Assembly: GCF_014218355.1 (NCBI RefSeq)
Contig: NZ_AP023368.1
Span: 3,352,001-3,416,000, forward strand
Direction of reading: 5' to 3'
DNA from: Anaerocolumna chitinilytica
GTDB taxonomy: Bacteria; Bacillota; Clostridia; Lachnospirales; Lachnospiraceae
DNA length: 64,000 nt
Shown: in pieces, positions 1 through 64,000 of the stretch
Position numbering within the stretch: the first letter of the stretch is position 1
Layout of the letters: every line of letters starts with the position of its first letter
Notes under the pieces: model-generated
What the model saw: the letters and a program-made list of their open reading frames with translations, nothing else
Told to the model about the DNA's origin: nothing
Databases searched by the model: none
Program-made: the position numbers and the translations under genes

Positions 1-1022
1 GTTTTTATCTGCTCCTTACACATCGAGAGTTCTTCATCCGTAATCCCGTTCTCTTTGATATCATCAATAATCTGAAAAATATTATTTATGACTGGTTTTA
101 ATTGAGAAGGATTCATAGCACCGTATATATGAAAAAGTCCTGCTTTGGAATATGAGCTTCCATAGGAATATATTGTATAGGTTAAACCAAGGTTTTCTCT
201 GATTTCCTGAAATAATCTGGAATTTATACTTCCGCCGAACACTGAATTCAGAACAGTAAGTATATATTTTTCACTTGCATCTGATTGAATCGATTCATAA
301 GCCATATTCAGATGGAGCTGCTCCACGTCTTTGTCTTTTACATAGAATGTAGATTCATAAGTAGGTGCGGGGGCTATTACTGATTTTTCACCGGATGGTA
401 TCTTACTGAAATTCAGCTCTAACCGTTCCATAATTTCATCTTCCTTATAATTACCCGCTACAGATATCACCATATTCTGAGTTACATAGTGCTTTTTCAT
501 AAATTCCACTACTTCCGCTCTGGTGATATTTTTTACTGTTTCTTTCGACCCTGAAATCTGATACCCCAGAGGATGCTTGTCCCAGACTTTCATCTGAAGC
601 ATTTCATGAACCAGATCCTCCGGTGAATCATCATACATATCAATTTCTTCTATGATAACCCCCTTTTCCTTTTGAAATGAGTTTTCTTCAAAAAGAGAGT
701 TATTAAACATATCTCCTAATATATCAATTGCAATAGGTAGATGCTCGTCCAAGGTTACCGCATAAAAGGATGTACATTCCTTACTGGTATAGGCATTAAT
801 ATCTCCTCCTATTTTAGCCATTTCATCTGCAATCTGCTTTGCACTCCTGTTTTCTGTTCCTTTAAAGAGCATATGCTCAATTATATGTGAAATCCCGTTA
901 TTCTTAGCATTCTCATTGGAAGAACCTACCTTAACCCATATCCCTAATGCCGCACTTCTTAGATATGGCATTGCTTCCAATACAACAGTTATTCCATTGG
1001 ATAATTTCCTGGTATTTACCAT
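1..1022 (-). CDS. M16 (insulinase-type) zinc peptidase, 3' end cut by window edge
   Basis: About 340 residues are visible from the ATG at 1022; the C-terminus lies beyond the left edge. The N-terminal domain carries the inverted zinc motif HIIEH (His46, Glu49, His50), with a later glutamate-rich segment (VIIEEIDMYDD) typical of M16 peptidases. A good Shine-Dalgarno (AGAAAGG) sits seven bases upstream. M16 peptidases are cytosolic metalloproteases of about 410-430 residues in Firmicutes and are often found near pnp, as here. The gene follows the AlkX-like gene on the same strand with a 135-bp gap. The substrate is unknown. Confidence 0.9.
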   Translation of the reverse strand, partial: MVNTRKLSNGITVVLEAMPYLRSAALGIWVKVGSSNENAKNNGISHIIEHMLFKGTENRSAKQIADEMAKIGGDINAYTSKECTSFYAVTLDEHLPIAIDILGDMFNNSLFEENSFQKEKGVIIEEIDMYDDSPEDLVHEMLQMKVWDKHPLGYQISGSKETVKNITRAEVVEFMKKHYVTQNMVISVAGNYKEDEIMERLELNFSKIPSGEKSVIAPAPTYESTFYVKDKDVEQLHLNMAYESIQSDASEKYILTVLNSVFGGSINSRLFQEIRENLGLTYTIYSYGSSYSKAGLFHIYGAMNPSQLKPVINNIFQIIDDIKENGITDEELSMCKEQIK

Positions 1023-1157
1023 TAATTTCAACCTTTCTGATAATCGATAAATTCAATTGTATCATCATTGCAGTTATTATACAACAGTGAAAAATCCAAT
1101 GTGTTTATTTATTTACATTATTTGTATTTTTAATCTTTTCTTTCATATTGTGTAATG

Positions 1158-2342
1158 CTAATACTGAACAAAATCCTTGTCAAAGTTTACTTCTGTCACA
1201 CCATTGAATTCCGCCAGATGATACGCTGCACCTTTTACACCTTCCTGATACTTATCCCAATTCCTGCCTTCTTCCAGCCATATCCGCTTTACGTCCAGCG
1301 CTTTTTTCTTACGGTTTAATATAAATTCACCTCTGCCAATAATATCGTCGTCAGATAAGATAGGAAGCACATAATGCCCATATTTCCGTTTATCAAGGGG
1401 GGTATAGATCTCCCATTTATAATCAAAATCAAAGAGACTTTGAATAAGCTTTCTATCCCAGAGCATATTGTCAAGTGGTGCCAATAATTCTGTTCTTTCA
1501 GTACAGGATTCCTTCGCACTACTTAATAACTTAATATCCTCTTTCATACAATACAAGGGATCCTTTATCTCTTCTACATTTAGCTTAACTATTTTACCTT
1601 TTTCCAATAACTCACCAAATATTTTCTCCCTGTCCGAGGCCTTAAGATTCTTGATACCTAGCCAGGCATCGGAAGGCTTATTCCAAAGCAGTCCCACACC
1701 GGATATTCTTCTTAATACTCTCCATTTATAATGATCATAATCTTCCTTTAAAGGGTCCCTGCGTTTATATTCTTTCCCCAAATACTCTTTTGCAGGTGCA
1801 TAATACTTATTCGAGCCCTTTTTATGATGGATAATCAATTCTCCGGCAAAATAAAGATTCTCAAGAGCGATTCTTGATAAGCTGGTATTCATTCCCCAAT
1901 ACCAATCAACGCTCTCCCCTGTCTTTATATCCTTTGAACTGATTGGACCAACTTCTTTCATCTTCTTTAGAATAACCGGTGCAAGTGCATTGACTTCCCT
2001 TTGAAACCAGGCATTTTCAGCCATACGCTTTCTTGTTCTTTCAAAGTATCGAAAATCTTCTGTTAAAAATATGGAAAGGTTCTTATCAAAATAATCTATC
2101 AGTACGCGGTCCTGATATAACAGTTTATATAACATTTCTTTTTGAAAACCCTTAATTCTTGACTGCAGTACCAGCTCTGGATTCTTACCGCATACGTCAA
2201 CAGGGTCAAACTGAATACAGCCTGCCTGCTTAATATAAGAAGTAATTCCTTCCTCTCCGTGAAAACGGTGTTCCCCAAGGAGGCCTTGTTTCATCAGCAG
2301 CAACCTTCTTGCTTCTTTTCTGGATAGATAATATTGCTTCAT
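1158..2342 (-). CDS. AlkX/YcaQ-type winged-helix DNA glycosylase
   Basis: 394 residues of the HTH_42 (YcaQ/AlkZ) family. Characterised members are DNA glycosylases that unhook interstrand crosslinks and remove alkylated bases. The family's catalytic segment is read at residues 44-46 as Gln-Phe-Asp, within GCIQFDPVDV. From family knowledge, Q-hydrophobic-D marks the AlkX/YcaQ branch, while AlkZ has Q-hydrophobic-Q. The C-terminal half, with TPLDKRKYGHYVLPIL, matches the family's tandem winged-helix and beta-barrel part. The start has a clear GAAAGGGAG ribosome site. Two LexA-like boxes lie at the promoter, which fits an SOS-controlled repair gene. Activity on crosslinks is inferred from the family. 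Confidence 0.85.
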   Translation of the reverse strand: MKQYYLSRKEARRLLLMKQGLLGEHRFHGEEGITSYIKQAGCIQFDPVDVCGKNPELVLQSRIKGFQKEMLYKLLYQDRVLIDYFDKNLSIFLTEDFRYFERTRKRMAENAWFQREVNALAPVILKKMKEVGPISSKDIKTGESVDWYWGMNTSLSRIALENLYFAGELIIHHKKGSNKYYAPAKEYLGKEYKRRDPLKEDYDHYKWRVLRRISGVGLLWNKPSDAWLGIKNLKASDREKIFGELLEKGKIVKLNVEEIKDPLYCMKEDIKLLSSAKESCTERTELLAPLDNMLWDRKLIQSLFDFDYKWEIYTPLDKRKYGHYVLPILSDDDIIGRGEFILNRKKKALDVKRIWLEEGRNWDKYQEGVKGAAYHLAEFNGVTEVNFDKDFVQY

Positions 2343-2372
2343 ATATTCTCCCTTTCCTCTTCCATTGTCTTT

Positions 2373-2418
2373 TTATCAGCTTTATTCGTTACATATTATC
2401 AGCTTTATTCGTTACATA
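2373..2418. repeat. Perfect 23-bp tandem duplication in AlkX-like leader
   Basis: Two adjacent identical 23-base units (2373-2395 and 2396-2418, beginning TTATCAGCTTTATTCG) lie between the promoter and the AlkX-like start, inside the predicted 5' untranslated region. It looks like a recent slippage duplication; no function is evident. Confidence 0.9.
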
Positions 2419-2442
2419 CAAAAGCTTGTCCTAAAATCAGTA

Positions 2443-2472
2443 GAACAGCTGTTCCAATAAGAACATCTGTTC
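2443..2472 (-). promoter_or_regulatory. Two LexA/DinR-like SOS boxes
   Basis: GAACAGCTGTTC (2443-2454) and GAACATCTGTTC (2461-2472) both match the Gram-positive SOS core GAAC-N4-GTTC and start 18 bp apart. On the minus strand the second reads GAACAGATGTTC, close to the Bacillus DinR consensus. They lie directly at and downstream of the predicted transcription start of the AlkX-like gene, a classic repressor position. LexA binding is inferred. Confidence 0.7.
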
Positions 2473-2480
2473 TTTTACAA

Positions 2481-2509
2481 ATTATAATACCTATGGCAGT
2501 ATTTTACAA
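2481..2509 (-). promoter_or_regulatory. SigA-type promoter of the AlkX-like gene
   Basis: On the minus strand TTGTAA (2504-2509), a 17-bp spacer and a perfect TATAAT (2481-2486). The transcription start would fall near 2474, next to the SOS boxes. Confidence 0.65.
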
Positions 2510-2667
2510 GCCCAATTTTCTTCAACCCGATATCTTAATGAGGGTCCTTTTGTACAGTATCCTAACTAGTAAAGAAGTGAATACGAACAGATTGTTCTAT
2601 TAATTATCAAGTTAGATTCCTATATCATAAAACTATAATCCTGAATAATGTCTATCTATGTCAAAAA

Positions 2668-2738
2668 AGCAGCCTGTTGATTCTGTACATATGGTAAATA
2701 AACCATGTGTCGCAAGAATTAATAGACTGCTTCTTTTT
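2668..2738 (-). terminator. Intrinsic terminator downstream of pnp (bidirectional look)
   Basis: AAGCAG(C/T)CTRTTRATT arms near 2668-2683 and 2717-2732 pair (with G-U), enclosing a second hairpin ATGGT/ACCAT at 2691-2706. Runs of T follow on both strands (six on the minus side, five on the plus side). It lies 32 bp past the pnp stop. The rest of the 427-bp gap 2343-2769 holds the SOS-box promoter, the 23-bp duplication and no gene. Confidence 0.75.
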
Positions 2739-2769
2739 ATCAAACAATTATTAAATTGTTAACTGCTTA

Positions 2770-4857
2770 TCACTTAACATCCTTTATACTAAAGCTGATT
2801 CTGCCCATTTTATCTTTACCAAGGCATACAACCTTAACAACATCTCCAAGAGTAAGAACATCCTCTACTTTATCAATTCTCTCCTTAGAAATCTTGGAAA
2901 TGTGAACCATACCTTCTTTGCCCGGTGCAAATTCAATAAAAGCTCCAAATTCTTTGATACTAACAACTTTACCTTCGAAAATCTGTCCTTCTTCAAAGTC
3001 TGCAACGATTGTCTGTATCAACTTAATTGCTTTCTGAATGCTGTCAGAATCAACACCACATACGGATACGGCACCGTCATCGGTAATGTCAATCTTAACA
3101 CCGGTCTGGTCAATAATAGCATTAATCGTTTTTCCTCTTTGTCCAACAACATCACCAATCTTGGCAGGATCGATCTTAATCTGAACAATCTTAGGTGAAT
3201 AAGGTCCAACTTCAGAACGAGGACTGCTGATACAAGGTGCCATAATATCATCCAGAATATAGGTTCTTGCTTCTTTTGTACGTCTGATAGCCTTCTCAAT
3301 AATCTCTCTTGTCAAACCATGAATCTTAATATCCATCTGTATTGCAGTAATACCTTTATGGGTTCCGGCTACTTTAAAGTCCATATCCCCAAAGAAATCT
3401 TCAAGACCTTGAATATCGGTAAGGATAATGTAGTCATCATCTGATTCACCGGTAACAAGACCTACGGAAATACCTGCTACCATGCTCTTAATAGGAACAC
3501 CTGCTGCCATAAGAGAAAGTGTTGAAGCACAGATACTTCCCTGAGAAGTGGAGCCATTGGATTCTAATACTTCGGATACGGTACGGATTGCATAAGGGAA
3601 CTCTTCTTCGCTTGGCAATACCGGAACTAACGCTCTCTCTGCCAAAGCGCCATGTCCTATCTCTCTTCTTCCCGGTCCTCTGGAAGGTTTTGTCTCACCT
3701 ACAGAGTAGGAAGGGAAGTTATAATGGTGCATATAACGTTTCGTCTTCTCATTTTCATCAATTCCGTCTAACTTCTGAATTTCTGCAAGAGCACCTAATG
3801 TTGTTATGGTAAGAACCTGTGTCTGTCCTCTGGTAAACATAGCGGAGCCATGAGTTCTTGGAAGAATATCAACTTCTGCTGCCAGATGTCTTATCTGTGT
3901 AATTTCACGGCCATCAGGACGTTTATGATCCTTTAGAATCATCTTACGTACGGTTTTCTTCTCGAATTTATATATTGCTTCACCAAGTAACGGTATCCAT
4001 TCCGGATGTGTTTCCTGGTAACGCTCTGTAAGCTTATCGGTAATTTCACGGATATTGCCTTCTCTTACCTGCTTCACATCGGTAAAAACTGCTTCTTCCA
4101 TTGCCTCAGGAGTAATGAAAGCCACCATATCTGCATAGAGCTCTTCCGGTGTATCACATTTAATATAAGCGTGTTTCTCTTTACCGCAGTCAGCAACGAT
4201 TGTCTCAATAAAAGCAATAACTTTCTGGTTTAATTCATGAGCTGCAAAAATTGCTTCAATCATCTTATCTTCCGGTAATTCATAAGCACCGGCTTCAATC
4301 ATGATAACTTTTTCTTTTGTAGAAGCTACGGTTAAGCTTAACGTAGACTTTTCTCTTTGTGCACTGGTCGGATTAAAGACAAGTTCACCATCAACCATAC
4401 CAACCATAGTTGAAGCTGTCGGTCCGTCAAAGGGAATATCGGATATTGCCGTTGCGATAGCGGAACCAAGCATAGCGGTAAGCTCAGGGCTACAGTCCTG
4501 GTCCACACACATTACAAGATTATTAAGGGTTACATCATTTCTGTAATCCTTGGGAAAAAGAGGTCTCATGGGCCTGTCGATGACACGTGAGGTAAGAATT
4601 GCATTTTCAGAAGCTTTTCCTTCCCTTTTGATAAAACCTCCGGGAATTTTTCCTACTGCATATAATTTTTCTTCATATTCAACGCTTAACGGGAAAAAGT
4701 CTATTCCCTCTCTTGGTTTGTCAGATGCTGTTGCTGTTGATAAAACAACGGTATCACCGTAGTGCATAAATGCTGCACCATTTGCCTGAGCTGCCACTCT
4801 GCCTACATCAACGGTAAGTGTTCTTCCGGCAAGCTCCATGGAAAAACTTTTGTACAT
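2770..4857 (-). CDS. pnp: Polynucleotide phosphorylase
   Basis: 695 residues, full length for PNPase. It degrades RNA 3' to 5' using phosphate, releasing nucleoside diphosphates, and is part of the Gram-positive RNA-decay machinery. Two RNase PH-like domains are joined by the helical linker. The second includes the conserved run GRREIGHGALAERAL. A KH domain with the GxxG loop (VVGQRGKTIN) and a C-terminal S1 domain (GKVVSIKEFGAFIEF) follow. An AGGAG ribosome site precedes the ATG. rpsO, its usual upstream neighbour, is not seen here; the gene appears to have its own promoter. Confidence 0.98.
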   Translation of the reverse strand: MYKSFSMELAGRTLTVDVGRVAAQANGAAFMHYGDTVVLSTATASDKPREGIDFFPLSVEYEEKLYAVGKIPGGFIKREGKASENAILTSRVIDRPMRPLFPKDYRNDVTLNNLVMCVDQDCSPELTAMLGSAIATAISDIPFDGPTASTMVGMVDGELVFNPTSAQREKSTLSLTVASTKEKVIMIEAGAYELPEDKMIEAIFAAHELNQKVIAFIETIVADCGKEKHAYIKCDTPEELYADMVAFITPEAMEEAVFTDVKQVREGNIREITDKLTERYQETHPEWIPLLGEAIYKFEKKTVRKMILKDHKRPDGREITQIRHLAAEVDILPRTHGSAMFTRGQTQVLTITTLGALAEIQKLDGIDENEKTKRYMHHYNFPSYSVGETKPSRGPGRREIGHGALAERALVPVLPSEEEFPYAIRTVSEVLESNGSTSQGSICASTLSLMAAGVPIKSMVAGISVGLVTGESDDDYIILTDIQGLEDFFGDMDFKVAGTHKGITAIQMDIKIHGLTREIIEKAIRRTKEARTYILDDIMAPCISSPRSEVGPYSPKIVQIKIDPAKIGDVVGQRGKTINAIIDQTGVKIDITDDGAVSVCGVDSDSIQKAIKLIQTIVADFEEGQIFEGKVVSIKEFGAFIEFAPGKEGMVHISKISKERIDKVEDVLTLGDVVKVVCLGKDKMGRISFSIKDVK

Positions 4858-4995
4858 GAATTATACTCCTTTATTGATAAATTTGCCAAAGATGCCGAAA
4901 CTACTGAAAAATCCACCGAATCAAAAGCCGATGCCCTTTTCAGAAGTCTCGGAGACGATCTCTGGCATGTTGGCATAAAAAACCTGCTTCGTCAT

Positions 4996-5004
4996 ATTAT
5001 AGCA
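4996..5004 (-). promoter_or_regulatory. Extended -10 promoter for pnp
   Basis: The minus strand reads TGCTATAAT, a perfect extended -10 element, with only a weak -35. The start near 4989 gives a leader of about 130 nt holding a short GTCTC/GAGAC dyad near 4945. The divergent gap 4858-5239 holds no other gene. On the plus strand a TATAAT at 5118-5123 is a likely -10 for the sortase gene. Confidence 0.5.
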
Positions 5005-5239
5005 CTTATAAGTTTAAATTACTACTAAATTTTTCATGTGCCAAGGTCTATATATATAAGAAGAATTATAAATCCAAATTCTTATTATTAGTGTTTCCCA
5101 TGTACAGAAAAATATTGTATAATATCAACATAAATACATAATAAAGAGCACTTCTTTGTTGAAAAAACAAAAAACTGTTTTTTTAGCTTCAGATTCAGGA
5201 ATATTTAATCAAAGATTGAATATTCACACGGAGGTTTGT

Positions 5240-6298
5240 ATGAAAAATAAGACTATTCATAAAAATAATATTATTAAAGTAATACGCTATATTTCCCTTG
5301 GTGTTTTTCTGGTATCTGCTGTTTACTTAGGGTATGAACTGATACTACGACCATATATTTCCCAAAAAGCGGTTACCGAAGCCAGGAACCTTTATGAAGC
5401 ATCAAAAGAAGAAATCGAAAAGGAAGAATTAAAGAATGGAACTAAAAGTGCTGACAGTTCCATAACCCCTTCGGCAGAGGCTGCTTCCTCTGACTCAGCA
5501 ATCTCTGCTTCTGACAGCAGTTCCCCAGCCGATTCCGACAGCCTTTATGATAAGGAGGGCCGCCTGAAAGAATTTTCTGCACTGCTCTCCATTAACAGTG
5601 ATGTAAAGGGTTGGCTTACCATTGACGGTACAAACATTGATTATCCTGTGCTTCAATCCAGCAAAGAGGACCCGGAATACTACCTGCACAGAAATATCAA
5701 CCGGCAGACAGACAAGGCCGGCAGTATCTTTTTGGATGTAAACTCCTCTGTTGAGAATAACACAAGAAATATGGTATTGTATGGTCATAACATGAAGTCC
5801 TCTGACAACATGTTCCATTATCTTATTAAATACAATGATATTGATTATTATAGGCAGCACTCCGTTATTACCTTTAATACCCTCTATCAGAAAGGCCAGT
5901 GGAAGATATTTTCGATCTTCAAAGCCGATGCTGATATAAATGATGATTTCTTTAACTTTACCAGGGCTGATTTTCAGGATGATGCTGATTTTCTGGACTT
6001 CTTGTACCAGCTTAGAGTCCGTTCCATCTATAATCTTCCCGTCGATCTAAATGAAAAGGATCAGATTATTACCCTCTCCACCTGTTCCTATGAACTTGAC
6101 AATTACAGGACAATCATTGTGGCTAGAAAAGTCAGGGAGAATGAAGACCCTCAGGTTCCGGTAGAAAATGCGGCAAAGAATCCTTCTATTCTCTATCCTG
6201 CCAGCTGGTATAAGAATTACGGAGGAACTGCCCCAAAGACTTCTTCTTTCAAAGAAGCATTAGAGGCAGGTCAGATTGATTGGTACCGTAAACCTTAA
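5240..6298 (+). CDS. Class B sortase
   Basis: 352 residues from the ATG at 5240, chosen over an upstream TTG frame at 5156 because GGAGG sits just before it. One N-terminal membrane helix (about 12-35) is followed by a Ser/Ala/Asp-rich spacer (60-105) and the catalytic domain. His183 (LYGHNM), Cys282 (TLSTCSYE) and Arg290 form the sortase triad. The sequence WLTIDGTNIDYPVLQ and the YYLH motif are typical of class B. It is a membrane transpeptidase that anchors proteins to the wall or assembles surface structures. No sortase substrate with a sorting signal was seen in the window, so it is an orphan here. Confidence 0.9.
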   Translation: MKNKTIHKNNIIKVIRYISLGVFLVSAVYLGYELILRPYISQKAVTEARNLYEASKEEIEKEELKNGTKSADSSITPSAEAASSDSAISASDSSSPADSDSLYDKEGRLKEFSALLSINSDVKGWLTIDGTNIDYPVLQSSKEDPEYYLHRNINRQTDKAGSIFLDVNSSVENNTRNMVLYGHNMKSSDNMFHYLIKYNDIDYYRQHSVITFNTLYQKGQWKIFSIFKADADINDDFFNFTRADFQDDADFLDFLYQLRVRSIYNLPVDLNEKDQIITLSTCSYELDNYRTIIVARKVRENEDPQVPVENAAKNPSILYPASWYKNYGGTAPKTSSFKEALEAGQIDWYRKP

Positions 6299-6322
6299 GG
6301 TATGAAGTACCCTCTTTATTTT
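6283..6322 (+). terminator. Possible terminator after the sortase gene
   Basis: GGTAC (6283) pairs with GTACC (6307), with an inner ACCTTAAGGT palindrome, followed by CTCTTTATTTTT. The stop codon lies inside the stem and the right side overlaps the end of the convergent degV gene. The stem has internal loops. Confidence 0.4.
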
Positions 6323-7164
6323 TCAACATACAATATACCCAGGGTCTTAGGGCCGCAATGACTGGAAATAACCGCTCCGGCTTGGGTTACATAAATATTT
6401 TTAAATACATTAAGCTTTTCTATTTCCTGATACAGGCTCTCCACAATTTCATCATCACAACCGGAATGAGTTATAAATATCCGCTCTGGATCCGCCTCTA
6501 ATAGTTCCGGAATAAGATCCTTAAAATAACTTAGTAGAGCCTTATGATTTGTACCTCTGTACTTTTTATCAACACCCATTATCCCATGTTTAACGGCAAT
6601 CATAGGTTTTAGCTGCAATACATTTCCAAAGAGTGCCGCGACGGAGGAACATCTTCCGCCCATATGCAGATAGGTAAGAGTATCCACTACAAAACTGGCT
6701 CTCACCTTCTCGCTCATAGTTTCTGTAATATATGCTTTTATATCCTGAATATTATAACCTTCAAGGGCCATTTCAGCAGCTTTTAATATCTGCAATCCAA
6801 TTCCGGTAGAGAGATTCTGTGAATTTATAATATGTATGTTCTTATAATCCAGATATTCTCCTGCCAGACGCACCACGTTGCAGGAGGAAGACATCTCCTC
6901 CGATATGCCAAAGAACAGGATATCCATGTTATTCTTTACAAAGGGTGATAATATCTCCACAGCTCCTTCTAGGGAAGGTGCCGCTGTCTTTGGCAAGCTG
7001 TTTTCCCTTTCCGCCCAAGTAAATATCTCTTCTTTTTTTATGTTCACTCCATCCAGATATGTATTTTCACCCATAATAACACATAAAGGCAAAATTGTTA
7101 TATCGTATTTTTCCAGAAGTTCTTTTGATAGATCACAGGTACTGTCAGCTATAATCTTAATCAT
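6316..7164 (-). CDS. DegV family fatty-acid-binding protein
   Basis: 282 residues from the ATG at 7164, which has an AAAGGATAGG ribosome site; an in-frame ATG 39 bp further upstream lacks one. It starts IKIIADSTCDLSKELLEKY, the family hallmark, and has DTLTYLHMGGRCS and ITHSG segments. DegV (FakB-like) proteins bind single fatty acids; with FakA they feed exogenous fatty acids into phospholipid synthesis. No fakA is nearby. Whether this paralogue works with FakA is not visible. Confidence 0.92.
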   Translation of the reverse strand: MIKIIADSTCDLSKELLEKYDITILPLCVIMGENTYLDGVNIKKEEIFTWAERENSLPKTAAPSLEGAVEILSPFVKNNMDILFFGISEEMSSSCNVVRLAGEYLDYKNIHIINSQNLSTGIGLQILKAAEMALEGYNIQDIKAYITETMSEKVRASFVVDTLTYLHMGGRCSSVAALFGNVLQLKPMIAVKHGIMGVDKKYRGTNHKALLSYFKDLIPELLEADPERIFITHSGCDDEIVESLYQEIEKLNVFKNIYVTQAGAVISSHCGPKTLGILYVEK

Positions 7165-7248
7165 AATGCCTATCCTTTCACATTCCGTTCTATCATGTTT
7201 CATTTTTATTTTTTACTTTGCTTATAAATATAGAAACACTAGCAAAAA

Positions 7249-7275
7249 CAGCACAAACTAGTTAGTTTTATGCTG
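7249..7275 (-). terminator. Hairpin plus T-run in the degV leader
   Basis: Arms CAGCA and AAACTA (7249-7260) pair with TAGTTT and TGCTG (7263-7275). Five T residues follow on the minus strand (7244-7248). It lies between the predicted degV promoter and its start codon, so it may attenuate transcription. Confidence 0.5.
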
Positions 7276-7309
7276 CTTTCACAAATTCAATATTTATCAT
7301 CTAATCTCT

Positions 7310-7339
7310 ATAATATCACATATACTTATTATTTTACAA
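7310..7339 (-). promoter_or_regulatory. Likely degV promoter
   Basis: Minus strand TTGTAA (7334-7339), 18-bp spacer, TATTAT (7310-7315). The gap 7165-7592 also holds the plus-strand promoter for the lipoprotein gene and no coding region. Confidence 0.45.
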
Positions 7340-7439
7340 GAAAAAAACTCCCTAGGAAAGGGCTGCAAAATTAGTTAAGATAAACTAATAAAAATATGGT
7401 TTGATGCTGCATTAACATAGATGAATACGAAACTTAACA

Positions 7440-7468
7440 TTGACATTATGTATTTAGTAGAGTAAAAT
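7440..7468 (+). promoter_or_regulatory. SigA-type promoter for the lipoprotein gene
   Basis: A perfect TTGACA (7440-7445), 17-bp spacer and TAAAAT (7463-7468), about 120 bp upstream of the start codon at 7593. Confidence 0.6.
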
Positions 7469-7592
7469 TAGCGCGAATTGGTAATATCAGTAATTTTTCA
7501 ATTTTATTATTACCTCTGCTATAAAGCATATGATATTATTAATAAATATAAAGCAACTATTATTGGATTTATTTAAGGGGGGAGAAAATGAT

Positions 7593-8285
7593 ATGAAGAA
7601 GGTCTTATTAATCCTATTTCTTGCCGTAATACTGCTGTGCTCATGCAGTAAGAAAGCAGATAGTAATTATCCTGAATTCCCCAAAACAAAATGGGGCATG
7701 AGCATGAAAGAAACATTGGACGCATACAAGATAAGCAAAAAGGATACCAGTTATTTTGAAGAAGGTTTAGGGTTTACACTTAAAGGATATAAATTATTCG
7801 GTGAAAAGACTTCTGAGATCATCTTTAGTTTCATAGATTTAAAAGATGGAAATCCGGTGCTTTGTGCGGTGAATGTAACCTATCCCGACAATACGGATAT
7901 GAATAATGTATTGAAAAAAATGCAAAAAGCATATGGCAAAACAATATCTAATGTTACTATCTATGATCAATATCAAGTAATAGAAGGTATAATACCAGTG
8001 AGAGAATACTCTGAATCCGAACACTTGAAATTTTGGGCTGATGAACCTGTAATCAAATATCTGCCTGAAAAAGAAAATGAAAATTACAGAGACCATTGGG
8101 AACCTTTTCAGCCCGGATTGACTGCTGAGAATTGGGATACATTTACTCAAAATGCAAGGATGGTTACAGTGGTTTGGTCGGATAACGGCGAATTTCCTTC
8201 CTTAGAAAAGAATTCCTTAACATTTAAGGCCTATAACCTCATTGTTTATAACTCCTTAAAGAATCGGCTATCCAATCAGAAATGA
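7593..8285 (+). CDS. Putative lipoprotein of unknown function
   Basis: 230 residues from the ATG at 7593, preceded by a strong AGGGGGGAG ribosome site; the frame remains open further upstream without a site. The N-terminus is a lipoprotein signal (MKKVLLILFLAVILLCSCS) with Cys18 as the likely lipidated residue. The mature part is soluble, with KTKWGMSMKETLDAYKI near its start, a pattern seen in small secreted Firmicutes proteins. No catalytic motif was recognised. It is monocistronic, with its own promoter and terminator. Confidence 0.8.
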   Translation: MKKVLLILFLAVILLCSCSKKADSNYPEFPKTKWGMSMKETLDAYKISKKDTSYFEEGLGFTLKGYKLFGEKTSEIIFSFIDLKDGNPVLCAVNVTYPDNTDMNNVLKKMQKAYGKTISNVTIYDQYQVIEGIIPVREYSESEHLKFWADEPVIKYLPEKENENYRDHWEPFQPGLTAENWDTFTQNARMVTVVWSDNGEFPSLEKNSLTFKAYNLIVYNSLKNRLSNQK

Positions 8286-8344
8286 AGCATCTCATAGTTT
8301 TCTTTCTGCATTTGTTTCTTTATGTCGTTTTGAAAACATGTTGT

Positions 8345-8390
8345 GACGTAGAATACTGCCCTATACTGCGGTATTCTGCGTCGTATTTTA
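8345..8390 (+). terminator. Terminator after the lipoprotein gene
   Basis: Arms at 8345-8359 and 8368-8382 (GACGTAGAATACTGC and its near complement, with G-U pairs) are followed by GTATTTTA. Confidence 0.7.
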
Positions 8391-8566
8391 GAATGAATCC
8401 TTAATTATTCAAACCGTATATTATAAAAAACATTGAAAATGAAAGTAACCATAGAATTTTCATGTGTTAATCACGTGGTTGAACTATCACCTGGGTCTGT
8501 TTATAGTTTCGTGTAAACCCATTTTACAGCATATCTTATTTGGGGCTTAATTATAATACACAAAAG

Positions 8567-8618
8567 CCAATGAAATGCAGTCAAGGCAAGGGTTCCAGCC
8601 TTTACGGCATTTCATGGG
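8567..8618 (-). terminator. Long intergenic hairpin, probable terminator of the ger operon
   Basis: ATGAAATGC (8570-8578) pairs perfectly with GCATTTCAT (8607-8615), with an inner AAGGC/GCCTT stem (8583-8587, 8598-8602). The minus strand continues into CTTTTG, so it could end the ger transcript 60 bp after its stop. The surrounding gap 8286-8684 has no gene; a looser dyad GGGT..GTTTA / TAAACCC lies near 8493-8521. Confidence 0.5.
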
Positions 8619-8684
8619 TTTATTAAAATAATTAAGGCTCCAAAATATCTAAAACACAGAATTTGAAACGGTCTCTATCACCTT

Positions 8685-10910
8685 TTACTGTATATGAAAA
8701 TTAACCTTCAAATTAATCGTTATATTCTCCAGGAACTTCTCCGGATCATCTTTGTATTCCAGCCATAAACTTTTGTTTCGGTATCCGGTCATTCGGTAAA
8801 GATTCAAATAGTCCAACTTTTCGTTTATACAGATTGCCGTTATTGTCTTTTGTATATTTTTCTTGACGTAGTCATTGCATTCCTCTTCAATTTTTTTAAT
8901 ATCTTCGTTTCTAGCCTCATCTTCCTTTTTGGCAAGCCCTTTCTGTATTGAGGCGTTCCCTTCAATAATCATATTAAGATATGGCTTCCCGTCTGCATTA
9001 CGAAATTCCATTGTTCTTGTGATTCGGTTAATCTTTAATACGTACTTGGGAAGTTCATCTTCATTTGTTTCCGGAAGATAAAGAATCTTATTCTTTCCGA
9101 AACCGGAAGCAAAATAGATAAAATCACTCTCCTTCTCCGTGGCATGCAGCTGCACTGTTCCTGCGGAGTAAATACCAATGCCTGAGACTCTCATTTTCGT
9201 CTCTTCGGCACGCAGCATTGGAATGACAATATTCATATTTCCTTCGTTTCTGGCAAGGATCAGGTCCCCGGCATCAATTTCTTTAATACCGTTATTTTTT
9301 AGATTGATACGGCTTAACTGGGCCAGAAAATCCCCGATACCCCCTTCAATATTGCTGTTCAGGTCCATTATTTCCTTGGCTGTATTTTCCGCCAGGAATA
9401 TCGGAGTGTTTCTTCCAAATTCATACTTATTTTCCACATAAGTTAGGAAGGCATCCATTTTCTCTTTATCTTTTGCAATTCCGTTCCCCAGTATGACGGC
9501 TTTTAGCTGGCTGAAATCAAGTCTCTTATTATTCTCAAGTCCATAATCTTGTTCAATTTCCGTGAAATCCTTATCCGAAAAAGACAGTTTTAATTTCTTT
9601 GGGTCTTCCGCTCCTTGTTCTGTCAGAGCCTGGAGGTCAGGCAGGATATAATAAACCTTGATCATGTCTTTCCCCTCCGTATCAATCCCCACAGCCTGAA
9701 TAAAATTCTTGTCTTCTATCTCTGTCATATCACTACAGCCGGTTAAGGTGAATGCACCCGCCGTTATTACAATGGCAAACATGGTATTGATAATTGCCTT
9801 TTTATTTATAAATTTCTTAAGTTTACCGGTGCAAGCCACCAGGAATGGAAGAATCAGTGACTGGGGCATTCCGATATACATCATATATTTTTTGAAAAAA
9901 TAATAAAACTGCTCCGTATCAATGGGTATTACCGCCACTCCAAAAGCAAGCAAAATAAAGGGTACCAGCAGATAATTCCTGCTTGATAATTTTAATACAT
10001 GTCCCGAAATATACGTCAGGTAATAGAACAAGGCAGCAGTTAAGGTAAAAATACTTAGCAGCCATATGGATAGGATAAAGGCATCCTGCCTCTGTACAAT
10101 CCCTCCCGGAATCTTTACCATCTGGAAGATATTTATGGCAGACCACAGCTTGTCTGCGGTTTCTTTTCTGCCTAACAGCCCCATTGTAACAATATACATT
10201 AGGATATCCAGGATTCCAGTTATGATAATTGCTCTGGCTGCATAGTTATATAAACGCTTTCCTTTACTCAGATCAGATTTCCGGTAATGAATCATTGGTG
10301 CTGCAAAAATCATCATTTCCAGGGCACTAAAGGTCAGTAGGACCAGATAACTGCCTGTTCCGATATCTTTTAGATTCTCTGTAAACAAAGGAGTTATATT
10401 CCCAGGGTCCACCTTACGTATACCAAGAAAGAGAAACAGGATAATTGGTATAATCACAAGAAAATAGATGATTTCCGTTATCCTTGCTCTAACCTCCATT
10501 CCCTTGGAAGCAGAATAAGCCGAAACTACCAGAAGGAACAGTATGATTATCCGGTTATCCGTATCCGCAAGTAAGGTCTGATTAATGACCTGTCCAAATA
10601 ATTTAGCGGAAAATACGAGACAGAAAAAAAGCTTTATGATATAGGGTATCGCTACAAAAAAAGTTACGAATCTTCCAAAAGTATCATCACAAAAGTTTAA
10701 ATATCTTCCGCCTGTCTGTTTGCATAAAGATAGTATCAAATATCCGTAGATAAAAGCATACAATGTTCCCAAACAGATGGCAAGCAAGCCGTCCCTTCCG
10801 GATGAGGCAGCTGCAATATTCGGAATGATTAAGCCCGAAATACTAAAAAGGTCGAACACCAAAAGCCTGGAAAATTGTCTTAAGGATATTCTGTCATTAT
10901 CTGAAAACAT
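8685..10910 (-). CDS. Fused GerB permease-GerC lipoprotein spore germination protein
   Basis: 741 residues. Residues 1-365 form a GerAB-type multi-helix permease (amino acid/polyamine/organocation family) starting ISLRQFSRLLVFDLFSISGL. A lysine-rich link (363-371) leads to a hydrophobic segment and lipobox LTGC with Cys392. The rest (393-741) is a Ger(x)C-type lipoprotein domain (KNFIQAVGID, FGRNTPIFLA). These subunits are normally separate proteins in the spore inner membrane that sense germinants with GerA. The gene starts at an ATGA overlap with gerA, so they are translationally coupled. SigG control is expected from the family but not proven. Confidence 0.9.
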   Translation of the reverse strand: MFSDNDRISLRQFSRLLVFDLFSISGLIIPNIAAASSGRDGLLAICLGTLYAFIYGYLILSLCKQTGGRYLNFCDDTFGRFVTFFVAIPYIIKLFFCLVFSAKLFGQVINQTLLADTDNRIIILFLLVVSAYSASKGMEVRARITEIIYFLVIIPIILFLFLGIRKVDPGNITPLFTENLKDIGTGSYLVLLTFSALEMMIFAAPMIHYRKSDLSKGKRLYNYAARAIIITGILDILMYIVTMGLLGRKETADKLWSAINIFQMVKIPGGIVQRQDAFILSIWLLSIFTLTAALFYYLTYISGHVLKLSSRNYLLVPFILLAFGVAVIPIDTEQFYYFFKKYMMYIGMPQSLILPFLVACTGKLKKFINKKAIINTMFAIVITAGAFTLTGCSDMTEIEDKNFIQAVGIDTEGKDMIKVYYILPDLQALTEQGAEDPKKLKLSFSDKDFTEIEQDYGLENNKRLDFSQLKAVILGNGIAKDKEKMDAFLTYVENKYEFGRNTPIFLAENTAKEIMDLNSNIEGGIGDFLAQLSRINLKNNGIKEIDAGDLILARNEGNMNIVIPMLRAEETKMRVSGIGIYSAGTVQLHATEKESDFIYFASGFGKNKILYLPETNEDELPKYVLKINRITRTMEFRNADGKPYLNMIIEGNASIQKGLAKKEDEARNEDIKKIEEECNDYVKKNIQKTITAICINEKLDYLNLYRMTGYRNKSLWLEYKDDPEKFLENITINLKVNFHIQ

Positions 10911-12463
10911 TATGATTCTTCTCCCTTCTCATCTTCATCTGATGATTCTCCTTCTTTCTTTACCAGCTTGGTTCTTTCATCCTTTTCAGAATATAAAGGT
11001 CTTCTTCTGAGTTTCCTGAAAGGAAAACGTACTAATCCATCCTTTGTGTCCGTACCGTGATTAATACCTGAAGCAGCAAAAGGAACCATATAAGGCATTC
11101 CAAAACTTTTCAGACCGCCAAGGTGTATCAGCATACATGTTATTCCAATAATAAACCCGAACAATCCAAGAAAAGCAGATAAGGCCAATATGAAATAACG
11201 AATGATACGAAAAGCAGATGCAAAAGGTTCATTCGGCACCGTAAAAGCTGAAATAGCTGTCAATGCAATCACAATTACTACTATAGGACTTACGATATTG
11301 GCGGTCACTGCAGCTTGTCCAATAATAAGTCCTCCTACAACACCCAAGGTTCCGCCCATAGGTCCCGGCATTCGGACTCCCGCTTCCAATAACATCTGAA
11401 AACTGATTTCCATGATAATCACTTCAACTAGTACCGAGAAGGGCACTCCTCCTCTTGCCGCTGAAAAGGAAAGTGCCATAGCCGGTGATAGAAGTTCCGA
11501 ATTAAAATTCAATACCGCCACGTAAAGCCCGGGTAGTGCTATGGTAATAAATGCAGCTACATAACGCAAAAGTCGAAGAAATGTGGCTACTTCCCACCTG
11601 GTATAGGCATCATCGGATGCCTGGAAAAAGGAATTTAGTGTGGTAGGAAGTATAGTCGCAACAGGAGAGTTATCTACCAGAACCACAACTCTTCCATCCA
11701 ATAAGGCTGCAGCTGCCTTGTCCGGCCTTTCTGTCGATTGAAATTCCGGAAAAGGCGAATAGGTGTTGCGTTCCGTAAGCTGTTCTAACATACCGCTGTC
11801 TAATATGCCATCTATCTCATATTCACTTAATCGCCGTTCAATCTCAGCAACCACTTCCGGTTTTGCTACCCCATCCAGATAGCAGACAGCCACATCCGTA
11901 AGTGTTCTGGTTCCGATTTTGTATTGTTTCATCTTTAAATTTGTATCTTTGATTCTTCTTCTTAGAAGTACTCTGTTTATAAAGAATGCTTCACTGAAGC
12001 TTTCCTTGGAGCCTCTTACAGTAACCTCATTTTCGCTGGTAGGAACTCCTCTGTTAGGCGCTTTTCGCATAGAAACTCTAAGGGCCTTATCATAACCGTT
12101 GACTAGAATAACCGTATCCCCGGAGAGGATCTGGCCTACAAGTTCTGAAATAGTGGTAACCTCTACTAAGTCCACTGTCTGAATCCCTTGATTTTTAATA
12201 TAGTCAAATTGTTCAGTTACCGGCATGTCCTTTAAATCCCGGAACAATTGCAGCAGAGTATTCATTTCCAGCAGCTCTTTGTCAATCATGTTATCAATAT
12301 ATATAATGAAAATATCAACCTGATTGATTCCGCCTACACTAAACTTCCGTTTTACTACGTCCGCACAATTTTCAAACAACGCGGAGAGGGTATCGATATT
12401 TTCATCCAGATTTTTTGAAAAAAGTGCTGTTATATGGTTTTTATCATCATGTAAAAGAGTCAT
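10910..12463 (-). CDS. GerA-family spore germination receptor subunit
   Basis: 517 residues. The N-terminal cytoplasmic domain (about 1-290) contains GDTVILVNGYDKAL, RGSKESFSEAF and EIERRLSEYEIDGILDSGM, typical of GerAA. About five membrane helices follow, with the family sequence TWxxATFLRLLRYV-like region and GGTLGVVGGLIIGQAAV. The C-terminal tail is acidic and charged. AGGAGG lies before the ATG. With the fused GerB-GerC protein it would form a complete germinant receptor in the spore inner membrane. The ligand is not predictable. Confidence 0.95.
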   Translation of the reverse strand: MTLLHDDKNHITALFSKNLDENIDTLSALFENCADVVKRKFSVGGINQVDIFIIYIDNMIDKELLEMNTLLQLFRDLKDMPVTEQFDYIKNQGIQTVDLVEVTTISELVGQILSGDTVILVNGYDKALRVSMRKAPNRGVPTSENEVTVRGSKESFSEAFFINRVLLRRRIKDTNLKMKQYKIGTRTLTDVAVCYLDGVAKPEVVAEIERRLSEYEIDGILDSGMLEQLTERNTYSPFPEFQSTERPDKAAAALLDGRVVVLVDNSPVATILPTTLNSFFQASDDAYTRWEVATFLRLLRYVAAFITIALPGLYVAVLNFNSELLSPAMALSFSAARGGVPFSVLVEVIIMEISFQMLLEAGVRMPGPMGGTLGVVGGLIIGQAAVTANIVSPIVVIVIALTAISAFTVPNEPFASAFRIIRYFILALSAFLGLFGFIIGITCMLIHLGGLKSFGMPYMVPFAASGINHGTDTKDGLVRFPFRKLRRRPLYSEKDERTKLVKKEGESSDEDEKGEES

Positions 12464-12502
12464 AGAATCCTCCTAAAATCCATTGATTTTCATATATCTG
12501 GT

Positions 12503-12531
12503 ATTATATCCAAAGAAACTTAGCTTTACTC
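12503..12531 (-). promoter_or_regulatory. Possible ger operon promoter
   Basis: The minus strand has ATATAATA with TATAAT at 12503-12508, about 40 bp before the gerA start. The weak upstream TGAGTA could fit a SigG-type -35. Sigma factor assignment is uncertain. Confidence 0.35.
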
Positions 12532-12601
12532 ATATCTACCAGAAAGAAATAATAGGCTAGAAAATCAGTCAGGTATAGAGTTTTTAACAATAAATCAAAA
12601 A

Positions 12602-12640
12602 AGAGAAACGGCAATAGTTTCATACCATTGCCGTTTCTCT
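12602..12640 (-). terminator. Strong terminator of the scpAB operon (bidirectional)
   Basis: A perfect 14-bp stem, AGAGAAACGGCAAT (12602-12615) with its complement (12627-12640), has T-runs on both strands. It separates scpB from the ger operon. Confidence 0.9.
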
Positions 12641-12683
12641 CATTTTTTACTGTTTCCCTTTATGCAATTAATAAAATCAATTT

Positions 12684-13253
12684 TTAGATATCCAACCTAA
12701 GCTGTACCTCTTCTTCAGCTTCTAATTTAAAATCTTCCACCTTATCTGAGGTTATGATAGGCAAGTCCTCCAAGGAATGAATTCCGAAGCTTCGAAGGAA
12801 TTCCTCCGTCGTTCCAAATAATATTGGTCTTCCGGGGGCATCCATTCTTCCCACCTCACCAACCAAATTATACTCAATCAATTTGTTGACAGCATGATCT
12901 GACTTCACCCCACGTATTGCCTCAATTTCTATTCTGGTAATCGGCTGTTTATAAGCAATAATGGACAATGTCTCTAAAAGTACATCCGTAAGGATATGTT
13001 TTTTGGGTATATGTGTAATTTTAATGAGAGATTCGTACAGTTCAGTCTTCGTACACATCTGATAAGAGTCTTCTAATTCAATAATACGAACTCCTCTTTC
13101 TTCCTTGTCATAATCATCCATCATGGAATGTAATATTCTCTTTACGGTGTCCTTATCATGTCCCAATGCAGCTGAAAGCCTTTCCAGTTCCACCGCTTCT
13201 CCCATAGTAAAAAGAATTGCTTCTATTGCTGCTTTAATCTGATTTATTTCCAT
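12684..13253 (-). CDS. scpB: Segregation and condensation protein B
   Basis: 189 residues from the ATG at 13253; a TTG four codons upstream is also possible, and the AGAAAGG site fits neither spacing well. The two winged-helix domains include IKAAIEAILFTMGEAVE, LLETLSIIAYKQPITRIEIEAIRGV and GRMDAPGRPILFGTTEEFL, diagnostic of ScpB. ScpB dimers join ScpA and SMC in the bacterial condensin that compacts and segregates the chromosome. It lies 98 bp downstream of scpA. Confidence 0.95.
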   Translation of the reverse strand: MEINQIKAAIEAILFTMGEAVELERLSAALGHDKDTVKRILHSMMDDYDKEERGVRIIELEDSYQMCTKTELYESLIKITHIPKKHILTDVLLETLSIIAYKQPITRIEIEAIRGVKSDHAVNKLIEYNLVGEVGRMDAPGRPILFGTTEEFLRSFGIHSLEDLPIITSDKVEDFKLEAEEEVQLRLDI

Positions 13254-13351
13254 ATAAATGATCAAACCCTTTCTGCATTAGTGTAAGCTTTTTCATACTT
13301 CACCAAAACCAACATACTTCCCATACGTTTGTAATTAATCTCTTTTCCTAT

Positions 13352-14110
13352 TTATGATAAAACTACTAAATCATTGTATGTAATCATAATGTCATCAAAC
13401 AGGTTGTCCTGTTTTATCACAATCTCCCCGGTCTTCATAAGTTCCAGAATAGCTAGGAAAGTAACAATAATCTCTGTTTTATTGCGCTGACCCAATAATA
13501 GCTGATAGAAGGAGAAATTTTTATGAAGTTTTCCGTATTTCGATACTTCTTCCATCTTATCTGATAGATTTCCTTCTTCTTTCTCGATTTTACCGAATTT
13601 GCTTCGAATAGGGTCAATCTTTTCTACCTGCCTCTTCATTACAGTTTCAAATATACGATGAAGCTTAGCAAGGGTTAAATCCGAGAGGAGGGTACTTACA
13701 TCGACCTTTTCTTCATAATCTTTAATTTCATCCGGAATGCTTGGATTCTTAAAGAAAGTTCTTCCGGCATCCAATTCTTTATCCTTAAGTTCCAGGGATA
13801 TGTATTTAAACATCTTATATTCCAATAATCTCTCAACCAGTTCCTGTCTGGGATCCTCTTCGACTACATCACGTTTTTCATCCTTTGGCAGCAGCATTTT
13901 GGATTTTATATTAAGGAGTGTGGCTGCCATAACAAGGAATTCACTCATGATATTTAAGTCTTTTGTCTCCATGTGATTTACATAGTCCATATACTGCTCT
14001 GTTATCAAAACAATAGGAATATCATGTATATTTACTTTATTCTTATCTATAAGATGTAACAGCAAGTCCAGAGGTCCTTCGAACACCTCCAGTTTAAATG
14101 AAATATCCAT
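13352..14110 (-). CDS. scpA: Segregation and condensation protein A
   Basis: 252 residues. The N-terminus FKLEVFEGPLDLLLHLIDKNKVNIHDIPI is the SMC-binding part of the kleisin ScpA (the quoted run begins at residue 5). The C-terminal winged helix (VTFLAILELMKTGEI) binds SMC's head. It has a GGAGG ribosome site. It bridges the SMC heads with ScpB in the condensin complex. The upstream neighbour is a site-2-protease-like membrane protein, a common Clostridia arrangement. Confidence 0.95.
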   Translation of the reverse strand: MDISFKLEVFEGPLDLLLHLIDKNKVNIHDIPIVLITEQYMDYVNHMETKDLNIMSEFLVMAATLLNIKSKMLLPKDEKRDVVEEDPRQELVERLLEYKMFKYISLELKDKELDAGRTFFKNPSIPDEIKDYEEKVDVSTLLSDLTLAKLHRIFETVMKRQVEKIDPIRSKFGKIEKEEGNLSDKMEEVSKYGKLHKNFSFYQLLLGQRNKTEIIVTFLAILELMKTGEIVIKQDNLFDDIMITYNDLVVLS

Positions 14111-14232
14111 TCTATAACCTCCAACTGGTTGTAAACACGTACTTAAACGTTAATTATGTGTCTTAATAAGCCCTACCATATAATTTCTTAACAGCTCGAA
14201 AATCCACATAGATGCTATAACAATCATGTAAG

Positions 14233-14841
14233 TCAGCCTTTAATCAAAAAGGTCAGTACATAAGAAGATATATATGTTAGCAGCTGAAAGATTACTGCAA
14301 AAATCAAAAGAATTTTAATCAGATAATCATTTTTTATGATTGAAAAATATCTGGAAGGAGACTTGGCTGCAATACATAAACCCATATCAAAGGTTGAAAC
14401 GGGAAAGAAATTAACCAGCAGCATACTTAAACTGATAAGTGCCGTATTCATCATAAAAAATTGAGTAAATAACCGTAATATACTATCATTCGGATTAACC
14501 TTAAGAGGTGTGGAAAAACTATGCTGCAGTTTTATGGTTACAACACTGATTATAAAGATTAGCAGTAAGCTTGTAAAACCGCAGATTCCCAGCAATAAAT
14601 TGCTTCTTCTGTTCTTTAAACGGTACATATAGGGTTTTGAAAAACCTGCCTGATTTGTTGCACAGAATAGAATTCCGATAGGATCAATATATTGATGCAG
14701 TTTATAGATATTATTTTTCTTTTTTGCATCCTGATTCTTATTTAATTTGTTATATAAGAAAGCTTTCGGAAATTCATGGAGTATCATTACAATACAACCT
14801 GCCAGGAAGGAAGTTATAAGTCTTATTAATTCTATTCTCAT
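14233..14841 (-). CDS. Site-2-protease-like membrane protein with degenerate active site
   Basis: 202 residues from the ATG at 14841 (GGGAGG upstream). Four or five membrane segments. The layout follows the M50 site-2 protease family usually encoded beside scpA: an HExxH site in helix 1, then YIDPIG, then a second motif NxxPxxxxDxG. Here the first motif is HEFPK (residues 22-26), so the second zinc histidine is replaced by lysine, while YIDPIG (51-56) and NFFPVSTFDMG (144-154) are kept. It is therefore probably not an active zinc protease. This family assignment rests on motif order and context. Confidence 0.65.
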   Translation of the reverse strand: MRIELIRLITSFLAGCIVMILHEFPKAFLYNKLNKNQDAKKKNNIYKLHQYIDPIGILFCATNQAGFSKPYMYRLKNRRSNLLLGICGFTSLLLIFIISVVTIKLQHSFSTPLKVNPNDSILRLFTQFFMMNTALISLSMLLVNFFPVSTFDMGLCIAAKSPSRYFSIIKNDYLIKILLIFAVIFQLLTYISSYVLTFLIKG

Positions 14842-14919
14842 AGATATTTTTATACCTCCCAAGTGTCTTATACAAAATAAATCATACGTAACTTTTAATA
14901 CAATCTGTAAGTATTTTGC

Positions 14920-15777
14920 TTATTTTCTCTTTATCACTACAGTCATTAATTCCGGGCGGTTTCCTATTCGGAATTTCAGGGTGTGAAGTCCCAGTCCTCT
15001 TGATATTAACATAGTGCTTCCTTTTTCAGAGAAACGCCCTGCATCATATTTTGGAAAGAAACGATACTGAGGAGACAGCATACCTCCCAGAAAGGGAATT
15101 CGAATAATTCCTCCATGAACATGTCCCGCTAAAATAAGGTCAGCGCCATATGCCACATAATTCTCAAAGTACGCAGGGTTATGAGCAATTAATATATTAT
15201 AACACTCAGATTCACACTTTCCTACGAGATTCTCAATATAATCCCCGGGCATCTTTGGTATCCTGGATTTACCATAATAAGGTTTCTCAATGGACAAGCC
15301 GGTTATCTTAAGTGTACTTTTCTTTCGTTTTAGTGTAATGCTTTCATTATCCAGAAGAACGATTCCATCCTTTGTAAGCTTGTCAGCATAGTTTTTAAAA
15401 AGAGCTGCATATTCTTCCCTTTCACAGGCTAAACTCTGTTCATGATTACCCATTCCATAATAAATGGGATATTTCCTGGACAATACTTTTAACAGCCGAT
15501 AAGCGGTTTCATATTTCTTTGGTGCTTTTCTTACCAGCATATCCCCCGCTATTAATACAATATCCGGTTTAATGGAATCTATCTGCTTTATTAATACTTC
15601 ATTCTCTTTTCCGTAACTGTAATTATGAAGATCCGCTAAAACAACCATAGTCAAACCGTCAAAGGCTTCACCCAACCTGTCTGATTCCACTGTTATCCTT
15701 GTGATTTGCGGTTTTAGGTTTCTTATATACTCTATGAGAAGAAGGAGTAAAAGAAGTGCTCCTATTATTTTTATCAT
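14920..15777 (-). CDS. Membrane-anchored calcineurin-like metallophosphoesterase (YkuE-like)
   Basis: 285 residues with one N-terminal membrane helix and an outward or cytosolic phosphoesterase domain. The dimetal motifs are all present: ADLHN, AGDM, GNHEQ, the IAHNP histidine and GHVHGG. Family members hydrolyse phosphoesters, in some cases on undecaprenyl or lipid A-type lipids (YkuE is a lipid-associated phosphodiesterase). An AGAAAGG ribosome site precedes the ATG. The natural substrate here is unknown. Confidence 0.88.
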   Translation of the reverse strand: MIKIIGALLLLLLLIEYIRNLKPQITRITVESDRLGEAFDGLTMVVLADLHNYSYGKENEVLIKQIDSIKPDIVLIAGDMLVRKAPKKYETAYRLLKVLSRKYPIYYGMGNHEQSLACEREEYAALFKNYADKLTKDGIVLLDNESITLKRKKSTLKITGLSIEKPYYGKSRIPKMPGDYIENLVGKCESECYNILIAHNPAYFENYVAYGADLILAGHVHGGIIRIPFLGGMLSPQYRFFPKYDAGRFSEKGSTMLISRGLGLHTLKFRIGNRPELMTVVIKRK

Positions 15778-15837
15778 TCATAATCCTTTCTAATGATATA
15801 CTTATATTCAGTCCTTTAATTATCTTCTGATTCCCAT

Positions 15838-15900
15838 AAAAAGGATAGACCGCCAAAAAGCCTGTTATCAATTATAACACAGACTTTCTCTGCGGTCTAT
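15838..15900 (-). terminator. Terminator downstream of dacA
   Basis: ATAGACCGC (15845-15853) pairs with GCGGTCTAT (15892-15900) around an inner TGTTAT/ATAACA hairpin. The minus strand continues CCTTTTTATGG. Confidence 0.75.
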
Positions 15901-15911
15901 AGTACCCTTTT

Positions 15912-17192
15912 TTAGAATTTGAATTTTTTAAGAGCCTGCTTGAAATAATCCATAAGTTTCGCTTTATTGACATTTTCAGCGGCAACAATATCAATTTTTC
16001 CTATGGTTTTACCACCAAGTTCATAAGTAATCTCGCCCACTTTATCATTTTCCTTTACCGGTGCGGTAACACTTTCCTCCAGTGTTATTTTTTTGGTAAT
16101 ATCAGCAGGGTTGGTTCCCTTTAGACAGAGGTAAGAAAACTTATCCCCTACTCGGTAATTCAGGGCATCTGCCACACCTTTTTTAACCGGTATAGGCGTT
16201 ATAGCAAGGTCTTTGTTATCATCCTGATAGATGCTGCAGTTGGCAAATCCGTAATCTAAAAGCTTAGCAGCTTCTCTGAATCGAACCTTCGTTTCCGGTG
16301 CCGCCAATACAACTGCTATCATATCCATACCATTTCGTTTGGCGGTAGCAGATAAACAGTATTTGGCAAGACTGGTGGATCCGGTTTTCAGTCCGGTAAT
16401 TCCATTATAACTTTTTATTAATTTATTTGTATTGGTCAGACCGAATTCACTTTGGCCTTTCTTGGTAGTATGTGTGATGTTTTCCATCCAAACAGTGGAA
16501 TAATCACTGATTTGAGGATATTTTGTAATCAATTCACGCGACATAAGAGCGATGTCATAGGCTGTAGTATAATGATTATCTACATCGAGTCCGCAGCAGT
16601 TTACAAAATGTGTATTGTTCATGCCCAGGCCCTTTGCTCTTTCATTCATCATATTTACAAAGGATTCTTCGGAACCGGCTATGTATTCGGCCATTGCAAC
16701 AGCAGCATCATTTGCACTGGCTATACTGATACACTTTATCATGGTATTTACATCCTGCGTTTCTCCCGGTTCCAAATATACCTGTGAGCCTCCCATAGAT
16801 GATGCATATTCGCTTACTGTAACCTGGTCTGTCAGTTTAATCTTCCCGCTTGCCAGTGCATCAAAAATTAATAAAAGTGTCATTATTTTTGTTATACTGG
16901 CAGGTTTTCTCTTCTCATCCTTGTTCTTTTCGTATATTACAGTACCTGTTGAACCTTCAATAAGTACTGCCGATTCAGATGTGATATCAACTGCAGCGCT
17001 ATCCTTTGCAGTGCTATCCTGCCCGGTTACTTCCGTGGCAGCTTCTTCCTGTCCTGTGCTGTCTTTTGCGGTAGTATCTGACTTACTGCTCTTCTCGGTA
17101 TCTGCCAGTGTCCTTACAGGCACATTATAGGAAAAGAGTAATGAAATACATAACACAAAGCACAGAATTCGAGCAAATTTCTTATACTTCAT
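15912..17192 (-). CDS. D-alanyl-D-alanine carboxypeptidase (DacA/DacF-type PBP)
   Basis: 426 residues from the ATG at 17192. An in-frame ATG four codons upstream forms part of the GGAGG ribosome site itself, so it was rejected. Signal peptide about 1-30, then a Thr/Asp/Ala-rich low-complexity spacer (31-70) and the S11 peptidase domain: SITK at 99-102, SAN at 159-161 and KTG at 269-271. A C-terminal beta domain (about 330-426) ends in an amphipathic helix that would hold it to the membrane. It trims the terminal D-Ala of peptidoglycan stem peptides. Confidence 0.95.
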   Translation of the reverse strand: MKYKKFARILCFVLCISLLFSYNVPVRTLADTEKSSKSDTTAKDSTGQEEAATEVTGQDSTAKDSAAVDITSESAVLIEGSTGTVIYEKNKDEKRKPASITKIMTLLLIFDALASGKIKLTDQVTVSEYASSMGGSQVYLEPGETQDVNTMIKCISIASANDAAVAMAEYIAGSEESFVNMMNERAKGLGMNNTHFVNCCGLDVDNHYTTAYDIALMSRELITKYPQISDYSTVWMENITHTTKKGQSEFGLTNTNKLIKSYNGITGLKTGSTSLAKYCLSATAKRNGMDMIAVVLAAPETKVRFREAAKLLDYGFANCSIYQDDNKDLAITPIPVKKGVADALNYRVGDKFSYLCLKGTNPADITKKITLEESVTAPVKENDKVGEITYELGGKTIGKIDIVAAENVNKAKLMDYFKQALKKFKF

Positions 17193-17268
17193 ACTAACCT
17201 CCATACTGTATTAATGCTGCAAATTTGACCGCCATGCTGTTCTCACCCCGCAAAGTGTCTGCGTTAAA

Positions 17269-17560
17269 GATTTCGCAGGCGTACAGTTTGCCTTGTAATC
17301 TCCAACACGCCGCTAGTTTGCGCCGAGGATTTCGCAGGCGTACAGTTTGCCTTGTAATCTCCAACACGCCGCTAGTTTGCGCCGAGGATTTCGCAAGCAT
17401 ACGGTTGCCTTGTAATCTCCAACACGCCGCTAGTTTGCGCCGAGGATTTCGCAGGCATACGGTTGCCTTGTAATCTCCAACACGCCGCTAGTTTGCGCCG
17501 AGGATTTCGCAGGCATACGGTTGCCTTGTAATCTCCAACACGCCGCTAGTTTGCGCCGAG
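17269..17560. repeat. Five-copy 58/59-bp tandem repeat array
   Basis: Units start at GATTTCGCAGGC-type boundaries 17269, 17328, 17387, 17445 and 17503, giving lengths 59, 59, 58, 58 and 58, with a sixth partial unit at 17561. The units are nearly identical: two carry GGCGTACAGTTTGCC and the others GGCATACGGTTGCC. One 58-bp unit has 32 G or C, well above the surrounding AT-rich DNA. The lengths are not multiples of three, so it is not a protein repeat. The array lies between the ABC permease stop and the dacA start (gap 17193-17670) and has no other gene. Confidence 0.95.
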
Positions 17561-17604
17561 GATTTCGCAGGCGCAAACTTGCGTAGGAAAATTTATTTTC
17601 CTAC
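17549..17604. repeat. Two perfect hairpins closing the repeat array
   Basis: GTTTGCGCC (17549-17557) pairs with GGCGCAAAC (17570-17578), and immediately after it GTAGGAAAAT (17583-17592) pairs with ATTTTCCTAC (17595-17604). Neither has a strong T-run; they could help end transcription of the ABC operon. Confidence 0.6.
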
Positions 17605-17670
17605 TATGCACCACCCAGTCCATATCTATTAATATATAATTAGTACGAAGTATAAGATTTTAGACCAACT

Positions 17671-18840
17671 TTATTCACTTCTAAGCGCATCTATAGGATT
17701 TAATTTTGCAGCTTTGTTCGCCGGCATAAAACCGAAGCCGACACCGATACCGGCGGATACTCCAAAAGCCAGAAGAATAGATCCCAAAGATGGATAAGCC
17801 TCGAGTCCAAACGCATTTCCGATGCTTGTAGTTGCTAACCACCCCAATATGATTCCAATGGTTCCGCCAAGAATACTGATGGTAGCTGCTTCAATAACAA
17901 ATTGCAGCAGAATATCCTTCCGTTTAGCACCAAGTGATTTTCTGATACCTATCTCTTTTGTTCTTTCTATAACAGATACAAGCATAATATTCATAATTCC
18001 AATACCTGCAACCAGCAGGGATATGCCAGCAATCCCTCCTAAGATGGAACCTAACATATTTGTCATCTCTGTAACCTTATCCAAAAGCTCTGCCATTGTA
18101 GATATCTTATACAAATCTTCATCCTTCATAATATTGTATAAATAATTATCAAGAAGAGTCTTACAAGCATCAACCTTGCTGTCACTGGCTGCTGAAAAAG
18201 TATAGCTTGATATCGCAGTTCCGGCCATCCTTACAGCATTGGAATATGGTATGTAGACACAGTCATCTGCTGAGTTTTCTTCTGAGTCTGCGGTTTCTTC
18301 CTTAATACCTATAATCGTATAGACTTCTCCGTTGATTCGAATAGTATCTCCTAATCTGGCTACTCCGTCAAACAATTCGTTTACGATATAGGTTCCAATC
18401 ACACAACCCTTATAACGGTTCTTAATATCTGCATAATCAATGAAACGGCCGCTTGAAAGCTTATAATCTTTCAAATCAGCGTAGTCCTCCCCAACTCCTG
18501 TAACAGTACTGGACATAGAATTTGTTCCATATTTCAGCGTATAGCTGCTGGTAACCGTAGGAGAAACTCCCTCGAATAAATCGCTGTATTTTTCAACTAG
18601 GTCATACACATCATCAACTTTAACAAATCTCGTATCCGTATTCGTTACTGAAACAGTTATTGTATTTGTTCCCATATCGGAAAAGGTTGATAATACATAG
18701 TTCGTAACACCATTCATTAAACCGATTAAGGTAATAACGGAGGTCACACCAATTATCATACCTAACATTGTAAGGAAGGAGCGCAGTTTATTGCCGATAA
18801 TGCTCTTTATTGCCAATCTAAAGGTCTGAAATAAATTCAT
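17671..18840 (-). CDS. MacB-type ABC transporter permease
   Basis: 389 residues. An N-terminal MacB_PCD domain (FRLAIKSIIGNKLRSFLTML, about 5-220) lies outside the membrane after helix 1. Three C-terminal FtsX-type helices follow, with RTKEIGIRKSLGAKRKDIL. It overlaps the ATPase gene by 4 bp. With the ATPase and adaptor it forms a MacAB-like efflux or mechanotransmission system for peptides, drugs or lipids. In Gram-positives such systems act without an outer membrane partner. Confidence 0.93.
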   Translation of the reverse strand: MNLFQTFRLAIKSIIGNKLRSFLTMLGMIIGVTSVITLIGLMNGVTNYVLSTFSDMGTNTITVSVTNTDTRFVKVDDVYDLVEKYSDLFEGVSPTVTSSYTLKYGTNSMSSTVTGVGEDYADLKDYKLSSGRFIDYADIKNRYKGCVIGTYIVNELFDGVARLGDTIRINGEVYTIIGIKEETADSEENSADDCVYIPYSNAVRMAGTAISSYTFSAASDSKVDACKTLLDNYLYNIMKDEDLYKISTMAELLDKVTEMTNMLGSILGGIAGISLLVAGIGIMNIMLVSVIERTKEIGIRKSLGAKRKDILLQFVIEAATISILGGTIGIILGWLATTSIGNAFGLEAYPSLGSILLAFGVSAGIGVGFGFMPANKAAKLNPIDALRSE

Positions 18841-19568
18841 GCACGACTCCTCCTGTAATCCTCTACATCACCATCAAAATCAACCTTACCATCCTTTAAA
18901 GATACAACACGGTTTGCTTCTTCGGCAATGGAACGGTCGTGGGTAATCAATACTATTGTATTACCTTCCGCATTGAGCTGTTTTAAGAAGTCAAGTACTT
19001 CTCTGCTGGTCCTGGAATCCAAGGCTCCCGTAGGTTCGTCAGCAAGAATCAAGGAAGGATTACCCACTAAAGCTCTGGCAATGGATCCTCGCTGCTGCTG
19101 ACCACCGGATAACTGATTGGGGTAGTTTTTCCATTTGTCTTTAATCCCTACTCTATCCAAGGCAGCCATGGCAAGCTCTTTTCTCTGCTTTCTTGGTACT
19201 CCTGCATAAAGCAGCGGAAGTTCCACATTCTCAAGAAGATTTTGTCTGGCCAACAGATTATATTGCTGAAAGATAAAGCCAATGGTTTTATTTCTGATTT
19301 CCGCCAGTTCATCTCCCTTTAAGGTTGAAACATCCTCTCCATTCAGGATATATTGCCCATCTGTCGGAACGTCCAAAGCACCGATAATATTCATAATTGT
19401 CGATTTACCGCTTCCCGACTTACCTACAATAGCCACAAATTCACCATGGTGAATCTTTAAACTTATGCCGTCATTTGCGCGTACTTCCGTGTTACCCATC
19501 TGGTATATTTTATAGATATCTATCAGGTTGATCAGAGGTTCTCTATCCTCATCCATCCTTCCATTCAT
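18837..19568 (-). CDS. MacB/LolD-type ABC transporter ATPase
   Basis: 243 residues. Walker A GKSGSGKS at 49-56, Q-loop FQQYNLL near 100, signature LSGGQ at 153-157, Walker B LILADE at 173-178 and the H-loop LITHD. It powers the adjacent FtsX-type permease. AGGAGG precedes the ATG. It lies 15 bp after the adaptor gene. Confidence 0.96.
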   Translation of the reverse strand: MNGRMDEDREPLINLIDIYKIYQMGNTEVRANDGISLKIHHGEFVAIVGKSGSGKSTIMNIIGALDVPTDGQYILNGEDVSTLKGDELAEIRNKTIGFIFQQYNLLARQNLLENVELPLLYAGVPRKQRKELAMAALDRVGIKDKWKNYPNQLSGGQQQRGSIARALVGNPSLILADEPTGALDSRTSREVLDFLKQLNAEGNTIVLITHDRSIAEEANRVVSLKDGKVDFDGDVEDYRRSRA

Positions 19569-19583
19569 AACGGTAACACCTCC

Positions 19584-21458
19584 TTATTTGCCGCCGCCAA
19601 AGGAACCACCAGCAGGAGCTCCCGATCCTCCAAAGGAGCCGCTTCTTCCAGAACCTGTGCTTCCTTGCCAGTTACCTCTCTGACCGCCTTCCATGCCGCC
19701 GAACATACCTGGCATCATATTCTGCTGATTAGTTCCTGAGCTGATACGCTTTACATAGACCTCTTCGTCACCGGTTAATCCGCTCTTGATCTCAATATAG
19801 TTACCGTCAGTCAGGCCTGTTTCTACCTGCACCGCTTTAAAACCTGCTGGAACATTGCCATTTGCTTCTTTTACAGAATCATCTTTCACATATACCATAT
19901 CCCCACGTACCAATGCATCTGCAGGTATGGCAAGAACTCCTTCTGATTTGGCAACTACTATCTCACCGGTTACATTCATACCCGGAAGCAGCTCCCCGAC
20001 CTTATCAATGCGTACGGTTACGGGATATTGGGTAACACCGCCGTTGGTCGTACTCTCTAGGCTAATATTAGTAACAATACCGCTAATCTCTGTATTTTCC
20101 AGTGCATCAGCAGTCACTTTAACCTCCTGTCCGACAGCTACACTCTTAACATCTAATTCATCTACATACATTTCAAAGGTTACGGCGGACAAATCATAAA
20201 TCGTACAAAGACTGCTTTGATTATTAATGGTATCACCTTCCAGTGCATCTTTTCTGATAATTTTACCGGCACTTGGTGCTGTAATGCTGTAATCTGTTTT
20301 GGTATCAATTACCTCATCCAAAGATGATTCTGCATCTTCAATACTCTCCTTTGATGTTTCAATGGAATCTGATGCATTGTCCATAGAGTCTTTTGCGTTT
20401 TCTACTGCTTTATTATAAGAGTCCAGCTGATCGCTTACAGAGTCTTTATCTAATACAGCAATGGAGCCGCCTTCTATTACTTTATCCCCCTCTTCTACAG
20501 AAAGTTTGGCTATTTCACCAGCTTTTTCTGCAGTAATTACGGTATCAGTTAGTGCTGTAAAGGTGCCTTCTTCACTGGAGGATAGTGAACCGATGGAAGC
20601 AGTTGCTTTACTCGCAGTTGTAATTCCGCCGGGATTCTTTACCTTAATCGTAACTTTCTTGACTATGCGGTTACCGCTTAAGGTTTCTTCAAGACTACTC
20701 ACCTTAGTAACAGTACCCGTTAAGGTATCAGCACTGTCGGACAATTCAACTGCAGCACTTTTACCAACTATAGATGAGGTTGCATCTGATGCACTAAAAT
20801 AAACATTTAAGAGCATGTAGCTGTTATCATAAATTTTTGCAAGCTGACTGCCCTTTTGAACATTATCTCCTTCTTTCACCATTAATTGAGTGATTACACC
20901 GGATACAGATGAAGTTAAGTTCAAATCCTTATATTTTGCTGCGGCTTCGTTATAATCCTTCAAGGCATCTGCATAATTATCTTTTGCCTTGTTATAATTA
21001 TCAACTGCTTTATCATAATTCTTCTCTGCCCTTGACACTGAAGTTTTACCTTGATCTATCTTTTTATCAAGGGTGTCCGTAGTTACCTGGTATAATACCT
21101 GGCCTTTTTTTACTTCATCACCTTCTTCAAAATCAGCAGATATCACTTCTCCTTCCACCAGTGTCTTTACATCATAAGTGTTTAGAGGTTGTATAGTGCC
21201 GGATGAAGTCAAGGTATTTTCAATATCTCTTGTTTCAACTTTGGCAGTTGTTACAGTATTTTCTGAAGATACCTTCTTCGTTTTGTCAAGCACCAGTTTC
21301 TTATAACCTAATCCAACCAATAACATAAGGATTATTAAAATGATCAGGAATCGTATAATACTTTTCTTTTTACTCTTCTGCCTGGATTTTCTGCCGTTAA
21401 CCGCTTCTGACTTCGCAGTTCCTGTAGTTTTAGTGTCTTTCTTCTTAAACAGACTCAT
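19584..21458 (-). CDS. MacA/HlyD-type efflux adaptor with glycine-rich tail
   Basis: 624 residues. A lysine-rich cytosolic start and one membrane helix (about 35-52) are followed by lipoyl-like halves, coiled-coil segments (about 125-175 and 335-375), barrel-sandwich and beta-barrel domains. The coiled coils are rich in Ala, Ser, Asp and Asn. The last 50 residues are Gly/Ser/Met-rich (MMPGMFGGMEGGQRGNW). It is longer than the usual adaptor, with two hairpins in place of one. It would link the MacB-like permease to the cell wall side. It precedes the ATPase gene in the same operon. Confidence 0.9.
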   Translation of the reverse strand: MSLFKKKDTKTTGTAKSEAVNGRKSRQKSKKKSIIRFLIILIILMLLVGLGYKKLVLDKTKKVSSENTVTTAKVETRDIENTLTSSGTIQPLNTYDVKTLVEGEVISADFEEGDEVKKGQVLYQVTTDTLDKKIDQGKTSVSRAEKNYDKAVDNYNKAKDNYADALKDYNEAAAKYKDLNLTSSVSGVITQLMVKEGDNVQKGSQLAKIYDNSYMLLNVYFSASDATSSIVGKSAAVELSDSADTLTGTVTKVSSLEETLSGNRIVKKVTIKVKNPGGITTASKATASIGSLSSSEEGTFTALTDTVITAEKAGEIAKLSVEEGDKVIEGGSIAVLDKDSVSDQLDSYNKAVENAKDSMDNASDSIETSKESIEDAESSLDEVIDTKTDYSITAPSAGKIIRKDALEGDTINNQSSLCTIYDLSAVTFEMYVDELDVKSVAVGQEVKVTADALENTEISGIVTNISLESTTNGGVTQYPVTVRIDKVGELLPGMNVTGEIVVAKSEGVLAIPADALVRGDMVYVKDDSVKEANGNVPAGFKAVQVETGLTDGNYIEIKSGLTGDEEVYVKRISSGTNQQNMMPGMFGGMEGGQRGNWQGSTGSGRSGSFGGSGAPAGGSFGGGK

Positions 21459-21478
21459 GTTCTATCCTCCTTAACTGT

Positions 21479-23344
21479 TTAGTTCACATTTTGTGCTATG
21501 ATAACGCGTACACGGCCACCCAAAGCGGTAACTTTATCATAATAAGCTGTCAGTTTATATTTGGTTAAGTTTGTTACCTTACTTAGTGTTGTCTGAGTAT
21601 AATCTGTACCATTGCAGAAATAAACCTGCACATTATCTGCTAATAAATACTTTGTGGAGGAATCTTGAACATATGTTGTGCCTACTGCTTTCACTGCAAC
21701 GGACTGAAGTTTCTTAACGGAAGAAATATCTGCTCCGTTTACCATAAATCCTGCTGGTCCGATGTCAGCTGAAAGTACTGCCGTTGATGCGGTTGAGGAG
21801 GTCTTGCCATTTAATATATACTGGCTTGTTACACTTGAACCTGCTGTATTTTTAATACCAAGATAGATACCATATTGATATAAATCACCGCTTAAATTAT
21901 TAAGTATAAGCTTTGTAATCTCATTTCTGCTATTTAGTTCATAATAGATTACGCTGCCTGAACCTAAAAGTGTACCAGCAAGCCGGCTTGGGTATAGAGA
22001 AACATAATTTCCGTCGTAATAATCTAATATCTTAATATTACTTGCTAACGTATAATTGCCTAATAACATTCCGTCTGCTGAAAAACTTAAGCTATCCGGC
22101 AGTGAATTTGCAAAATCATAGTTCTGGACGGTTGATATTCCATCTGTATAAGTGATACGAACCAACTGACCTTTTGTATAACTAATAGAAGTACTGTCAT
22201 AATCCTGTTCAAAAGTATTACCGCTGGCATCTACTACTGTCATGTAGGCCGTGCTCAAATAATCTCCTTTCGAATCCGTTACTGTATGCTGGCCGGTGCT
22301 TAAGACAAGGCCTGTTAGGGTAACATTAAGTTCGTCAACTCCTAATGCATACACCACCGAACCATTCTTACCAAGCAGCAAGGTTACAACATCGCCGACC
22401 TCAAAGTTTCCGCCTGCTGCAAATTGCTCCGCAGTCGTAGCTGTACTTAATGTGTACTGGGTGCCTGCAATGGTTATATGGTCCGGTGCAAGAGAATCAT
22501 TTCCAATAGCTTGAACCGTACCGGTCACTTTATTATCATAATCCCAGATAGTTTTTAAAGAAGATGAATAATATAAGACATCATACTGGTCAATCTCTGT
22601 TAAAGTAGATGCTTTTCCGTCTTTGTAATATTTAGCCTGAGCCAGTGCAAATGGAATCTTTTCTTTCCAGTTGTTCATAACTACAACCGGTCCCTTCAGC
22701 GTAGAATTTACCAGAGTCAGGTAACTGATTTCACCATTTGCATCAATGGTATAACCTAATGTACTTCCATAAACCTTTCCATCTTTTCCTGTTGCTGTCA
22801 GAACATTATAAAACAGATTAACGCAATTACCTCTTGTTAATATCTGATTTGCTGTCTTTGTAATGTTCTCGTTCAAATCCTTACTGGTATATAATTTCAT
22901 CATTCCGTTATAAACATTACCTGTAAAATCAGCATCGGCGTATCCCAAAAGCTTAATTACACCATATACGGCTTCTTTTAAGGTAATAGCGGATGACGGT
23001 TTAAAGGAACCGTCTATGTAGCCTGACATATAACCAGCTTCTACTGCTGCTTGAATATATCCTGCAGCCCAATAGGTTTTCTTTACATCCTTAAATAAAG
23101 TAACATTCGATGCTGCAGTTACATATCCCTTTTTAGTAGATAAATTAATCAGCATCTGTGCAAATTCTGCTCTGCTTACCGTACTTGATAAAGCGCTGGT
23201 GCTGCCTTTATCCGTATTCATAATTCCCAATTCCCTGATTACTTTCAGTGCATTGCTGCTGTCCGCTTTTACCGAAACAGACGGATAGACTGTTGTTACA
23301 AGAACAGCTGCAATAAGTATTACCATTAGTAGTTTTCGCTGCAT
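21479..23344 (-). CDS. S-layer-homology (SLH) domain surface protein
   Basis: 621 residues. Signal peptide about 1-27, then SLH-type repeats (about 30-160) with TVSRAEFAQMLINL, FKDVKKTYWAAGYIQAAVEAGYMSGYIDGSF and LKEAVYGVIKLLGY fragments. The remaining 450 residues are a beta-rich region with no recognised enzyme motif. SLH domains bind pyruvylated wall polymers and anchor proteins to the cell surface. It is the first gene of the efflux operon, 20 bp before the adaptor, so it may be a wall-side partner of that transporter. Confidence 0.88.
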   Translation of the reverse strand: MQRKLLMVILIAAVLVTTVYPSVSVKADSSNALKVIRELGIMNTDKGSTSALSSTVSRAEFAQMLINLSTKKGYVTAASNVTLFKDVKKTYWAAGYIQAAVEAGYMSGYIDGSFKPSSAITLKEAVYGVIKLLGYADADFTGNVYNGMMKLYTSKDLNENITKTANQILTRGNCVNLFYNVLTATGKDGKVYGSTLGYTIDANGEISYLTLVNSTLKGPVVVMNNWKEKIPFALAQAKYYKDGKASTLTEIDQYDVLYYSSSLKTIWDYDNKVTGTVQAIGNDSLAPDHITIAGTQYTLSTATTAEQFAAGGNFEVGDVVTLLLGKNGSVVYALGVDELNVTLTGLVLSTGQHTVTDSKGDYLSTAYMTVVDASGNTFEQDYDSTSISYTKGQLVRITYTDGISTVQNYDFANSLPDSLSFSADGMLLGNYTLASNIKILDYYDGNYVSLYPSRLAGTLLGSGSVIYYELNSRNEITKLILNNLSGDLYQYGIYLGIKNTAGSSVTSQYILNGKTSSTASTAVLSADIGPAGFMVNGADISSVKKLQSVAVKAVGTTYVQDSSTKYLLADNVQVYFCNGTDYTQTTLSKVTNLTKYKLTAYYDKVTALGGRVRVIIAQNVN

Positions 23345-23504
23345 TTAAAGTCTCCTTTTCAATCAAATTACTAATATCCACCATTAAAATACATTTCTAT
23401 TCTAAAAAGAAGTAGTGATTTTTCTGTGAATAAATGGTGAAATTTTAAGGATAAATTAAGAAATTTGAAATTTAATTGTAATCTTTTCGAAAGATTTTCA
23501 TAAA

Positions 23505-23536
23505 AAAAAGATGTTTCCAAGAAGAAACATCTTTTT
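23505..23536 (-). terminator. Terminator after the signal peptidase operon (bidirectional look)
   Basis: A perfect 13-bp stem, AAAAAGATGTTTC with GAAACATCTTTTT (23505-23517, 23524-23536), has T-runs on both strands. Confidence 0.85.
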
Positions 23537-23599
23537 CATTGAACTATTTAACATCCTTATGAAAACTTATTTTATGCAGAAAACCAGTCAACTACCTTA

Positions 23600-24169
23600 T
23601 TATTTAACTATAACCTGACAGGTCAGAAGTTTTCCATTCACCTTTGCATAAATTACAGCTGAGCCTTTTTTATGGGCTCTTACCTTACCGAATCGGCTTA
23701 CTGTTGCAATCTTTTTATTTCCGCTGTACCATTTGACTCTGCCGTTTGGTCCCTTGATATAAAGTCTGTGGCCTTCACCTTTTGAAAGTGTGAGCTTCCT
23801 ATGGCTTATATCTATTACCCTTATCCGGCATTTGCGTTCCTTTCCATCAAAGCGTATTCTGATAAAAGTAGTGCCCGGCCGGTAGGCGGTTATTGTCCCG
23901 AATATACTGACATCGGCAACTTTTATATCGGTAGAAGAATACCTTACCCTTTCATTGAGTCTTAAAAGGTAAATATGAAATTCTTCCCCTTTCTTTAGAA
24001 CAATATCTTCTGCATTAATCCTTACCGAAAAAGGATCAAAGAGATTGGTTCTGTAAAAAATCGAAGTATGCGGAACAATCAGATACCATAACAATCCTGC
24101 AAAGGCAAGATAGTAAAGAATCGAAATCGGTCCTTGAAAACGGAACAAGCGAAAAATACTTTTTTTCAT
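23600..24169 (-). CDS. Membrane-anchored protein with two Big2-like (Ig-like) domains
   Basis: 189 residues. A membrane helix at about 15-33 is followed by two short beta domains. Each carries the Big2 pattern: IVLKKGEEF, then SSTDIKVADVSIFGTITAYRPG, and LTLSKGEGH, then YSGNKKIATVSRFGKVRAHKKG. Such domains are surface adhesion or spacer modules. It sits 30 bp downstream of two signal peptidase genes, so it could be a partner or a substrate of them. Function is otherwise unknown. Confidence 0.75.
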   Translation of the reverse strand: MKKSIFRLFRFQGPISILYYLAFAGLLWYLIVPHTSIFYRTNLFDPFSVRINAEDIVLKKGEEFHIYLLRLNERVRYSSTDIKVADVSIFGTITAYRPGTTFIRIRFDGKERKCRIRVIDISHRKLTLSKGEGHRLYIKGPNGRVKWYSGNKKIATVSRFGKVRAHKKGSAVIYAKVNGKLLTCQVIVK

Positions 24170-24199
24170 TTCTAATCCTTTTTCGCTTTTCTTACTATA

Positions 24200-24901
24200 T
24201 TATTCCAAAAGTCCGAATTTATTCAATGGCCATATTCGAAGAATAACTTTTCCTCCGATATTTTCTTTTTTAACCGGACCAACCTCCTCATACCGGCTGT
24301 CAAAGCTTACTTCCCTATTATCTCCCATAACAAAATACTCATCCTCTGTTAATTTCAAAGGCTTGGCCGCAATGCCTGCATCGGTAATAGGTTCCTTACC
24401 GTAATTCTCAGTCAGCTTCTTATTGTTAATGTAGATATCTTTTCCTTTAATCTGTACTGTTTCACCTGGAAGACCGATAACACGCTTCACATAATATTCC
24501 TTTTGCTTTCTTCCATAGGGATAGAAAACAACAATATCAAACCGTTTTAAATCATCCAAACGATAGCTGATCTTTTCAACCATCAACTGATCCCCGTTGT
24601 GGAGTGTATTCTCCATGGAGGGTCCGTCTACAATTGTTTTTTGAATCACAAAGGTAGGAAGGATGTATAGACATACAATAAATATAATAGCATAAGTAAT
24701 TAGATCTTTAATTATTGCATTCTTTTTGGATGAAGGCTTGTCCTCTTCGTCCTTCTGCTTCACATCTCGTAATTTATCTAATTTCAATCTATCTTCCGTG
24801 CTTTCTTCGGATAAGATATCCTGGTTCAATCTATCTGTGTCTTCCTTCACAGGCGTTTCTTCTGTTAAGGAATCCGTCCTATTTTCTGGCCTTAGTCCCA
24901 T
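24200..24901 (-). CDS. Type I signal peptidase (paralogue 1)
   Basis: 233 residues. A charged cytosolic N-terminus (1-60), one membrane helix (about 64-85) and the S26 catalytic domain: Ser95 in GPSMENTL, Lys139 in YYVKRVIGLPGE, and GDNREVSFDSR. It removes signal peptides from secreted proteins at the membrane. The N-terminal extension is longer than in SipS. It follows a second copy 27 bp upstream. Confidence 0.95.
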   Translation of the reverse strand: MGLRPENRTDSLTEETPVKEDTDRLNQDILSEESTEDRLKLDKLRDVKQKDEEDKPSSKKNAIIKDLITYAIIFIVCLYILPTFVIQKTIVDGPSMENTLHNGDQLMVEKISYRLDDLKRFDIVVFYPYGRKQKEYYVKRVIGLPGETVQIKGKDIYINNKKLTENYGKEPITDAGIAAKPLKLTEDEYFVMGDNREVSFDSRYEEVGPVKKENIGGKVILRIWPLNKFGLLE

Positions 24902-24928
24902 AACTTAAGTACCTTCCATTCTCTGAAT

Positions 24929-25594
24929 TTACTGATGCTTCAACACTCCGAAACTATTCACAGGCCATATTCTGACCCAGGCTCTGCCTAAAATGCTCTT
25001 TCCCTTTACTATACCAACTACCGGATTTCTGCTGTCTTTGCTGTTATTACGGTTATCACCCAGCACAAAATACTCATCGTTACTAAGCTGAATAGGTTCG
25101 CTTGCTATTCCGGCATCCTCTATTAAAGCATTCCCATAATCTTCGTTCAATATTTCGCCGTTTATATAAATATCGCTTCCAATAATCTGTACTGTTTCAC
25201 CAGGAAGACCGATTACTCTTTTTATGTAATAGGTTTTCTTATCATCGCTATATGGTCTGAATACAATAATATCAAAGCGTTTCGGTTTACCTGTTTCATA
25301 GGATATTTTTTCCAGTATAAGATGATCCTCATTATGTAGTGTTGCTTCCATGGAACTTCCGCTGACTTCAATCTGCTGCCCCACGAAATTATGTATTAAC
25401 AGTACGGCTGCTATAATTATTGCAAAATAAATCAGCATATCCCTGATATCTTTTCCAAGACTTCCTTTTTCGTTATCCCTTTTGGGTTCTGAATGCAGAC
25501 TTTCCTGCAACGGTTCTTGCCCCTCAGGTTCTTTATCTTCTATTATTTCATTCATATCGAATTCTTCTTCGTTTTCTAATTTTTTATCATCCAT
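24929..25594 (-). CDS. Type I signal peptidase (paralogue 2)
   Basis: 221 residues from the ATG at 25594 (CGGAGG upstream); a longer frame to 25642 has no ribosome site. It has an acidic N-terminus, one membrane helix (about 50-68), Ser81 in GSSMEATL, Lys125 in YYIKRVIGLPGE and GDNRNNSKDSR. It is closely similar to the downstream copy, so the pair looks like a tandem duplication. Confidence 0.95.
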   Translation of the reverse strand: MDDKKLENEEEFDMNEIIEDKEPEGQEPLQESLHSEPKRDNEKGSLGKDIRDMLIYFAIIIAAVLLIHNFVGQQIEVSGSSMEATLHNEDHLILEKISYETGKPKRFDIIVFRPYSDDKKTYYIKRVIGLPGETVQIIGSDIYINGEILNEDYGNALIEDAGIASEPIQLSNDEYFVLGDNRNNSKDSRNPVVGIVKGKSILGRAWVRIWPVNSFGVLKHQ

Positions 25595-25671
25595 AAATAA
25601 GAACCTCCGTTTATAAAGTAAGGCATCCCCGCCATGCTTCATAGAGAATAAACGAGAATGCCTTATATTAA

Positions 25672-25929
25672 TTATTCGGATTTATTTTCCTTTCCCGCTT
25701 CTTCATCATTTAGTATCTTGACTTTCGACTGATACATCTCTTCTACTGCTATTGATAAAGGTTTGGATGTGGTGGCGCGAACCATAGGGTCTGCTCCGCT
25801 TATTAATTGTCTTGCTCTTTTAGCTGTAGCGAGCACGATGGAATAACGGCTGTTTACAACCGGCTGCTCACCGGGTTCCACATCGCTGTTAACCACTTTC
25901 ATTAAATCTGTATAGGATGGATGTAACAT
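25672..25929 (-). CDS. rpoZ: RNA polymerase omega subunit
   Basis: 85 residues. It contains NSRYSIVLATAKRARQL and the SKPLSIAVEEMYQSKVKI pattern of omega. It helps assemble beta' into RNA polymerase. AGGAAATTCA precedes the ATG. It lies 31 bp after remA; gmk, which usually sits between the two, is absent. Confidence 0.93.
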   Translation of the reverse strand: MLHPSYTDLMKVVNSDVEPGEQPVVNSRYSIVLATAKRARQLISGADPMVRATTSKPLSIAVEEMYQSKVKILNDEEAGKENKSE

Positions 25930-25960
25930 ATTGAATTTCCTGCCTTTCGCCTTTTTTACT

Positions 25961-26212
25961 CTATTCTGAAATTTCCTTCAAATTAACACGATTTGCGATT
26001 GTATCCGGAAGCAATGAAGATAATATCAAATGTCCGCTGTCCATGACCAAAACCGCCTTTGTCTTTCTGCCGCAGGTCGCATCGATTGCATTTCCTGCAT
26101 CCTTGGCATTTTGAACCAACCTTTTAATTGGGGCTGCTTCCGGGCTGATGATACCGACTATTTTATCAGCATTTACTACATTACCAAAACCAACATTAAT
26201 TAATCGATTCAT
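25961..26212 (-). CDS. remA: RemA-type extracellular matrix regulator (DUF370)
   Basis: 83 residues. INVGFGNVVNADKIVGIISPEAAPIKR is the RemA hallmark (opening of the quoted run; residues 5-31). RemA in Bacillus is a DNA-binding activator of biofilm matrix and osmoprotection genes. It lies in the standard yicC-remA order, 39 bp after yicC. Confidence 0.93.
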   Translation of the reverse strand: MNRLINVGFGNVVNADKIVGIISPEAAPIKRLVQNAKDAGNAIDATCGRKTKAVLVMDSGHLILSSLLPDTIANRVNLKEISE

Positions 26213-26251
26213 TCTAACGCTATGCCTCCTCAGCCTATCTCATCGCCATGG

Positions 26252-27130
26252 CTATTCAATGTTCTGAATCTGCTCTCTGATTTTTTCAATCTCTGTTTTA
26301 AGGTCAATTGCCATATTCGTTATATCAATATTATTGGCCTTAGAAAGGATGGTATTCGCTTCTCTGTTCATTTCCTGTGCAATGAAGTCAAGTCTTCTTC
26401 CTACTTCTTCGCTCTGATTCAAACATAAGAGCATATTCTCAATATGACTTTTCAGTCTCACTGTTTCCTCATCCACACATATCTTATCCGCATAGACTGT
26501 AACCTCTGTAGCGATGATACTTTCCTCTACCTTTGTATCTCCAAGAAGCTCAGCTACTTTATTCTTTAGCTTCTCCCGGTATTCGCTTACTAGTTCTGGA
26601 GAATTTTCTTCTATAGTATGAACAACTTTTAGCATACCATTTAATTTATCACAAAGATCCTTCCTAAGATGTTCTCCTTCCAGACTTCTGGACTCCACCA
26701 TCTGTAAACAAGCACCATTAACAGCTTCTTCGATAAGATGCCATATCTCCTGCTCGTCGGACTGCTCTTCCTCTAAAGTAAAAACTTCCGGATAGGATGA
26801 TAATACAGATACCGTGATATCATCTTTTAATCCAAAGGTTTCTGCCATCTTCTTCAGGTTATCGTAATATTCCCTTGCTATGGCCTCGTTATATTTAACA
26901 CATAAACTATTCTCATGATGTTCTTCGTAGCTGATAAACACATCAACTTTACCACGGCTAAGGTATTTCTTTAAAACGCTTCGAATCCCAGCCTCATAAA
27001 AGCTTAGTTTCTTTGGTATCTTGATATTAATATCCAGGTACCGGTGGTTTACCGCTTTCATTTCTACAACAACCTTGCGCTCTGCATCTGCTTCTTCACA
27101 GCGCCCGAAGCCAGTCATACTCTTTAACAT
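26252..27130 (-). CDS. YicC/YloC-family endoribonuclease-like protein
   Basis: 292 residues from the second ATG (27130), which gives the family start LKSMTGFGRCE. An ATG six codons upstream (27148) is also open, and neither has a strong ribosome site. It contains the EMKAVNHRYLDINIKIPKKL region and the C-terminal FIAQEMNREANTILSKANN run. YicC proteins are implicated as endoribonucleases and in stationary-phase growth. It starts the conserved yicC-remA-rpoZ cluster. Confidence 0.93.
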   Translation of the reverse strand: MLKSMTGFGRCEEADAERKVVVEMKAVNHRYLDINIKIPKKLSFYEAGIRSVLKKYLSRGKVDVFISYEEHHENSLCVKYNEAIAREYYDNLKKMAETFGLKDDITVSVLSSYPEVFTLEEEQSDEQEIWHLIEEAVNGACLQMVESRSLEGEHLRKDLCDKLNGMLKVVHTIEENSPELVSEYREKLKNKVAELLGDTKVEESIIATEVTVYADKICVDEETVRLKSHIENMLLCLNQSEEVGRRLDFIAQEMNREANTILSKANNIDITNMAIDLKTEIEKIREQIQNIE

Positions 27131-27244
27131 GATTTCACGTTCTTTCATTATTCATTTTTCTAAGCTGCTTTTTAGGCATTTCATCTCATTATAATGGAAA
27201 TACCTGTACAAGTCAAGATTTGAGTTAAAATATCTCTTACCGGT

Positions 27245-29740
27245 TTAATCCCCTGATGTGTCAAGGTGATATTCTTTATCACCAATGGTGTAGTATTTTT
27301 TAGTAGTAAAATAGCCGTAAAGTGATGTACCATAAGTACGAAAGGATTTATTTCCAGCTTCTACTTCAATTCTCTCAATTTGATTGTTTTCTATTAATGA
27401 CTGAAAGAAAATGCTTTCAATTGATTTTACTGTAGATGGAATTTTCAGAACTGAATCCTGATGTTCCGCTGTATAAAGTATCATATCTGTATAGTTCTTA
27501 TCATACAGGATGCCATTATTCATGCAATAATACTGGTTTCCTTCATTGACCATAATTTTCTTTAACTGGGGGAAGCCACCCAGTGTATTGGGGTAGTAAT
27601 CCTCATCAACTAGTTTCTCCACATTTTTTCCGATAGCCAGTGTATCCAAGTTAGGATTAAGATGTACCATATAATAATAATTACTTTCCCCTTTATCTAC
27701 AAATACTTGATATATACTATATAACCCGGTTGCATCCGTTACAGAATCCGGAATTATAAAGATTTTCCCTGGTTTTTGATACGGATAAGCAATTATTTTT
27801 GTCATTGCACTGTCATACAAAACTCCCTCTACACTTTTATAAAATGGATTCTTTGTACTGACATTTATTTCTTTTAAGGAACTGCTGCCTGAAAAACCAT
27901 AATCCTTATATTCCAAGTCCCCGGACAGTGTTATTGATTCTAAATAAGGATTCTTTATTATGATTTGGGAATTATCTATTTTTTTTACTGTATCCGGCAT
28001 TGTATAGGATGAATCCTTCTTTTTTACAGGGTAATATATCAGCTGTGTAACATCCTTATTGTAAAGCACCCCGTTAATTGATTTGTACATACTGTTATCA
28101 GATGCCACTTCTATATATTCCATTGATTTTAAACTAATTAATTCAAAAGGATTAATATCCGTTATGTTTTTTGGAATATTGATTCTTTCTATATTTCGTT
28201 TATAAAATAGGATACTGGAAATTTCATTAACTGAATCCGGGACAATAACAGTCTTTGTCTCTTGAGGAACATCATAAAGGACAGATTTATCTTTGCTAAA
28301 AAGCATTCCGTCATCTAATATATAATACTTGCTCCCCTTTGGCATAGACACTATTTTTAATGTAGGAATATCGTAAATACCATTTGAAGTATCATTTATC
28401 TTAGCTGCCGGCGGAAATACGAACTCCTTTACACCACTATGAATCAGCTGTCCAACAGGTAATTCTTCTAAGGTATCCGGAAATTCCGCTTTTTCCTGTT
28501 TCTTAAACAGATACAGCTTTGTTTTATTCTTATTATAGAGAGACCCCTTATAGAGTATGAATGCTTTATTTCCGCTTGCTATCTGAATATTCTGAAAACT
28601 TCTTCCAGATCCTCCACTAAGTTCCTTTAAGTTTTTTGGTATTGTGATTTCATTGGCTTTCTTTATCAGACTTGTACTTAGCTCCAGTTTTTTAAGGGAA
28701 GAAGGAAATACTAATTTGCTCTCTTCATACCTCCCAGGAACCAAAATTATTTCTGTTTGTGCGTTATTATAAAGTATACCTCTATAGGATGAATATAGCT
28801 TATTTCCGCTTTCTACCTGAATATATTTTAAGGATTTGAGCATCAAGAAATCAAATATTTTAAGATTCACTAAGGTCTTCGGAAGGTATATCTCCTGTAA
28901 TTTATTACATTGTGTGAAAGCTCCTTCATTAATATTTTTCAAGCCATTAGGTAACGTTAATTTTACAATAGGACTCAGATAAAAGGAATTCTTAATAAGT
29001 GTAACCGTACCGGAAGGTACGAAATATTCATCCCCTTTACCATTTGGATATAACAGAAGTATCTTGCCTGCCTTATCAAAAAGTACGCCATCCTTACTGC
29101 AATAGGCCTTATTGAAAGGGCTGACTTTAAATGCATTGATATTCCTTAACTGACCCATAATTGATTTTAACTGATCCCTTTCTACTCCGGCTCCTATGGT
29201 AACAGTCTTTAGGTTCTCCGTATGAATAAAAGCATTGTTCTTGATAGTTGTAACTGTATCCGGAATCACATAAGATTCGCTTTCAGAAGCTGCCGGATAC
29301 TGTATCAATACAGTCATATTCTTATTGAACAGGCAGCCATTAACTACTTTATAACTGGTATTACCCTCTGCTACGGTTATTGTTTTCAGATAATTTAATC
29401 CGTAAGTATAACCGAAACCATTGCTCGTTATTTTCGTTAGGGTAGATGGTATAATAATGCTCTCAAGATTAGGGAAACTATCTGTTGTCAGTATATCCCA
29501 GCTAAAAGCAGTAACCCCCTCTTCAATCTTTAATACCTTTACAGAGGCATACACAGGTTTGTAAAAAAAATCCGATATGGTTACATTATCAGAAACAGAA
29601 AATACCTCTTCCTGATTGTATTCCGCTGAATTGCTCTTTGAAAAGTGATATACTGATTCTGCTTTCACATTTTGTCCTGATATTGCAATTGCTGCTATTA
29701 CAATTATTATTATAACAAACTTCTCCATTATCTTTCTCAT
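27245..29740 (-). CDS. BspA-like leucine-rich-repeat surface protein
   Basis: 831 residues. Signal peptide about 1-28, then repeated LRR_5 units: VIPDTVTTIKNNAF, IPSTLTKITSNGF, LTLPNGLKNINEGAF, alternating with blocks of the form NKAYCSKDGVLFDKAGKILLLYP. About eight paired units are visible. BspA-like proteins are secreted or surface proteins that bind hosts or matrices. No C-terminal anchor, LPxTG or SLH motif was seen. GGAGAGGAG precedes the ATG. It is monocistronic. Confidence 0.88.
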   Translation of the reverse strand: MRKIMEKFVIIIIVIAAIAISGQNVKAESVYHFSKSNSAEYNQEEVFSVSDNVTISDFFYKPVYASVKVLKIEEGVTAFSWDILTTDSFPNLESIIIPSTLTKITSNGFGYTYGLNYLKTITVAEGNTSYKVVNGCLFNKNMTVLIQYPAASESESYVIPDTVTTIKNNAFIHTENLKTVTIGAGVERDQLKSIMGQLRNINAFKVSPFNKAYCSKDGVLFDKAGKILLLYPNGKGDEYFVPSGTVTLIKNSFYLSPIVKLTLPNGLKNINEGAFTQCNKLQEIYLPKTLVNLKIFDFLMLKSLKYIQVESGNKLYSSYRGILYNNAQTEIILVPGRYEESKLVFPSSLKKLELSTSLIKKANEITIPKNLKELSGGSGRSFQNIQIASGNKAFILYKGSLYNKNKTKLYLFKKQEKAEFPDTLEELPVGQLIHSGVKEFVFPPAAKINDTSNGIYDIPTLKIVSMPKGSKYYILDDGMLFSKDKSVLYDVPQETKTVIVPDSVNEISSILFYKRNIERINIPKNITDINPFELISLKSMEYIEVASDNSMYKSINGVLYNKDVTQLIYYPVKKKDSSYTMPDTVKKIDNSQIIIKNPYLESITLSGDLEYKDYGFSGSSSLKEINVSTKNPFYKSVEGVLYDSAMTKIIAYPYQKPGKIFIIPDSVTDATGLYSIYQVFVDKGESNYYYMVHLNPNLDTLAIGKNVEKLVDEDYYPNTLGGFPQLKKIMVNEGNQYYCMNNGILYDKNYTDMILYTAEHQDSVLKIPSTVKSIESIFFQSLIENNQIERIEVEAGNKSFRTYGTSLYGYFTTKKYYTIGDKEYHLDTSGD

Positions 29741-29789
29741 AATTACTCCTCTCCCATTACTCTTTCTATATCCCTTCGAATGTCTAAAA

Positions 29790-29828
29790 CCTTATTTCCT
29801 AATCGTATAGGTAATCATTAGGATAAGG
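29790..29828. other. Inverted repeat upstream of the BspA-like gene
   Basis: CCTTAT and CCTAAT arms (29790-29803) pair with ATTAGG and ATAAGG (29817-29828). It lies 50 bp upstream of the surface gene's start, so it may be an operator or leader hairpin. The rest of the gap 29741-30175 holds the rqcH promoter and no gene. Confidence 0.4.
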
Positions 29829-30076
29829 CCTTTATCACTTGCATTATGCTTATTTTAAATCCAGGTTTTGTTAAAATCGTGTCATATTACTGACAAATTA
29901 AACGGTTTTATAATATTACCTTTGTCACATAAATTTATGACGGGATTATCACACAGGAACCCTGGTAAATTAATCAGTTTCTTTGTAATTATTACTTATT
30001 TGCTGTGTTATGGATGCCATTCCATAATAGAATAATTATGAAAGCATAAAATACCACAAAAGTTGGTTCTGCATCC

Positions 30077-30105
30077 TTGCATGACTAACCGGCAAATGGT
30101 ATACT
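30077..30105 (+). promoter_or_regulatory. SigA-type promoter for rqcH
   Basis: TTGCAT (30077-30082), 17-bp spacer, TATACT (30100-30105); the start codon follows 70 bp later with a GAAGGAG ribosome site. Confidence 0.65.
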
Positions 30106-30175
30106 TTATATATCTGTTGTTCTTTGCTAAATCTGGAATAAACAGAAAGTATTAAACTGATGAAGGAGATTAAAA

Positions 30176-31945
30176 ATGGCTCTGGACGGATTTGTAGTAG
30201 CCAACGTCGTTTCAGAATTAAGGGATAAATTGGTCGAAGGAAGAATCTCTAAGATATCTCAGCCTGAAAAGGACGAATTGGTATTAACCATAAAAAGAGG
30301 TAAAGAAAATTATAAGTTATATTTATCGGCAAATGCAAGCCTACCGTTGATATACCTGACGGAGGAATCAAAGCAAAATCCGATGGTGGCTCCCGGCTTT
30401 TGTATGCTTTTGCGCAAGCATTTAAACAGTGCCAGAATTCTTGATATTATACAGCCGGGACTGGAACGTATTATCCGAATTAAGATTGAACATCTAAATG
30501 AAATGGGGGATTTATGTATTAAATACCTCATTATTGAAATCATGGGAAAGCACAGTAATATTATCTTCTGTGATGAAAATGATGTTATAGTAGATAGTAT
30601 CAAGAGAATCTCACATATGGTAAGCTCTATCAGAGAGGTACTTCCTGGAAGAACCTATCTTATCCCTCAGACCGGAGAAAAGGCGGATCCCCTTACCGTA
30701 ACCTTAGAGGAATTCAGGTCAAATATCCTTACTAAGCCTATGCCCTTAGACAAAGCAATTTACTCTGCTCTTACCGGCTTTAGCCCGCTCATGGCTACTG
30801 AACTGATTCACCGTGCTTCTCTGGATAATTCTCCTGCCGCTAATGCCTTATCCGATGAAGAAGGTTTACATCTTTTCCGAACCTTTGAATATATGCGTGA
30901 GGATTTGATTCAAGCTAAATTCACTCCAAATATTGTTTATAACGAAAAGGAGCCGGTAGAATTCTCCTGTTTCCCGCTAAGCTGTTATCAGGACCTCTCG
31001 GTGAATCAGGAAGATTCCATCTCAAAGGTATTGGAGACTTTTTATGCTTCAAAGAATACGGTCTCTCGAATACGTCAAAAGTCTACGGATCTTCGTAAGA
31101 TTATAACCAATGCGATGGAACGTACGGTAAAGAAGTACGATCTGCAGTTAAAACAGCTAAAGGATACGGACAAAAGGGATAAATACAGGGTTTATGGTGA
31201 ACTTATCAATACTTATGGTTATCAGGTGGAACCAGGTGCCAAATCCTTTCAGGCACTTAACTACTATACAGGCGAGGAGATTACCATTCCGTTAGATGAC
31301 ACCCTTACTCCTGCGGAAAATGCCAAACGTTATTTCGAAAAATACAATAAGCTTAAGAGAACCTACGAAGCCCTAACGAAACTCTCGGAAGAAACAAAAG
31401 CGGATATCGAGCATCTGGATTCCATTAAGACCTCTCTGGATATTGCTCTGGCAGAGGAAGATCTTACGGCTCTGAAGGAAGAGTTAATGGAATTTGGTTA
31501 TATGAAGCGCAAGTTCACTAAACTTCCGGGCAGCAAAGGAGGCGGTAAGGTTAAAGCTGCTAAGAAAGTTAACAGCAAGCCGTTCCATTATATCTCTTCC
31601 GATGGTTTTCATATGTATGTTGGTAAGAATAATTACCAGAACGATGAACTGACATTCAAATTTGCTACCGGTGGTGACTGGTGGTTCCATACGAAAAAGA
31701 TTCCCGGTTCCCATGTCATTGTAAAAACCGGTGGTTCACCTATTCCCGACCGTACTTTTGAAGAAGCTGCAAGCCTTGCTGCCTATTATTCCAAAGGACG
31801 TGAGAATGATAAAGTGGAAATCGATTACACCGAGAAAAAGAATGTGAAAAAGCCAGGTGGCGCAAAACCCGGATTTGTAGTATATTATACGAACTATTCC
31901 ATGGTTGCAGCTCCCACTATTGACGGATTAAAAATTGCAGATTAA
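30176..31945 (+). CDS. rqcH: NFACT-family Rqc2 homologue
   Basis: 589 residues. Starts ALDGFVVANVVSELRDKLVEGRISKI (the N-terminal NFACT-N domain), then a coiled-coil middle (about 290-440) and an NFACT-R domain with GGDWWFHTKKIPGSHVIVK. RqcH binds stalled 50S-peptidyl-tRNA complexes and adds C-terminal alanine tails, tagging nascent chains for degradation. Family members were once called fibronectin-binding FbpA. It has its own promoter and is followed 12 bp later by a PHP phosphatase. Confidence 0.95.
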   Translation: MALDGFVVANVVSELRDKLVEGRISKISQPEKDELVLTIKRGKENYKLYLSANASLPLIYLTEESKQNPMVAPGFCMLLRKHLNSARILDIIQPGLERIIRIKIEHLNEMGDLCIKYLIIEIMGKHSNIIFCDENDVIVDSIKRISHMVSSIREVLPGRTYLIPQTGEKADPLTVTLEEFRSNILTKPMPLDKAIYSALTGFSPLMATELIHRASLDNSPAANALSDEEGLHLFRTFEYMREDLIQAKFTPNIVYNEKEPVEFSCFPLSCYQDLSVNQEDSISKVLETFYASKNTVSRIRQKSTDLRKIITNAMERTVKKYDLQLKQLKDTDKRDKYRVYGELINTYGYQVEPGAKSFQALNYYTGEEITIPLDDTLTPAENAKRYFEKYNKLKRTYEALTKLSEETKADIEHLDSIKTSLDIALAEEDLTALKEELMEFGYMKRKFTKLPGSKGGGKVKAAKKVNSKPFHYISSDGFHMYVGKNNYQNDELTFKFATGGDWWFHTKKIPGSHVIVKTGGSPIPDRTFEEAASLAAYYSKGRENDKVEIDYTEKKNVKKPGGAKPGFVVYYTNYSMVAAPTIDGLKIAD

Positions 31946-31957
31946 GGAGGCAGACTC

Positions 31958-32770
31958 ATGATTCGAGCCGATTATCATTTACATTCAGCCTTTTCCAGCG
32001 ATTCTACCGCTCCCATGGAGGATATGATAGAAAAGGCAATTGAACTGGGACTTTCAAGAATTTGTTTTACCGATCATATGGATTACGATTTCCCGGTGAC
32101 TTCCGGATATACCTTTCTATTTGATCCAGAGGATTATTTTCATAAGCTTAGCAGCTTAAAGGAACAGTACGAGGGTAGAATTAAGGTACTTATGGGTATA
32201 GAATTAGGCTTGCAGCCTCATCTGGGCGAACAGTTCCAGAAGCTGGTGGAGCATTACCCTTTTGACTTTATAATTGGTTCCACCCATCTGGTGGAAAGAC
32301 TTGACCCATATCTTTCAGAATATTGGGAAAACCGTTCCAAGGAGGAAGGGGTACGTGCCTATTTTGAAGAAATTACTAAGAATCTGAAAAATAATCCCTG
32401 CTTTTTAATAAACGGGCATTTGGATTATATGATACGGTATGCTCCAAATACAAATAAGGACTTTACTTATAAGGATTATGCAGAGACTATTGACACAATG
32501 CTCCGTTCCATTATTGAAAGCGGCAAAGGTATTGAAGTTAATACCTCGGGCTTTAAATACGGTCTATCCGTTCCACATCCCCATACAGATATTCTAAAGC
32601 GGTATAAGGAACTTGGCGGAGAATTGATAACAATAGGTTCCGATGCTCATAAACCGGAACATCTGGCCTTCGACTTTGACCGGGCAGAAAAGCTTCTGTT
32701 AGATTTAGGCTTCCGTTATTACGCGGTTTATGAAGAAAGAAAACCCATTCTCCTGCCTCTGGGAAAATAA
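31958..32770 (+). CDS. PHP-family histidinol phosphatase-like protein (HisJ type)
   Basis: 270 residues. PHP metal motifs DYHLHSAFSSDS, FTDHMDYD, GIELGLQPH, GSTHLVE, NGHLDYM and GSDAHKPEHLAFDFD are all present. HisK/HisJ enzymes remove phosphate from histidinol phosphate in histidine synthesis, but PHP proteins of this type also serve other substrates. No his operon is nearby. It is probably co-transcribed with rqcH. Confidence 0.85.
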   Translation: MIRADYHLHSAFSSDSTAPMEDMIEKAIELGLSRICFTDHMDYDFPVTSGYTFLFDPEDYFHKLSSLKEQYEGRIKVLMGIELGLQPHLGEQFQKLVEHYPFDFIIGSTHLVERLDPYLSEYWENRSKEEGVRAYFEEITKNLKNNPCFLINGHLDYMIRYAPNTNKDFTYKDYAETIDTMLRSIIESGKGIEVNTSGFKYGLSVPHPHTDILKRYKELGGELITIGSDAHKPEHLAFDFDRAEKLLLDLGFRYYAVYEERKPILLPLGK

Positions 32771-32807
32771 TTCTTAACAACTGGCTCAACAAAACCACAC
32801 TAACAAA

Positions 32808-32854
32808 CAGGACTTTACAATGGTACCGATACAATCCCCCAATGTAAAGTCCTG
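32808..32854. terminator. 12-bp inverted repeat between convergent genes
   Basis: CAGGACTTTACA (32808-32819) is perfectly complementary to TGTAAAGTCCTG (32843-32854). It sits between the ends of the PHP and MBL genes. The T-runs are weak, so terminator function is likely but not certain. Confidence 0.55.
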
Positions 32855-32889
32855 TGAACCCCTTAATCCTCTGCAACTATTGATTTTAT

Positions 32890-33534
32890 TTATGAAAGAG
32901 TACCACATAACTCCGATATTTTATCAAATACATCTTTTCTTAGAACGGTATTATGTCCGGACAGGCAGAAATCAAATTCTAACTCTTTGTATTTCTGGAT
33001 AGTATTCAGATATATTTCCTTGTTAAATATATTGGGTAAGATATCCTCTTCATCGTCCCCGATGTTATCACTTGCAAGCAGTATTTTATCTTCCTCATCC
33101 AAAACACTGATAGAATCAATTGTATGCCCGGGTGTATAAAATAGTCTTATATGGTCTTCCTTAAAATACAACTCATTATCAAACAACAGATCAGGAAGCC
33201 TTTTATAAACCTCTCCCATCTGGTAATTCCCCTTTTTACGAAGCATTTCATCCCAATTGTCTTGAATCCTGTCATAACATAACTTATGGGCAATTATTGT
33301 TTCTTCTTGAAAAGCTCCATTTCCCCATATATGGTCCCAATGATAATGTGTGTTTATTACAATGGTTTTCTTTTCTTTCAGATACTCTTTTATTGGGTCC
33401 GTGCAAAGAGATCCAAGGCCTGTATCTATCAGATAATTATAGTTTTTTCCATGTATCAGATAAATATTCAAGCCCCATCCCGGCTCATCAAAGGTAAACA
33501 GAGTTCCTCTGCTTTTTATCTTTCGGATATTCAT
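32890..33534 (-). CDS. MBL-fold metallo-hydrolase
   Basis: 214 residues. The metallo-beta-lactamase motif THYHWDHIWG and later histidines (YTPGHTIDS, CLSGHN) with LLASDNIGDD indicate a zinc-dependent hydrolase. The fold acts on thioesters, lactones or phosphoesters. No closer family was recognised. It converges with the PHP gene. Confidence 0.85.
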   Translation of the reverse strand: MNIRKIKSRGTLFTFDEPGWGLNIYLIHGKNYNYLIDTGLGSLCTDPIKEYLKEKKTIVINTHYHWDHIWGNGAFQEETIIAHKLCYDRIQDNWDEMLRKKGNYQMGEVYKRLPDLLFDNELYFKEDHIRLFYTPGHTIDSISVLDEEDKILLASDNIGDDEEDILPNIFNKEIYLNTIQKYKELEFDFCLSGHNTVLRKDVFDKISELCGTLS

Positions 33535-33658
33535 TATAAACTCATCCTTTTCGTATTTTTATCAGTGACTTACTTATCCTTTCCTTCTCTTAGAGTAATT
33601 CCAAAGAAAGTTTCACCTCATTTGCTTCTTTTGTTCTAAATTCATGTATTATATAAAA

Positions 33659-33694
33659 AGCCGAAACTGCTTTATAAATCATGCAATTTCGGCT
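33659..33694 (-). terminator. Terminator of the isc-mnmA operon
   Basis: AGCCGAAACTGC (33659-33670) pairs with GCAATTTCGGCT (33683-33694), with one mismatch; five T residues follow on the minus strand. Confidence 0.85.
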
Positions 33695-33752
33695 CTATCT
33701 AATCTGCATAATAACTATTTATACAAATTTTTGATACCGTATATTATTAAAC

Positions 33753-34835
33753 TTAACTTCTGATAATCGTTCCCCCACCCAGCACATAATCGCCATCATA
33801 GAATACTACTGCCTGTCCAGGTGTTACAGCTCGCTGAGGTTCGTTAAATATACATTCTACCAAATCATCGTTTACCTTGCGGATAAGCGCCTTTGTACCT
33901 TTGTGATTATACCTGATCTTAACATCTACTTCCATCTCACCCTGTAAATCTTCCACAGCCATGAAATTAAGTTTATTCGCATAAAGTTTTTCTGAAAAGA
34001 CCTCATCTCCGGTGCCTATTACTACTTCATTGGTTTCCGGACGAATATCAACAACAAATACCGGGTAACCAAGTGCAAGATTTAAGCCTTTCCTCTGCCC
34101 GATAGTATAATGTATAATTCCTTTATGCTTACCAATAACCCTGCCGTCTGTGGTTACAAAGTTACCTTCCGATGGCACCTCTCCGGTATACTCTTCTATG
34201 AATTTAGCATAATCCTTATCCGGTACGAAGCAGATTTCCTGGCTGTCCGGTTTCGAGGCAATCCGAAGGTTAATCTTCCCGGCGATTTCTCTTACTTCTG
34301 GTTTCTTATAATTACCAACCGGCATCAAAGTATGTGATAACTGATACTGGGTCAGGTTATACAATGCATATGTCTGATCCTTTTCCATGGTTACAGATTT
34401 TTGAAGAGTATATCTTCCATTCTCAAGCTGTACTACCTTGGCATAATGTCCTGTAGCTATATAATCAGCTCCGATATCCAGCGAACGCTTTAGCAGTGAT
34501 TCCCATTTTACATATCGGTTACAAGCAATACAAGGGTTCGGTGTGTTTCCATTTTGGTATTCTTTTACGAAATAATCCATAACAGCACACTTAAATTCCT
34601 GTTTAAAATTCATTACATAGTAGGGAATCTCAAGAGCAAAAGCAACTCTTCGGGCATCATCTACAGCACTTAAGCCACAGCAGCCTCCGCTTTCTTCCTG
34701 TATGTCTCTATCTTCATCCTGCCATATCTGCATAGTAACTCCGATAACATCATATCCGGCTTCCTTTAACAAATAAGCAGCTACAGAAGAATCAACACCT
34801 CCTGACATCCCAACTACTACTTTCTTCTTATCCAA
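33753..34835 (-). CDS. mnmA: tRNA-specific 2-thiouridylase
   Basis: 360 residues. ATP-binding P-loop GMSGGVDSSVAAYLL, cysteine-bearing NPCIACN segment, KDQTYALY and the second cysteine in SQEICFVPD. It thiolates uridine 34 of the Glu, Gln and Lys tRNAs using sulfur from cysteine desulfurase. It lies directly after iscU in an iscR-iscS-iscU-mnmA operon, a common Firmicutes order. Confidence 0.97.
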   Translation of the reverse strand: MDKKKVVVGMSGGVDSSVAAYLLKEAGYDVIGVTMQIWQDEDRDIQEESGGCCGLSAVDDARRVAFALEIPYYVMNFKQEFKCAVMDYFVKEYQNGNTPNPCIACNRYVKWESLLKRSLDIGADYIATGHYAKVVQLENGRYTLQKSVTMEKDQTYALYNLTQYQLSHTLMPVGNYKKPEVREIAGKINLRIASKPDSQEICFVPDKDYAKFIEEYTGEVPSEGNFVTTDGRVIGKHKGIIHYTIGQRKGLNLALGYPVFVVDIRPETNEVVIGTGDEVFSEKLYANKLNFMAVEDLQGEMEVDVKIRYNHKGTKALIRKVNDDLVECIFNEPQRAVTPGQAVVFYDGDYVLGGGTIIRS

Positions 34836-34862
34836 ACTGTTCCTCCTGCCTAAAACTTCAAA

Positions 34863-35300
34863 TTAATACTCTTCACTTGGCTCTTCTTCACTGATATCTG
34901 ACTTGGGTTTTTCCAGACCATCGATTACAATACCGTGTTTTTCTGCATAATCCCAAAGAGCTGCATGAATTGCTTCTTCTGCCAGCAAGGAACAGTGAAC
35001 TTTTACCGGTGGAAGACCATCCAGTGCGTCCATAACTGCTTTATTGGTAATCTTTAGTGCTTCATTGATGTTTTTACCCTTAACAAGCTCTGTTGCCATA
35101 CTGCTGGTTGCTACTGCCGCACCACAGCCAAAGGTTTTGAATTTTACATCATTTATAATACCAGCTTCATCAATATCAAGATAGATACGCATAATATCGC
35201 CGCATTTTGCATTTCCTACCGTACCTACACCGCTTGCATTTTCAATTTCTCCTACATTTCTGGGATTTGTGAAATGATCCATTACTTTCTCGCTGTACAT
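34863..35300 (-). CDS. iscU: Iron-sulfur cluster scaffold IscU/NifU type
   Basis: 145 residues from the ATG at 35300 (CGGAGG upstream); an upstream open frame to 35402 was rejected. Cluster ligands Cys33 (AKCGD), Cys59 (FGCGA) and Cys103 (VHCSLLA) are present. It assembles Fe-S clusters on sulfur delivered by IscS. The C-terminus is acidic. It follows iscS. Confidence 0.95.
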   Translation of the reverse strand: MYSEKVMDHFTNPRNVGEIENASGVGTVGNAKCGDIMRIYLDIDEAGIINDVKFKTFGCGAAVATSSMATELVKGKNINEALKITNKAVMDALDGLPPVKVHCSLLAEEAIHAALWDYAEKHGIVIDGLEKPKSDISEEEPSEEY

Positions 35301-35449
35301 CTTATTTCCTCCGCTATCTCTGAACTCCTGTATCCTGGCATAATTCCATACACAGAAAGCTTTCCTATTAATTTCTGTTCTTATTTGTTTTAATATTAAC
35401 AAGTGTTTCTCGTTACTCTTAGTCTGTTTTTGTACCGAAGAATTACATA

Positions 35450-36637
35450 TTACTCTCTGCTCATAGCTTTTACGAAATCCTCATACAAAGGAGACATAGA
35501 ACGCAGTTTTGCTACGATTTCTTTAATGGTATCTACTACATAATCCATCTCTTCTTTGGTATTATCTTCACAAAGTGTAAGTCTCAGAGACCCATGAGCA
35601 ATTTCGTGAGGCAGTCCGATGGCTAAAAGTACATGGGAAGGATCCAAAGACCCTGATGTACAGGCAGAACCACTGGAAGCACAAATATTTTGCATATCTA
35701 ACATAATCAGGAGTGATTCTCCTTCAATGAATTGGAAAGCAAAATTTGCATTGTTTGGAAGTCTCTTTGTTCTATGACCATTCAGCCTTACATAGGGAAT
35801 TTCCTTTGAAACTCTCTCGATCAGATAGTCTCTTAGTTCAATTTCCTTTTTCTGACGTTCCTCCAAAGTACTCATAGCAATTTCAACTGCTTTGCCAAAA
35901 CCTACTATTCCAGGTACATTTTCGGTTCCTGCTCTTCTTTGTCTCTCCTGAGCACCGCCGTGTACAAAAGATCTTAACTTCAGACCTTTTCTGATATATA
36001 AAAATCCAATTCCCTTAGGACCATTAAGCTTATGTCCGCTGGCACTAAGCATATCGATATTCATATCTTTCACATCAAGATTTATCTGTCCAAAAGCCTG
36101 CACTGCATCCGTGTGGAAAAGAATGTTGTTTGCTTTGGCAATTTCACCAATTTCTTTTATAGGCTGTATTGTTCCGATTTCATTATTCGCAGCCATGATT
36201 GAAATTAAAATTGTGGTAGGTCTGATAGCTTTCTTTAATTCCTCTAATTTTACCACACCATATTCATCCACATCCACATAGGTAACTTCGAATCCCTTTT
36301 TCTCCAGATACTCACATGTATGAAGAATTGCATGGTGTTCAATCTTAGAGGTAATAATATGGTTTCCTTTATCACTATAGCTTTCTGCTGTGGCTTTTAA
36401 AGCCCAGTTGTCAGCCTCTGTTCCGCCGGCAGTAAAGTAAATCTCATTACTTTCTGTATTCAAAGCCTTTGCTATGGTATTTCTTGCTTCATCCACTGCC
36501 TTTTTATTCTGTGTAGCAAGCTCATATACGCTGGAGGGGTTTCCAAAAAACTCTGTAAAATAAGGTAACATAGCCTCCACTACAGCAGGACGTGTCTTGG
36601 TTGTAGCTGCATTGTCCAAATAAATCTTCTTTTCCAT
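35450..36637 (-). CDS. iscS: Cysteine desulfurase (IscS/NifS)
   Basis: 395 residues. PLP lysine Lys203 in SGHKLNGPKG and active cysteine Cys326 in SSGSACTSGS. It takes sulfur from cysteine for Fe-S clusters and for tRNA thiolation by MnmA. The start MEKKIYLDNAATT is the family hallmark. It lies 25 bp after iscR. Confidence 0.97.
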   Translation of the reverse strand: MEKKIYLDNAATTKTRPAVVEAMLPYFTEFFGNPSSVYELATQNKKAVDEARNTIAKALNTESNEIYFTAGGTEADNWALKATAESYSDKGNHIITSKIEHHAILHTCEYLEKKGFEVTYVDVDEYGVVKLEELKKAIRPTTILISIMAANNEIGTIQPIKEIGEIAKANNILFHTDAVQAFGQINLDVKDMNIDMLSASGHKLNGPKGIGFLYIRKGLKLRSFVHGGAQERQRRAGTENVPGIVGFGKAVEIAMSTLEERQKKEIELRDYLIERVSKEIPYVRLNGHRTKRLPNNANFAFQFIEGESLLIMLDMQNICASSGSACTSGSLDPSHVLLAIGLPHEIAHGSLRLTLCEDNTKEEMDYVVDTIKEIVAKLRSMSPLYEDFVKAMSRE

Positions 36638-36662
36638 CTGATTTTTCTCCTAAATTGATATC

Positions 36663-37142
36663 TTATTGCCCGCATGAAGGCTTAATACGAGTCTCTCTGC
36701 TCTCGGACGTATTTTCATTCGTAATACGCCTGCCCTCCTTTAGCAGTTCAGAGAGGAGCATAGTATCCACCGTATTGTTTATACTATCACTAATACGCAT
36801 CCAGACATATTTTGTTACACATGAATTGGCCCCATCACAAGTACTGCTGCTTCCTTCAATCTCTGAGCAGTCTACTGGATTTAAGTCTCCCTCAAGGGCT
36901 CTTAGGATATCTCCTACTGTTATCTCTTCCGGCTTTTTTGCCAGGATATAGCCACCCTGAGCACCTCGAATACTATTAACTATTCCGGCTTTTTTCAGCT
37001 TAGCTATTAATTGTTCCAGATAACTGATTGAGATACCTTGTCTTTCAGCAACGGAGCTTAAAGCAACTGCATCTTCCTCGCTGTTTAAAGCAAGGTCAAC
37101 AACTGCTCTTAAGCCATATCTTCCTTTCGTAGATAATTTCAT
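36663..37142 (-). CDS. iscR: Rrf2-family Fe-S regulator IscR
   Basis: 159 residues. Winged-helix start KLSTKGRYGLRAVVDLAL and Cys92, Cys102 and Cys108, the pattern of Fe-S-binding IscR. It represses the isc operon when clusters are sufficient. A palindrome lies just downstream of its promoter. CymR-type Rrf2 proteins lack such cysteines, which argues for IscR. Confidence 0.9.
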   Translation of the reverse strand: MKLSTKGRYGLRAVVDLALNSEEDAVALSSVAERQGISISYLEQLIAKLKKAGIVNSIRGAQGGYILAKKPEEITVGDILRALEGDLNPVDCSEIEGSSSTCDGANSCVTKYVWMRISDSINNTVDTMLLSELLKEGRRITNENTSESRETRIKPSCGQ

Positions 37143-37174
37143 TGTACCACCTCTCTATTGACTGCCAAAATCCT

Positions 37175-37200
37175 ACTATTTTATTTCCTAGTAAAATAGT
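37175..37200 (-). promoter_or_regulatory. Operator-like palindrome in the isc leader
   Basis: ACTATTTTA (37175-37183) pairs with TAAAATAGT (37192-37200). The minus strand reads with ACTAGGAAAT in the middle, similar to Rrf2-family sites. It starts about 7 bp after the predicted transcription start, a repressor position. Confidence 0.65.
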
Positions 37201-37213
37201 GTACATTACACAC

Positions 37214-37242
37214 ATAATAGCATTGCACAAGTTAAAAGTCAA
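37214..37242 (-). promoter_or_regulatory. Promoter of the isc operon
   Basis: Minus strand TTGACT (37237-37242), a 17-bp spacer ending TGC, and TATTAT (37214-37219), an extended -10. Confidence 0.7.
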
Positions 37243-37310
37243 TATTCTTTCTCATTGTTTTCCTGAATATATTAATATGAATCAAAGGATGTTCAAAGGT
37301 TAAATAATTT

Positions 37311-38873
37311 ATGTCAAAAAGCAAAAGTAGTTTGATTAAAGGTACTCTCATCCTGACTCTGGCAGGTTTTTTAACCAGAATTGTCGGCTTCTTCTACCGT
37401 ATCTTCTTATCCAATGCAATGGGCGCTGAAGCACTTGGTGTCTATCAGCTTGTATTTCCTATATACGGTATATGTTTTACGATATTTGCATCCGGTATAC
37501 AAACTGCTATCTCAACTTTGGTAGCCAATGAGCTGGGTAAGCAAAGATATACAGGAATCATGAAGGTCCTTCGAAATGGTGGAATTATATCTTTTGTACT
37601 TGCAATGCTTCTTTCTTTTTTTACTTATCGTTACTCCACCTTTCTTGCTGTACATATAATAAGGGAGCCGGCCACTGCCTCCTCCCTTAAAATTCTTGCT
37701 ATATGTTTTCCCTTCTGCGGAATAACCTCCTGTATCAACGGTTACTATTATGGTTTAAAAAAAGCCGGAATACCTGCTATTACACAGCTCTTGGAGCAGC
37801 TTATCCGAGTAATGGCTGTATACTTTCTTGCTGCCTCTGCCGGCGGAGGTAATTTAGCAGTGACCTGTGACCTGGCTGTTCTTGGTCTTGTATTTGGAGA
37901 AATCGCTTCCCAGTTATTTAATGTCGGCTCCATGTTCCTTCATAAGACTTCAAGAAACATCCGCCATTTGTCCGCCTCCTATTCAGCTCTTAACACCACC
38001 GGTCCCGGATCTATGAATACCAAAGGTGATGGTTTAACAAAAAGTCTGGTTAAAATGAGTATTCCACTGACCGCTAACCGTCTGTTGATCAGTATTCTTC
38101 ACAGCATTGAAGCCATCTTAATTCCTGCAATGTTGAAAAAATATGGCTTAAGCAGTGAGGAAGCCTTAAGTATCTTTGGTGTACTGACCGGTATGTCCCT
38201 GCCCTTTATATTATTTCCGTCCGCCATAACCAATTCCCTTTCCGTCCTCTTACTGCCAACTATCTCCGAAGCCCAGTCTGCAGGTCAAGAAAGTCTGATT
38301 AAAAAGACATCAGCCATTACAATCAAGTATAGTCTGATTATCGGTATCATCAGCACCGGTATTTTTATAACCTTCGGCAGTGAGCTAGGTACCCTTGTAT
38401 ATCACAATAGCCTTTCAGGAAATTTTTTAACTATCTTAGCCTGGCTTTGCCCTTTTCTATTCATTACAACTACACTTAACAGTATTATCAATGGACTTGG
38501 ACTTGTGCATCTTACCTTTGCAGGTTCTGTTATTGGCCTTGTTTTACGTATCATTATCATAGTCATACTCGTCCCGCTGCAAGGGATTAACGGATATCTG
38601 TTAAGTCTTTTGGTCAGTCAGCTTGTTATGACCTTGTTTGGTGCCTATCTTGTGGCGAAATATATCAATCCAGGCTTTCAGACCATGGATGACGTGGCTA
38701 AGCCAGGGATTATCGTTACCTTATGCTGCTATCTCATCCATCGCTTTTACTTAGGGCTGCCTCATGCCAGTCAAAGTCTGAAATCGGTATTGTTATTGTG
38801 TTTCTTAATACTCTGTGCCAGTATGTTGCTTATGTACCTTACAAAAACCATAAAATCAGAAGACTTTAAGTAA
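37311..38873 (+). CDS. SpoVB-like polysaccharide/lipid flippase (MOP family)
   Basis: 520 residues, about 14 membrane helices. The start IKGTLILTLAGFLTRIVGFFYRIFLSNAMGAEALGVYQL is the SpoVB/MurJ-like signature (first part quoted in two pieces; residues 9-47). SpoVB is a sporulation lipid flippase for cortex peptidoglycan. It is divergent from iscR and its stop overlaps the convergent diguanylate cyclase by 8 bp. The assignment to SpoVB over other MOP members is by resemblance. Confidence 0.88.
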   Translation: MSKSKSSLIKGTLILTLAGFLTRIVGFFYRIFLSNAMGAEALGVYQLVFPIYGICFTIFASGIQTAISTLVANELGKQRYTGIMKVLRNGGIISFVLAMLLSFFTYRYSTFLAVHIIREPATASSLKILAICFPFCGITSCINGYYYGLKKAGIPAITQLLEQLIRVMAVYFLAASAGGGNLAVTCDLAVLGLVFGEIASQLFNVGSMFLHKTSRNIRHLSASYSALNTTGPGSMNTKGDGLTKSLVKMSIPLTANRLLISILHSIEAILIPAMLKKYGLSSEEALSIFGVLTGMSLPFILFPSAITNSLSVLLLPTISEAQSAGQESLIKKTSAITIKYSLIIGIISTGIFITFGSELGTLVYHNSLSGNFLTILAWLCPFLFITTTLNSIINGLGLVHLTFAGSVIGLVLRIIIIVILVPLQGINGYLLSLLVSQLVMTLFGAYLVAKYINPGFQTMDDVAKPGIIVTLCCYLIHRFYLGLPHASQSLKSVLLLCFLILCASMLLMYLTKTIKSEDFK

Positions 38874-40389
38874 AAAGTTTATAACTGCCCTTGCCTTCAT
38901 CTTTTACGGAATAAAGAGCTTTATCTGCACAATTAATTAATTCCGTATAGGTTGCGCCATCTTCCGGATATACAGAAATACCGATACTTCCGGATATGTA
39001 TACCGCCTGGTCTTCCACCTCATAGGCGGTACTAAGGGCTTCTCTAAGCAGATTGGCCTTGGTGATAATTCCATCAAGGCTATCAATGTTCCCGACGAAT
39101 ACGATGAATTCATCCCCTCCGATACGACCGATAATCTCTCCGAAGAAAATACTTTTAATTTTGTCCATAATATATACTAATATATTGTCCCCGGTTAAAT
39201 GTCCGTAATTATCATTGACATGTTTAAAATCGTCAATATCTATCATCATTAAAATATGCTTGGAATTTCGATTGCGTTTTAAGTATTCATCAATAATTTC
39301 TTTTGTTGTAACTTTATTATACACACCTGTCAGCAAATCTCTCTTAGCCTTATATTCCAGTTTTTGCAGTTCCTTTTTATGCAGGTCAATATTTACCACT
39401 TTACCAATGACACTGATTGGTTCCTTATTCTCATCATAGATAGTCTTTCCCCTGATATGACACCAGACATACTCATTATTTGCATTTTTTATACGAAACT
39501 CCGCTTCCATCATTTCTTTTCCGCTTTTAAGAGTTCTTGCAAAAAGTTTGAGGTCCTGGCAGTCCTCCGGATGAACCATATTCTTATTGTACAGCTCTAC
39601 CACTGAAAAATCTTCAATTACAGGTGTTCGTCCATAAACTTCCGTATATTTGTCCGCAAATTTCATAACATCTTTGTCAACCTTATATTCAAAAAGAATA
39701 TCATTGGATATCTCGGCAGCAATTCGATATCTTTCCTCCTCCAGGGAAAGCTTATTCTGCATTTCTTTAAAATTAGTAATGTTTAATAAAACCGCAGAAA
39801 AGGCCTTTTCACCTTCGCGGGTTAAGGTAAAATTGCCATCCAAAAGTACATTAATAATATCACCGCTCCGGGTAATCATTTTAACTTCTATCTGCCGATA
39901 GGAGCCGTTTACAAACTGCTCTTTCAGCACTTTTATTTTCTCCTGATCCTCATCACAAACAAAGGATAAAAAACAATTATCATATTCTGTTTCAAACTCA
40001 TACCTTTTATAACCAAAAATCTCATAAAACTTTGGATTAGCATACGTGACCTGATATCCTGGTTCCAGCAAAATATTAAGGAATCCTGTATGAACACTTT
40101 TGGTAATATAGGACAATTCAGCGGTAGCTTTTCTAACCTGATGATTACAGATTATACTGGAAACAAAACTTACAGTCAAAAAAAGCAACAGAATAAGAAT
40201 CAATACCACTCCTCCATCTGTTTTTACCACTTCATATAGAGATTGATCATTATTAATTACCAGATTGAAAATCAATAAAACACCTGTCAATGCAGCCAAG
40301 CCAAGAGAAATTCCTATGGTGTTATTTAATCTGGGAATTCCTTTTTTCAGAATATAATCGGTTTTATTTTCTTGCATATTCCTCATCAC
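38866..40389 (-). CDS. PAS-containing diguanylate cyclase
   Basis: 507 residues from GTG at 40389; ATGs at 40386 and 40377 are alternatives. Two membrane helices (about 23-45 and 60-82), two PAS-type domains (about 93-210 and 215-340), and a GGDEF domain with GGDEF at 424-428. It makes c-di-GMP from two GTP. The RxxD inhibitory site expected five residues upstream reads FFGE, so product inhibition by that site appears absent. A c-di-GMP riboswitch precedes the gene, giving another route for feedback. Confidence 0.92.
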   Translation of the reverse strand: MMRNMQENKTDYILKKGIPRLNNTIGISLGLAALTGVLLIFNLVINNDQSLYEVVKTDGGVVLILILLLFLTVSFVSSIICNHQVRKATAELSYITKSVHTGFLNILLEPGYQVTYANPKFYEIFGYKRYEFETEYDNCFLSFVCDEDQEKIKVLKEQFVNGSYRQIEVKMITRSGDIINVLLDGNFTLTREGEKAFSAVLLNITNFKEMQNKLSLEEERYRIAAEISNDILFEYKVDKDVMKFADKYTEVYGRTPVIEDFSVVELYNKNMVHPEDCQDLKLFARTLKSGKEMMEAEFRIKNANNEYVWCHIRGKTIYDENKEPISVIGKVVNIDLHKKELQKLEYKAKRDLLTGVYNKVTTKEIIDEYLKRNRNSKHILMMIDIDDFKHVNDNYGHLTGDNILVYIMDKIKSIFFGEIIGRIGGDEFIVFVGNIDSLDGIITKANLLREALSTAYEVEDQAVYISGSIGISVYPEDGATYTELINCADKALYSVKDEGKGSYKLFT

Positions 40390-40472
40390 CCTTCCAGATT
40401 TGTTTGATAAACTACTGCTTACCTAATACCCAAATCTGTTTCTTTCACAATACGAAATAGAAGGATACACAC

Positions 40473-40501
40473 AAAAAAAGCTCGTTCTTAAAATCGAGCT
40501 T
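40473..40501 (-). terminator. Terminator in the riboswitch expression platform
   Basis: AAGCTCG (40478-40484) pairs with CGAGCTT (40495-40501), followed on the minus strand by seven T residues. It lies between the aptamer and the cyclase start. A larger imperfect dyad (40452-40467 with 40513-40525, ACGAAATAG... arms) encloses it. Confidence 0.8.
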
Positions 40502-40525
40502 AGACTGAAATATATCCTATTTCGT

Positions 40526-40613
40526 GCAACTGGCTGTCATATCTGCATACAGATTTAGACCCTAAGCTTTGCGTCCTCATCTTTCAATGAGTTTGCCCCT
40601 ATAAACATAGGTC
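40526..40613 (-). ncRNA. c-di-GMP-I (GEMM) riboswitch aptamer
   Basis: The minus strand reads GGGGCAAAC, TGAAAG loop, GAGGACGCAAAGC, GGTCTAAA and GACAGCCAGTTGC in order. These are the conserved blocks of the GEMM-I aptamer: the GGGCAAAC and GGACGCAAAGC core, GNRA-type loop and the second-stem sequence. A terminator hairpin follows 25 nt later and then the diguanylate cyclase gene. Whether c-di-GMP turns the gene on or off is not settled by the sequence, but a terminator suggests transcriptional control. Confidence 0.93.
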
Positions 40614-40619
40614 CATTGT

Positions 40620-40648
40620 ACTATAATTCGTGGAATTTTGCAATTCAA
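40620..40648 (-). promoter_or_regulatory. Promoter of the riboswitch-cyclase transcript
   Basis: Minus strand TTGAAT (40643-40648), 17-bp spacer, TATAGT (40620-40625). The start near 40613 begins just before the aptamer. An unrelated 8-bp palindrome TTTCCGTT/AACGGAAA lies at 40693-40712. Confidence 0.65.
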
Positions 40649-40722
40649 ATCATGTACCATAATATTACATATTTCACCTGACTTACCTTCATTTTCCGTT
40701 ACATAACGGAAATAAAAAAGAA

Positions 40723-40743
40723 GGAGGCTTAATAAAAACCTCC
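40723..40743 (-). terminator. Terminator of the DUF2318 gene
   Basis: GGAGGCTT and its near complement AAACCTCC form a short stem, followed on the minus strand by TTCTTTTTT. Confidence 0.7.
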
Positions 40744-40758
40744 CTCATTTTGTACAAT

Positions 40759-41280
40759 TTATTTCCAATTTTGAAAAATCACCGTAGCTTCGGTTAGATA
40801 ATCTTTGCTGATTGTAATCGAAGTGTCATCTGCTGTTTTATATTCATCGGTAATCGGAACCGGATTACAGCCGCCTTTTACAACTTCTACCTGATCCATT
40901 GAGAAATGATTTCCGCAGTTCTGGCACACCAGCTCGTCTCCCTCTTGCTTGTAATAGCCTTTTCCGGAAGAATAGCAGACCTGGCAGGTATTAAAGGCTG
41001 TCCTAATTGTACCATCCGGAGCTTTTACCGCCAGCACTTCCAATTCAGTACCGTCAATCTTTGCAGGAAAGAACTTAGCTGTTTCCGTAATGTCCTTAAC
41101 CGGTATAACAATATCACTGTCTGTTACTTTAGCTGCCCTTAATTTATCCGAATCTCCTCCGCTTCCGGCTGGTTTTCCAAAGCTATTGAAGCCAAAGGCA
41201 ATTGCCAGTATTGCGAGAACAGAGATTGTAAGAATTAAGTATCTCGTCGTATTTGATTTTTTATTCTGTTTGTTCGTCAT
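40759..41280 (-). CDS. DUF2318 membrane-anchored, cysteine-rich protein
   Basis: 173 residues. One N-terminal helix (about 13-31), then a soluble domain with CQVC (Cys99, Cys102), CQNC (Cys119, Cys122) and a further Cys138 in GGCNPVPI. This is the DUF2318 layout, taken as a metal or Fe-S binding protein outside the membrane, sometimes tied to iron or metal uptake. No partner permease is nearby. Function is not established. Confidence 0.85.
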   Translation of the reverse strand: MTNKQNKKSNTTRYLILTISVLAILAIAFGFNSFGKPAGSGGDSDKLRAAKVTDSDIVIPVKDITETAKFFPAKIDGTELEVLAVKAPDGTIRTAFNTCQVCYSSGKGYYKQEGDELVCQNCGNHFSMDQVEVVKGGCNPVPITDEYKTADDTSITISKDYLTEATVIFQNWK

Positions 41281-41381
41281 TCATTGATACCCCTTTTTTA
41301 TTATTTTTACTTTTATGGTATTTAAAATAATGCTTTTATTTTATCAGTGGAATATGCAGATTGTATGGAGAGAGAAATAAA

Positions 41382-41407
41382 AAAGGGACTATCATTACAG
41401 TCCCTTT
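41382..41407 (-). terminator. Terminator closing the catabolic cluster
   Basis: AAAGGGACT (41382-41390) pairs with AGTCCCTTT (41399-41407). Six T residues follow on the minus strand. Confidence 0.85.
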
Positions 41408-41419
41408 AAAGCCATGGCT

Positions 41420-42211
41420 TTATTTGAGATATTCTTTACCAAGTACCCGCCAATGTGTCAAAGCAGGAAATGGGGAAGGATCCTTCTCATCTTTTATAAG
41501 TTTGCACAATTTCACACTTTCTGCAATCATTCCGTTCAAATCATATATCTGATCCCTGCCTGTCTTATTTAATTGCAGTGTCATTGTACAGCCATTTCCA
41601 AAAATAACATCAAGCTGCTTCCAGTAATTATCATGGGGAAAATCTGACCTTAGATTTATTATCAGCTTATTCATTACAACAAGACGGCCAAAATCAATCT
41701 GAATTTCAGCATCCGGGTCCTCGTTATCTCCCCATGAGGTAAAGGGCCATACACCATGTCCGCAGGTTTCTTTCAGACCATCAATGGTATTCCTTGCGGC
41801 AAAGATAGATTCATCCCTTGTTTCTACACTTGCTTTGCAATGAGGAAATACCGTAGATTCATAACGCACATCCAAGGGATTTGTGCTGATATCCCTCTCT
41901 TCCTTCCATAACTCAGACGGTTGCACTGAAATATCCAGAATATGATATTCTCCTTCAAATGCCCCTGCAGGATATGGCATTCTATCTTCGCCAAAAGGAA
42001 TCGGGAATTCAAATCTTCCGCCAATACTATAAACATCCGCCTTTTCAATACTAGCATCCAGCTTTACGCTAAGAAATTGGGGGTTATCCGTATCAATAAC
42101 AATACGATCTCCATCCTTATACTTGTGAAATAACAAATGATGAATGTGTTCATTATCTTCTTGCTCCATGAAGCATTCATCTTCTTTATTATATAATGCA
42201 ATCTTAATCAT
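41420..42211 (-). CDS. Discoidin-like protein of unknown function
   Basis: 263 residues, no signal peptide. The second half (about 135-235) looks like an F5/8 type C or galactose-binding fold: ARNTIDGLKETCGHGVWPF, then DAEIQIDFGRLVVMNKLII and DNYWKQLDVIFG. The first half is beta-rich with no motif recognised. It is the last gene of the sugar cluster, 15 bp after the response regulator. A cytosolic carbohydrate-binding role would be unusual. The assignment rests on motif pattern. Confidence 0.5.
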   Translation of the reverse strand: MIKIALYNKEDECFMEQEDNEHIHHLLFHKYKDGDRIVIDTDNPQFLSVKLDASIEKADVYSIGGRFEFPIPFGEDRMPYPAGAFEGEYHILDISVQPSELWKEERDISTNPLDVRYESTVFPHCKASVETRDESIFAARNTIDGLKETCGHGVWPFTSWGDNEDPDAEIQIDFGRLVVMNKLIINLRSDFPHDNYWKQLDVIFGNGCTMTLQLNKTGRDQIYDLNGMIAESVKLCKLIKDEKDPSPFPALTHWRVLGKEYLK

Positions 42212-42226
42212 GTAATTCTCCTCTTC

Positions 42227-43000
42227 CTAAAAGGTAATCATACTCTCCTCTTCATAAATACCGATATTTTGCCGATACACCGAAGGACTCATTCCGGTTA
42301 CCTTTTTAAACACTCTGGAGAAATATTTATCATCATGAAATCCTACCTTAAAGGCTATTTCATAGACTTTCATTTTCCCGTCGTGCATATAGGCACAGGC
42401 TCTGTTTATTCTCTCCTGATTCAGATAATCAACAAAACCACAGCCCAGGTTCTGGGTAAATAAAGTTGAAAGATATGCCATAGACAAACCGACTCTCTCA
42501 GCTACCAATGCAAGGCTTAACTCCTCTGTCAGATGTTCCTTGATGTATTTTTTTGCCATTTTAACCTGGTAATTTTTTTCTGACTCTAAAGCCGTATTCT
42601 TTTTTATTTTTTGTACTGCAAAACTTTCCAGCTTGGTAAGAATCTCTATTGCTTTGCAGGGCTTTAATAAATAATCTCTGGCCCCCAGTCGAATTGCCTG
42701 CTGGGCATAGGAAAATGTATCATATCCGGATAGAATAATAGTCTCCGGACAGATTCCTGCCACCCTGGATTCCTCCATGACCTCAATACCGGTTTTCACC
42801 GGCATCTGAACATCCAAAAGCATAACATCCGGCCGATTTCGGTAAATTAAATCCAATGCCTCCTGTCCATTGCTGACAGAATCAATTCTGGTAAAAACAG
42901 TTGTATTTTTTCGAATATAATTAACCATAGCTGTAAGGATATTCTCCTCATCATCAGCTATTAATAAATGTAAACCTTCCTTCTCCATAAAGCACCCCAT
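42227..43000 (-). CDS. YesN-type response regulator with AraC DNA-binding domain
   Basis: 257 residues. Receiver domain with acidic pocket ADDEEN, phosphoacceptor Asp63 (LLDVQMP) and Lys in YLLKPC, then two helix-turn-helices of the AraC type (about 150-250), with KVGFHDDKYFSRVFKKVTGMSP. The start at 43000 or an ATG at 42988 is possible. It pairs with the sensor kinase 10 bp upstream and probably controls the sugar cluster. Confidence 0.92.
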   Translation of the reverse strand: MGCFMEKEGLHLLIADDEENILTAMVNYIRKNTTVFTRIDSVSNGQEALDLIYRNRPDVMLLDVQMPVKTGIEVMEESRVAGICPETIILSGYDTFSYAQQAIRLGARDYLLKPCKAIEILTKLESFAVQKIKKNTALESEKNYQVKMAKKYIKEHLTEELSLALVAERVGLSMAYLSTLFTQNLGCGFVDYLNQERINRACAYMHDGKMKVYEIAFKVGFHDDKYFSRVFKKVTGMSPSVYRQNIGIYEEESMITF

Positions 43001-43010
43001 AGTTGTTTTC

Positions 43011-44813
43011 TCACTCCGTTACAATAGGTATCCTGATTGAAACTATCGTTCCTTCCTGCGGTCTGCTAATAATCTCAAGTTTGAAATCGGCCCCATACCT
43101 TAATTTCAAACGTTCACGCACATTCCTGATAGCATAACCGCCAACATGTTCATTGTTCTTCGTGTCATCAACTTTTCCATACAAAATCTCATCTGCTTCA
43201 TTTTGTTCCATACCAACGCCATTATCACTTATTGTAAATACCAGGAAATCATCTTCCTTTCTTCCTACAATACTCACGCTGCCGCCTCTGTCTATGAATT
43301 CCAGACCATGTACAACGGCATTTTCTACAAAAGGCTGCAAGGTCAGCTTACCAATCATATAATTTCCGATGGACTCCTCCACCTGAATCTCGTAAGACAA
43401 TCTTTTTGAAAATCTCATTTTCTGTATATGAAGATAACAGCCTATCAGTTCAACTTCTTTCTTTACCGGTATTTCTGAATTTCCCTGGCTTAAGACTAAT
43501 CGGAATAAGGTGGACAAGGCCAATATATTATCGGCTATTTTTTCATTTTGCTCCTCCTCAGCCTGCCAGTACAGGGAATCGAGGACATTATATAAGAAAT
43601 GCGGATTTATCTGAGCTTGTAATGCATTCAGCTCACTTTCACGCTCTTTCAATTCCATGACATAGTTTGTATTGATTAACTCCCTGATATCCTTTACCAT
43701 TCGATTAAAAGATACGGAAAGCCTTCCGATTTCATCTTCACTTTCCACAGTAATATACGTATTAAAATCTCCATTACTGAACTGTTCCATCGAATCATAA
43801 AGCTGCTTTGTCGGTCTTGATAATGCCTTTGATATCAACAGTGAGAATGGTCCTGAGCCAATCAACAGAACCACAACGAGAGCAATGGGCAGTATCAATC
43901 CCTCTCTCATCTTCGACCTCACATTTTTTACAGGCAGCATATAACAGACACCAACATCTGTATCTTTGCATTTACTGATAAAGATATAATTCTCATTCCT
44001 AATAATAAACTTAGGCCTATCGACACAAGATTCATCCAGATATTTTTTCTTTACTATTTCTGATAAAAGTGTCTCATCTACCTTTCCCACTTCTGTAAAG
44101 ATTTCCCCGCTGCCGGTTATTACAGCAATTCCTTCGTTTTTATTCTGAAGCAGTTTCTTACAGATTTCACTGTAGTTAAGTACATCCACACCTAATACCA
44201 AAAAGCCGATTTTATCCTTCTTTGACAAGTCATATAGCATCCGGCAGGCAACAACTTTATCTTTCGTGTTCTTTAGATATAGACCGGAATTACCGGAATG
44301 AACTTTTTCCCAGATTACATCTCCTTTTGCCTGCAATGCCTTCTCATAGATAGGTAACTTTCGAATCTTATTTAATGAGGTATTATGAACACTGGCATCT
44401 CTGCTCTGGTAATATGGATCCAACCCATTCTCAGGATAGAGAATTAAGGTTTTTACATGGCTTTTTATTGCCAGCATATCTTGTTGAAAGGAAATAGGCG
44501 TATTGCTGTACCAGAATAAGTCATCGCCTTCAAAGCTTGCTTTATCAGCAATCAATACTTTATGTATCTCACTGTTTACTGCATAATAATCTTCAATATC
44601 CAGTATATCCTGCTGCATATAGCTAATGTCATCTCTTATAGACTGGCTAAAGCGCTCATACAACTGAATCATCTCTTTTTTTATCTGCCGGTTCTCATTT
44701 ATGTATAAGAAAACAGAAATTGTGATGATAACAGGCAATAGGATTGCATATATGGATAAAATAATTTTATACCGTATTTGCATTTTCGAATAATAATACC
44801 TGAATTTCTTCAA
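43011..44813 (-). CDS. YesM-type sensor histidine kinase
   Basis: 600 residues. Helix 1 (about 17-38), a large extracellular dCache-like sensor, helix 2 (about 305-328), a HAMP domain (about 330-385), then the His_kinase domain with AQINPHFLYN (His405) and an ATPase domain with N-box, DNGVGM and GGYAIRNVRERL. It senses a signal outside, likely sugar or importer state, and phosphorylates the adjacent AraC-type regulator. Typical of sugar importer loci. Confidence 0.94.
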   Translation of the reverse strand: MKKFRYYYSKMQIRYKIILSIYAILLPVIITISVFLYINENRQIKKEMIQLYERFSQSIRDDISYMQQDILDIEDYYAVNSEIHKVLIADKASFEGDDLFWYSNTPISFQQDMLAIKSHVKTLILYPENGLDPYYQSRDASVHNTSLNKIRKLPIYEKALQAKGDVIWEKVHSGNSGLYLKNTKDKVVACRMLYDLSKKDKIGFLVLGVDVLNYSEICKKLLQNKNEGIAVITGSGEIFTEVGKVDETLLSEIVKKKYLDESCVDRPKFIIRNENYIFISKCKDTDVGVCYMLPVKNVRSKMREGLILPIALVVVLLIGSGPFSLLISKALSRPTKQLYDSMEQFSNGDFNTYITVESEDEIGRLSVSFNRMVKDIRELINTNYVMELKERESELNALQAQINPHFLYNVLDSLYWQAEEEQNEKIADNILALSTLFRLVLSQGNSEIPVKKEVELIGCYLHIQKMRFSKRLSYEIQVEESIGNYMIGKLTLQPFVENAVVHGLEFIDRGGSVSIVGRKEDDFLVFTISDNGVGMEQNEADEILYGKVDDTKNNEHVGGYAIRNVRERLKLRYGADFKLEIISRPQEGTIVSIRIPIVTE

Positions 44814-44855
44814 CGTCTCACCACTTTCTATTCTTAATACATGTCCAAATTCATT

Positions 44856-45710
44856 TTATCCTTTGACTGCCCCCATTGCAACTCCCTTTGTGATATGTTT
44901 GTTCAGAATTATATACATTATTACCATTGGAGCTGCGGTTAAGGACATAACTGCAAATTGCACCGCATAATTCGAGGAATATAAACCAGTAAATTCCAGC
45001 ACCGAGAAAGGAAGTGTCTTCCATTTCGCACTATTTAAGTAGGTACTCGCCATCATAAATTCATTCCAGTTATTCAGGAAAGTCATAATGGATACGGTTA
45101 CCAGCGAAGTCTTAAGCAAGGGAGCTATGATAATAAAGATCACACGATATATGCCGCACCCATCTATTAAAGCCGCTTCCTCTATTTCTTTTGGTATGCT
45201 TTCCATAAAGCTGCAGGTTAAAAACAAACCTTGCGGTAAGGAAAAGGCGATATAAGGAATTAATAATGCCCAGATGGAATCAATGAGATGAAGTCTGTCG
45301 TAGATAATATAATTCGGCAAAAGCGTCGCGTGAATCGGAACCATCATACCAAGTAAGATCATCCCTTTTACCAGTTTCGATAATTTCCAGTACATTCTTG
45401 AACAGGCAAATGCCATACAAACCGAAATCAGCAGCACAAATACTACCGCAAGTATATTAATTACTACACTGTTCTTTAAATACAGCAAAAAGTGACCGTC
45501 GATAAAAGCTTTTACATAATTGTCAAAACGAAACTTTTTCGGCCATACCAGCAGTCCATTGGTAAACATTTCGTTGTTACTTACAAGGGAAAAATTCACA
45601 AGCCAGATAAGCGGAAAAATTTGAACCACTGAAAATATAATCAATACACTCCACATGAAAACCTTGCCAACGGGATTTTGCTTTTTTATGTTTATCATGT
45701 CATTGTTCAT
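44856..45710 (-). CDS. Sugar ABC transporter permease (MalG-type)
   Basis: 284 residues, about six helices. The EAA loop reads EAALIDGCGIYRVIFIIIAPLLK, and the C-terminus is GVAMGAVKG, typical of CUT1 family MalG-like permeases. It pairs with the permease just upstream. No ATPase gene is in the cluster, so a shared MsmK-like ATPase elsewhere would be expected (inference). Confidence 0.93.
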   Translation of the reverse strand: MNNDMINIKKQNPVGKVFMWSVLIIFSVVQIFPLIWLVNFSLVSNNEMFTNGLLVWPKKFRFDNYVKAFIDGHFLLYLKNSVVINILAVVFVLLISVCMAFACSRMYWKLSKLVKGMILLGMMVPIHATLLPNYIIYDRLHLIDSIWALLIPYIAFSLPQGLFLTCSFMESIPKEIEEAALIDGCGIYRVIFIIIAPLLKTSLVTVSIMTFLNNWNEFMMASTYLNSAKWKTLPFSVLEFTGLYSSNYAVQFAVMSLTAAPMVIMYIILNKHITKGVAMGAVKG

Positions 45711-45713
45711 TGT

Positions 45714-46589
45714 CTAAGCCTCCGCTTTTTCTTTGAATATACGATTCAGTATAATAGTTGCGATAATACAGATAGAAACAAAAGCAACACTTATGGAGTT
45801 TCCGTATCCGTATTGAAAAGAACTAAAGGCTTGTTTATAGAGATAGTTTGCCATAAACTGTGTCTCATTTCCGGGACCCCCGTTCGTCAGCAAATATACT
45901 GTTTCCATTTGTTTTAGCGCAGTGATTACCGCCAGTGTCACATTTACCTGGATAACCGGCTTCATCAGGGGTAATGTAATTCTTAAAAATACTTTTTTAT
46001 TATCTGCACCATCAATTGCCGCTGCTTCATACAGTGTTGGGTCAATATTTTTGATACCGGTATAATAAATAAGCATACCCCATCCAAATCCATGCCAAAT
46101 TAAGACAATCAGCACTGCCCAGATAGCCGTTCCGGTACCTAGCCAGTTAACATCCCCTTTACCACCAAAAACTTTGATAACATTGTTGAGTAAACCAAAG
46201 TTGGGGTTATAGATAAATTTCCACAAGTAGGCTATGATAGCTACAGAAATAACGTTCGGCAGAAAATAAACGCACCGGAAGAACCCTTCCGCATGTTTTC
46301 CCATACGGTCTAAAAGGGCTGCAGTAATAATGGCTAACGGATGTTGAATTAGAATAAAACCTGCTGCCAATAACAGCGAATCCCTTAATGACAGCCAGAA
46401 TACCTCGTCACCTACCAGCCGCTTAAAATTCTCTATTCCAATAAAACTATAGCTTCCCAACCCTGTAAAATCAGTTAGAGCATAATAAATACTCAGACAT
46501 ATCGGTGCCAATATCGCAAATAAAAATGTCAGAATGCCTGGCAGCACCAAAGATAATATAACGAATTTATTGCTGTACGCTTTTCGCAT
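45714..46589 (-). CDS. Sugar ABC transporter permease (MalF-type)
   Basis: 291 residues from the ATG at 46589 (AAAGAAGG upstream). About six helices. EAA loop EAAAIDGADNKKVFLRITLPLMKP. CUT1 family. It ends 3 bp before the second permease. The upstream hairpin at 46618-46655 may reduce its level relative to the binding protein. Confidence 0.93.
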   Translation of the reverse strand: MRKAYSNKFVILSLVLPGILTFLFAILAPICLSIYYALTDFTGLGSYSFIGIENFKRLVGDEVFWLSLRDSLLLAAGFILIQHPLAIITAALLDRMGKHAEGFFRCVYFLPNVISVAIIAYLWKFIYNPNFGLLNNVIKVFGGKGDVNWLGTGTAIWAVLIVLIWHGFGWGMLIYYTGIKNIDPTLYEAAAIDGADNKKVFLRITLPLMKPVIQVNVTLAVITALKQMETVYLLTNGGPGNETQFMANYLYKQAFSSFQYGYGNSISVAFVSICIIATIILNRIFKEKAEA

Positions 46590-46617
46590 AAATAACCTTC
46601 TTTCACTTTTTTCGGAA

Positions 46618-46655
46618 AAAGGGCGCTGCATGTCTGTTCCATGCCAGCGCCCTTT
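46618..46655 (-). terminator. Attenuating hairpin between binding protein and permeases
   Basis: Arms 46618-46629 (AAGGGCGCTGC...) and 46644-46655 form a long GC-rich stem. Six or so T residues follow on the minus strand (CCCTTTTTCC), 30 bp before the permease ribosome site. It fits partial termination that keeps the binding protein above the permeases. Confidence 0.8.
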
Positions 46656-46708
46656 CTATTCTTCAAAGCCCATCATTCTATTGCAGCATGATGCTTCAAT
46701 CAAATATT

Positions 46709-48058
46709 TTATTTACATGCTTTTGCTAATGTGGATACAAATTCCTCTGCAGACATTTTCCCAATTGAAAGATCCTGTACGGAGTCTTCTGTTATGGTCT
46801 TAAATTCTGTGGTACCTAAATCCCCAATTGGTGAACCTGAGATATTCGTTGCTGTTTGAACAATCTGCATAAACTGTTTCTGAATCTCTGTCTCATTTCC
46901 GGTCTTATATTTTGCAAAATCCTGGGCTGACATACAAACACCGTTTTCCCATGCAAGTTTGGTCCATCCTTCCGGCTTGAACATATAGTTCAGAAGTTTT
47001 CTTGCTTCTTCTTTTTCTGCTCCACTGGAAGTAATGGAGTATCCGCCGCCGTTCCATGCTGTAATATCTGTAGCGGTAGCTTTTCCGCCTTCTACTAACG
47101 GCATTGAGAAAACACGGATATTATCACGTACATCAGCTGGAATATCCTTATTTGTAGCCATGTTCATATCCCAGCTTCCCATATAGTACATTGCTGACTG
47201 AGCATTGGTAAACAGATTCTGTGCAGTACCATAATCTGTAGTTTCAAAGCCTTTTTCAAACAGGCCTCTTTCAGCAGAATCATACAGCATTTCAGCAGCT
47301 TTCTTGAAAGTAGGATCAGAAAAATCCTTATTGGCAATTGCCTGCTTCGTCTTCTCAAGAATTCCGGAGCCATCTATTCTCATCATCAAATCGGTGATAT
47401 ATATGTATAACGGCCACTTATCACCGCCATCCATTGCTACAGGAATGATACCTTCTCCATTGATTTTATCAGCAAGTGCCAGCAGTTCATCATAGGTCTT
47501 TGGAACACTCCACCCGTGATCCTTAAACATTTTTTCGTTGTAATAAAAACTAAGTACGTCGGTATTTCTTGGCAGTCCATATAAAACTCCATCTTTGCTA
47601 AAGCCATCCAAAGAACCATTGATAAAACCATAGTCCTTGTAATCGTCCTTATTCAAAGGCTCCAATATACCAGCATCAATAACTTCATCAATAAAACCCG
47701 GCTGTCCCCATACACTTACCAGATCAGGCATTTTACTGCCTGCTGCATAGGCTTTGAATTTAGTCTTATAGGCCTCATCATCCAGTGTTTCAACTTCGAT
47801 TTTAACATTGGGATTTTCCTTCATATAAGAATCAAACAATGTCTGCTCAACAAATCCCTGACCGGAATTACGATCCGGAAGATTTGAGAATACTTTAATT
47901 GTAACAGACTTCGCATTATCCCCTGAACTTTTTCCGTCTGCCTGTTCCTTTGTTGTAGAATTACCGGATGAATTTTCAGTATTACCTTTTGAACCGCATG
48001 CTGCCATTGATACCATCATAGCCACAGCCAGTATAACTGCCAAAACCTTTTTCATCAT
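46709..48058 (-). CDS. Sugar ABC transporter substrate-binding lipoprotein
   Basis: 449 residues. Lipoprotein signal with lipobox MAAC at about residues 19-22 (SMAACGSKG), a Ser/Thr/Asn-rich spacer, then a periplasmic-binding type 1 extracellular domain with NVKIEVETLDDEAYKTKFKAY and GGGYSITSSG. It captures the imported sugar at the membrane surface. It has its own promoter, so may be expressed apart from deoC upstream. Confidence 0.93.
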   Translation of the reverse strand: MMKKVLAVILAVAMMVSMAACGSKGNTENSSGNSTTKEQADGKSSGDNAKSVTIKVFSNLPDRNSGQGFVEQTLFDSYMKENPNVKIEVETLDDEAYKTKFKAYAAGSKMPDLVSVWGQPGFIDEVIDAGILEPLNKDDYKDYGFINGSLDGFSKDGVLYGLPRNTDVLSFYYNEKMFKDHGWSVPKTYDELLALADKINGEGIIPVAMDGGDKWPLYIYITDLMMRIDGSGILEKTKQAIANKDFSDPTFKKAAEMLYDSAERGLFEKGFETTDYGTAQNLFTNAQSAMYYMGSWDMNMATNKDIPADVRDNIRVFSMPLVEGGKATATDITAWNGGGYSITSSGAEKEEARKLLNYMFKPEGWTKLAWENGVCMSAQDFAKYKTGNETEIQKQFMQIVQTATNISGSPIGDLGTTEFKTITEDSVQDLSIGKMSAEEFVSTLAKACK

Positions 48059-48097
48059 ATCCTTCTCTCCTTAACCTGTTACTAAAATGTCTTTTTT

Positions 48098-48181
48098 AAA
48101 AAGTACATTTCGTTGTATCTTCACTATACCAGTTGCCTTGGTTTACTTGAACTCATAGATTTTAGAAATAGTGTACTTTTT
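48098..48181. repeat. Inverted repeat flanking the binding-protein promoter
   Basis: AAAAAGTACA (48098-48107) is perfectly complementary to TGTACTTTTT (48172-48181). It encloses the promoter below; such spaced arms could be regulator sites. Confidence 0.55.
48123..48151 (-). promoter_or_regulatory. Promoter of the binding-protein gene
   Basis: Minus strand TTCAAG (48146-48151), 17-bp spacer, TATAGT (48123-48128). The start lies about 60 bp before the gene. Confidence 0.55.
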
Positions 48182-48193
48182 TTCAATTGCTTT

Positions 48194-48880
48194 CTACAGA
48201 CTGTCTTTTAACTCCTCAATAATACTTACACTAGCTGTTGAACCTATCCGGTTAACGCCCAGATCAATCATTGTCAAAGCATCTGCCAGGGTTCGGATAC
48301 CACCGGCTGCTTTAATCTGTATTTTATCTTTAACGATGCTCTTCATAAGCTTAATATCCTCTTTTGTAGCACCTCCCGTACCAAAACCGGTTGAGGTTTT
48401 GATAAAATCAGGCTTAATGTTTAGCGCAATTCTGCATAGCTCTTCTTTTTCCTGGTTGGTCAAATAACAATTTTCAAAAATCACTTTGCTGATACGCCCG
48501 GTGTTACGGCAAGCCTTTACGATTTCATCCATTTCTTTCTCGATGTAATCATAATTCTTTCCCTTTAATTGCGAAATATTAATTACATAATCAATTTCAT
48601 CTGCTCCATCTGCTATTGCTTCAAGTGTTTCATACTTTTTGACAGAGATATTGGTCTGCCCTAGAGGAAAGCCAATTGCAGCTCCTACATGAACCTTGCT
48701 TCCTTTTAAAAGTGCTTTGCATAATTTTACGGGAGCTGAATTAATCGCAACCATTTTAAAGCCATTTTCCATGCTTTCCTCACAAAGTTTCATAAAGTCA
48801 CTTGCTTCAGCATAAGCCTTTAACTGTGTATGATCGAAATACTGCGCCAGTTCCTGTGGTGTAAGTTGGGTTTTATTCAT
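48194..48880 (-). CDS. deoC: Deoxyribose-phosphate aldolase (DeoC family)
   Basis: 228 residues. Schiff-base Lys161 in FIKTSTGFG, Lys190 in IKAAGG and Asp97 near EIDYVIN match the class I DERA active site. It cleaves 2-deoxyribose-5-phosphate into glyceraldehyde-3-phosphate and acetaldehyde, or a related sugar phosphate. No nucleoside genes (deoD, cdd) are near. Beside a kinase and dehydrogenases it may serve the sugar pathway instead. Confidence 0.9.
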   Translation of the reverse strand: MNKTQLTPQELAQYFDHTQLKAYAEASDFMKLCEESMENGFKMVAINSAPVKLCKALLKGSKVHVGAAIGFPLGQTNISVKKYETLEAIADGADEIDYVINISQLKGKNYDYIEKEMDEIVKACRNTGRISKVIFENCYLTNQEKEELCRIALNIKPDFIKTSTGFGTGGATKEDIKLMKSIVKDKIQIKAAGGIRTLADALTMIDLGVNRIGSTASVSIIEELKDSL

Positions 48881-48925
48881 AATTTAATCATCCTTTCACT
48901 TCTGATATAAAACAATCTATTAAAA

Positions 48926-50110
48926 TTACAATGCCATTCGATAAATATTCAGGACATCTTCTGTCTCCAGTTTCATAAAACTGCCAAGGCTCCCCTTTTG
49001 GGTCGCCCGCTTAGCCATGATATCAAAACGGCTGTCATCGATTCCAGCTTCTGACAGCCTTGTTGCCTGTCCAAGAGAACGAAAGAATTCTTCCAGCCCA
49101 TCAATGGTGGTCTGAATGATTTCTTCCTTATATGCCTCACTGTTTAAGTATGTATTTTCAGATGTTTTAGTCCCAAACACTCTCTCTGCAAATTGTAAGA
49201 AACGTTCCGGATGCTTCTTATAAACATAACGCATCCATGCAGGAATAATAATTGCAAGTCCTGCTCCATGAGCAATATCATATTCCGCACTAAGTTCATG
49301 TTCAATATTGTGGCTGGCCCAGTCTTCCTGTCTTCCTGCACCCAGAATACCATTATGGGCAATGCTTCCCGCCCACATAAGATTGGCCCAGGCATCATAG
49401 TCCCTCGGATTATTCATCACTCTGGGAAGCAGTTCCAGAACCGTAATCATAGTAGCTTCACATAACCTGTCAGAGAATTCATTCCCACCTACCGGTTCAA
49501 AGTAGCGCTCCATTACATGTGCAAAAATATCCGTGCCGCCTGCTGCTATCTGTTTCTTTGGAAGGGTAAAACAGAGGCTGGGATTTAATATCGCAAATTT
49601 GGGAAAAGCCAGTTCATTCACTAAAGTTCTTTTTTCTTTTGTATCTTCCTTCGTAATCACACTGGCACAGCCTGCTTCACTACCGGCTGCCGGAATCGTA
49701 AGAATAACACCTACCGGTAACATCTTCTTAGGAGCTTTCCCTTCCACAAAAAAGTCCCATACATCTCCCTCATAACAAACTCCGGCAGCTATTGCCTTTG
49801 CCGTATCAATTACGCTTCCGCCGCCGGCAGCCAGAATGAAATCAATCTTCTCTTTTCTGCATAATTGTATTCCCTGGTATACCAAAGATAGTTTAGGGTT
49901 CGGCTGTACACCGCCAAGTTCAACAAAAGAGAGATTACTTTGTTCCAACGAGTCTACAATATCCTGATAGGTACCGTTTGATTTCAGACTTTGTCCGCCA
50001 TATACTAATAATACTTTCCTTCCATATTCTAAAACCTGTGCTCCAACGTTTCTGTGAGCATCTGCTCCCAAAATAATCTTCGTAGGAGTATAAGCTGTAA
50101 ATTGCCTCAT
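48926..50110 (-). CDS. Iron-containing alcohol dehydrogenase
   Basis: 394 residues. NAD-binding GGGSVIDTAKAIAAG and a metal-binding cluster with GTDIFAHVMERYF, DWASHNIEHELSAEYDIAHGAG (histidines for iron). It interconverts an alcohol and an aldehyde. In this cluster it could reduce the aldehyde from DeoC cleavage to recover NAD+. It lies 45 bp before deoC. Confidence 0.92.
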   Translation of the reverse strand: MRQFTAYTPTKIILGADAHRNVGAQVLEYGRKVLLVYGGQSLKSNGTYQDIVDSLEQSNLSFVELGGVQPNPKLSLVYQGIQLCRKEKIDFILAAGGGSVIDTAKAIAAGVCYEGDVWDFFVEGKAPKKMLPVGVILTIPAAGSEAGCASVITKEDTKEKRTLVNELAFPKFAILNPSLCFTLPKKQIAAGGTDIFAHVMERYFEPVGGNEFSDRLCEATMITVLELLPRVMNNPRDYDAWANLMWAGSIAHNGILGAGRQEDWASHNIEHELSAEYDIAHGAGLAIIIPAWMRYVYKKHPERFLQFAERVFGTKTSENTYLNSEAYKEEIIQTTIDGLEEFFRSLGQATRLSEAGIDDSRFDIMAKRATQKGSLGSFMKLETEDVLNIYRMAL

Positions 50111-50175
50111 ATTCGTTCATTCTCCTCTTTATTATATGATATCTGCCTATCCGTGTCATCTTCACAATTATTTCC

Positions 50176-51159
50176 TTAACGGGTTTTAATGATATCGGAA
50201 GCCCATACATTAGCTCTGGCCTGCTCCATCATAATGTAGAATGCCTGTCCCTCCGGTGCAAAGCCGGGTTTGTCAAACGTAGGTGCTCCACATACGCCAT
50301 GAACCAATCCTACATAATCCACCTGGGAATCGGCAGCTTCTCTCAATTTTTCTGCCTGAGTCAGATATTTCATTGGCATCCATCCATCTGTTAGTCCCCT
50401 ATATATTGTATAAGCGGTCATCTGTGACATATTTGTCTCAACAAAAGTCCCCGAATCATCTAAGACATTGTGAAATAAATTATCCTCTCTCACATATCCT
50501 AATACACTGTCCAGCAGTTCCAACTCCTTCTGTATCAGCTGATGGAGTTCTGTTTGAAACTTCTCTTTTGGCAGCATTGCAATTACCTTACCGATTCCTG
50601 CAAGTGCCCATCCGTTTCCAACTCCCCAGTGTGATTTGTCACAGCAATCTTTTGCTTCCGGTTCCCTTTCATCCCACATGTGGCAGAGCAGATGAGTACT
50701 GTTGTCATAGAGCTTATCCCAATAACCATTAATCGCAGTGACTGCTTCCTTGTAATAACCGGCAGAGGCCAGAAATACAGGCAGCATATAAAGTGAGTCT
50801 GCCCAGAATTGTTTCCCTGTCGTAAGATGATATAAAATTCCCTGTTCGTTGCGGGGAGCTTTATCTATGGTCCATTGTAATAATTTTTCATATCCCTCTC
50901 TTAAGAAGGTGCTGTCAGTAAGCTGGCACGCCTTTAAAAGTCCTTCTCCAACCGCACAGGAATCCGTTGCACCGTCTGTCACTCCTATAACTGCTGTCCT
51001 GCCGTCCGGAAGACTTCTGTATACTGCTTCATGCGCCATTTGAATTAGGATCTCGAATTGCTCGGTTTCAAGCATTGCCTGCATGGCTACCCCTTGTTCC
51101 CAGGAATGCCTTTGCATCGCGAGCAACATTCCTGTTGCTATTTTCATTTTTTCAGTCAT
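50176..51159 (-). CDS. GH88/GH105-type unsaturated glycoside hydrolase-like protein
   Basis: 327 residues, no signal peptide, cytosolic. Alpha/alpha-barrel features of GH105: GTDGATDSCAVG-like start, FWADSLYMLPVFLA, HLLCHMWDE, WGVGNGWALAGIGKV and GFAPEGQAFYIMMEQA. GH105 enzymes hydrolyse unsaturated uronyl sugars such as those from rhamnogalacturonan or ulvan degradation; related members act on other glycans. It follows the FGGY kinase with a 4-bp gap. Confidence 0.82.
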   Translation of the reverse strand: MTEKMKIATGMLLAMQRHSWEQGVAMQAMLETEQFEILIQMAHEAVYRSLPDGRTAVIGVTDGATDSCAVGEGLLKACQLTDSTFLREGYEKLLQWTIDKAPRNEQGILYHLTTGKQFWADSLYMLPVFLASAGYYKEAVTAINGYWDKLYDNSTHLLCHMWDEREPEAKDCCDKSHWGVGNGWALAGIGKVIAMLPKEKFQTELHQLIQKELELLDSVLGYVREDNLFHNVLDDSGTFVETNMSQMTAYTIYRGLTDGWMPMKYLTQAEKLREAADSQVDYVGLVHGVCGAPTFDKPGFAPEGQAFYIMMEQARANVWASDIIKTR

Positions 51160-51163
51160 ACTC

Positions 51164-52669
51164 TTAGCCCCTTACTTTCTGTAATTGTTGATAGATAGGC
51201 TGCAGTGCTTCATAGGAGCGGTTAAATGCATCATATAGCAGCCGATATGTTTCGCTAAATTTTTGATCCGGCTGAATTGTTTCCTTTATCTGATTCATTT
51301 TACAGATGACTTTAAAATCAGGATACAACCCTATTCCAACACCGGCACAGACTGCAGCTCCAAGGCTGGTAGCCTCTGAGAGATATTGAGGTATCTTAAC
51401 CGATTTATTCCAGATATCAGCCAGGATTTTTGTCCATGCTCTTCCATTGGCACCTCCGCCAATCATTACAATATCACGTATAGGAGAATCCTGCTCTAAT
51501 GCTTCCAGAATCAGACGCAAATTAAAGCCGACACCTTCCATCACCGCTCTTGTCATGTCACCTTCAGAGGTATTCCCATTAATTCCAATAAAAGCTCCTC
51601 TGGCATTAGCATCCCATCTAGGGGACCGTTCTCCCAGCAAATATGGCAAAAACAGAAGTCCCCCTGCTCCGGGTTCGGACTGCAGCACCTTTTCATTCAG
51701 AATTCTGTCATTCTGACTTAATTCCTTGAAAAAGGTATCTCGGTACCAGCTATAGGAATAGCCTGCAGCTTGCATGGTACCACAGGGGGTAAATAATGCA
51801 GGATCTAAATGCACCCAGTTAAAGGTACGCATTTCCTTATCAAATAGTGGTCTGGCTGAAGCTTTTGAGAGCCAAGAGGAAGTACCCAGTACATTATAAG
51901 CACTTCCTTCTTCGACTACGCCGGCTCCAACGCAAGCACAACTGCCGTCACCTCCGCCTATGATTACCGGTGTTCCGGGGAGTAAACCGGTTTCTCTTGC
52001 AGCCTTTGCTGTAACTGTTCCTGCTTGAGCTGTGGACGGAAAGGCATCCGGTAATAAATCCTCTCTGATATCCCATGCCCCCAATAGCTCCTTACACCAA
52101 CATTTGTGTATAATATCAAATAAATTAGTACCTGACGCATCACTGTAATCTGTTGTAAAGTTACCCGTCAGACAGTAATTTAGATAATCCTTTGCTTGTA
52201 ATATCTTGAAGCACTTATGATATATCTCCGGTTCGTTTTCCCTGATCCAAAGTATCTTTGCTGCTGTATAGGACGCACTGATACGGTGTCCCGTAATCTG
52301 ATAGGCCTTCTCCATTGCAACTTGTTCTTTCATCCAGGCTTCCTGCTTTACTGCTCTGGTATCTGCCCATATAATCATATTGCGAAGAGGATTTCCATGT
52401 ATATCAACCGGAAGGCACCCCATCATTTGAGCGCTAAAGGATACTGCTGCGACATCTCCAGCTGAGATCCCTGCTGTTTCAAGCAATTCCTTTGTTGTTA
52501 CACATACAGCCTTCCACCAATCCTCCGCTTTTTGCTCTACAAAACCCGGATGAGGGTATAGGGTAGAATAAGAATATTGTGCACTCCCTTTCAGACTGCC
52601 GCTTTGTTCATACAAAACTGCTTTATTCCCACTAGTGCCCAGATCATGAGCAATAATATAGTTTCCCAT
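51164..52669 (-). CDS. FGGY-family carbohydrate kinase (xylulokinase-like)
   Basis: 501 residues. ATPase fold with DLGTSGNKAVLY at the start, VSFSAQMMGCLPVD, GGGDGSCACVGAGVV and MIGGGANGRAWTKIL near the end. It phosphorylates a sugar or polyol with ATP; xylulose, fuculose, gluconate, erythritol and glycerol are known for the family. The nearest look is xylulokinase. The true substrate is not clear. Confidence 0.9.
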   Translation of the reverse strand: MGNYIIAHDLGTSGNKAVLYEQSGSLKGSAQYSYSTLYPHPGFVEQKAEDWWKAVCVTTKELLETAGISAGDVAAVSFSAQMMGCLPVDIHGNPLRNMIIWADTRAVKQEAWMKEQVAMEKAYQITGHRISASYTAAKILWIRENEPEIYHKCFKILQAKDYLNYCLTGNFTTDYSDASGTNLFDIIHKCWCKELLGAWDIREDLLPDAFPSTAQAGTVTAKAARETGLLPGTPVIIGGGDGSCACVGAGVVEEGSAYNVLGTSSWLSKASARPLFDKEMRTFNWVHLDPALFTPCGTMQAAGYSYSWYRDTFFKELSQNDRILNEKVLQSEPGAGGLLFLPYLLGERSPRWDANARGAFIGINGNTSEGDMTRAVMEGVGFNLRLILEALEQDSPIRDIVMIGGGANGRAWTKILADIWNKSVKIPQYLSEATSLGAAVCAGVGIGLYPDFKVICKMNQIKETIQPDQKFSETYRLLYDAFNRSYEALQPIYQQLQKVRG

Positions 52670-52686
52670 GCTATTCCCCTTCTTCT

Positions 52687-53673
52687 CTAAAGTGACAATT
52701 CTACCAAGGTTGCCGGCATTTCATGTTTTAAATTCACTTTATCCGGTCCGGTTACCAGATCGAAGCAGGAAACAACAATCCTGCCATTCCATACTATCGG
52801 TTCACCCGGCTGGTCTAAACCACCGTCTACCCCTGTACAGTCAGGGCTTTGAGCGATCCGCTCAACTTTCCCGTCAGGATCTATCTTAGCGATTGCATTG
52901 GCACAAAAATCTGCCACATACAGGTTTCCTGCCTCATCAAATACCATTCCATCCGTACTTTGCAGATTTTCTCTGTCTTTTGCAAAGATAATATCCTCTT
53001 TTACTTGCCCGTCCTCTGTAAAACTGATTTTATGAATTTCTCCATCACCAAAATTTCCGACATACAGATTTCCCTCTTTATCAAAGGCTATTCCATCTGC
53101 TCCGTATTGACAATCCGGGTTTTCTGTAACAAAGGTAGTCAGGATATGCTTATCTTCCAATGTATTTGTTATCTGAATGTTCTCTTCCTCCAGACCAAAT
53201 CGGTAAACACAGCTTACTAATTTGTTATCCGGGTGTTTTACCGGATGCAGATAACTTTGTGTTACATACATATAATTTCCCTTAATTCGTATCCCGTTGG
53301 GATGTTCCATGTGTTCCGCAACCACTGTACTTTTTAAGATATTTCCATCCTCATCCACTTTCATTTTTAAAATTCTGCCTTTGTACAAAAGGTCTTCTCT
53401 TTCACTCCAACCCTGGTTATCACAAATATAGATATTCCATTCTTTATCAAAGGCAATTCCCATATTTCTGGCCACTCCGGTTTCCGGGTGGACAGGCACG
53501 TCAAACCATTTCGCGGCACAGCCGTCCTTATCAATTCTTACAACACAGCCGGACATGGAATCCTCTGCGTAGTTCGGACAGGAAAGTATCAGATTTCCGT
53601 TCCTGTCTATTTCCATACCATCGGGAGTACACACATAATCCGGTAATATTGAAAACAACCTGCTCTCTTTCAT
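52687..53673 (-). CDS. SMP-30/gluconolactonase-family protein
   Basis: 328 residues, no signal peptide. Six-bladed beta propeller: PDGMEIDRNGNLILSCPNY, GIAFDKEWNIYICDNQG, DGIAFDKEGNLYVGNFGDGEI and DGMVFDEAGNLYVADFCANAIAKI. Members are calcium-dependent lactonases that open sugar lactones. It follows the dehydrogenase, so it may hydrolyse the lactone produced there. Confidence 0.88.
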   Translation of the reverse strand: MKESRLFSILPDYVCTPDGMEIDRNGNLILSCPNYAEDSMSGCVVRIDKDGCAAKWFDVPVHPETGVARNMGIAFDKEWNIYICDNQGWSEREDLLYKGRILKMKVDEDGNILKSTVVAEHMEHPNGIRIKGNYMYVTQSYLHPVKHPDNKLVSCVYRFGLEEENIQITNTLEDKHILTTFVTENPDCQYGADGIAFDKEGNLYVGNFGDGEIHKISFTEDGQVKEDIIFAKDRENLQSTDGMVFDEAGNLYVADFCANAIAKIDPDGKVERIAQSPDCTGVDGGLDQPGEPIVWNGRIVVSCFDLVTGPDKVNLKHEMPATLVELSL

Positions 53674-53685
53674 CTCTTTTCTCCT

Positions 53686-54738
53686 CTACTCATATTGAAT
53701 CACTATTTTTTTTGTGGTTTGCCGCCTTTCTTCTATTAAAGAAAAAGCATCCGTAATATTCTCAAAATTGAATACATCTGATATAAAATCCAACGGATTT
53801 AATACCCCTTGATTAATCCAGGACATAATCTGAGAGTGGGCTTCCCCTTCTTCTTTTTTACTCGGCCATTGCACAAATTGAAGGGTCCAGTTATAAGGGG
53901 CTTTTCTCCAGTCAATCTCGGCATATGGCTTTGCAGATATTCCGTAACAGCAGATTTTGCCATTATATTTTACCAGTTCCATTGCTTGATTAATGAGCGC
54001 ATTGATTCCTACTGCATCCACCACATAATCGATTCCCTCCGGGAATAATTCCTTCACCTCTTTTATCAGATCACAAACCGAACTGTTAAAAGCATAGTCA
54101 GCCCCCATCTTCAAAGCCTCCTGTACTTTTTCCTCTAATACATCAGCGGTAATCACGGTTTTCATTCCCAGAAGCTTTGCAAATTTCGTAAAACAAAGGC
54201 CAACCGGACCGGCACCAATAATCAGGACCGATTCATTTGATTTAAAGCCAAATCTTCTGATGGCACTTAGAACTTCTCTAAAGGTTACTATCATGGCAGC
54301 CCCCACAGCATCAACTTTATCTGTCTCCTTGATAACGGATTGCGCCAAATAACTTTCGTTCCAAGAAGGAGTTCCTTCTCCCATGCCATTTGCTATATAT
54401 GCTTGTGCATCGCCTACAATTGCAAATTCGGAGTAAGCTCCCCACCCTGGGGTATAATCCTTCACCTTTGCTTCCAGAAATGGAAGCAGGACCATATCTC
54501 CGATTTTTAGGCTCTCCACCTTCTCACCGACTTCAACAACTCTTCCAACACCTTCGTGTCCGAGTATCGCCGGATATGTATCAAAATTCTTAAATTCACC
54601 GTGTATTAACTTTGTGTCCGTTCCGTTACATACGCCACAGCTAAGCATCTTAACTAATGCCTGGCATGGGCCATACTCCGGTTTCTCAATTTCTTCTACA
54701 GAAAGCTTTCCTTTTGCATCTACAATTAATGTTTTCAT
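53686..54738 (-). CDS. Zinc-type alcohol/sugar dehydrogenase (MDR family)
   Basis: 350 residues from the ATG at 54738 (AAGGAGGATATT upstream); a 71-codon extension upstream has no site. Catalytic domain with CGVCNGTDTK and GHEGVGRVVEVG, nucleotide fold LIIGAGPVGLCFTKFA. The structural zinc cysteine lobe seen in classical members is missing. It oxidises an alcohol or sugar using NAD(P)+. First gene of the catabolic cluster. Confidence 0.9.
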   Translation of the reverse strand: MKTLIVDAKGKLSVEEIEKPEYGPCQALVKMLSCGVCNGTDTKLIHGEFKNFDTYPAILGHEGVGRVVEVGEKVESLKIGDMVLLPFLEAKVKDYTPGWGAYSEFAIVGDAQAYIANGMGEGTPSWNESYLAQSVIKETDKVDAVGAAMIVTFREVLSAIRRFGFKSNESVLIIGAGPVGLCFTKFAKLLGMKTVITADVLEEKVQEALKMGADYAFNSSVCDLIKEVKELFPEGIDYVVDAVGINALINQAMELVKYNGKICCYGISAKPYAEIDWRKAPYNWTLQFVQWPSKKEEGEAHSQIMSWINQGVLNPLDFISDVFNFENITDAFSLIEERRQTTKKIVIQYE

Positions 54739-54772
54739 GAAAAATATCCTCCTTCTGATTCCCTTATTCCAT

Positions 54773-54799
54773 GAACATAATGTTCCATATCCTATTATA
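54773..54799 (-). promoter_or_regulatory. Cluster promoter and 13-bp palindrome
   Basis: A minus-strand TATAAT (54794-54799) with weak -35 lies 55 bp before the dehydrogenase. Just downstream is GAACATAATGTTC (54773-54785), a perfect dyad at the expected start of transcription. Its five-base spacer differs from the four of LexA boxes. It may bind the cluster's regulator. Confidence 0.5.
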
Positions 54800-54867
54800 A
54801 AGATGAATGATTTCTCAAAGAACTTACTATTTTTTGATTTCGTGTAGGATTTTTCAAAAGCCACAAA

Positions 54868-54913
54868 AAATCCCCTCTTTGGTTCCTTCGATAACCGACC
54901 AAAGAGAGGATTT
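54868..54913 (-). terminator. Terminator between SRAP gene and catabolic cluster
   Basis: Arms 54868-54884 and 54898-54913 (AAATCC.CTCTTTGGT and its complement) are followed on the minus strand by six T residues. Confidence 0.8.
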
Positions 54914-54983
54914 ATTTGCAGCAGTATTAAGTTTGTGGTTTGAGTAACCAATTAATAACATAGGAACAAACTTTCAGCAAATG

Positions 54984-55577
54984 TCAGAATAAATTTAAAG
55001 TTTGCTGCTCGTAATCACTCTTTCTATTAAGCATATAAGGTGTTTGTTTTAGGATTAGGGAGGTTTGCATGGTATCAAATATCCATTCTTCTTTTTGATT
55101 TTCCGTTAACAACAACGGCATCCGGTCATGAACATCCTCGATGGAGGAATTGGCAGCCGTTGTTAATATTACAAATCTGGATTCGTTTTGATACATATTA
55201 TAGATTCCTGCCATATACATTATCGATTCACTCTTAGGGGTAAAGTAGATTTTCTCTTTCTTTTTGTTCCATTCATAGAAGCCGCAGGCCGGAATAATAC
55301 ACCTTCTAAAATTCAGACAATCTCTAAATGTCTTCTTTTCAAAGGCGGTTTCCGAACGGGCATTGATAATCACTCCGCTTCCCTTGAAATTAGGAAAACC
55401 CCATTTTAATACCTCTGGCTCGATTTTATTCCCTTTTGCCACTAAGATTGGTACATTGTCTGTGGGGTAGATTTCCCCGGTTTTGGCTTTTACATTTCCT
55501 AATTTTCTATCTAGCTCTTCTATTATTTTTTTGATTTCTCTTGAGGTTTCATCATCTACATAATATCTTCCGCACAT
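54984..55577 (-). CDS. SRAP-family DNA-protein-crosslink protein (HMCES/YedK-like)
   Basis: 197 residues from the ATG at 55577 so that Cys2 is exposed after methionine removal (MCGRYY). Strong AAAGGAGG. Active-site features: Cys2, NARSET, GFYEWNK (Glu) and EDVHDRMP (His). It crosslinks to abasic sites in single-stranded DNA to shield them. It follows the MerR gene by 36 bp. Confidence 0.93.
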   Translation of the reverse strand: MCGRYYVDDETSREIKKIIEELDRKLGNVKAKTGEIYPTDNVPILVAKGNKIEPEVLKWGFPNFKGSGVIINARSETAFEKKTFRDCLNFRRCIIPACGFYEWNKKKEKIYFTPKSESIMYMAGIYNMYQNESRFVILTTAANSSIEDVHDRMPLLLTENQKEEWIFDTMQTSLILKQTPYMLNRKSDYEQQTLNLF

Positions 55578-55613
55578 CACAATGCCCTCCTTTAATGGTT
55601 TTGTCTTAAACTG

Positions 55614-56432
55614 CTATTTCTTTTTGATTGGATAACAAATCTCAGTAACCAGATCATCCGGATTCATAGTTTGTGCCGGACTGACATGATAAATACAAAA
55701 CATTGCTCCATTGAATTCATAACCATTATCTCTGACCCAGTTAGCTACTGTTTGATTCACTTCCGTGATTTGTTCGTAACTTCCTTTATAGGTTGCAGAA
55801 GCTGTCTGTACTTCAGGAACTGTTTTAAAAATTACATTCTCTGTATTTTCATAAATTCCTTTAACCGACATCTGGATTTCAATATCCACATCGCTGTCTT
55901 TATAGCCTTCATCATGAAAAATAGCTAAACTACAGCAATTATCTTCTGGTGTCATCTCCAGAGACGCTGTCTCTGACATTAGAATCTTCCAAAGAATTTC
56001 TTCCTGATTGTATGATGGTATCGTTTTTCTGACACTTGCTACATACCGTTTGGGAATTGCTTTTAAAATAACATTATAATTCATAACCTTATCATCCTCT
56101 CTCAGCCTTTTAATAGCTGTCTCAAGGAGAAGTAGACGTTGCTTAATTTCAGTTTCTTCTGCCTGCATTTCTGTATGTTTTACCACTAAAAAGTCAGACA
56201 ACGCTTTCGGGTCATCATATTTCTTCATTATTTCTTTCATGGTCGATAAGCTAAAACCCATGTCCTTTAAGGAAATAATTCTACCCGCATCAGCAAGTTG
56301 CTCTTCGTTATAATAACGATAGTTGGTATAATGATCTGTTTGTTTGGGTATTAAAAGTCCCATTTCATCATAATGTCTCAGCATCCGTATACTTATCCTT
56401 GAAAGTTTTGAAAAATCACCAATTTTTAACAT
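55614..56432 (-). CDS. MerR regulator with GyrI-like effector domain
   Basis: 272 residues. Helix-turn-helix start LKIGDFSKLSRISIRMLRHYDEMGL, a coiled-coil dimer helix (about 75-110) and a C-terminal GyrI-like small-molecule domain (about 118-272). BmrR/TipA-type regulators activate from promoters with a long spacer when drugs bind. The promoter at 56474-56504 has a 19-bp spacer, as expected. Confidence 0.92.
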   Translation of the reverse strand: MLKIGDFSKLSRISIRMLRHYDEMGLLIPKQTDHYTNYRYYNEEQLADAGRIISLKDMGFSLSTMKEIMKKYDDPKALSDFLVVKHTEMQAEETEIKQRLLLLETAIKRLREDDKVMNYNVILKAIPKRYVASVRKTIPSYNQEEILWKILMSETASLEMTPEDNCCSLAIFHDEGYKDSDVDIEIQMSVKGIYENTENVIFKTVPEVQTASATYKGSYEQITEVNQTVANWVRDNGYEFNGAMFCIYHVSPAQTMNPDDLVTEICYPIKKK

Positions 56433-56443
56433 TTAAATTTCCT

Positions 56444-56455
56444 CACATATATGTG
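56444..56455. promoter_or_regulatory. Palindrome near the MerR gene start
   Basis: CACATATATGTG is a perfect 12-bp dyad just upstream of the ribosome site; possible operator. Confidence 0.35.
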
Positions 56456-56473
56456 TTTTTTGAGCTCATCTTT

Positions 56474-56504
56474 ACTATAAAGTATAACATAATGTGAGAG
56501 TCAA
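56474..56504 (-). promoter_or_regulatory. MerR-type promoter with 19-bp spacer
   Basis: Minus strand TTGACT (56499-56504), 19-bp spacer containing CTCACATTATGT, TATAGT (56474-56479). The over-long spacer is the hallmark of MerR-activated promoters. Confidence 0.65.
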
Positions 56505-56516
56505 TAGCAAAATATA

Positions 56517-56546
56517 AAAGCACTGTCTTTTGTATGACAATGCTTT
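56517..56546 (-). terminator. Terminator of the D-2-hydroxyacid dehydrogenase gene
   Basis: AAAGCACTGTC pairs with GACAATGCTTT (one mismatch) and TTTTATATTTTG follows on the minus strand. Confidence 0.7.
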
Positions 56547-56566
56547 CATTAATACGAATCATGCTT

Positions 56567-57511
56567 TTATAGTTGATTTAACTTGTGCTCAGGCTCTTTA
56601 CCATTCTCTATGCGTTTTATATTATTCACGAAGAACTCATATCTTTTTTTGTGGAATTTGAGGCCGTCAGGCATTCCTGCCGTATGGGGGGTAAGTATCA
56701 CATTACTAAGGTTCCGAAGCTCACTGGTAATAGGGAGAGGTTCCGATTCAAACACATCCAGGCATGCACCTGAAATTTCTTTGTTTTTTAACGCATCTAT
56801 CAAGTCTTTTTCATTTACAATCCCACCCCGGGCGGTATTGATAAATAGTGCAGTATTTTTCATTTTTTTGAATACATCCTTGTTGATCAAGTGTTTGGTC
56901 TGCTGATTTAAAGATACATGCACACTTATGATGTCTGAAACGCTTACAAGGGTATCGAAATCCGTTATTTCACCAAAACTGTCAGAATGAACTGCCTCAT
57001 TTCTAGCATAACCCAGCACATTCATATCAAAAACCCTGCAAAACTCAGCTACCTTTTTTCCAACGGAGCCCAAACCGATAATGCCAATCGTTTTGCCCCT
57101 TAATTCACTCCCTGTATAATTCAATTGATTCTCATCCATCCGATTTTTCATGAAATCATCAAGAAAGGGTATGTTTTTATAATAAGATAGTAATAGAGCC
57201 ATTACATGCTCGGCTACTGCCTGTGCATTCACTCCCGCAGCATTGGCAACCCATATTCCTGCCTGCGTGCAGGCATCAATATCTACATTATCATAACCTG
57301 CGCCTGTCTGTACTAATTTTAATTTACTTGTATTTGATAGCAGGTTACTATCCACTTTAATATGTTCTGGTATGATAATCTGACAATCTTTCAAATGATG
57401 CAGCATCTCTTCTCCTGGGGGTACAATTACAACATCCCATTCTTCCGGAAAGTGCCTTATAATATTTGATATTGAGTTCTCTGTAAAATAGCCTACTATA
57501 AGTATTTTCAT
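56567..57511 (-). CDS. D-2-hydroxyacid dehydrogenase family protein
   Basis: 314 residues from the ATG at 57511 (AAAGGTGG upstream). NAD fold GIIGLGSVGKKVAEF, catalytic Arg in NTARGGIVNEKDL, later Glu and His in LTPHTAG. It reduces 2-keto acids or oxidises D-2-hydroxyacids; substrate unknown. Monocistronic. The 317-bp divergent gap to the TetR gene (57512-57828) holds that gene's promoter; I see nothing else in it. Confidence 0.9.
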   Translation of the reverse strand: MKILIVGYFTENSISNIIRHFPEEWDVVIVPPGEEMLHHLKDCQIIIPEHIKVDSNLLSNTSKLKLVQTGAGYDNVDIDACTQAGIWVANAAGVNAQAVAEHVMALLLSYYKNIPFLDDFMKNRMDENQLNYTGSELRGKTIGIIGLGSVGKKVAEFCRVFDMNVLGYARNEAVHSDSFGEITDFDTLVSVSDIISVHVSLNQQTKHLINKDVFKKMKNTALFINTARGGIVNEKDLIDALKNKEISGACLDVFESEPLPITSELRNLSNVILTPHTAGMPDGLKFHKKRYEFFVNNIKRIENGKEPEHKLNQL

Positions 57512-57772
57512 TGATAAACCACCTTTCATTCTGTATACCATATTGAAATTTCTATCTTTCTTATAAAATAATTATTGTATACAGATATTAAATTTTATCA
57601 AAGATTTATGGGTTACTTGTTCTGTTATTTTTGATTTAAAACCATAGAAACTGCCTATATACAGCTTCCATTATATACCGCTCCATATCACTAATCAAAT
57701 CTTTATACAAATGTAATGATTTTTTTAGCAGAGACCTGTCTTCTGCTATTTTCTTTCAGGGTCTTTACAATT

Positions 57773-57810
57773 TTGGTCAGTCATATTAGCATATACTATA
57801 TACTAACCAA
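57773..57810 (+). promoter_or_regulatory. TetR gene promoter with overlapping dyad
   Basis: TTGGTC (57773-57778), 17-bp spacer and CTATAT (57796-57801) within a tract of TATACTATATACT. TTGGT (57773-57777) pairs with ACCAA (57806-57810), and GGTCAG recurs at 57815; possible autoregulatory TetR sites. Confidence 0.45.
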
Positions 57811-57828
57811 ATCGGTCAGGAGGTTTTC

Positions 57829-58434
57829 ATGAATGAAGGTTTTTTCAGTTTGCCTGCAGACAAACAACGAAAGATAATTAATATGGGATTTCAAGTTTTT
57901 TCCCAGAATACGTATAAAAAAGCTCCTGTAGCAGAAATAGCCTCAAAAGCAGATATTTCGAAAGCTCTACTTTTTTACCATTTCAAAAACAAAAAAGAAT
58001 TTTACTTATTTTTATGGAACAAATCAATAGAATTGACGAGTAATGCAATGAAGGAGCAAGATGTCTTAGGAACAAGCAACTATTTTGAAATGCTGAGGCG
58101 CTCTCTTATAGGAAAATGTAATTTGCTGAGAGAATACCCTTATGTAAGTGAATTCTCATTACGAGCTTATTATGAAGAAAATATTGAGGTTAAGAAAGAA
58201 ATCCAGGATAGTTTTCATAAAATCAATCTGGAAAGTGAGAAAAAAGCCTTTGAAATCATAGATATTACAAAGTTACGCGATGGCATTGATATACATCAAA
58301 TGTATCAGGAGATGGTTTGGGCTTCTGATGGTTATTTGCATATGGCCCTTATACAGGGCGATATCAACGTCGATAAATTGAAATCAGATTTTGAGAAATT
58401 AATCCATATGTGGGAAAAGGTATATCAAAAATAG
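57829..58434 (+). CDS. TetR-family transcriptional regulator
   Basis: 201 residues. HTH start LPADKQRKIINMGFQVFSQNTYKKAPVAEIASKADISKALLFYHFKNK (opening in parts; residues 7-54), then a helical effector domain. AGGAGG precedes the ATG. It heads an operon with two alpha/beta hydrolases and may repress it. Confidence 0.9.
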   Translation: MNEGFFSLPADKQRKIINMGFQVFSQNTYKKAPVAEIASKADISKALLFYHFKNKKEFYLFLWNKSIELTSNAMKEQDVLGTSNYFEMLRRSLIGKCNLLREYPYVSEFSLRAYYEENIEVKKEIQDSFHKINLESEKKAFEIIDITKLRDGIDIHQMYQEMVWASDGYLHMALIQGDINVDKLKSDFEKLIHMWEKVYQK

Positions 58435-58446
58435 TAGGGGGGAATC

Positions 58447-59265
58447 ATGAGTACAGAACACAAACAACTAGAAGCTATGAATGGATGTGTACACTACTGG
58501 ATTTCAAGAAATTGTAATCCAAATGCAAAATGCATCCTATTTACACATGGGCTAACTGCAAATCATACCATGTTCGAAAAACAGGTTGAGTATTTTAAGG
58601 AATCCTATACGGTGATTACATGGGATGTACCGTTACACGGATTATCAAGGCCTTATAAAAATTTTTCTTATGAGAATACTGCGAAAGAATTAAAGGCTAT
58701 CTTAGATAACGAGAGAATCATTAAAGTTATTTTAGTTGGTATGTCAATGGGCGGTTATCCAAGTCAGGAATTCGCTTATCGATATCCAAAAAAGGTGGAT
58801 AGGATGGTAATGCTTGATACCACACCCTTTGGGCTTAAGTATTATTCCAAAACAGATCTATGGTGGTTGAAACAAGTTGCACCTCTTGGAAAATGGTTTA
58901 CTGACCATATGCTTCGAGAGAGTATGGCAAAATCTGTTTCCAAAACAGACTATTCTTATAAAAAAATGAAAGAAATGCTAAATCCTTTATCAAAAGCAGA
59001 GATTATCCAGCAAATGGATATTGCCTATGGAAAATTTGCGAAAGAAAATAAAGATGTACACTTTGATTTTCCAGTATTACTTTTACTAGGTGACAAGGAT
59101 ACTACCGGAAAAGTAAAACAATATAATAAAGCCTGGGCCAAAGAGACCGGCTATCCTCTGCATCTCATTCAGCATGCAGCGCATTTCTCCAATGGAGACA
59201 ATCCGGAACAGGTTAACCTGGAAATAGAACATTTTATTCAGGGAAAGGATTCATATGATATTTAA
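58447..59265 (+). CDS. Alpha/beta hydrolase (first of a pair)
   Basis: 272 residues, no signal peptide. Oxyanion loop FTHGLTANH, nucleophile Ser100 in VGMSMGG, Asp in LLGDKDTTG and His in HAAHFSNGDN. Esterase, lipase-like or C-C hydrolase activity is possible. It starts 12 bp after the TetR gene and overlaps the next gene by 11 bp. Confidence 0.88.
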   Translation: MSTEHKQLEAMNGCVHYWISRNCNPNAKCILFTHGLTANHTMFEKQVEYFKESYTVITWDVPLHGLSRPYKNFSYENTAKELKAILDNERIIKVILVGMSMGGYPSQEFAYRYPKKVDRMVMLDTTPFGLKYYSKTDLWWLKQVAPLGKWFTDHMLRESMAKSVSKTDYSYKKMKEMLNPLSKAEIIQQMDIAYGKFAKENKDVHFDFPVLLLLGDKDTTGKVKQYNKAWAKETGYPLHLIQHAAHFSNGDNPEQVNLEIEHFIQGKDSYDI

Positions 59266-60001
59266 AGAATTTGGAAATATCAATTTTCCAACAATGATTT
59301 TTATCCATGGTGGCGGTCTGTCTGACTGGTCATTAATGCCTATCGTAGCTGAATTTCAAAAGAAATTTCATGTAATTGCGCCTATTATTGATGGACATGG
59401 AGAAGCTGCCGCAGAAACCTTTATCAGCATTTCGAATTCTGCTGCAAAATTGATTCATTACATTGATACACAATGTAATGGGCGGGTTTTTGCAATTGCA
59501 GGTTTATCAATAGGAGCACAAATCGTAACAGAAGTAATCTCTCAAAGAGATGATATTACGCAATATGCTATTATTGAGAGTGCATTAGTTTATCCAATCA
59601 AGGGTATTGTCACATTCACAGTGCCTGCATATCAGATGTGCTACGGACTAATTAAGCAAAGGTGGTTTTCAAAACTGCAGGCAAAATCCCTGTGCGTCCC
59701 TTCTAATATGCTTGAAATATACTATAATGACAGTATAAAAATGTCGAAGCAATCGTTAATCAATATAACATTGAGCAATGGAACCTATGATTTAAAAGAA
59801 ACTACTTCAAATACAAAAGCTAAAGTGCTGATAATTGTAGGTGAAAATGAGATTCCGGTCATGAAAAAATCAGCTCAAAAATTACATCAAATAATTCCTG
59901 GCAGCGAATTATATATTGTTCCTGGTATGAAGCATGGTGAATTAAGCTTAAAGTACCCTCAAAATTATATAGAAGCACTAAAAAAATTATTTAAATTATG
60001 A
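59255..60001 (+). CDS. Alpha/beta hydrolase (second of a pair)
   Basis: 248 residues. FIHGGGLSDWS loop, nucleophile Ser85 in AGLSIGAQ, acid in VGENEIPV and His in GMKHGELS. It overlaps the first hydrolase by 11 bp, so the two are translationally coupled. Its end overlaps the convergent P-loop gene by 6 bp. Substrate unknown. Confidence 0.82.
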   Translation: MIFKEFGNINFPTMIFIHGGGLSDWSLMPIVAEFQKKFHVIAPIIDGHGEAAAETFISISNSAAKLIHYIDTQCNGRVFAIAGLSIGAQIVTEVISQRDDITQYAIIESALVYPIKGIVTFTVPAYQMCYGLIKQRWFSKLQAKSLCVPSNMLEIYYNDSIKMSKQSLINITLSNGTYDLKETTSNTKAKVLIIVGENEIPVMKKSAQKLHQIIPGSELYIVPGMKHGELSLKYPQNYIEALKKLFKL

Positions 60002-61141
60002 GTTTGCGAGAGCCTGTGAAAAAATCTCTGTATATATCATTCCTGTTGTTGTCCAACGCTCGCATATTTGCGAACCCGAAATAATGATTTTATTATCTTC
60101 AAATTGCAGGACTGTTGGCAACCAATCTACATAAAATTCATTTTGGGATTTTGGGAATAGTTTTCTTGTTTGTCCAGTGGGGTCTATAAATGACAAACCG
60201 TCAACTCTTATAACAAATCCCAATTCTTCATTTGCGTAAACACCGTTTTTAGGAAAGGAATTGGGGCTTTGTATGCAATTAACATTTAAAAATGATAGCA
60301 TCTCATTTTCTCGGCAAGCCCAGTCTCCATCTGATATTTCAAGGGATATTTTATTCATTGGAAATGATTGAAACAACATATCAGCCATACTCGCATAATC
60401 CCGCAAGAACTGCTTAAAGCTCTCCGCCCCGGCCGGCTTGCCAGAATAGTATGGCTGGTCTTTATCCCTGTTCCATAAATAATCCAAATAGGAAGTGCCT
60501 CGGTCTTTTTCGAGATAATCAATCGTCGCCTCCGTGTTATCTCTGTATAAATAGATTAGACATGGGTTTAATGGTTGTATTATCTCTATAATTTGGTCAA
60601 TAAAATTTTTCAATTCCTCATACGGCCGATTCTGAAACAAAAAAGTGAAAATCTGGAACTGGAATATCGCACTGTCGATGACATAGACTTCATCCTGATT
60701 TTTCATTGCTTTTTCAATGAAATACGCCCATTTCTCCAATGCGAATTTTTTGTACACATCAAGAGGAAAGCTCCAAACATCAAATTTCAACAGCTCCTGG
60801 TATACATTCTCGCTGATTTTATCCCTATAATTCCACTGGATTTCGGGTAAATGAATCCCTATAGTGCTTTTCTTAAATACGGCAATCTGATTGAGGATGT
60901 CAGCCGTTTCCGGATATGTTTCTATGAATCTGGCATATTCATCGTAGGTCATGCCGACCTCATCAAAAAACAGAACAGGATGTGGCATAGCCACTTCATG
61001 TATCCACTTCGCATTTATATTATTACGTTCAAGCTGTATATGTATATACCGTGCATTTGTGGTTTTGCCTGTTGAGGGTAACCCCTCTAACATAATTAGC
61101 TTTGAATCAATCATTTTTATCCTCTTTGAAATTTCATTCAT
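59996..61141 (-). CDS. P-loop NTPase of unknown function
   Basis: 381 residues. Walker A EGLPSTGKTT (residues 19-28) at the start, then DSAIFQFQIFTFLFQNRP and YLYRDNTEATIDYL, resembling thymidylate-kinase-like P-loop kinases in layout. The last 100 residues form a separate beta-rich domain (GVYANEELGFVIRVDGLSFI, LPTVLQFEDNKII). Seen as a hypothetical family in Firmicutes; substrate not known. GGGGTG ribosome site. Confidence 0.8.
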   Translation of the reverse strand: MNEISKRIKMIDSKLIMLEGLPSTGKTTNARYIHIQLERNNINAKWIHEVAMPHPVLFFDEVGMTYDEYARFIETYPETADILNQIAVFKKSTIGIHLPEIQWNYRDKISENVYQELLKFDVWSFPLDVYKKFALEKWAYFIEKAMKNQDEVYVIDSAIFQFQIFTFLFQNRPYEELKNFIDQIIEIIQPLNPCLIYLYRDNTEATIDYLEKDRGTSYLDYLWNRDKDQPYYSGKPAGAESFKQFLRDYASMADMLFQSFPMNKISLEISDGDWACRENEMLSFLNVNCIQSPNSFPKNGVYANEELGFVIRVDGLSFIDPTGQTRKLFPKSQNEFYVDWLPTVLQFEDNKIIISGSQICERWTTTGMIYTEIFSQALANS

Positions 61142-61161
61142 AACACCCCATGCCGAACCAC

Positions 61162-61647
61162 TTAAGGTAAGCTAAGAGAGCAGATTTTGCCATTGCATAC
61201 CCAATGAATTCGTCCTGTGTATGAGATTCGGTCGCCGGTCACGAAAATAGCGCTGTCGTCTTCTATTGCATAAATGGGCAGCTCCATGGAGATTTGCAAT
61301 AAGGTTGATAATACCTGCTGATCTTCAAGCTTAAAGTGTGGCTTGACGATAATGTCAGCCAGACCCAGTCCATCATATGGGACTGGAGATTCCTTCGTGT
61401 CAAGGGAGCGTTTGGCCATGTTGATTGCACCGACACTGACTCCCAACACCGCTGCGGCAGAATCACAAATCGCAGCATCCAAGCCCTTATCTCGTATTAG
61501 TTGAAATTGTAATCCGGGGTGACCGCCCATAAGAAACACGCAGGAAGATTCTTTAATCAAACGCTTAGCTTGTAATGCTTCCATCCGATTATCAATTGCA
61601 TAGTGCCGTGCGAAAGGTATGTTGTTTTTACTACTATGCATTCTCAA
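61162..61647 (-). pseudogene. N-terminally truncated peptidase-E-like (S51) gene
   Basis: 161 residues from a TTG. It keeps the middle and end of the S51/type 1 amidotransferase-like fold: FLMGGHPGLQFQLIRDKGLD, nucleophile region GVSVGAINM, SPVPYDGLGLADIIVKPHF and AIEDDSAIFV. Complete members have about 60 more residues at the start with the first strands, which are missing here. No ribosome site precedes it, and it abuts the end of the next gene upstream, so it is likely a deletion remnant. The usual GVSAGS motif reads GVSVGA. Confidence 0.75.
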
Positions 61648-61672
61648 TGAAATTCACTAATACTTCATTGAA

Positions 61673-62449
61673 TTAATCCTTTTGGTCATAAAAGGCTGCA
61701 TGACCGGAGAACTCAAATGGAATAAGCTTAGAACCTGGAATCATTTTATTTTGTATTTCGCCTAGTTGGAATGGAACCACTTTATCATGTATTCCATGAA
61801 TGATTAAAGTGGGCACGTGGATGGCTTCCAAATCAGTGAATAATACTTCTTTAATCCATGTTTCTTCTACGGAAGCAGTCGCCCAGCCCGCAGCTGCCAG
61901 CCCCAATTGAAAAAACCAATCGGAAAGAGCTTCCGTAATGTGCTGAAAGAAAAACCTGTTTCCAAAATCCCGAAGCATTTGTGGACGGTCATTATAGGTT
62001 TCTTCAATCATTTGTATAACATCCTCTTTATCCACCCCATATGGAAAATCAGGAAGTTTTATCAGGCTGGGAGCTGCTGCTGCAAAAAGTGCCAGTTTAG
62101 ATACTCCGTAGCCTTTATGGCGCCCCATGTATTTTACTGATATTGCACCTCCATTGGAATGTCCGGCTAACGTAAAGTCATATAAATGCAATGCTTCAAC
62201 CACAGACCTCACATCATCTGCCATGGTACCAAAATCATAGCCGTAAAAAGGTCTGTCTGATTTACCGAATCCTCTGACATCAATTCCAATACACCTATAA
62301 CCCAGTTTAGGAAGCTGGTTAAACTGATATTCAAACAAATTGTGATCTCCTGGCCAGCCATGTACGAACAGAATCGTTTTTTTACACTGAGGATTAAGAT
62401 CTTCTACATATATATTTACATCATCTGCAACGGTAATATAGTATCCCAT
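61673..62449 (-). CDS. Alpha/beta hydrolase with early stop
   Basis: 258 residues. FVHGWPGDHN loop, nucleophile Ser98 in AGHSNGGA, Asp in HGIHDKVVP and His in FSGHAAFY. The stop at 61673-61675 is followed in the same frame by 12 more codons reading FNEVLVNFIENA and a stop at 61634. This is the usual C-terminal helix of such hydrolases, so a nonsense change has probably clipped it. GAGGAA ribosome site. Confidence 0.85.
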   Translation of the reverse strand: MGYYITVADDVNIYVEDLNPQCKKTILFVHGWPGDHNLFEYQFNQLPKLGYRCIGIDVRGFGKSDRPFYGYDFGTMADDVRSVVEALHLYDFTLAGHSNGGAISVKYMGRHKGYGVSKLALFAAAAPSLIKLPDFPYGVDKEDVIQMIEETYNDRPQMLRDFGNRFFFQHITEALSDWFFQLGLAAAGWATASVEETWIKEVLFTDLEAIHVPTLIIHGIHDKVVPFQLGEIQNKMIPGSKLIPFEFSGHAAFYDQKD

Positions 62450-62577
62450 AAGTAAGGTTCCTCATCAGATATCGTTTAGTTTATTATACTCACAAAGTAC
62501 ACATCTAATGAAAACAAGTGACAATATTTAAAATTATTTCATTGGTATTTCAAAACTGTGAAGTAGAACTGCCCCAT

Positions 62578-62618
62578 CCTGCGTTGTATACTTTGAAACA
62601 CTATGATATAACGCAGTG
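62578..62618. other. Inverted repeat after the unknown gene
   Basis: CTGCGTT...TATA and TATA...AACGCAG arms pair between the stop of the 160-residue gene and the hydrolase start. No T-run on either strand. Confidence 0.35.
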
Positions 62619-63101
62619 TTAGTTTTGAGAAACCATTTTTTCAAGAACCTGTTTTAATAAATCTGCATTTAATATTTCATAATAACCTTTATTGGCGGAC
62701 TCATACCAAATATTAATATTACCTAAAAGAATATGCATAGGGTTATTGTTCCAAATCAAATCAATTTCCCATGTTACATCAGAACCATTGTAAGGCGAAT
62801 ATGTTTTCAATGTGCGTTTACACATACTTGTGCTTAAAAGTTTGATAAACTCGTTTGCATCTACTTTATCTGTAATATCTTTGCCTTCGTATGAAACATC
62901 CGTTAGAGCCACCCAATTATCGCTTGTAGATTTAACCTCACATGTAGAACCGCCTTCTGTTACGGTTCTAGTAACTTCTGCAACAGTATAAGGGCTACTT
63001 ATAATCGGTTTTTCTCTAAAAATAAAATGTATATATACTAAAATACCTATAAATAGAATTGGTATCAAGGTAAACAATAAAATCTTTTTTATATTTTTCA
63101 T
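62619..63101 (-). CDS. Membrane-anchored or secreted protein of unknown function
   Basis: 160 residues from the ATG at 63101 (AAAAGG upstream); a longer frame to 63182 lacks a site. One N-terminal hydrophobic segment (about 6-26), then a soluble domain with CKRTLKTYSPYN, WEIDLIWNNNPMHILLGN. No family recognised. Confidence 0.65.
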   Translation of the reverse strand: MKNIKKILLFTLIPILFIGILVYIHFIFREKPIISSPYTVAEVTRTVTEGGSTCEVKSTSDNWVALTDVSYEGKDITDKVDANEFIKLLSTSMCKRTLKTYSPYNGSDVTWEIDLIWNNNPMHILLGNINIWYESANKGYYEILNADLLKQVLEKMVSQN

Positions 63102-63521
63102 TAAAATACCTTTTCTTTCTTTGATATCCTGAACAGTATATAAATAATCTTCAGACCGAATTTGATAACGAAGATGAATCATTTCGGGTTATTTCCTAAA
63201 GTAAATTTAATTATACAATAGACTGACATAGCCGCTCTAACAATGAACAGACTTACAACTAAGATAATTACACATAAACTTATACGCGAATTAAGTCCTA
63301 AGCGGCAAAAAAATATCGCAAACGCTGTAGAACTTAAAAATATCCATAATATTTATTATCAACCTTTTTTCTGATAGATAATTTTTTTAATAAACTGGAA
63401 CATTACACACCTTACCCTCGACATTGCTTCACAATGGATATTATTGCGAAGCCTTTATATGGTAATATTATACATTATGTACTTGTATAACAGCAATATA
63501 TTTATCTGATAGAATTAAATA

Positions 63522-63715
63522 TTAAGGATATCTTAATCGTCCATCATGCATGATAATTAACTCTCGTAAAATTTTTTCCAGTTTTGTATTGGCATAGTTC
63601 ATTTCTTGGCTGCCTCATAAGCAGCTAGATACAATACCTCGAAAAGATTTGTATCACTAAGTAATAGGCTTCGTTGATAGTATTCGGATACTTTTCCTAA
63701 ATTTACTTTTAGATT
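63522..63715 (-). pseudogene. IS256-family transposase C-terminal remnant
   Basis: Reading the minus strand gives NLGKVSEYYQRSLLLSDTNL, then FEVLYLAAYEAAKK, a TGA stop, then TMPIQNWKKILRELIIMHDG and RLRYP. This is the IS256/Mutator transposase end, where a tryptophan normally stands between KK and TMPI; TGG has become TGA. Upstream it meets a stop and the end of the AraC gene, so most of the gene is gone. The stretch 63102-63521 upstream and around it holds nothing else I can support. Confidence 0.75.
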
Positions 63716-63739
63716 ATGCTATTGTAAATCTTGTTTGCA

Positions 63740-64000
63740 TCAGATTTGGTCTATATTATAAGAATTTATACCCGTAGAAGAACGCAGGCGTTTCATATCA
63801 CTGATCGGTGGAAGTCCAAATAAACGGGTATATTCCCGGCTGAATTGCGATGGGCTTTCATAACCAACCTGAAAGCAGACAGTAGCCGCTTCTGATTCTT
63901 CTGCCAGCAGCAAGCGTCTTGCCGCCTGTAATCTGATTAGTTTTTGATATTGGAGAGGACTCATTGATGTAACCTTTTTAAATTGATTATACAATGCAGA
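63740..64000 (-). CDS. AraC-family regulator, N-terminal part outside window
   Basis: The visible part is the C-terminal DNA-binding region: [31 protein letters not shown] and [22 protein letters not shown]. The reading frame stays open to the right edge, so an N-terminal domain probably lies beyond. Nothing can be said about its effector. Confidence 0.88.

What the first reader, a model, noticed from the sequence alone, without database searches (positions are those of the whole stretch)
40452..40613. c-di-GMP riboswitch controlling a diguanylate cyclase that lacks the RxxD inhibition site
Seen: near-consensus GEMM-I aptamer, terminator with T7 and a gene with GGDEF but FFGE where RxxD should be. 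An enclosing dyad (40452-40467 with 40513-40525) could form an antiterminator or second switch state. Inference: product feedback has moved from the enzyme to its mRNA.
Basis: partly seen in the sequence, partly recalled or inferred. Interest (0 to 1): 0.7.

Follow-up and report, generated by a model that had tools for sequence, protein, structure and literature searches.

The report
c-di-GMP riboswitch controlling a c-di-GMP synthase
A bacterium related to Anaerocolumna appears to use an RNA switch that senses the signal molecule c-di-GMP to shut off the gene of an enzyme that makes c-di-GMP, an example of a known but uncommon kind of feedback; the missing inhibition site on the enzyme is not special.

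Summary
A class I c-di-GMP (GEMM-I) aptamer lies on the minus strand at 40607-40522 (Rfam 75.6 bits, cut-off 35), followed by an intrinsic terminator and a PAS-PAS-GGDEF gene with FFGE where RxxD would be. The unit is conserved: 9 of 10 testable same-genus orthologs carry the aptamer.

One part of the proposed switch fails. The enclosing dyad is real here, but shuffles support it in only 2 of 10 leaders, window included. A better antiterminator pairs the aptamer's P3 5' strand (AGCUUAGG) with the terminator's 5' arm (UCUAAGCU). It keeps 78 of 80 pairs in 10 leaders and dominates the modelled prefix in 9 of 10. This predicts an OFF switch, that is, negative feedback.

'Feedback moved from enzyme to mRNA' is not supported as a rule. 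RxxD was not found in 19 of 25 GGDEF domains of this genome. Elsewhere 2 of 5 riboswitch-linked plain cyclases keep RxxD, and an ortholog without the riboswitch also lacks it. A review already places GEMM upstream of cyclase genes; others call such control rare. Verdict: new member of a known kind.

The parts
40615..40643 (-). promoter-like site TTGCAA-17-TACAAT; start of transcription inferred near 40608-40610
   Evidence: TTGCA and TACAAT invariant in the alignment of 10 leaders
40522..40607 (-). GEMM-I (c-di-GMP-I) aptamer
   Evidence: Rfam RF01051, 75.6 bits
40561..40568 (-). AGCUUAGG: 5' strand of aptamer helix P3, which is also the 5' strand of the proposed antiterminator
   Evidence: pairs with 40504-40497; 78 of 80 pairs kept over 10 leaders; prefix folding
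40497..40504 (-). UCUAAGCU: 3' strand of the proposed antiterminator, overlapping the 5' arm of the terminator
40473..40501 (-). intrinsic terminator: stem 40501-40495 / 40484-40478, T-run 40479-40473
   Evidence: hairpin with T-run in 8 of the 9 orthologous leaders by reading (no T-run in L038)
40513..40525 (-). 5' arm of the enclosing dyad
40452..40467 (-). 3' arm of the enclosing dyad (3-nt bulge); not conserved in the closest relatives L034-L036
38866..40389 (-). diguanylate cyclase gene, 507 codons from GTG (a start at ATG 40377 behind AGGGTGAT is more likely, inferred); two membrane-like segments (by eye), PAS, PAS, GGDEF
39136..39147 (-). FFGE in place of the RxxD inhibition site
39106..39120 (-). 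GGDEF active-site motif

Best explanation
This is a transcription-terminating c-di-GMP-I riboswitch that most likely works as an OFF switch on a PAS-containing, probably membrane-bound diguanylate cyclase. At low c-di-GMP the P3 5' strand of the unliganded aptamer (40568-40561) pairs with the 5' arm of the terminator (40504-40497) as soon as that arm leaves the polymerase. This antiterminator holds long enough for the polymerase to pass the T-run, and the cyclase is made. At high c-di-GMP the ligand locks P3 into the aptamer, the terminator arm stays free, the terminator forms and the cyclase mRNA is cut short. The enzyme thus represses its own synthesis through its product. Shown: aptamer, terminator, gene, conservation, and mutually exclusive pairings in the model. 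Inferred: ligand binding, OFF direction, kinetic control, enzyme activity.
For: Aptamer at 75.6 bits. Eleven of 14 other same-genus genomes have a close ortholog (45-66% identity). The aptamer is upstream of 9 of the 10 that can be tested; the eleventh, L041, is cut off at its contig end. Antiterminator pairs are kept in 78 of 80 cells over 10 leaders. The three outer pairs (U40502, C40503, U40504 in the window) lie outside the terminator stem: one is invariant, one is G-C in 5 and G-U in 5 leaders, one is kept in 9 of 10. In the prefix that ends before the terminator's 3' arm the antiterminator has probability 0.72-0.99 in 9 of 10 leaders, with P3 base pairing at most 0.07. Shuffled linkers reach the observed value in 0-2 of 60 trials in those 9 leaders. 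Once the 3' arm is included the terminator takes over (0.99-1.00 in 8 of 10), as described for Cd1, an OFF switch whose antiterminator is transient (PMC9262584, passages). GGDEF domain at 126 bits with an intact GGDEF motif.
Against: Nothing here shows ligand binding or termination. The P3 5' strand is invariant in the 10 leaders, so no two-sided covariation can support the antiterminator. L034-L036 are near copies in this region, so the 10 leaders are fewer independent lineages. With single-base shuffles of the window's terminator arm against the whole aptamer, 71 of 200 did as well (rank 0.355). In L042 the antiterminator has a mismatch, its modelled probability is 0.00, and 39 of 60 shuffles reach that. 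In L042 and L044 my script cut the second-stage prefix inside the loop, so that stage says nothing for them. L038 has no T-run. The window's full-length minimum-energy fold puts the terminator inside the enclosing helix. A conserved aptamer need not regulate: Bc1 binds c-di-GMP but downstream expression did not change (PMC11218506, passages).
Confidence: 0.72

Rival explanations
1. ON switch: ligand binding prevents the terminator, so c-di-GMP raises cyclase expression (positive feedback).
For: Related GEMM-I switches can be ON: Bc3-5 in Bacillus thuringiensis (PMC4759541, passages) and pilM (PMC9262584, passages). At equilibrium the terminator wins without ligand in the window (P = 1.00).
Against: Here aptamer and terminator do not overlap in sequence (aptamer ends at 40522, terminator stem starts at 40501), so both can form together, as in Cd1 (OFF) and unlike pilM (ON) according to PMC9262584. 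The conserved competing pairing uses the P3 strand against the terminator arm.
Confidence: 0.15
2. The enclosing dyad (40525-40513 with 40467-40452) is the regulatory alternative structure.
For: Strong in this sequence: z = -5.9, 0 of 200 shuffles as good; linker-to-downstream duplex -15.9 kcal/mol, 4 of 300 shuffles as good.
Against: It forms only after the polymerase has passed the terminator and it contains the terminator. Of the 9 orthologous leaders only L038 shows a comparable match (0 of 300); the other 8 give 48-216 of 300 shuffles as good.
Confidence: 0.06
3. The enzyme lost its I-site because the riboswitch took over product feedback.
For: All 11 same-genus loci that show the motif, window included, lack RxxD, and 9 of 10 testable orthologs have the riboswitch.
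Against: Absence of RxxD is the commoner state: 19 of 25 domains in this genome, 2 without readable motif, and 19 of the 30 best-scoring domains of 7 other genomes, 3 without readable motif. Riboswitch-linked plain cyclases elsewhere keep it in 2 of 5 cases (L194, L199 yes; L109, L186, L195 no). Ortholog L043 has neither riboswitch nor RxxD. The genus is probably one evolutionary event, so it carries little statistical weight.
Confidence: 0.1

Closest known systems
Cd1 c-di-GMP-I riboswitch (Clostridioides difficile flgB operon)
   Same: GEMM-I aptamer, intrinsic terminator that can coexist with the aptamer, transient antiterminator, OFF switch (PMC9262584, passages)
   Different: Controls flagellar genes. 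Its antiterminator uses strand A, which pairs with the aptamer's 5' strand (read by me as the P1 3' strand); here the P3 5' strand is used. OFF is reported for Cd1 and only predicted here.
GEMM riboswitches upstream of DGC and PDE genes (Sudarsan 2008, as cited in PMC3971182)
   Same: Riboswitch in front of an enzyme gene of c-di-GMP turnover; stated in a review (passage)
   Different: The passage names no such locus and gives no mechanism for these cases.
L109, L186, L195, L194, L199 (other Lachnospiraceae genomes, this work)
   Same: GEMM-I directly upstream of a plain GGDEF gene
   Different: Other protein architectures: PAS-GGDEF (L109), GGDEF with no other Pfam match (L186, L195), response regulator-GGDEF (L194), GGDEF with a below-cut-off Cache match (L199). 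L194 and L199 have RxxD.
Bc3-5 triple-tandem riboswitch (Bacillus thuringiensis)
   Same: GEMM-I aptamers with terminators (PMC4759541, passages)
   Different: Reported as ON switches; there the terminator competes with parts of P1 and P3 of the aptamer.

Membership tests
c-di-GMP-I (GEMM-I) riboswitch, RF01051 | covariance-model score over the curated cut-off, full length | tested here: met
   75.6 bits against 35, positions 1-87 of 87
c-di-GMP-I (GEMM-I) riboswitch, RF01051 | GAAA tetraloop on P2 and conserved GACGCAAAGC and GUUGC junction strands | tested here: met
   visible in the alignment; invariant in the 10 aligned leaders
c-di-GMP-I (GEMM-I) riboswitch, RF01051 | G (not A) at the ligand-contacting position (Vc2 G20), which selects c-di-GMP over cGAMP | tested here: inconclusive
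   G at 40597; mapping to G20 rests on Vc2 numbering recalled by me. The G/A rule is in PMC9481103 (passage); G20 and C92 in PMC9049102 (passages)
c-di-GMP-I (GEMM-I) riboswitch, RF01051 | binds c-di-GMP and changes expression | not testable with these tools
   needs in-line probing and transcription assays
transcriptional OFF riboswitch | terminator plus mutually exclusive antiterminator that uses aptamer sequence | tested here: met
   (model and conservation, not experiment); L042 fails
diguanylate cyclase (GGDEF) | GGDEF domain with intact active-site motif | tested here: met
   PF00990 126.1 bits; GGDEF
diguanylate cyclase (GGDEF) | Asp (not Hypr Ser) at the base-selecting position | tested here: inconclusive
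   GHLTGD has Asp; mapping to GacA Ser348 (PMC8835794, passages) is recalled
diguanylate cyclase (GGDEF) | makes c-di-GMP | not testable with these tools
   needs an enzyme assay
I-site regulated diguanylate cyclase | RxxD five residues before GGDEF | tested here: not met
   FFGE
feedback moved from enzyme to mRNA (proposed class) | riboswitch-linked cyclases lack RxxD more often than others | tested here: not met
   no excess seen, small numbers: linked plain cyclases with RxxD 2 of 6, window counted; other domains 6 of 25 and 11 of 30, two of the 30 being themselves near a GEMM

The most novel reading that the evidence does not exclude
In this genus one cyclase family has no allosteric product inhibition at all and is held in check only by its product acting on its mRNA, through an antiterminator that steals the P3 5' strand of the aptamer rather than P1. 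It would be a purely transcriptional c-di-GMP homeostat: slow, and able to overshoot.
Probability: 0.25. Interest if true: 0.5.

Novelty: new member of a known kind. Interest (0 to 1): 0.32.

Why it matters
[quoted passage not shown] A conserved case with one aptamer directly before one cyclase gene would be a clean place to measure autoregulation of a second-messenger enzyme by its own product at the RNA level. The survey also gives a rough frequency: a GGDEF gene lies directly downstream of 11 of 206 other GEMM-I sites examined.

Tried and rejected
Enclosing dyad as antiterminator: rejected on order of transcription and lack of conservation.

Single-locus duplex ranking of terminator arms against aptamers over 127 loci (terminators found in 91): not decisive, and the window's own duplex was unremarkable there (71 of 200 shuffles as good).

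Is the P3-5' antiterminator unique to this locus? No. In a prefix-folding survey of 207 GEMM-I loci (window included) a terminator was found for 135; one could not be classified. Of 134 classified, 14 (window included) use the P3 5' strand most, 55 the 3' strands, 35 P1/P2, 3 the middle of P3, and 27 show fewer than 3 expected pairs. These predictions had no shuffle control.

I-site statistics: first within this genome, then in the 30 best-scoring of the domains of 7 genomes, then riboswitch-linked genes in 200 fetched regions plus 6 own sites. The 200 regions came from the top of two E-value-ranked, capped lists, leaving out many sites near contig ends and one member of some tandem pairs, and a few more to fit the caps; they are not a random sample. 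GGDEF genes were found with a profile built from this genome's 25 domains. Of 11 directly linked GGDEF genes, 5 are plain cyclases, 3 carry EAL, 2 carry HD_5 (taken as HD-GYP), and 1 (L163) has a degenerate GGDEF and was left out of I-site counts. Five more regions (L125, L197, L201, L206, L305) have a GGDEF gene further downstream on the same strand, as second to fifth gene; of these L201 has RxxD, L125 and L305 do not, L197 and L206 showed no motif; they were not counted as directly linked. For L109, L195, L199, L354 and L357 I took short ORFs printed before the GGDEF gene (opposite strand, or 66 aa) as spurious.

Literature: seven full-text searches. No listing or passage that I saw names this locus; the lists were capped. 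In one search, 535 papers held two of the three terms and none of the 10 listed holds the word Anaerocolumna. The library lacks most subscription papers, Weinberg 2007 among them (PMC1950547 by recall; not held).

Full report
Observation. On the minus strand the order is: promoter-like TTGCAA-17-TACAAT (40643-40615), GEMM-I aptamer (40607-40522; 75.6 bits), terminator (40501-40473), then a gene of 507 codons from GTG (40389-38866) with PAS_9, PAS_3 and GGDEF domains. The stretch before GGDEF reads FFGEIIGRI, with no RxxD. An upstream FtrD-like gene (40759-41280) is separated from the leader by a terminator-like site of its own (40746-40720), and no promoter-like site was found between the riboswitch terminator and the gene on this strand. 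The gene therefore most likely depends on read-through of this terminator (inference).

Where it is. The genome is one 5.62-Mb contig with 7 GEMM-I sites, the window's included, and 25 GGDEF domains. The relatives of the protein at 48-66% identity found among named genomes are Anaerocolumna species, Clostridium sp. KNHs205 and uncultured Clostridiales; two distant GGDEF matches (24-31%) were also returned. Anaerocolumna belongs to Lachnospiraceae, class Clostridia. Of 14 other same-genus genomes searched, 11 have a close ortholog; the 3 without are 63-81% complete. Nine of the 11 have the aptamer directly upstream (L034-L040, L042, L044). One (L041, apparently the same record as L068) is cut at its contig end and cannot be tested. 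One (L043) has none within its locus, and neither has L070, apparently the same Anaerocolumna aminovalerica locus with 3 kb upstream, even at a permissive threshold.

Mechanism. Ten leaders align from promoter to T-run. The P3 5' strand AGCUUAGG is invariant. The terminator 5' arm with three bases before it reads UCUAAGCU, UUUAAGCU, GCUAAGCU or UUUAUGCU, and 78 of 80 pair cells are kept. The three outer positions are not part of the terminator stem, so their conservation is not explained by the terminator alone. Folding the transcript up to the terminator loop gives the antiterminator a probability of 0.72-0.99 in 9 of 10 leaders with P3 opened; in L042 it is 0.00. Dinucleotide-shuffled linkers reach the observed value in 0, 1, 1, 2, 0, 0, 0, 0 and 1 of 60 trials for these nine, and in 39 of 60 for L042. 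When the terminator's 3' arm is added, the terminator dominates in 8 of 10; in L042 and L044 the script cut the prefix too early for this stage. This resembles what is described for Cd1, where the transient antiterminator refolds to terminator with time and, at high ligand, the ligand-bound state is populated before the antiterminator folds (PMC9262584, passages). I therefore predict an OFF switch under kinetic control. Against it: the duplex by itself is unremarkable (71 of 200 arm shuffles as good), and L034-L036 are near copies.

The enclosing dyad. It is real in this sequence (z = -5.9 for the 78-nt stretch) and is part of the full-length minimum-energy fold. But it encloses the terminator and its 3' arm comes after the T-run. 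Duplex strength between linker and downstream sequence is within chance in 8 of 10 leaders; only the window (4 of 300) and L038 (0 of 300) stand out. It may affect the read-through mRNA in this lineage; I do not give it a role in the decision.

Has feedback moved? RxxD is present in 6 of 25 GGDEF domains of this genome, two of the rest having no readable motif, and in 11 of the 30 best-scoring domains of seven other genomes of the family, three having no readable motif. Among 206 other GEMM-I sites (120 from the family, 80 from the class, 6 from this genome), 11 have a GGDEF gene directly downstream: five plain cyclases (L109, L186, L195, L194, L199), three GGDEF-EAL (L132, L326, L329), two GGDEF-HD_5 (L354, L357) (Pfam) and one degenerate (L163). 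RxxD is kept in L194 and L199 of the plain cyclases and in L132, L329, L354 and L357 of the others. Loss of RxxD is thus neither specific to, nor required by, riboswitch control. The numbers are small and not corrected for relatedness (L186 with L195, and L354 with L357, look like homologs).

What is known. [quoted passage not shown] Class I switches in C. difficile are described as OFF switches (PMC11477304), while Bacillus ones can be ON (PMC4759541, passages). I read passages, not whole papers. The element is a new member of a known kind; its predicted antiterminator type is a minority form (14 of 134 classified terminators, window included), not unique to it.

Limits. No experiment was possible. 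Ligand identity, OFF direction, enzyme activity and product inhibition are inferred. Motif conventions such as Vc2 G20 and the I-site spacing are recalled.

Noticed in passing
L044 (G006), apparently the same locus as L071 (Anaerocolumna sedimenticola): The cyclase ortholog lies in two separate open frames of 297 and 259 codons although the aptamer upstream is intact; either decay or a sequencing error.
   Followed up: no
L038 (G007), leader after the aptamer: The attenuator hairpin is a long perfect dyad (ATATGCAATTTAAGCTCTGTG with its complement) without a T-run, so this copy may not terminate as the others do.
   Followed up: no
window 40395-40438 (-): An 8-bp stem CAGATTTG/CAAATCTG (40438-40431 with 40402-40395) sits directly before the likely ribosome-binding site of the cyclase.
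   Followed up: no
L002, L004 and L006 (this genome): Three of the genome's GEMM-I sites are listed under the Rfam variant c-di-GMP-I-GGC (RF03167); L002, and L004 after a 135-codon ORF, precede ORFs that look like 3-oxoacyl-ACP synthases by eye.
   Followed up: no
L007 and L001 (this genome): Other GEMM-I sites precede a methyl-accepting chemotaxis protein and a secreted repeat protein, by eye.
   Followed up: no
L354, L357: GEMM-I directly upstream of PAS-GGDEF-HD_5 proteins with a DGDEF motif and RxxD in class Clostridia: a riboswitch on a likely phosphodiesterase.
   Followed up: partly
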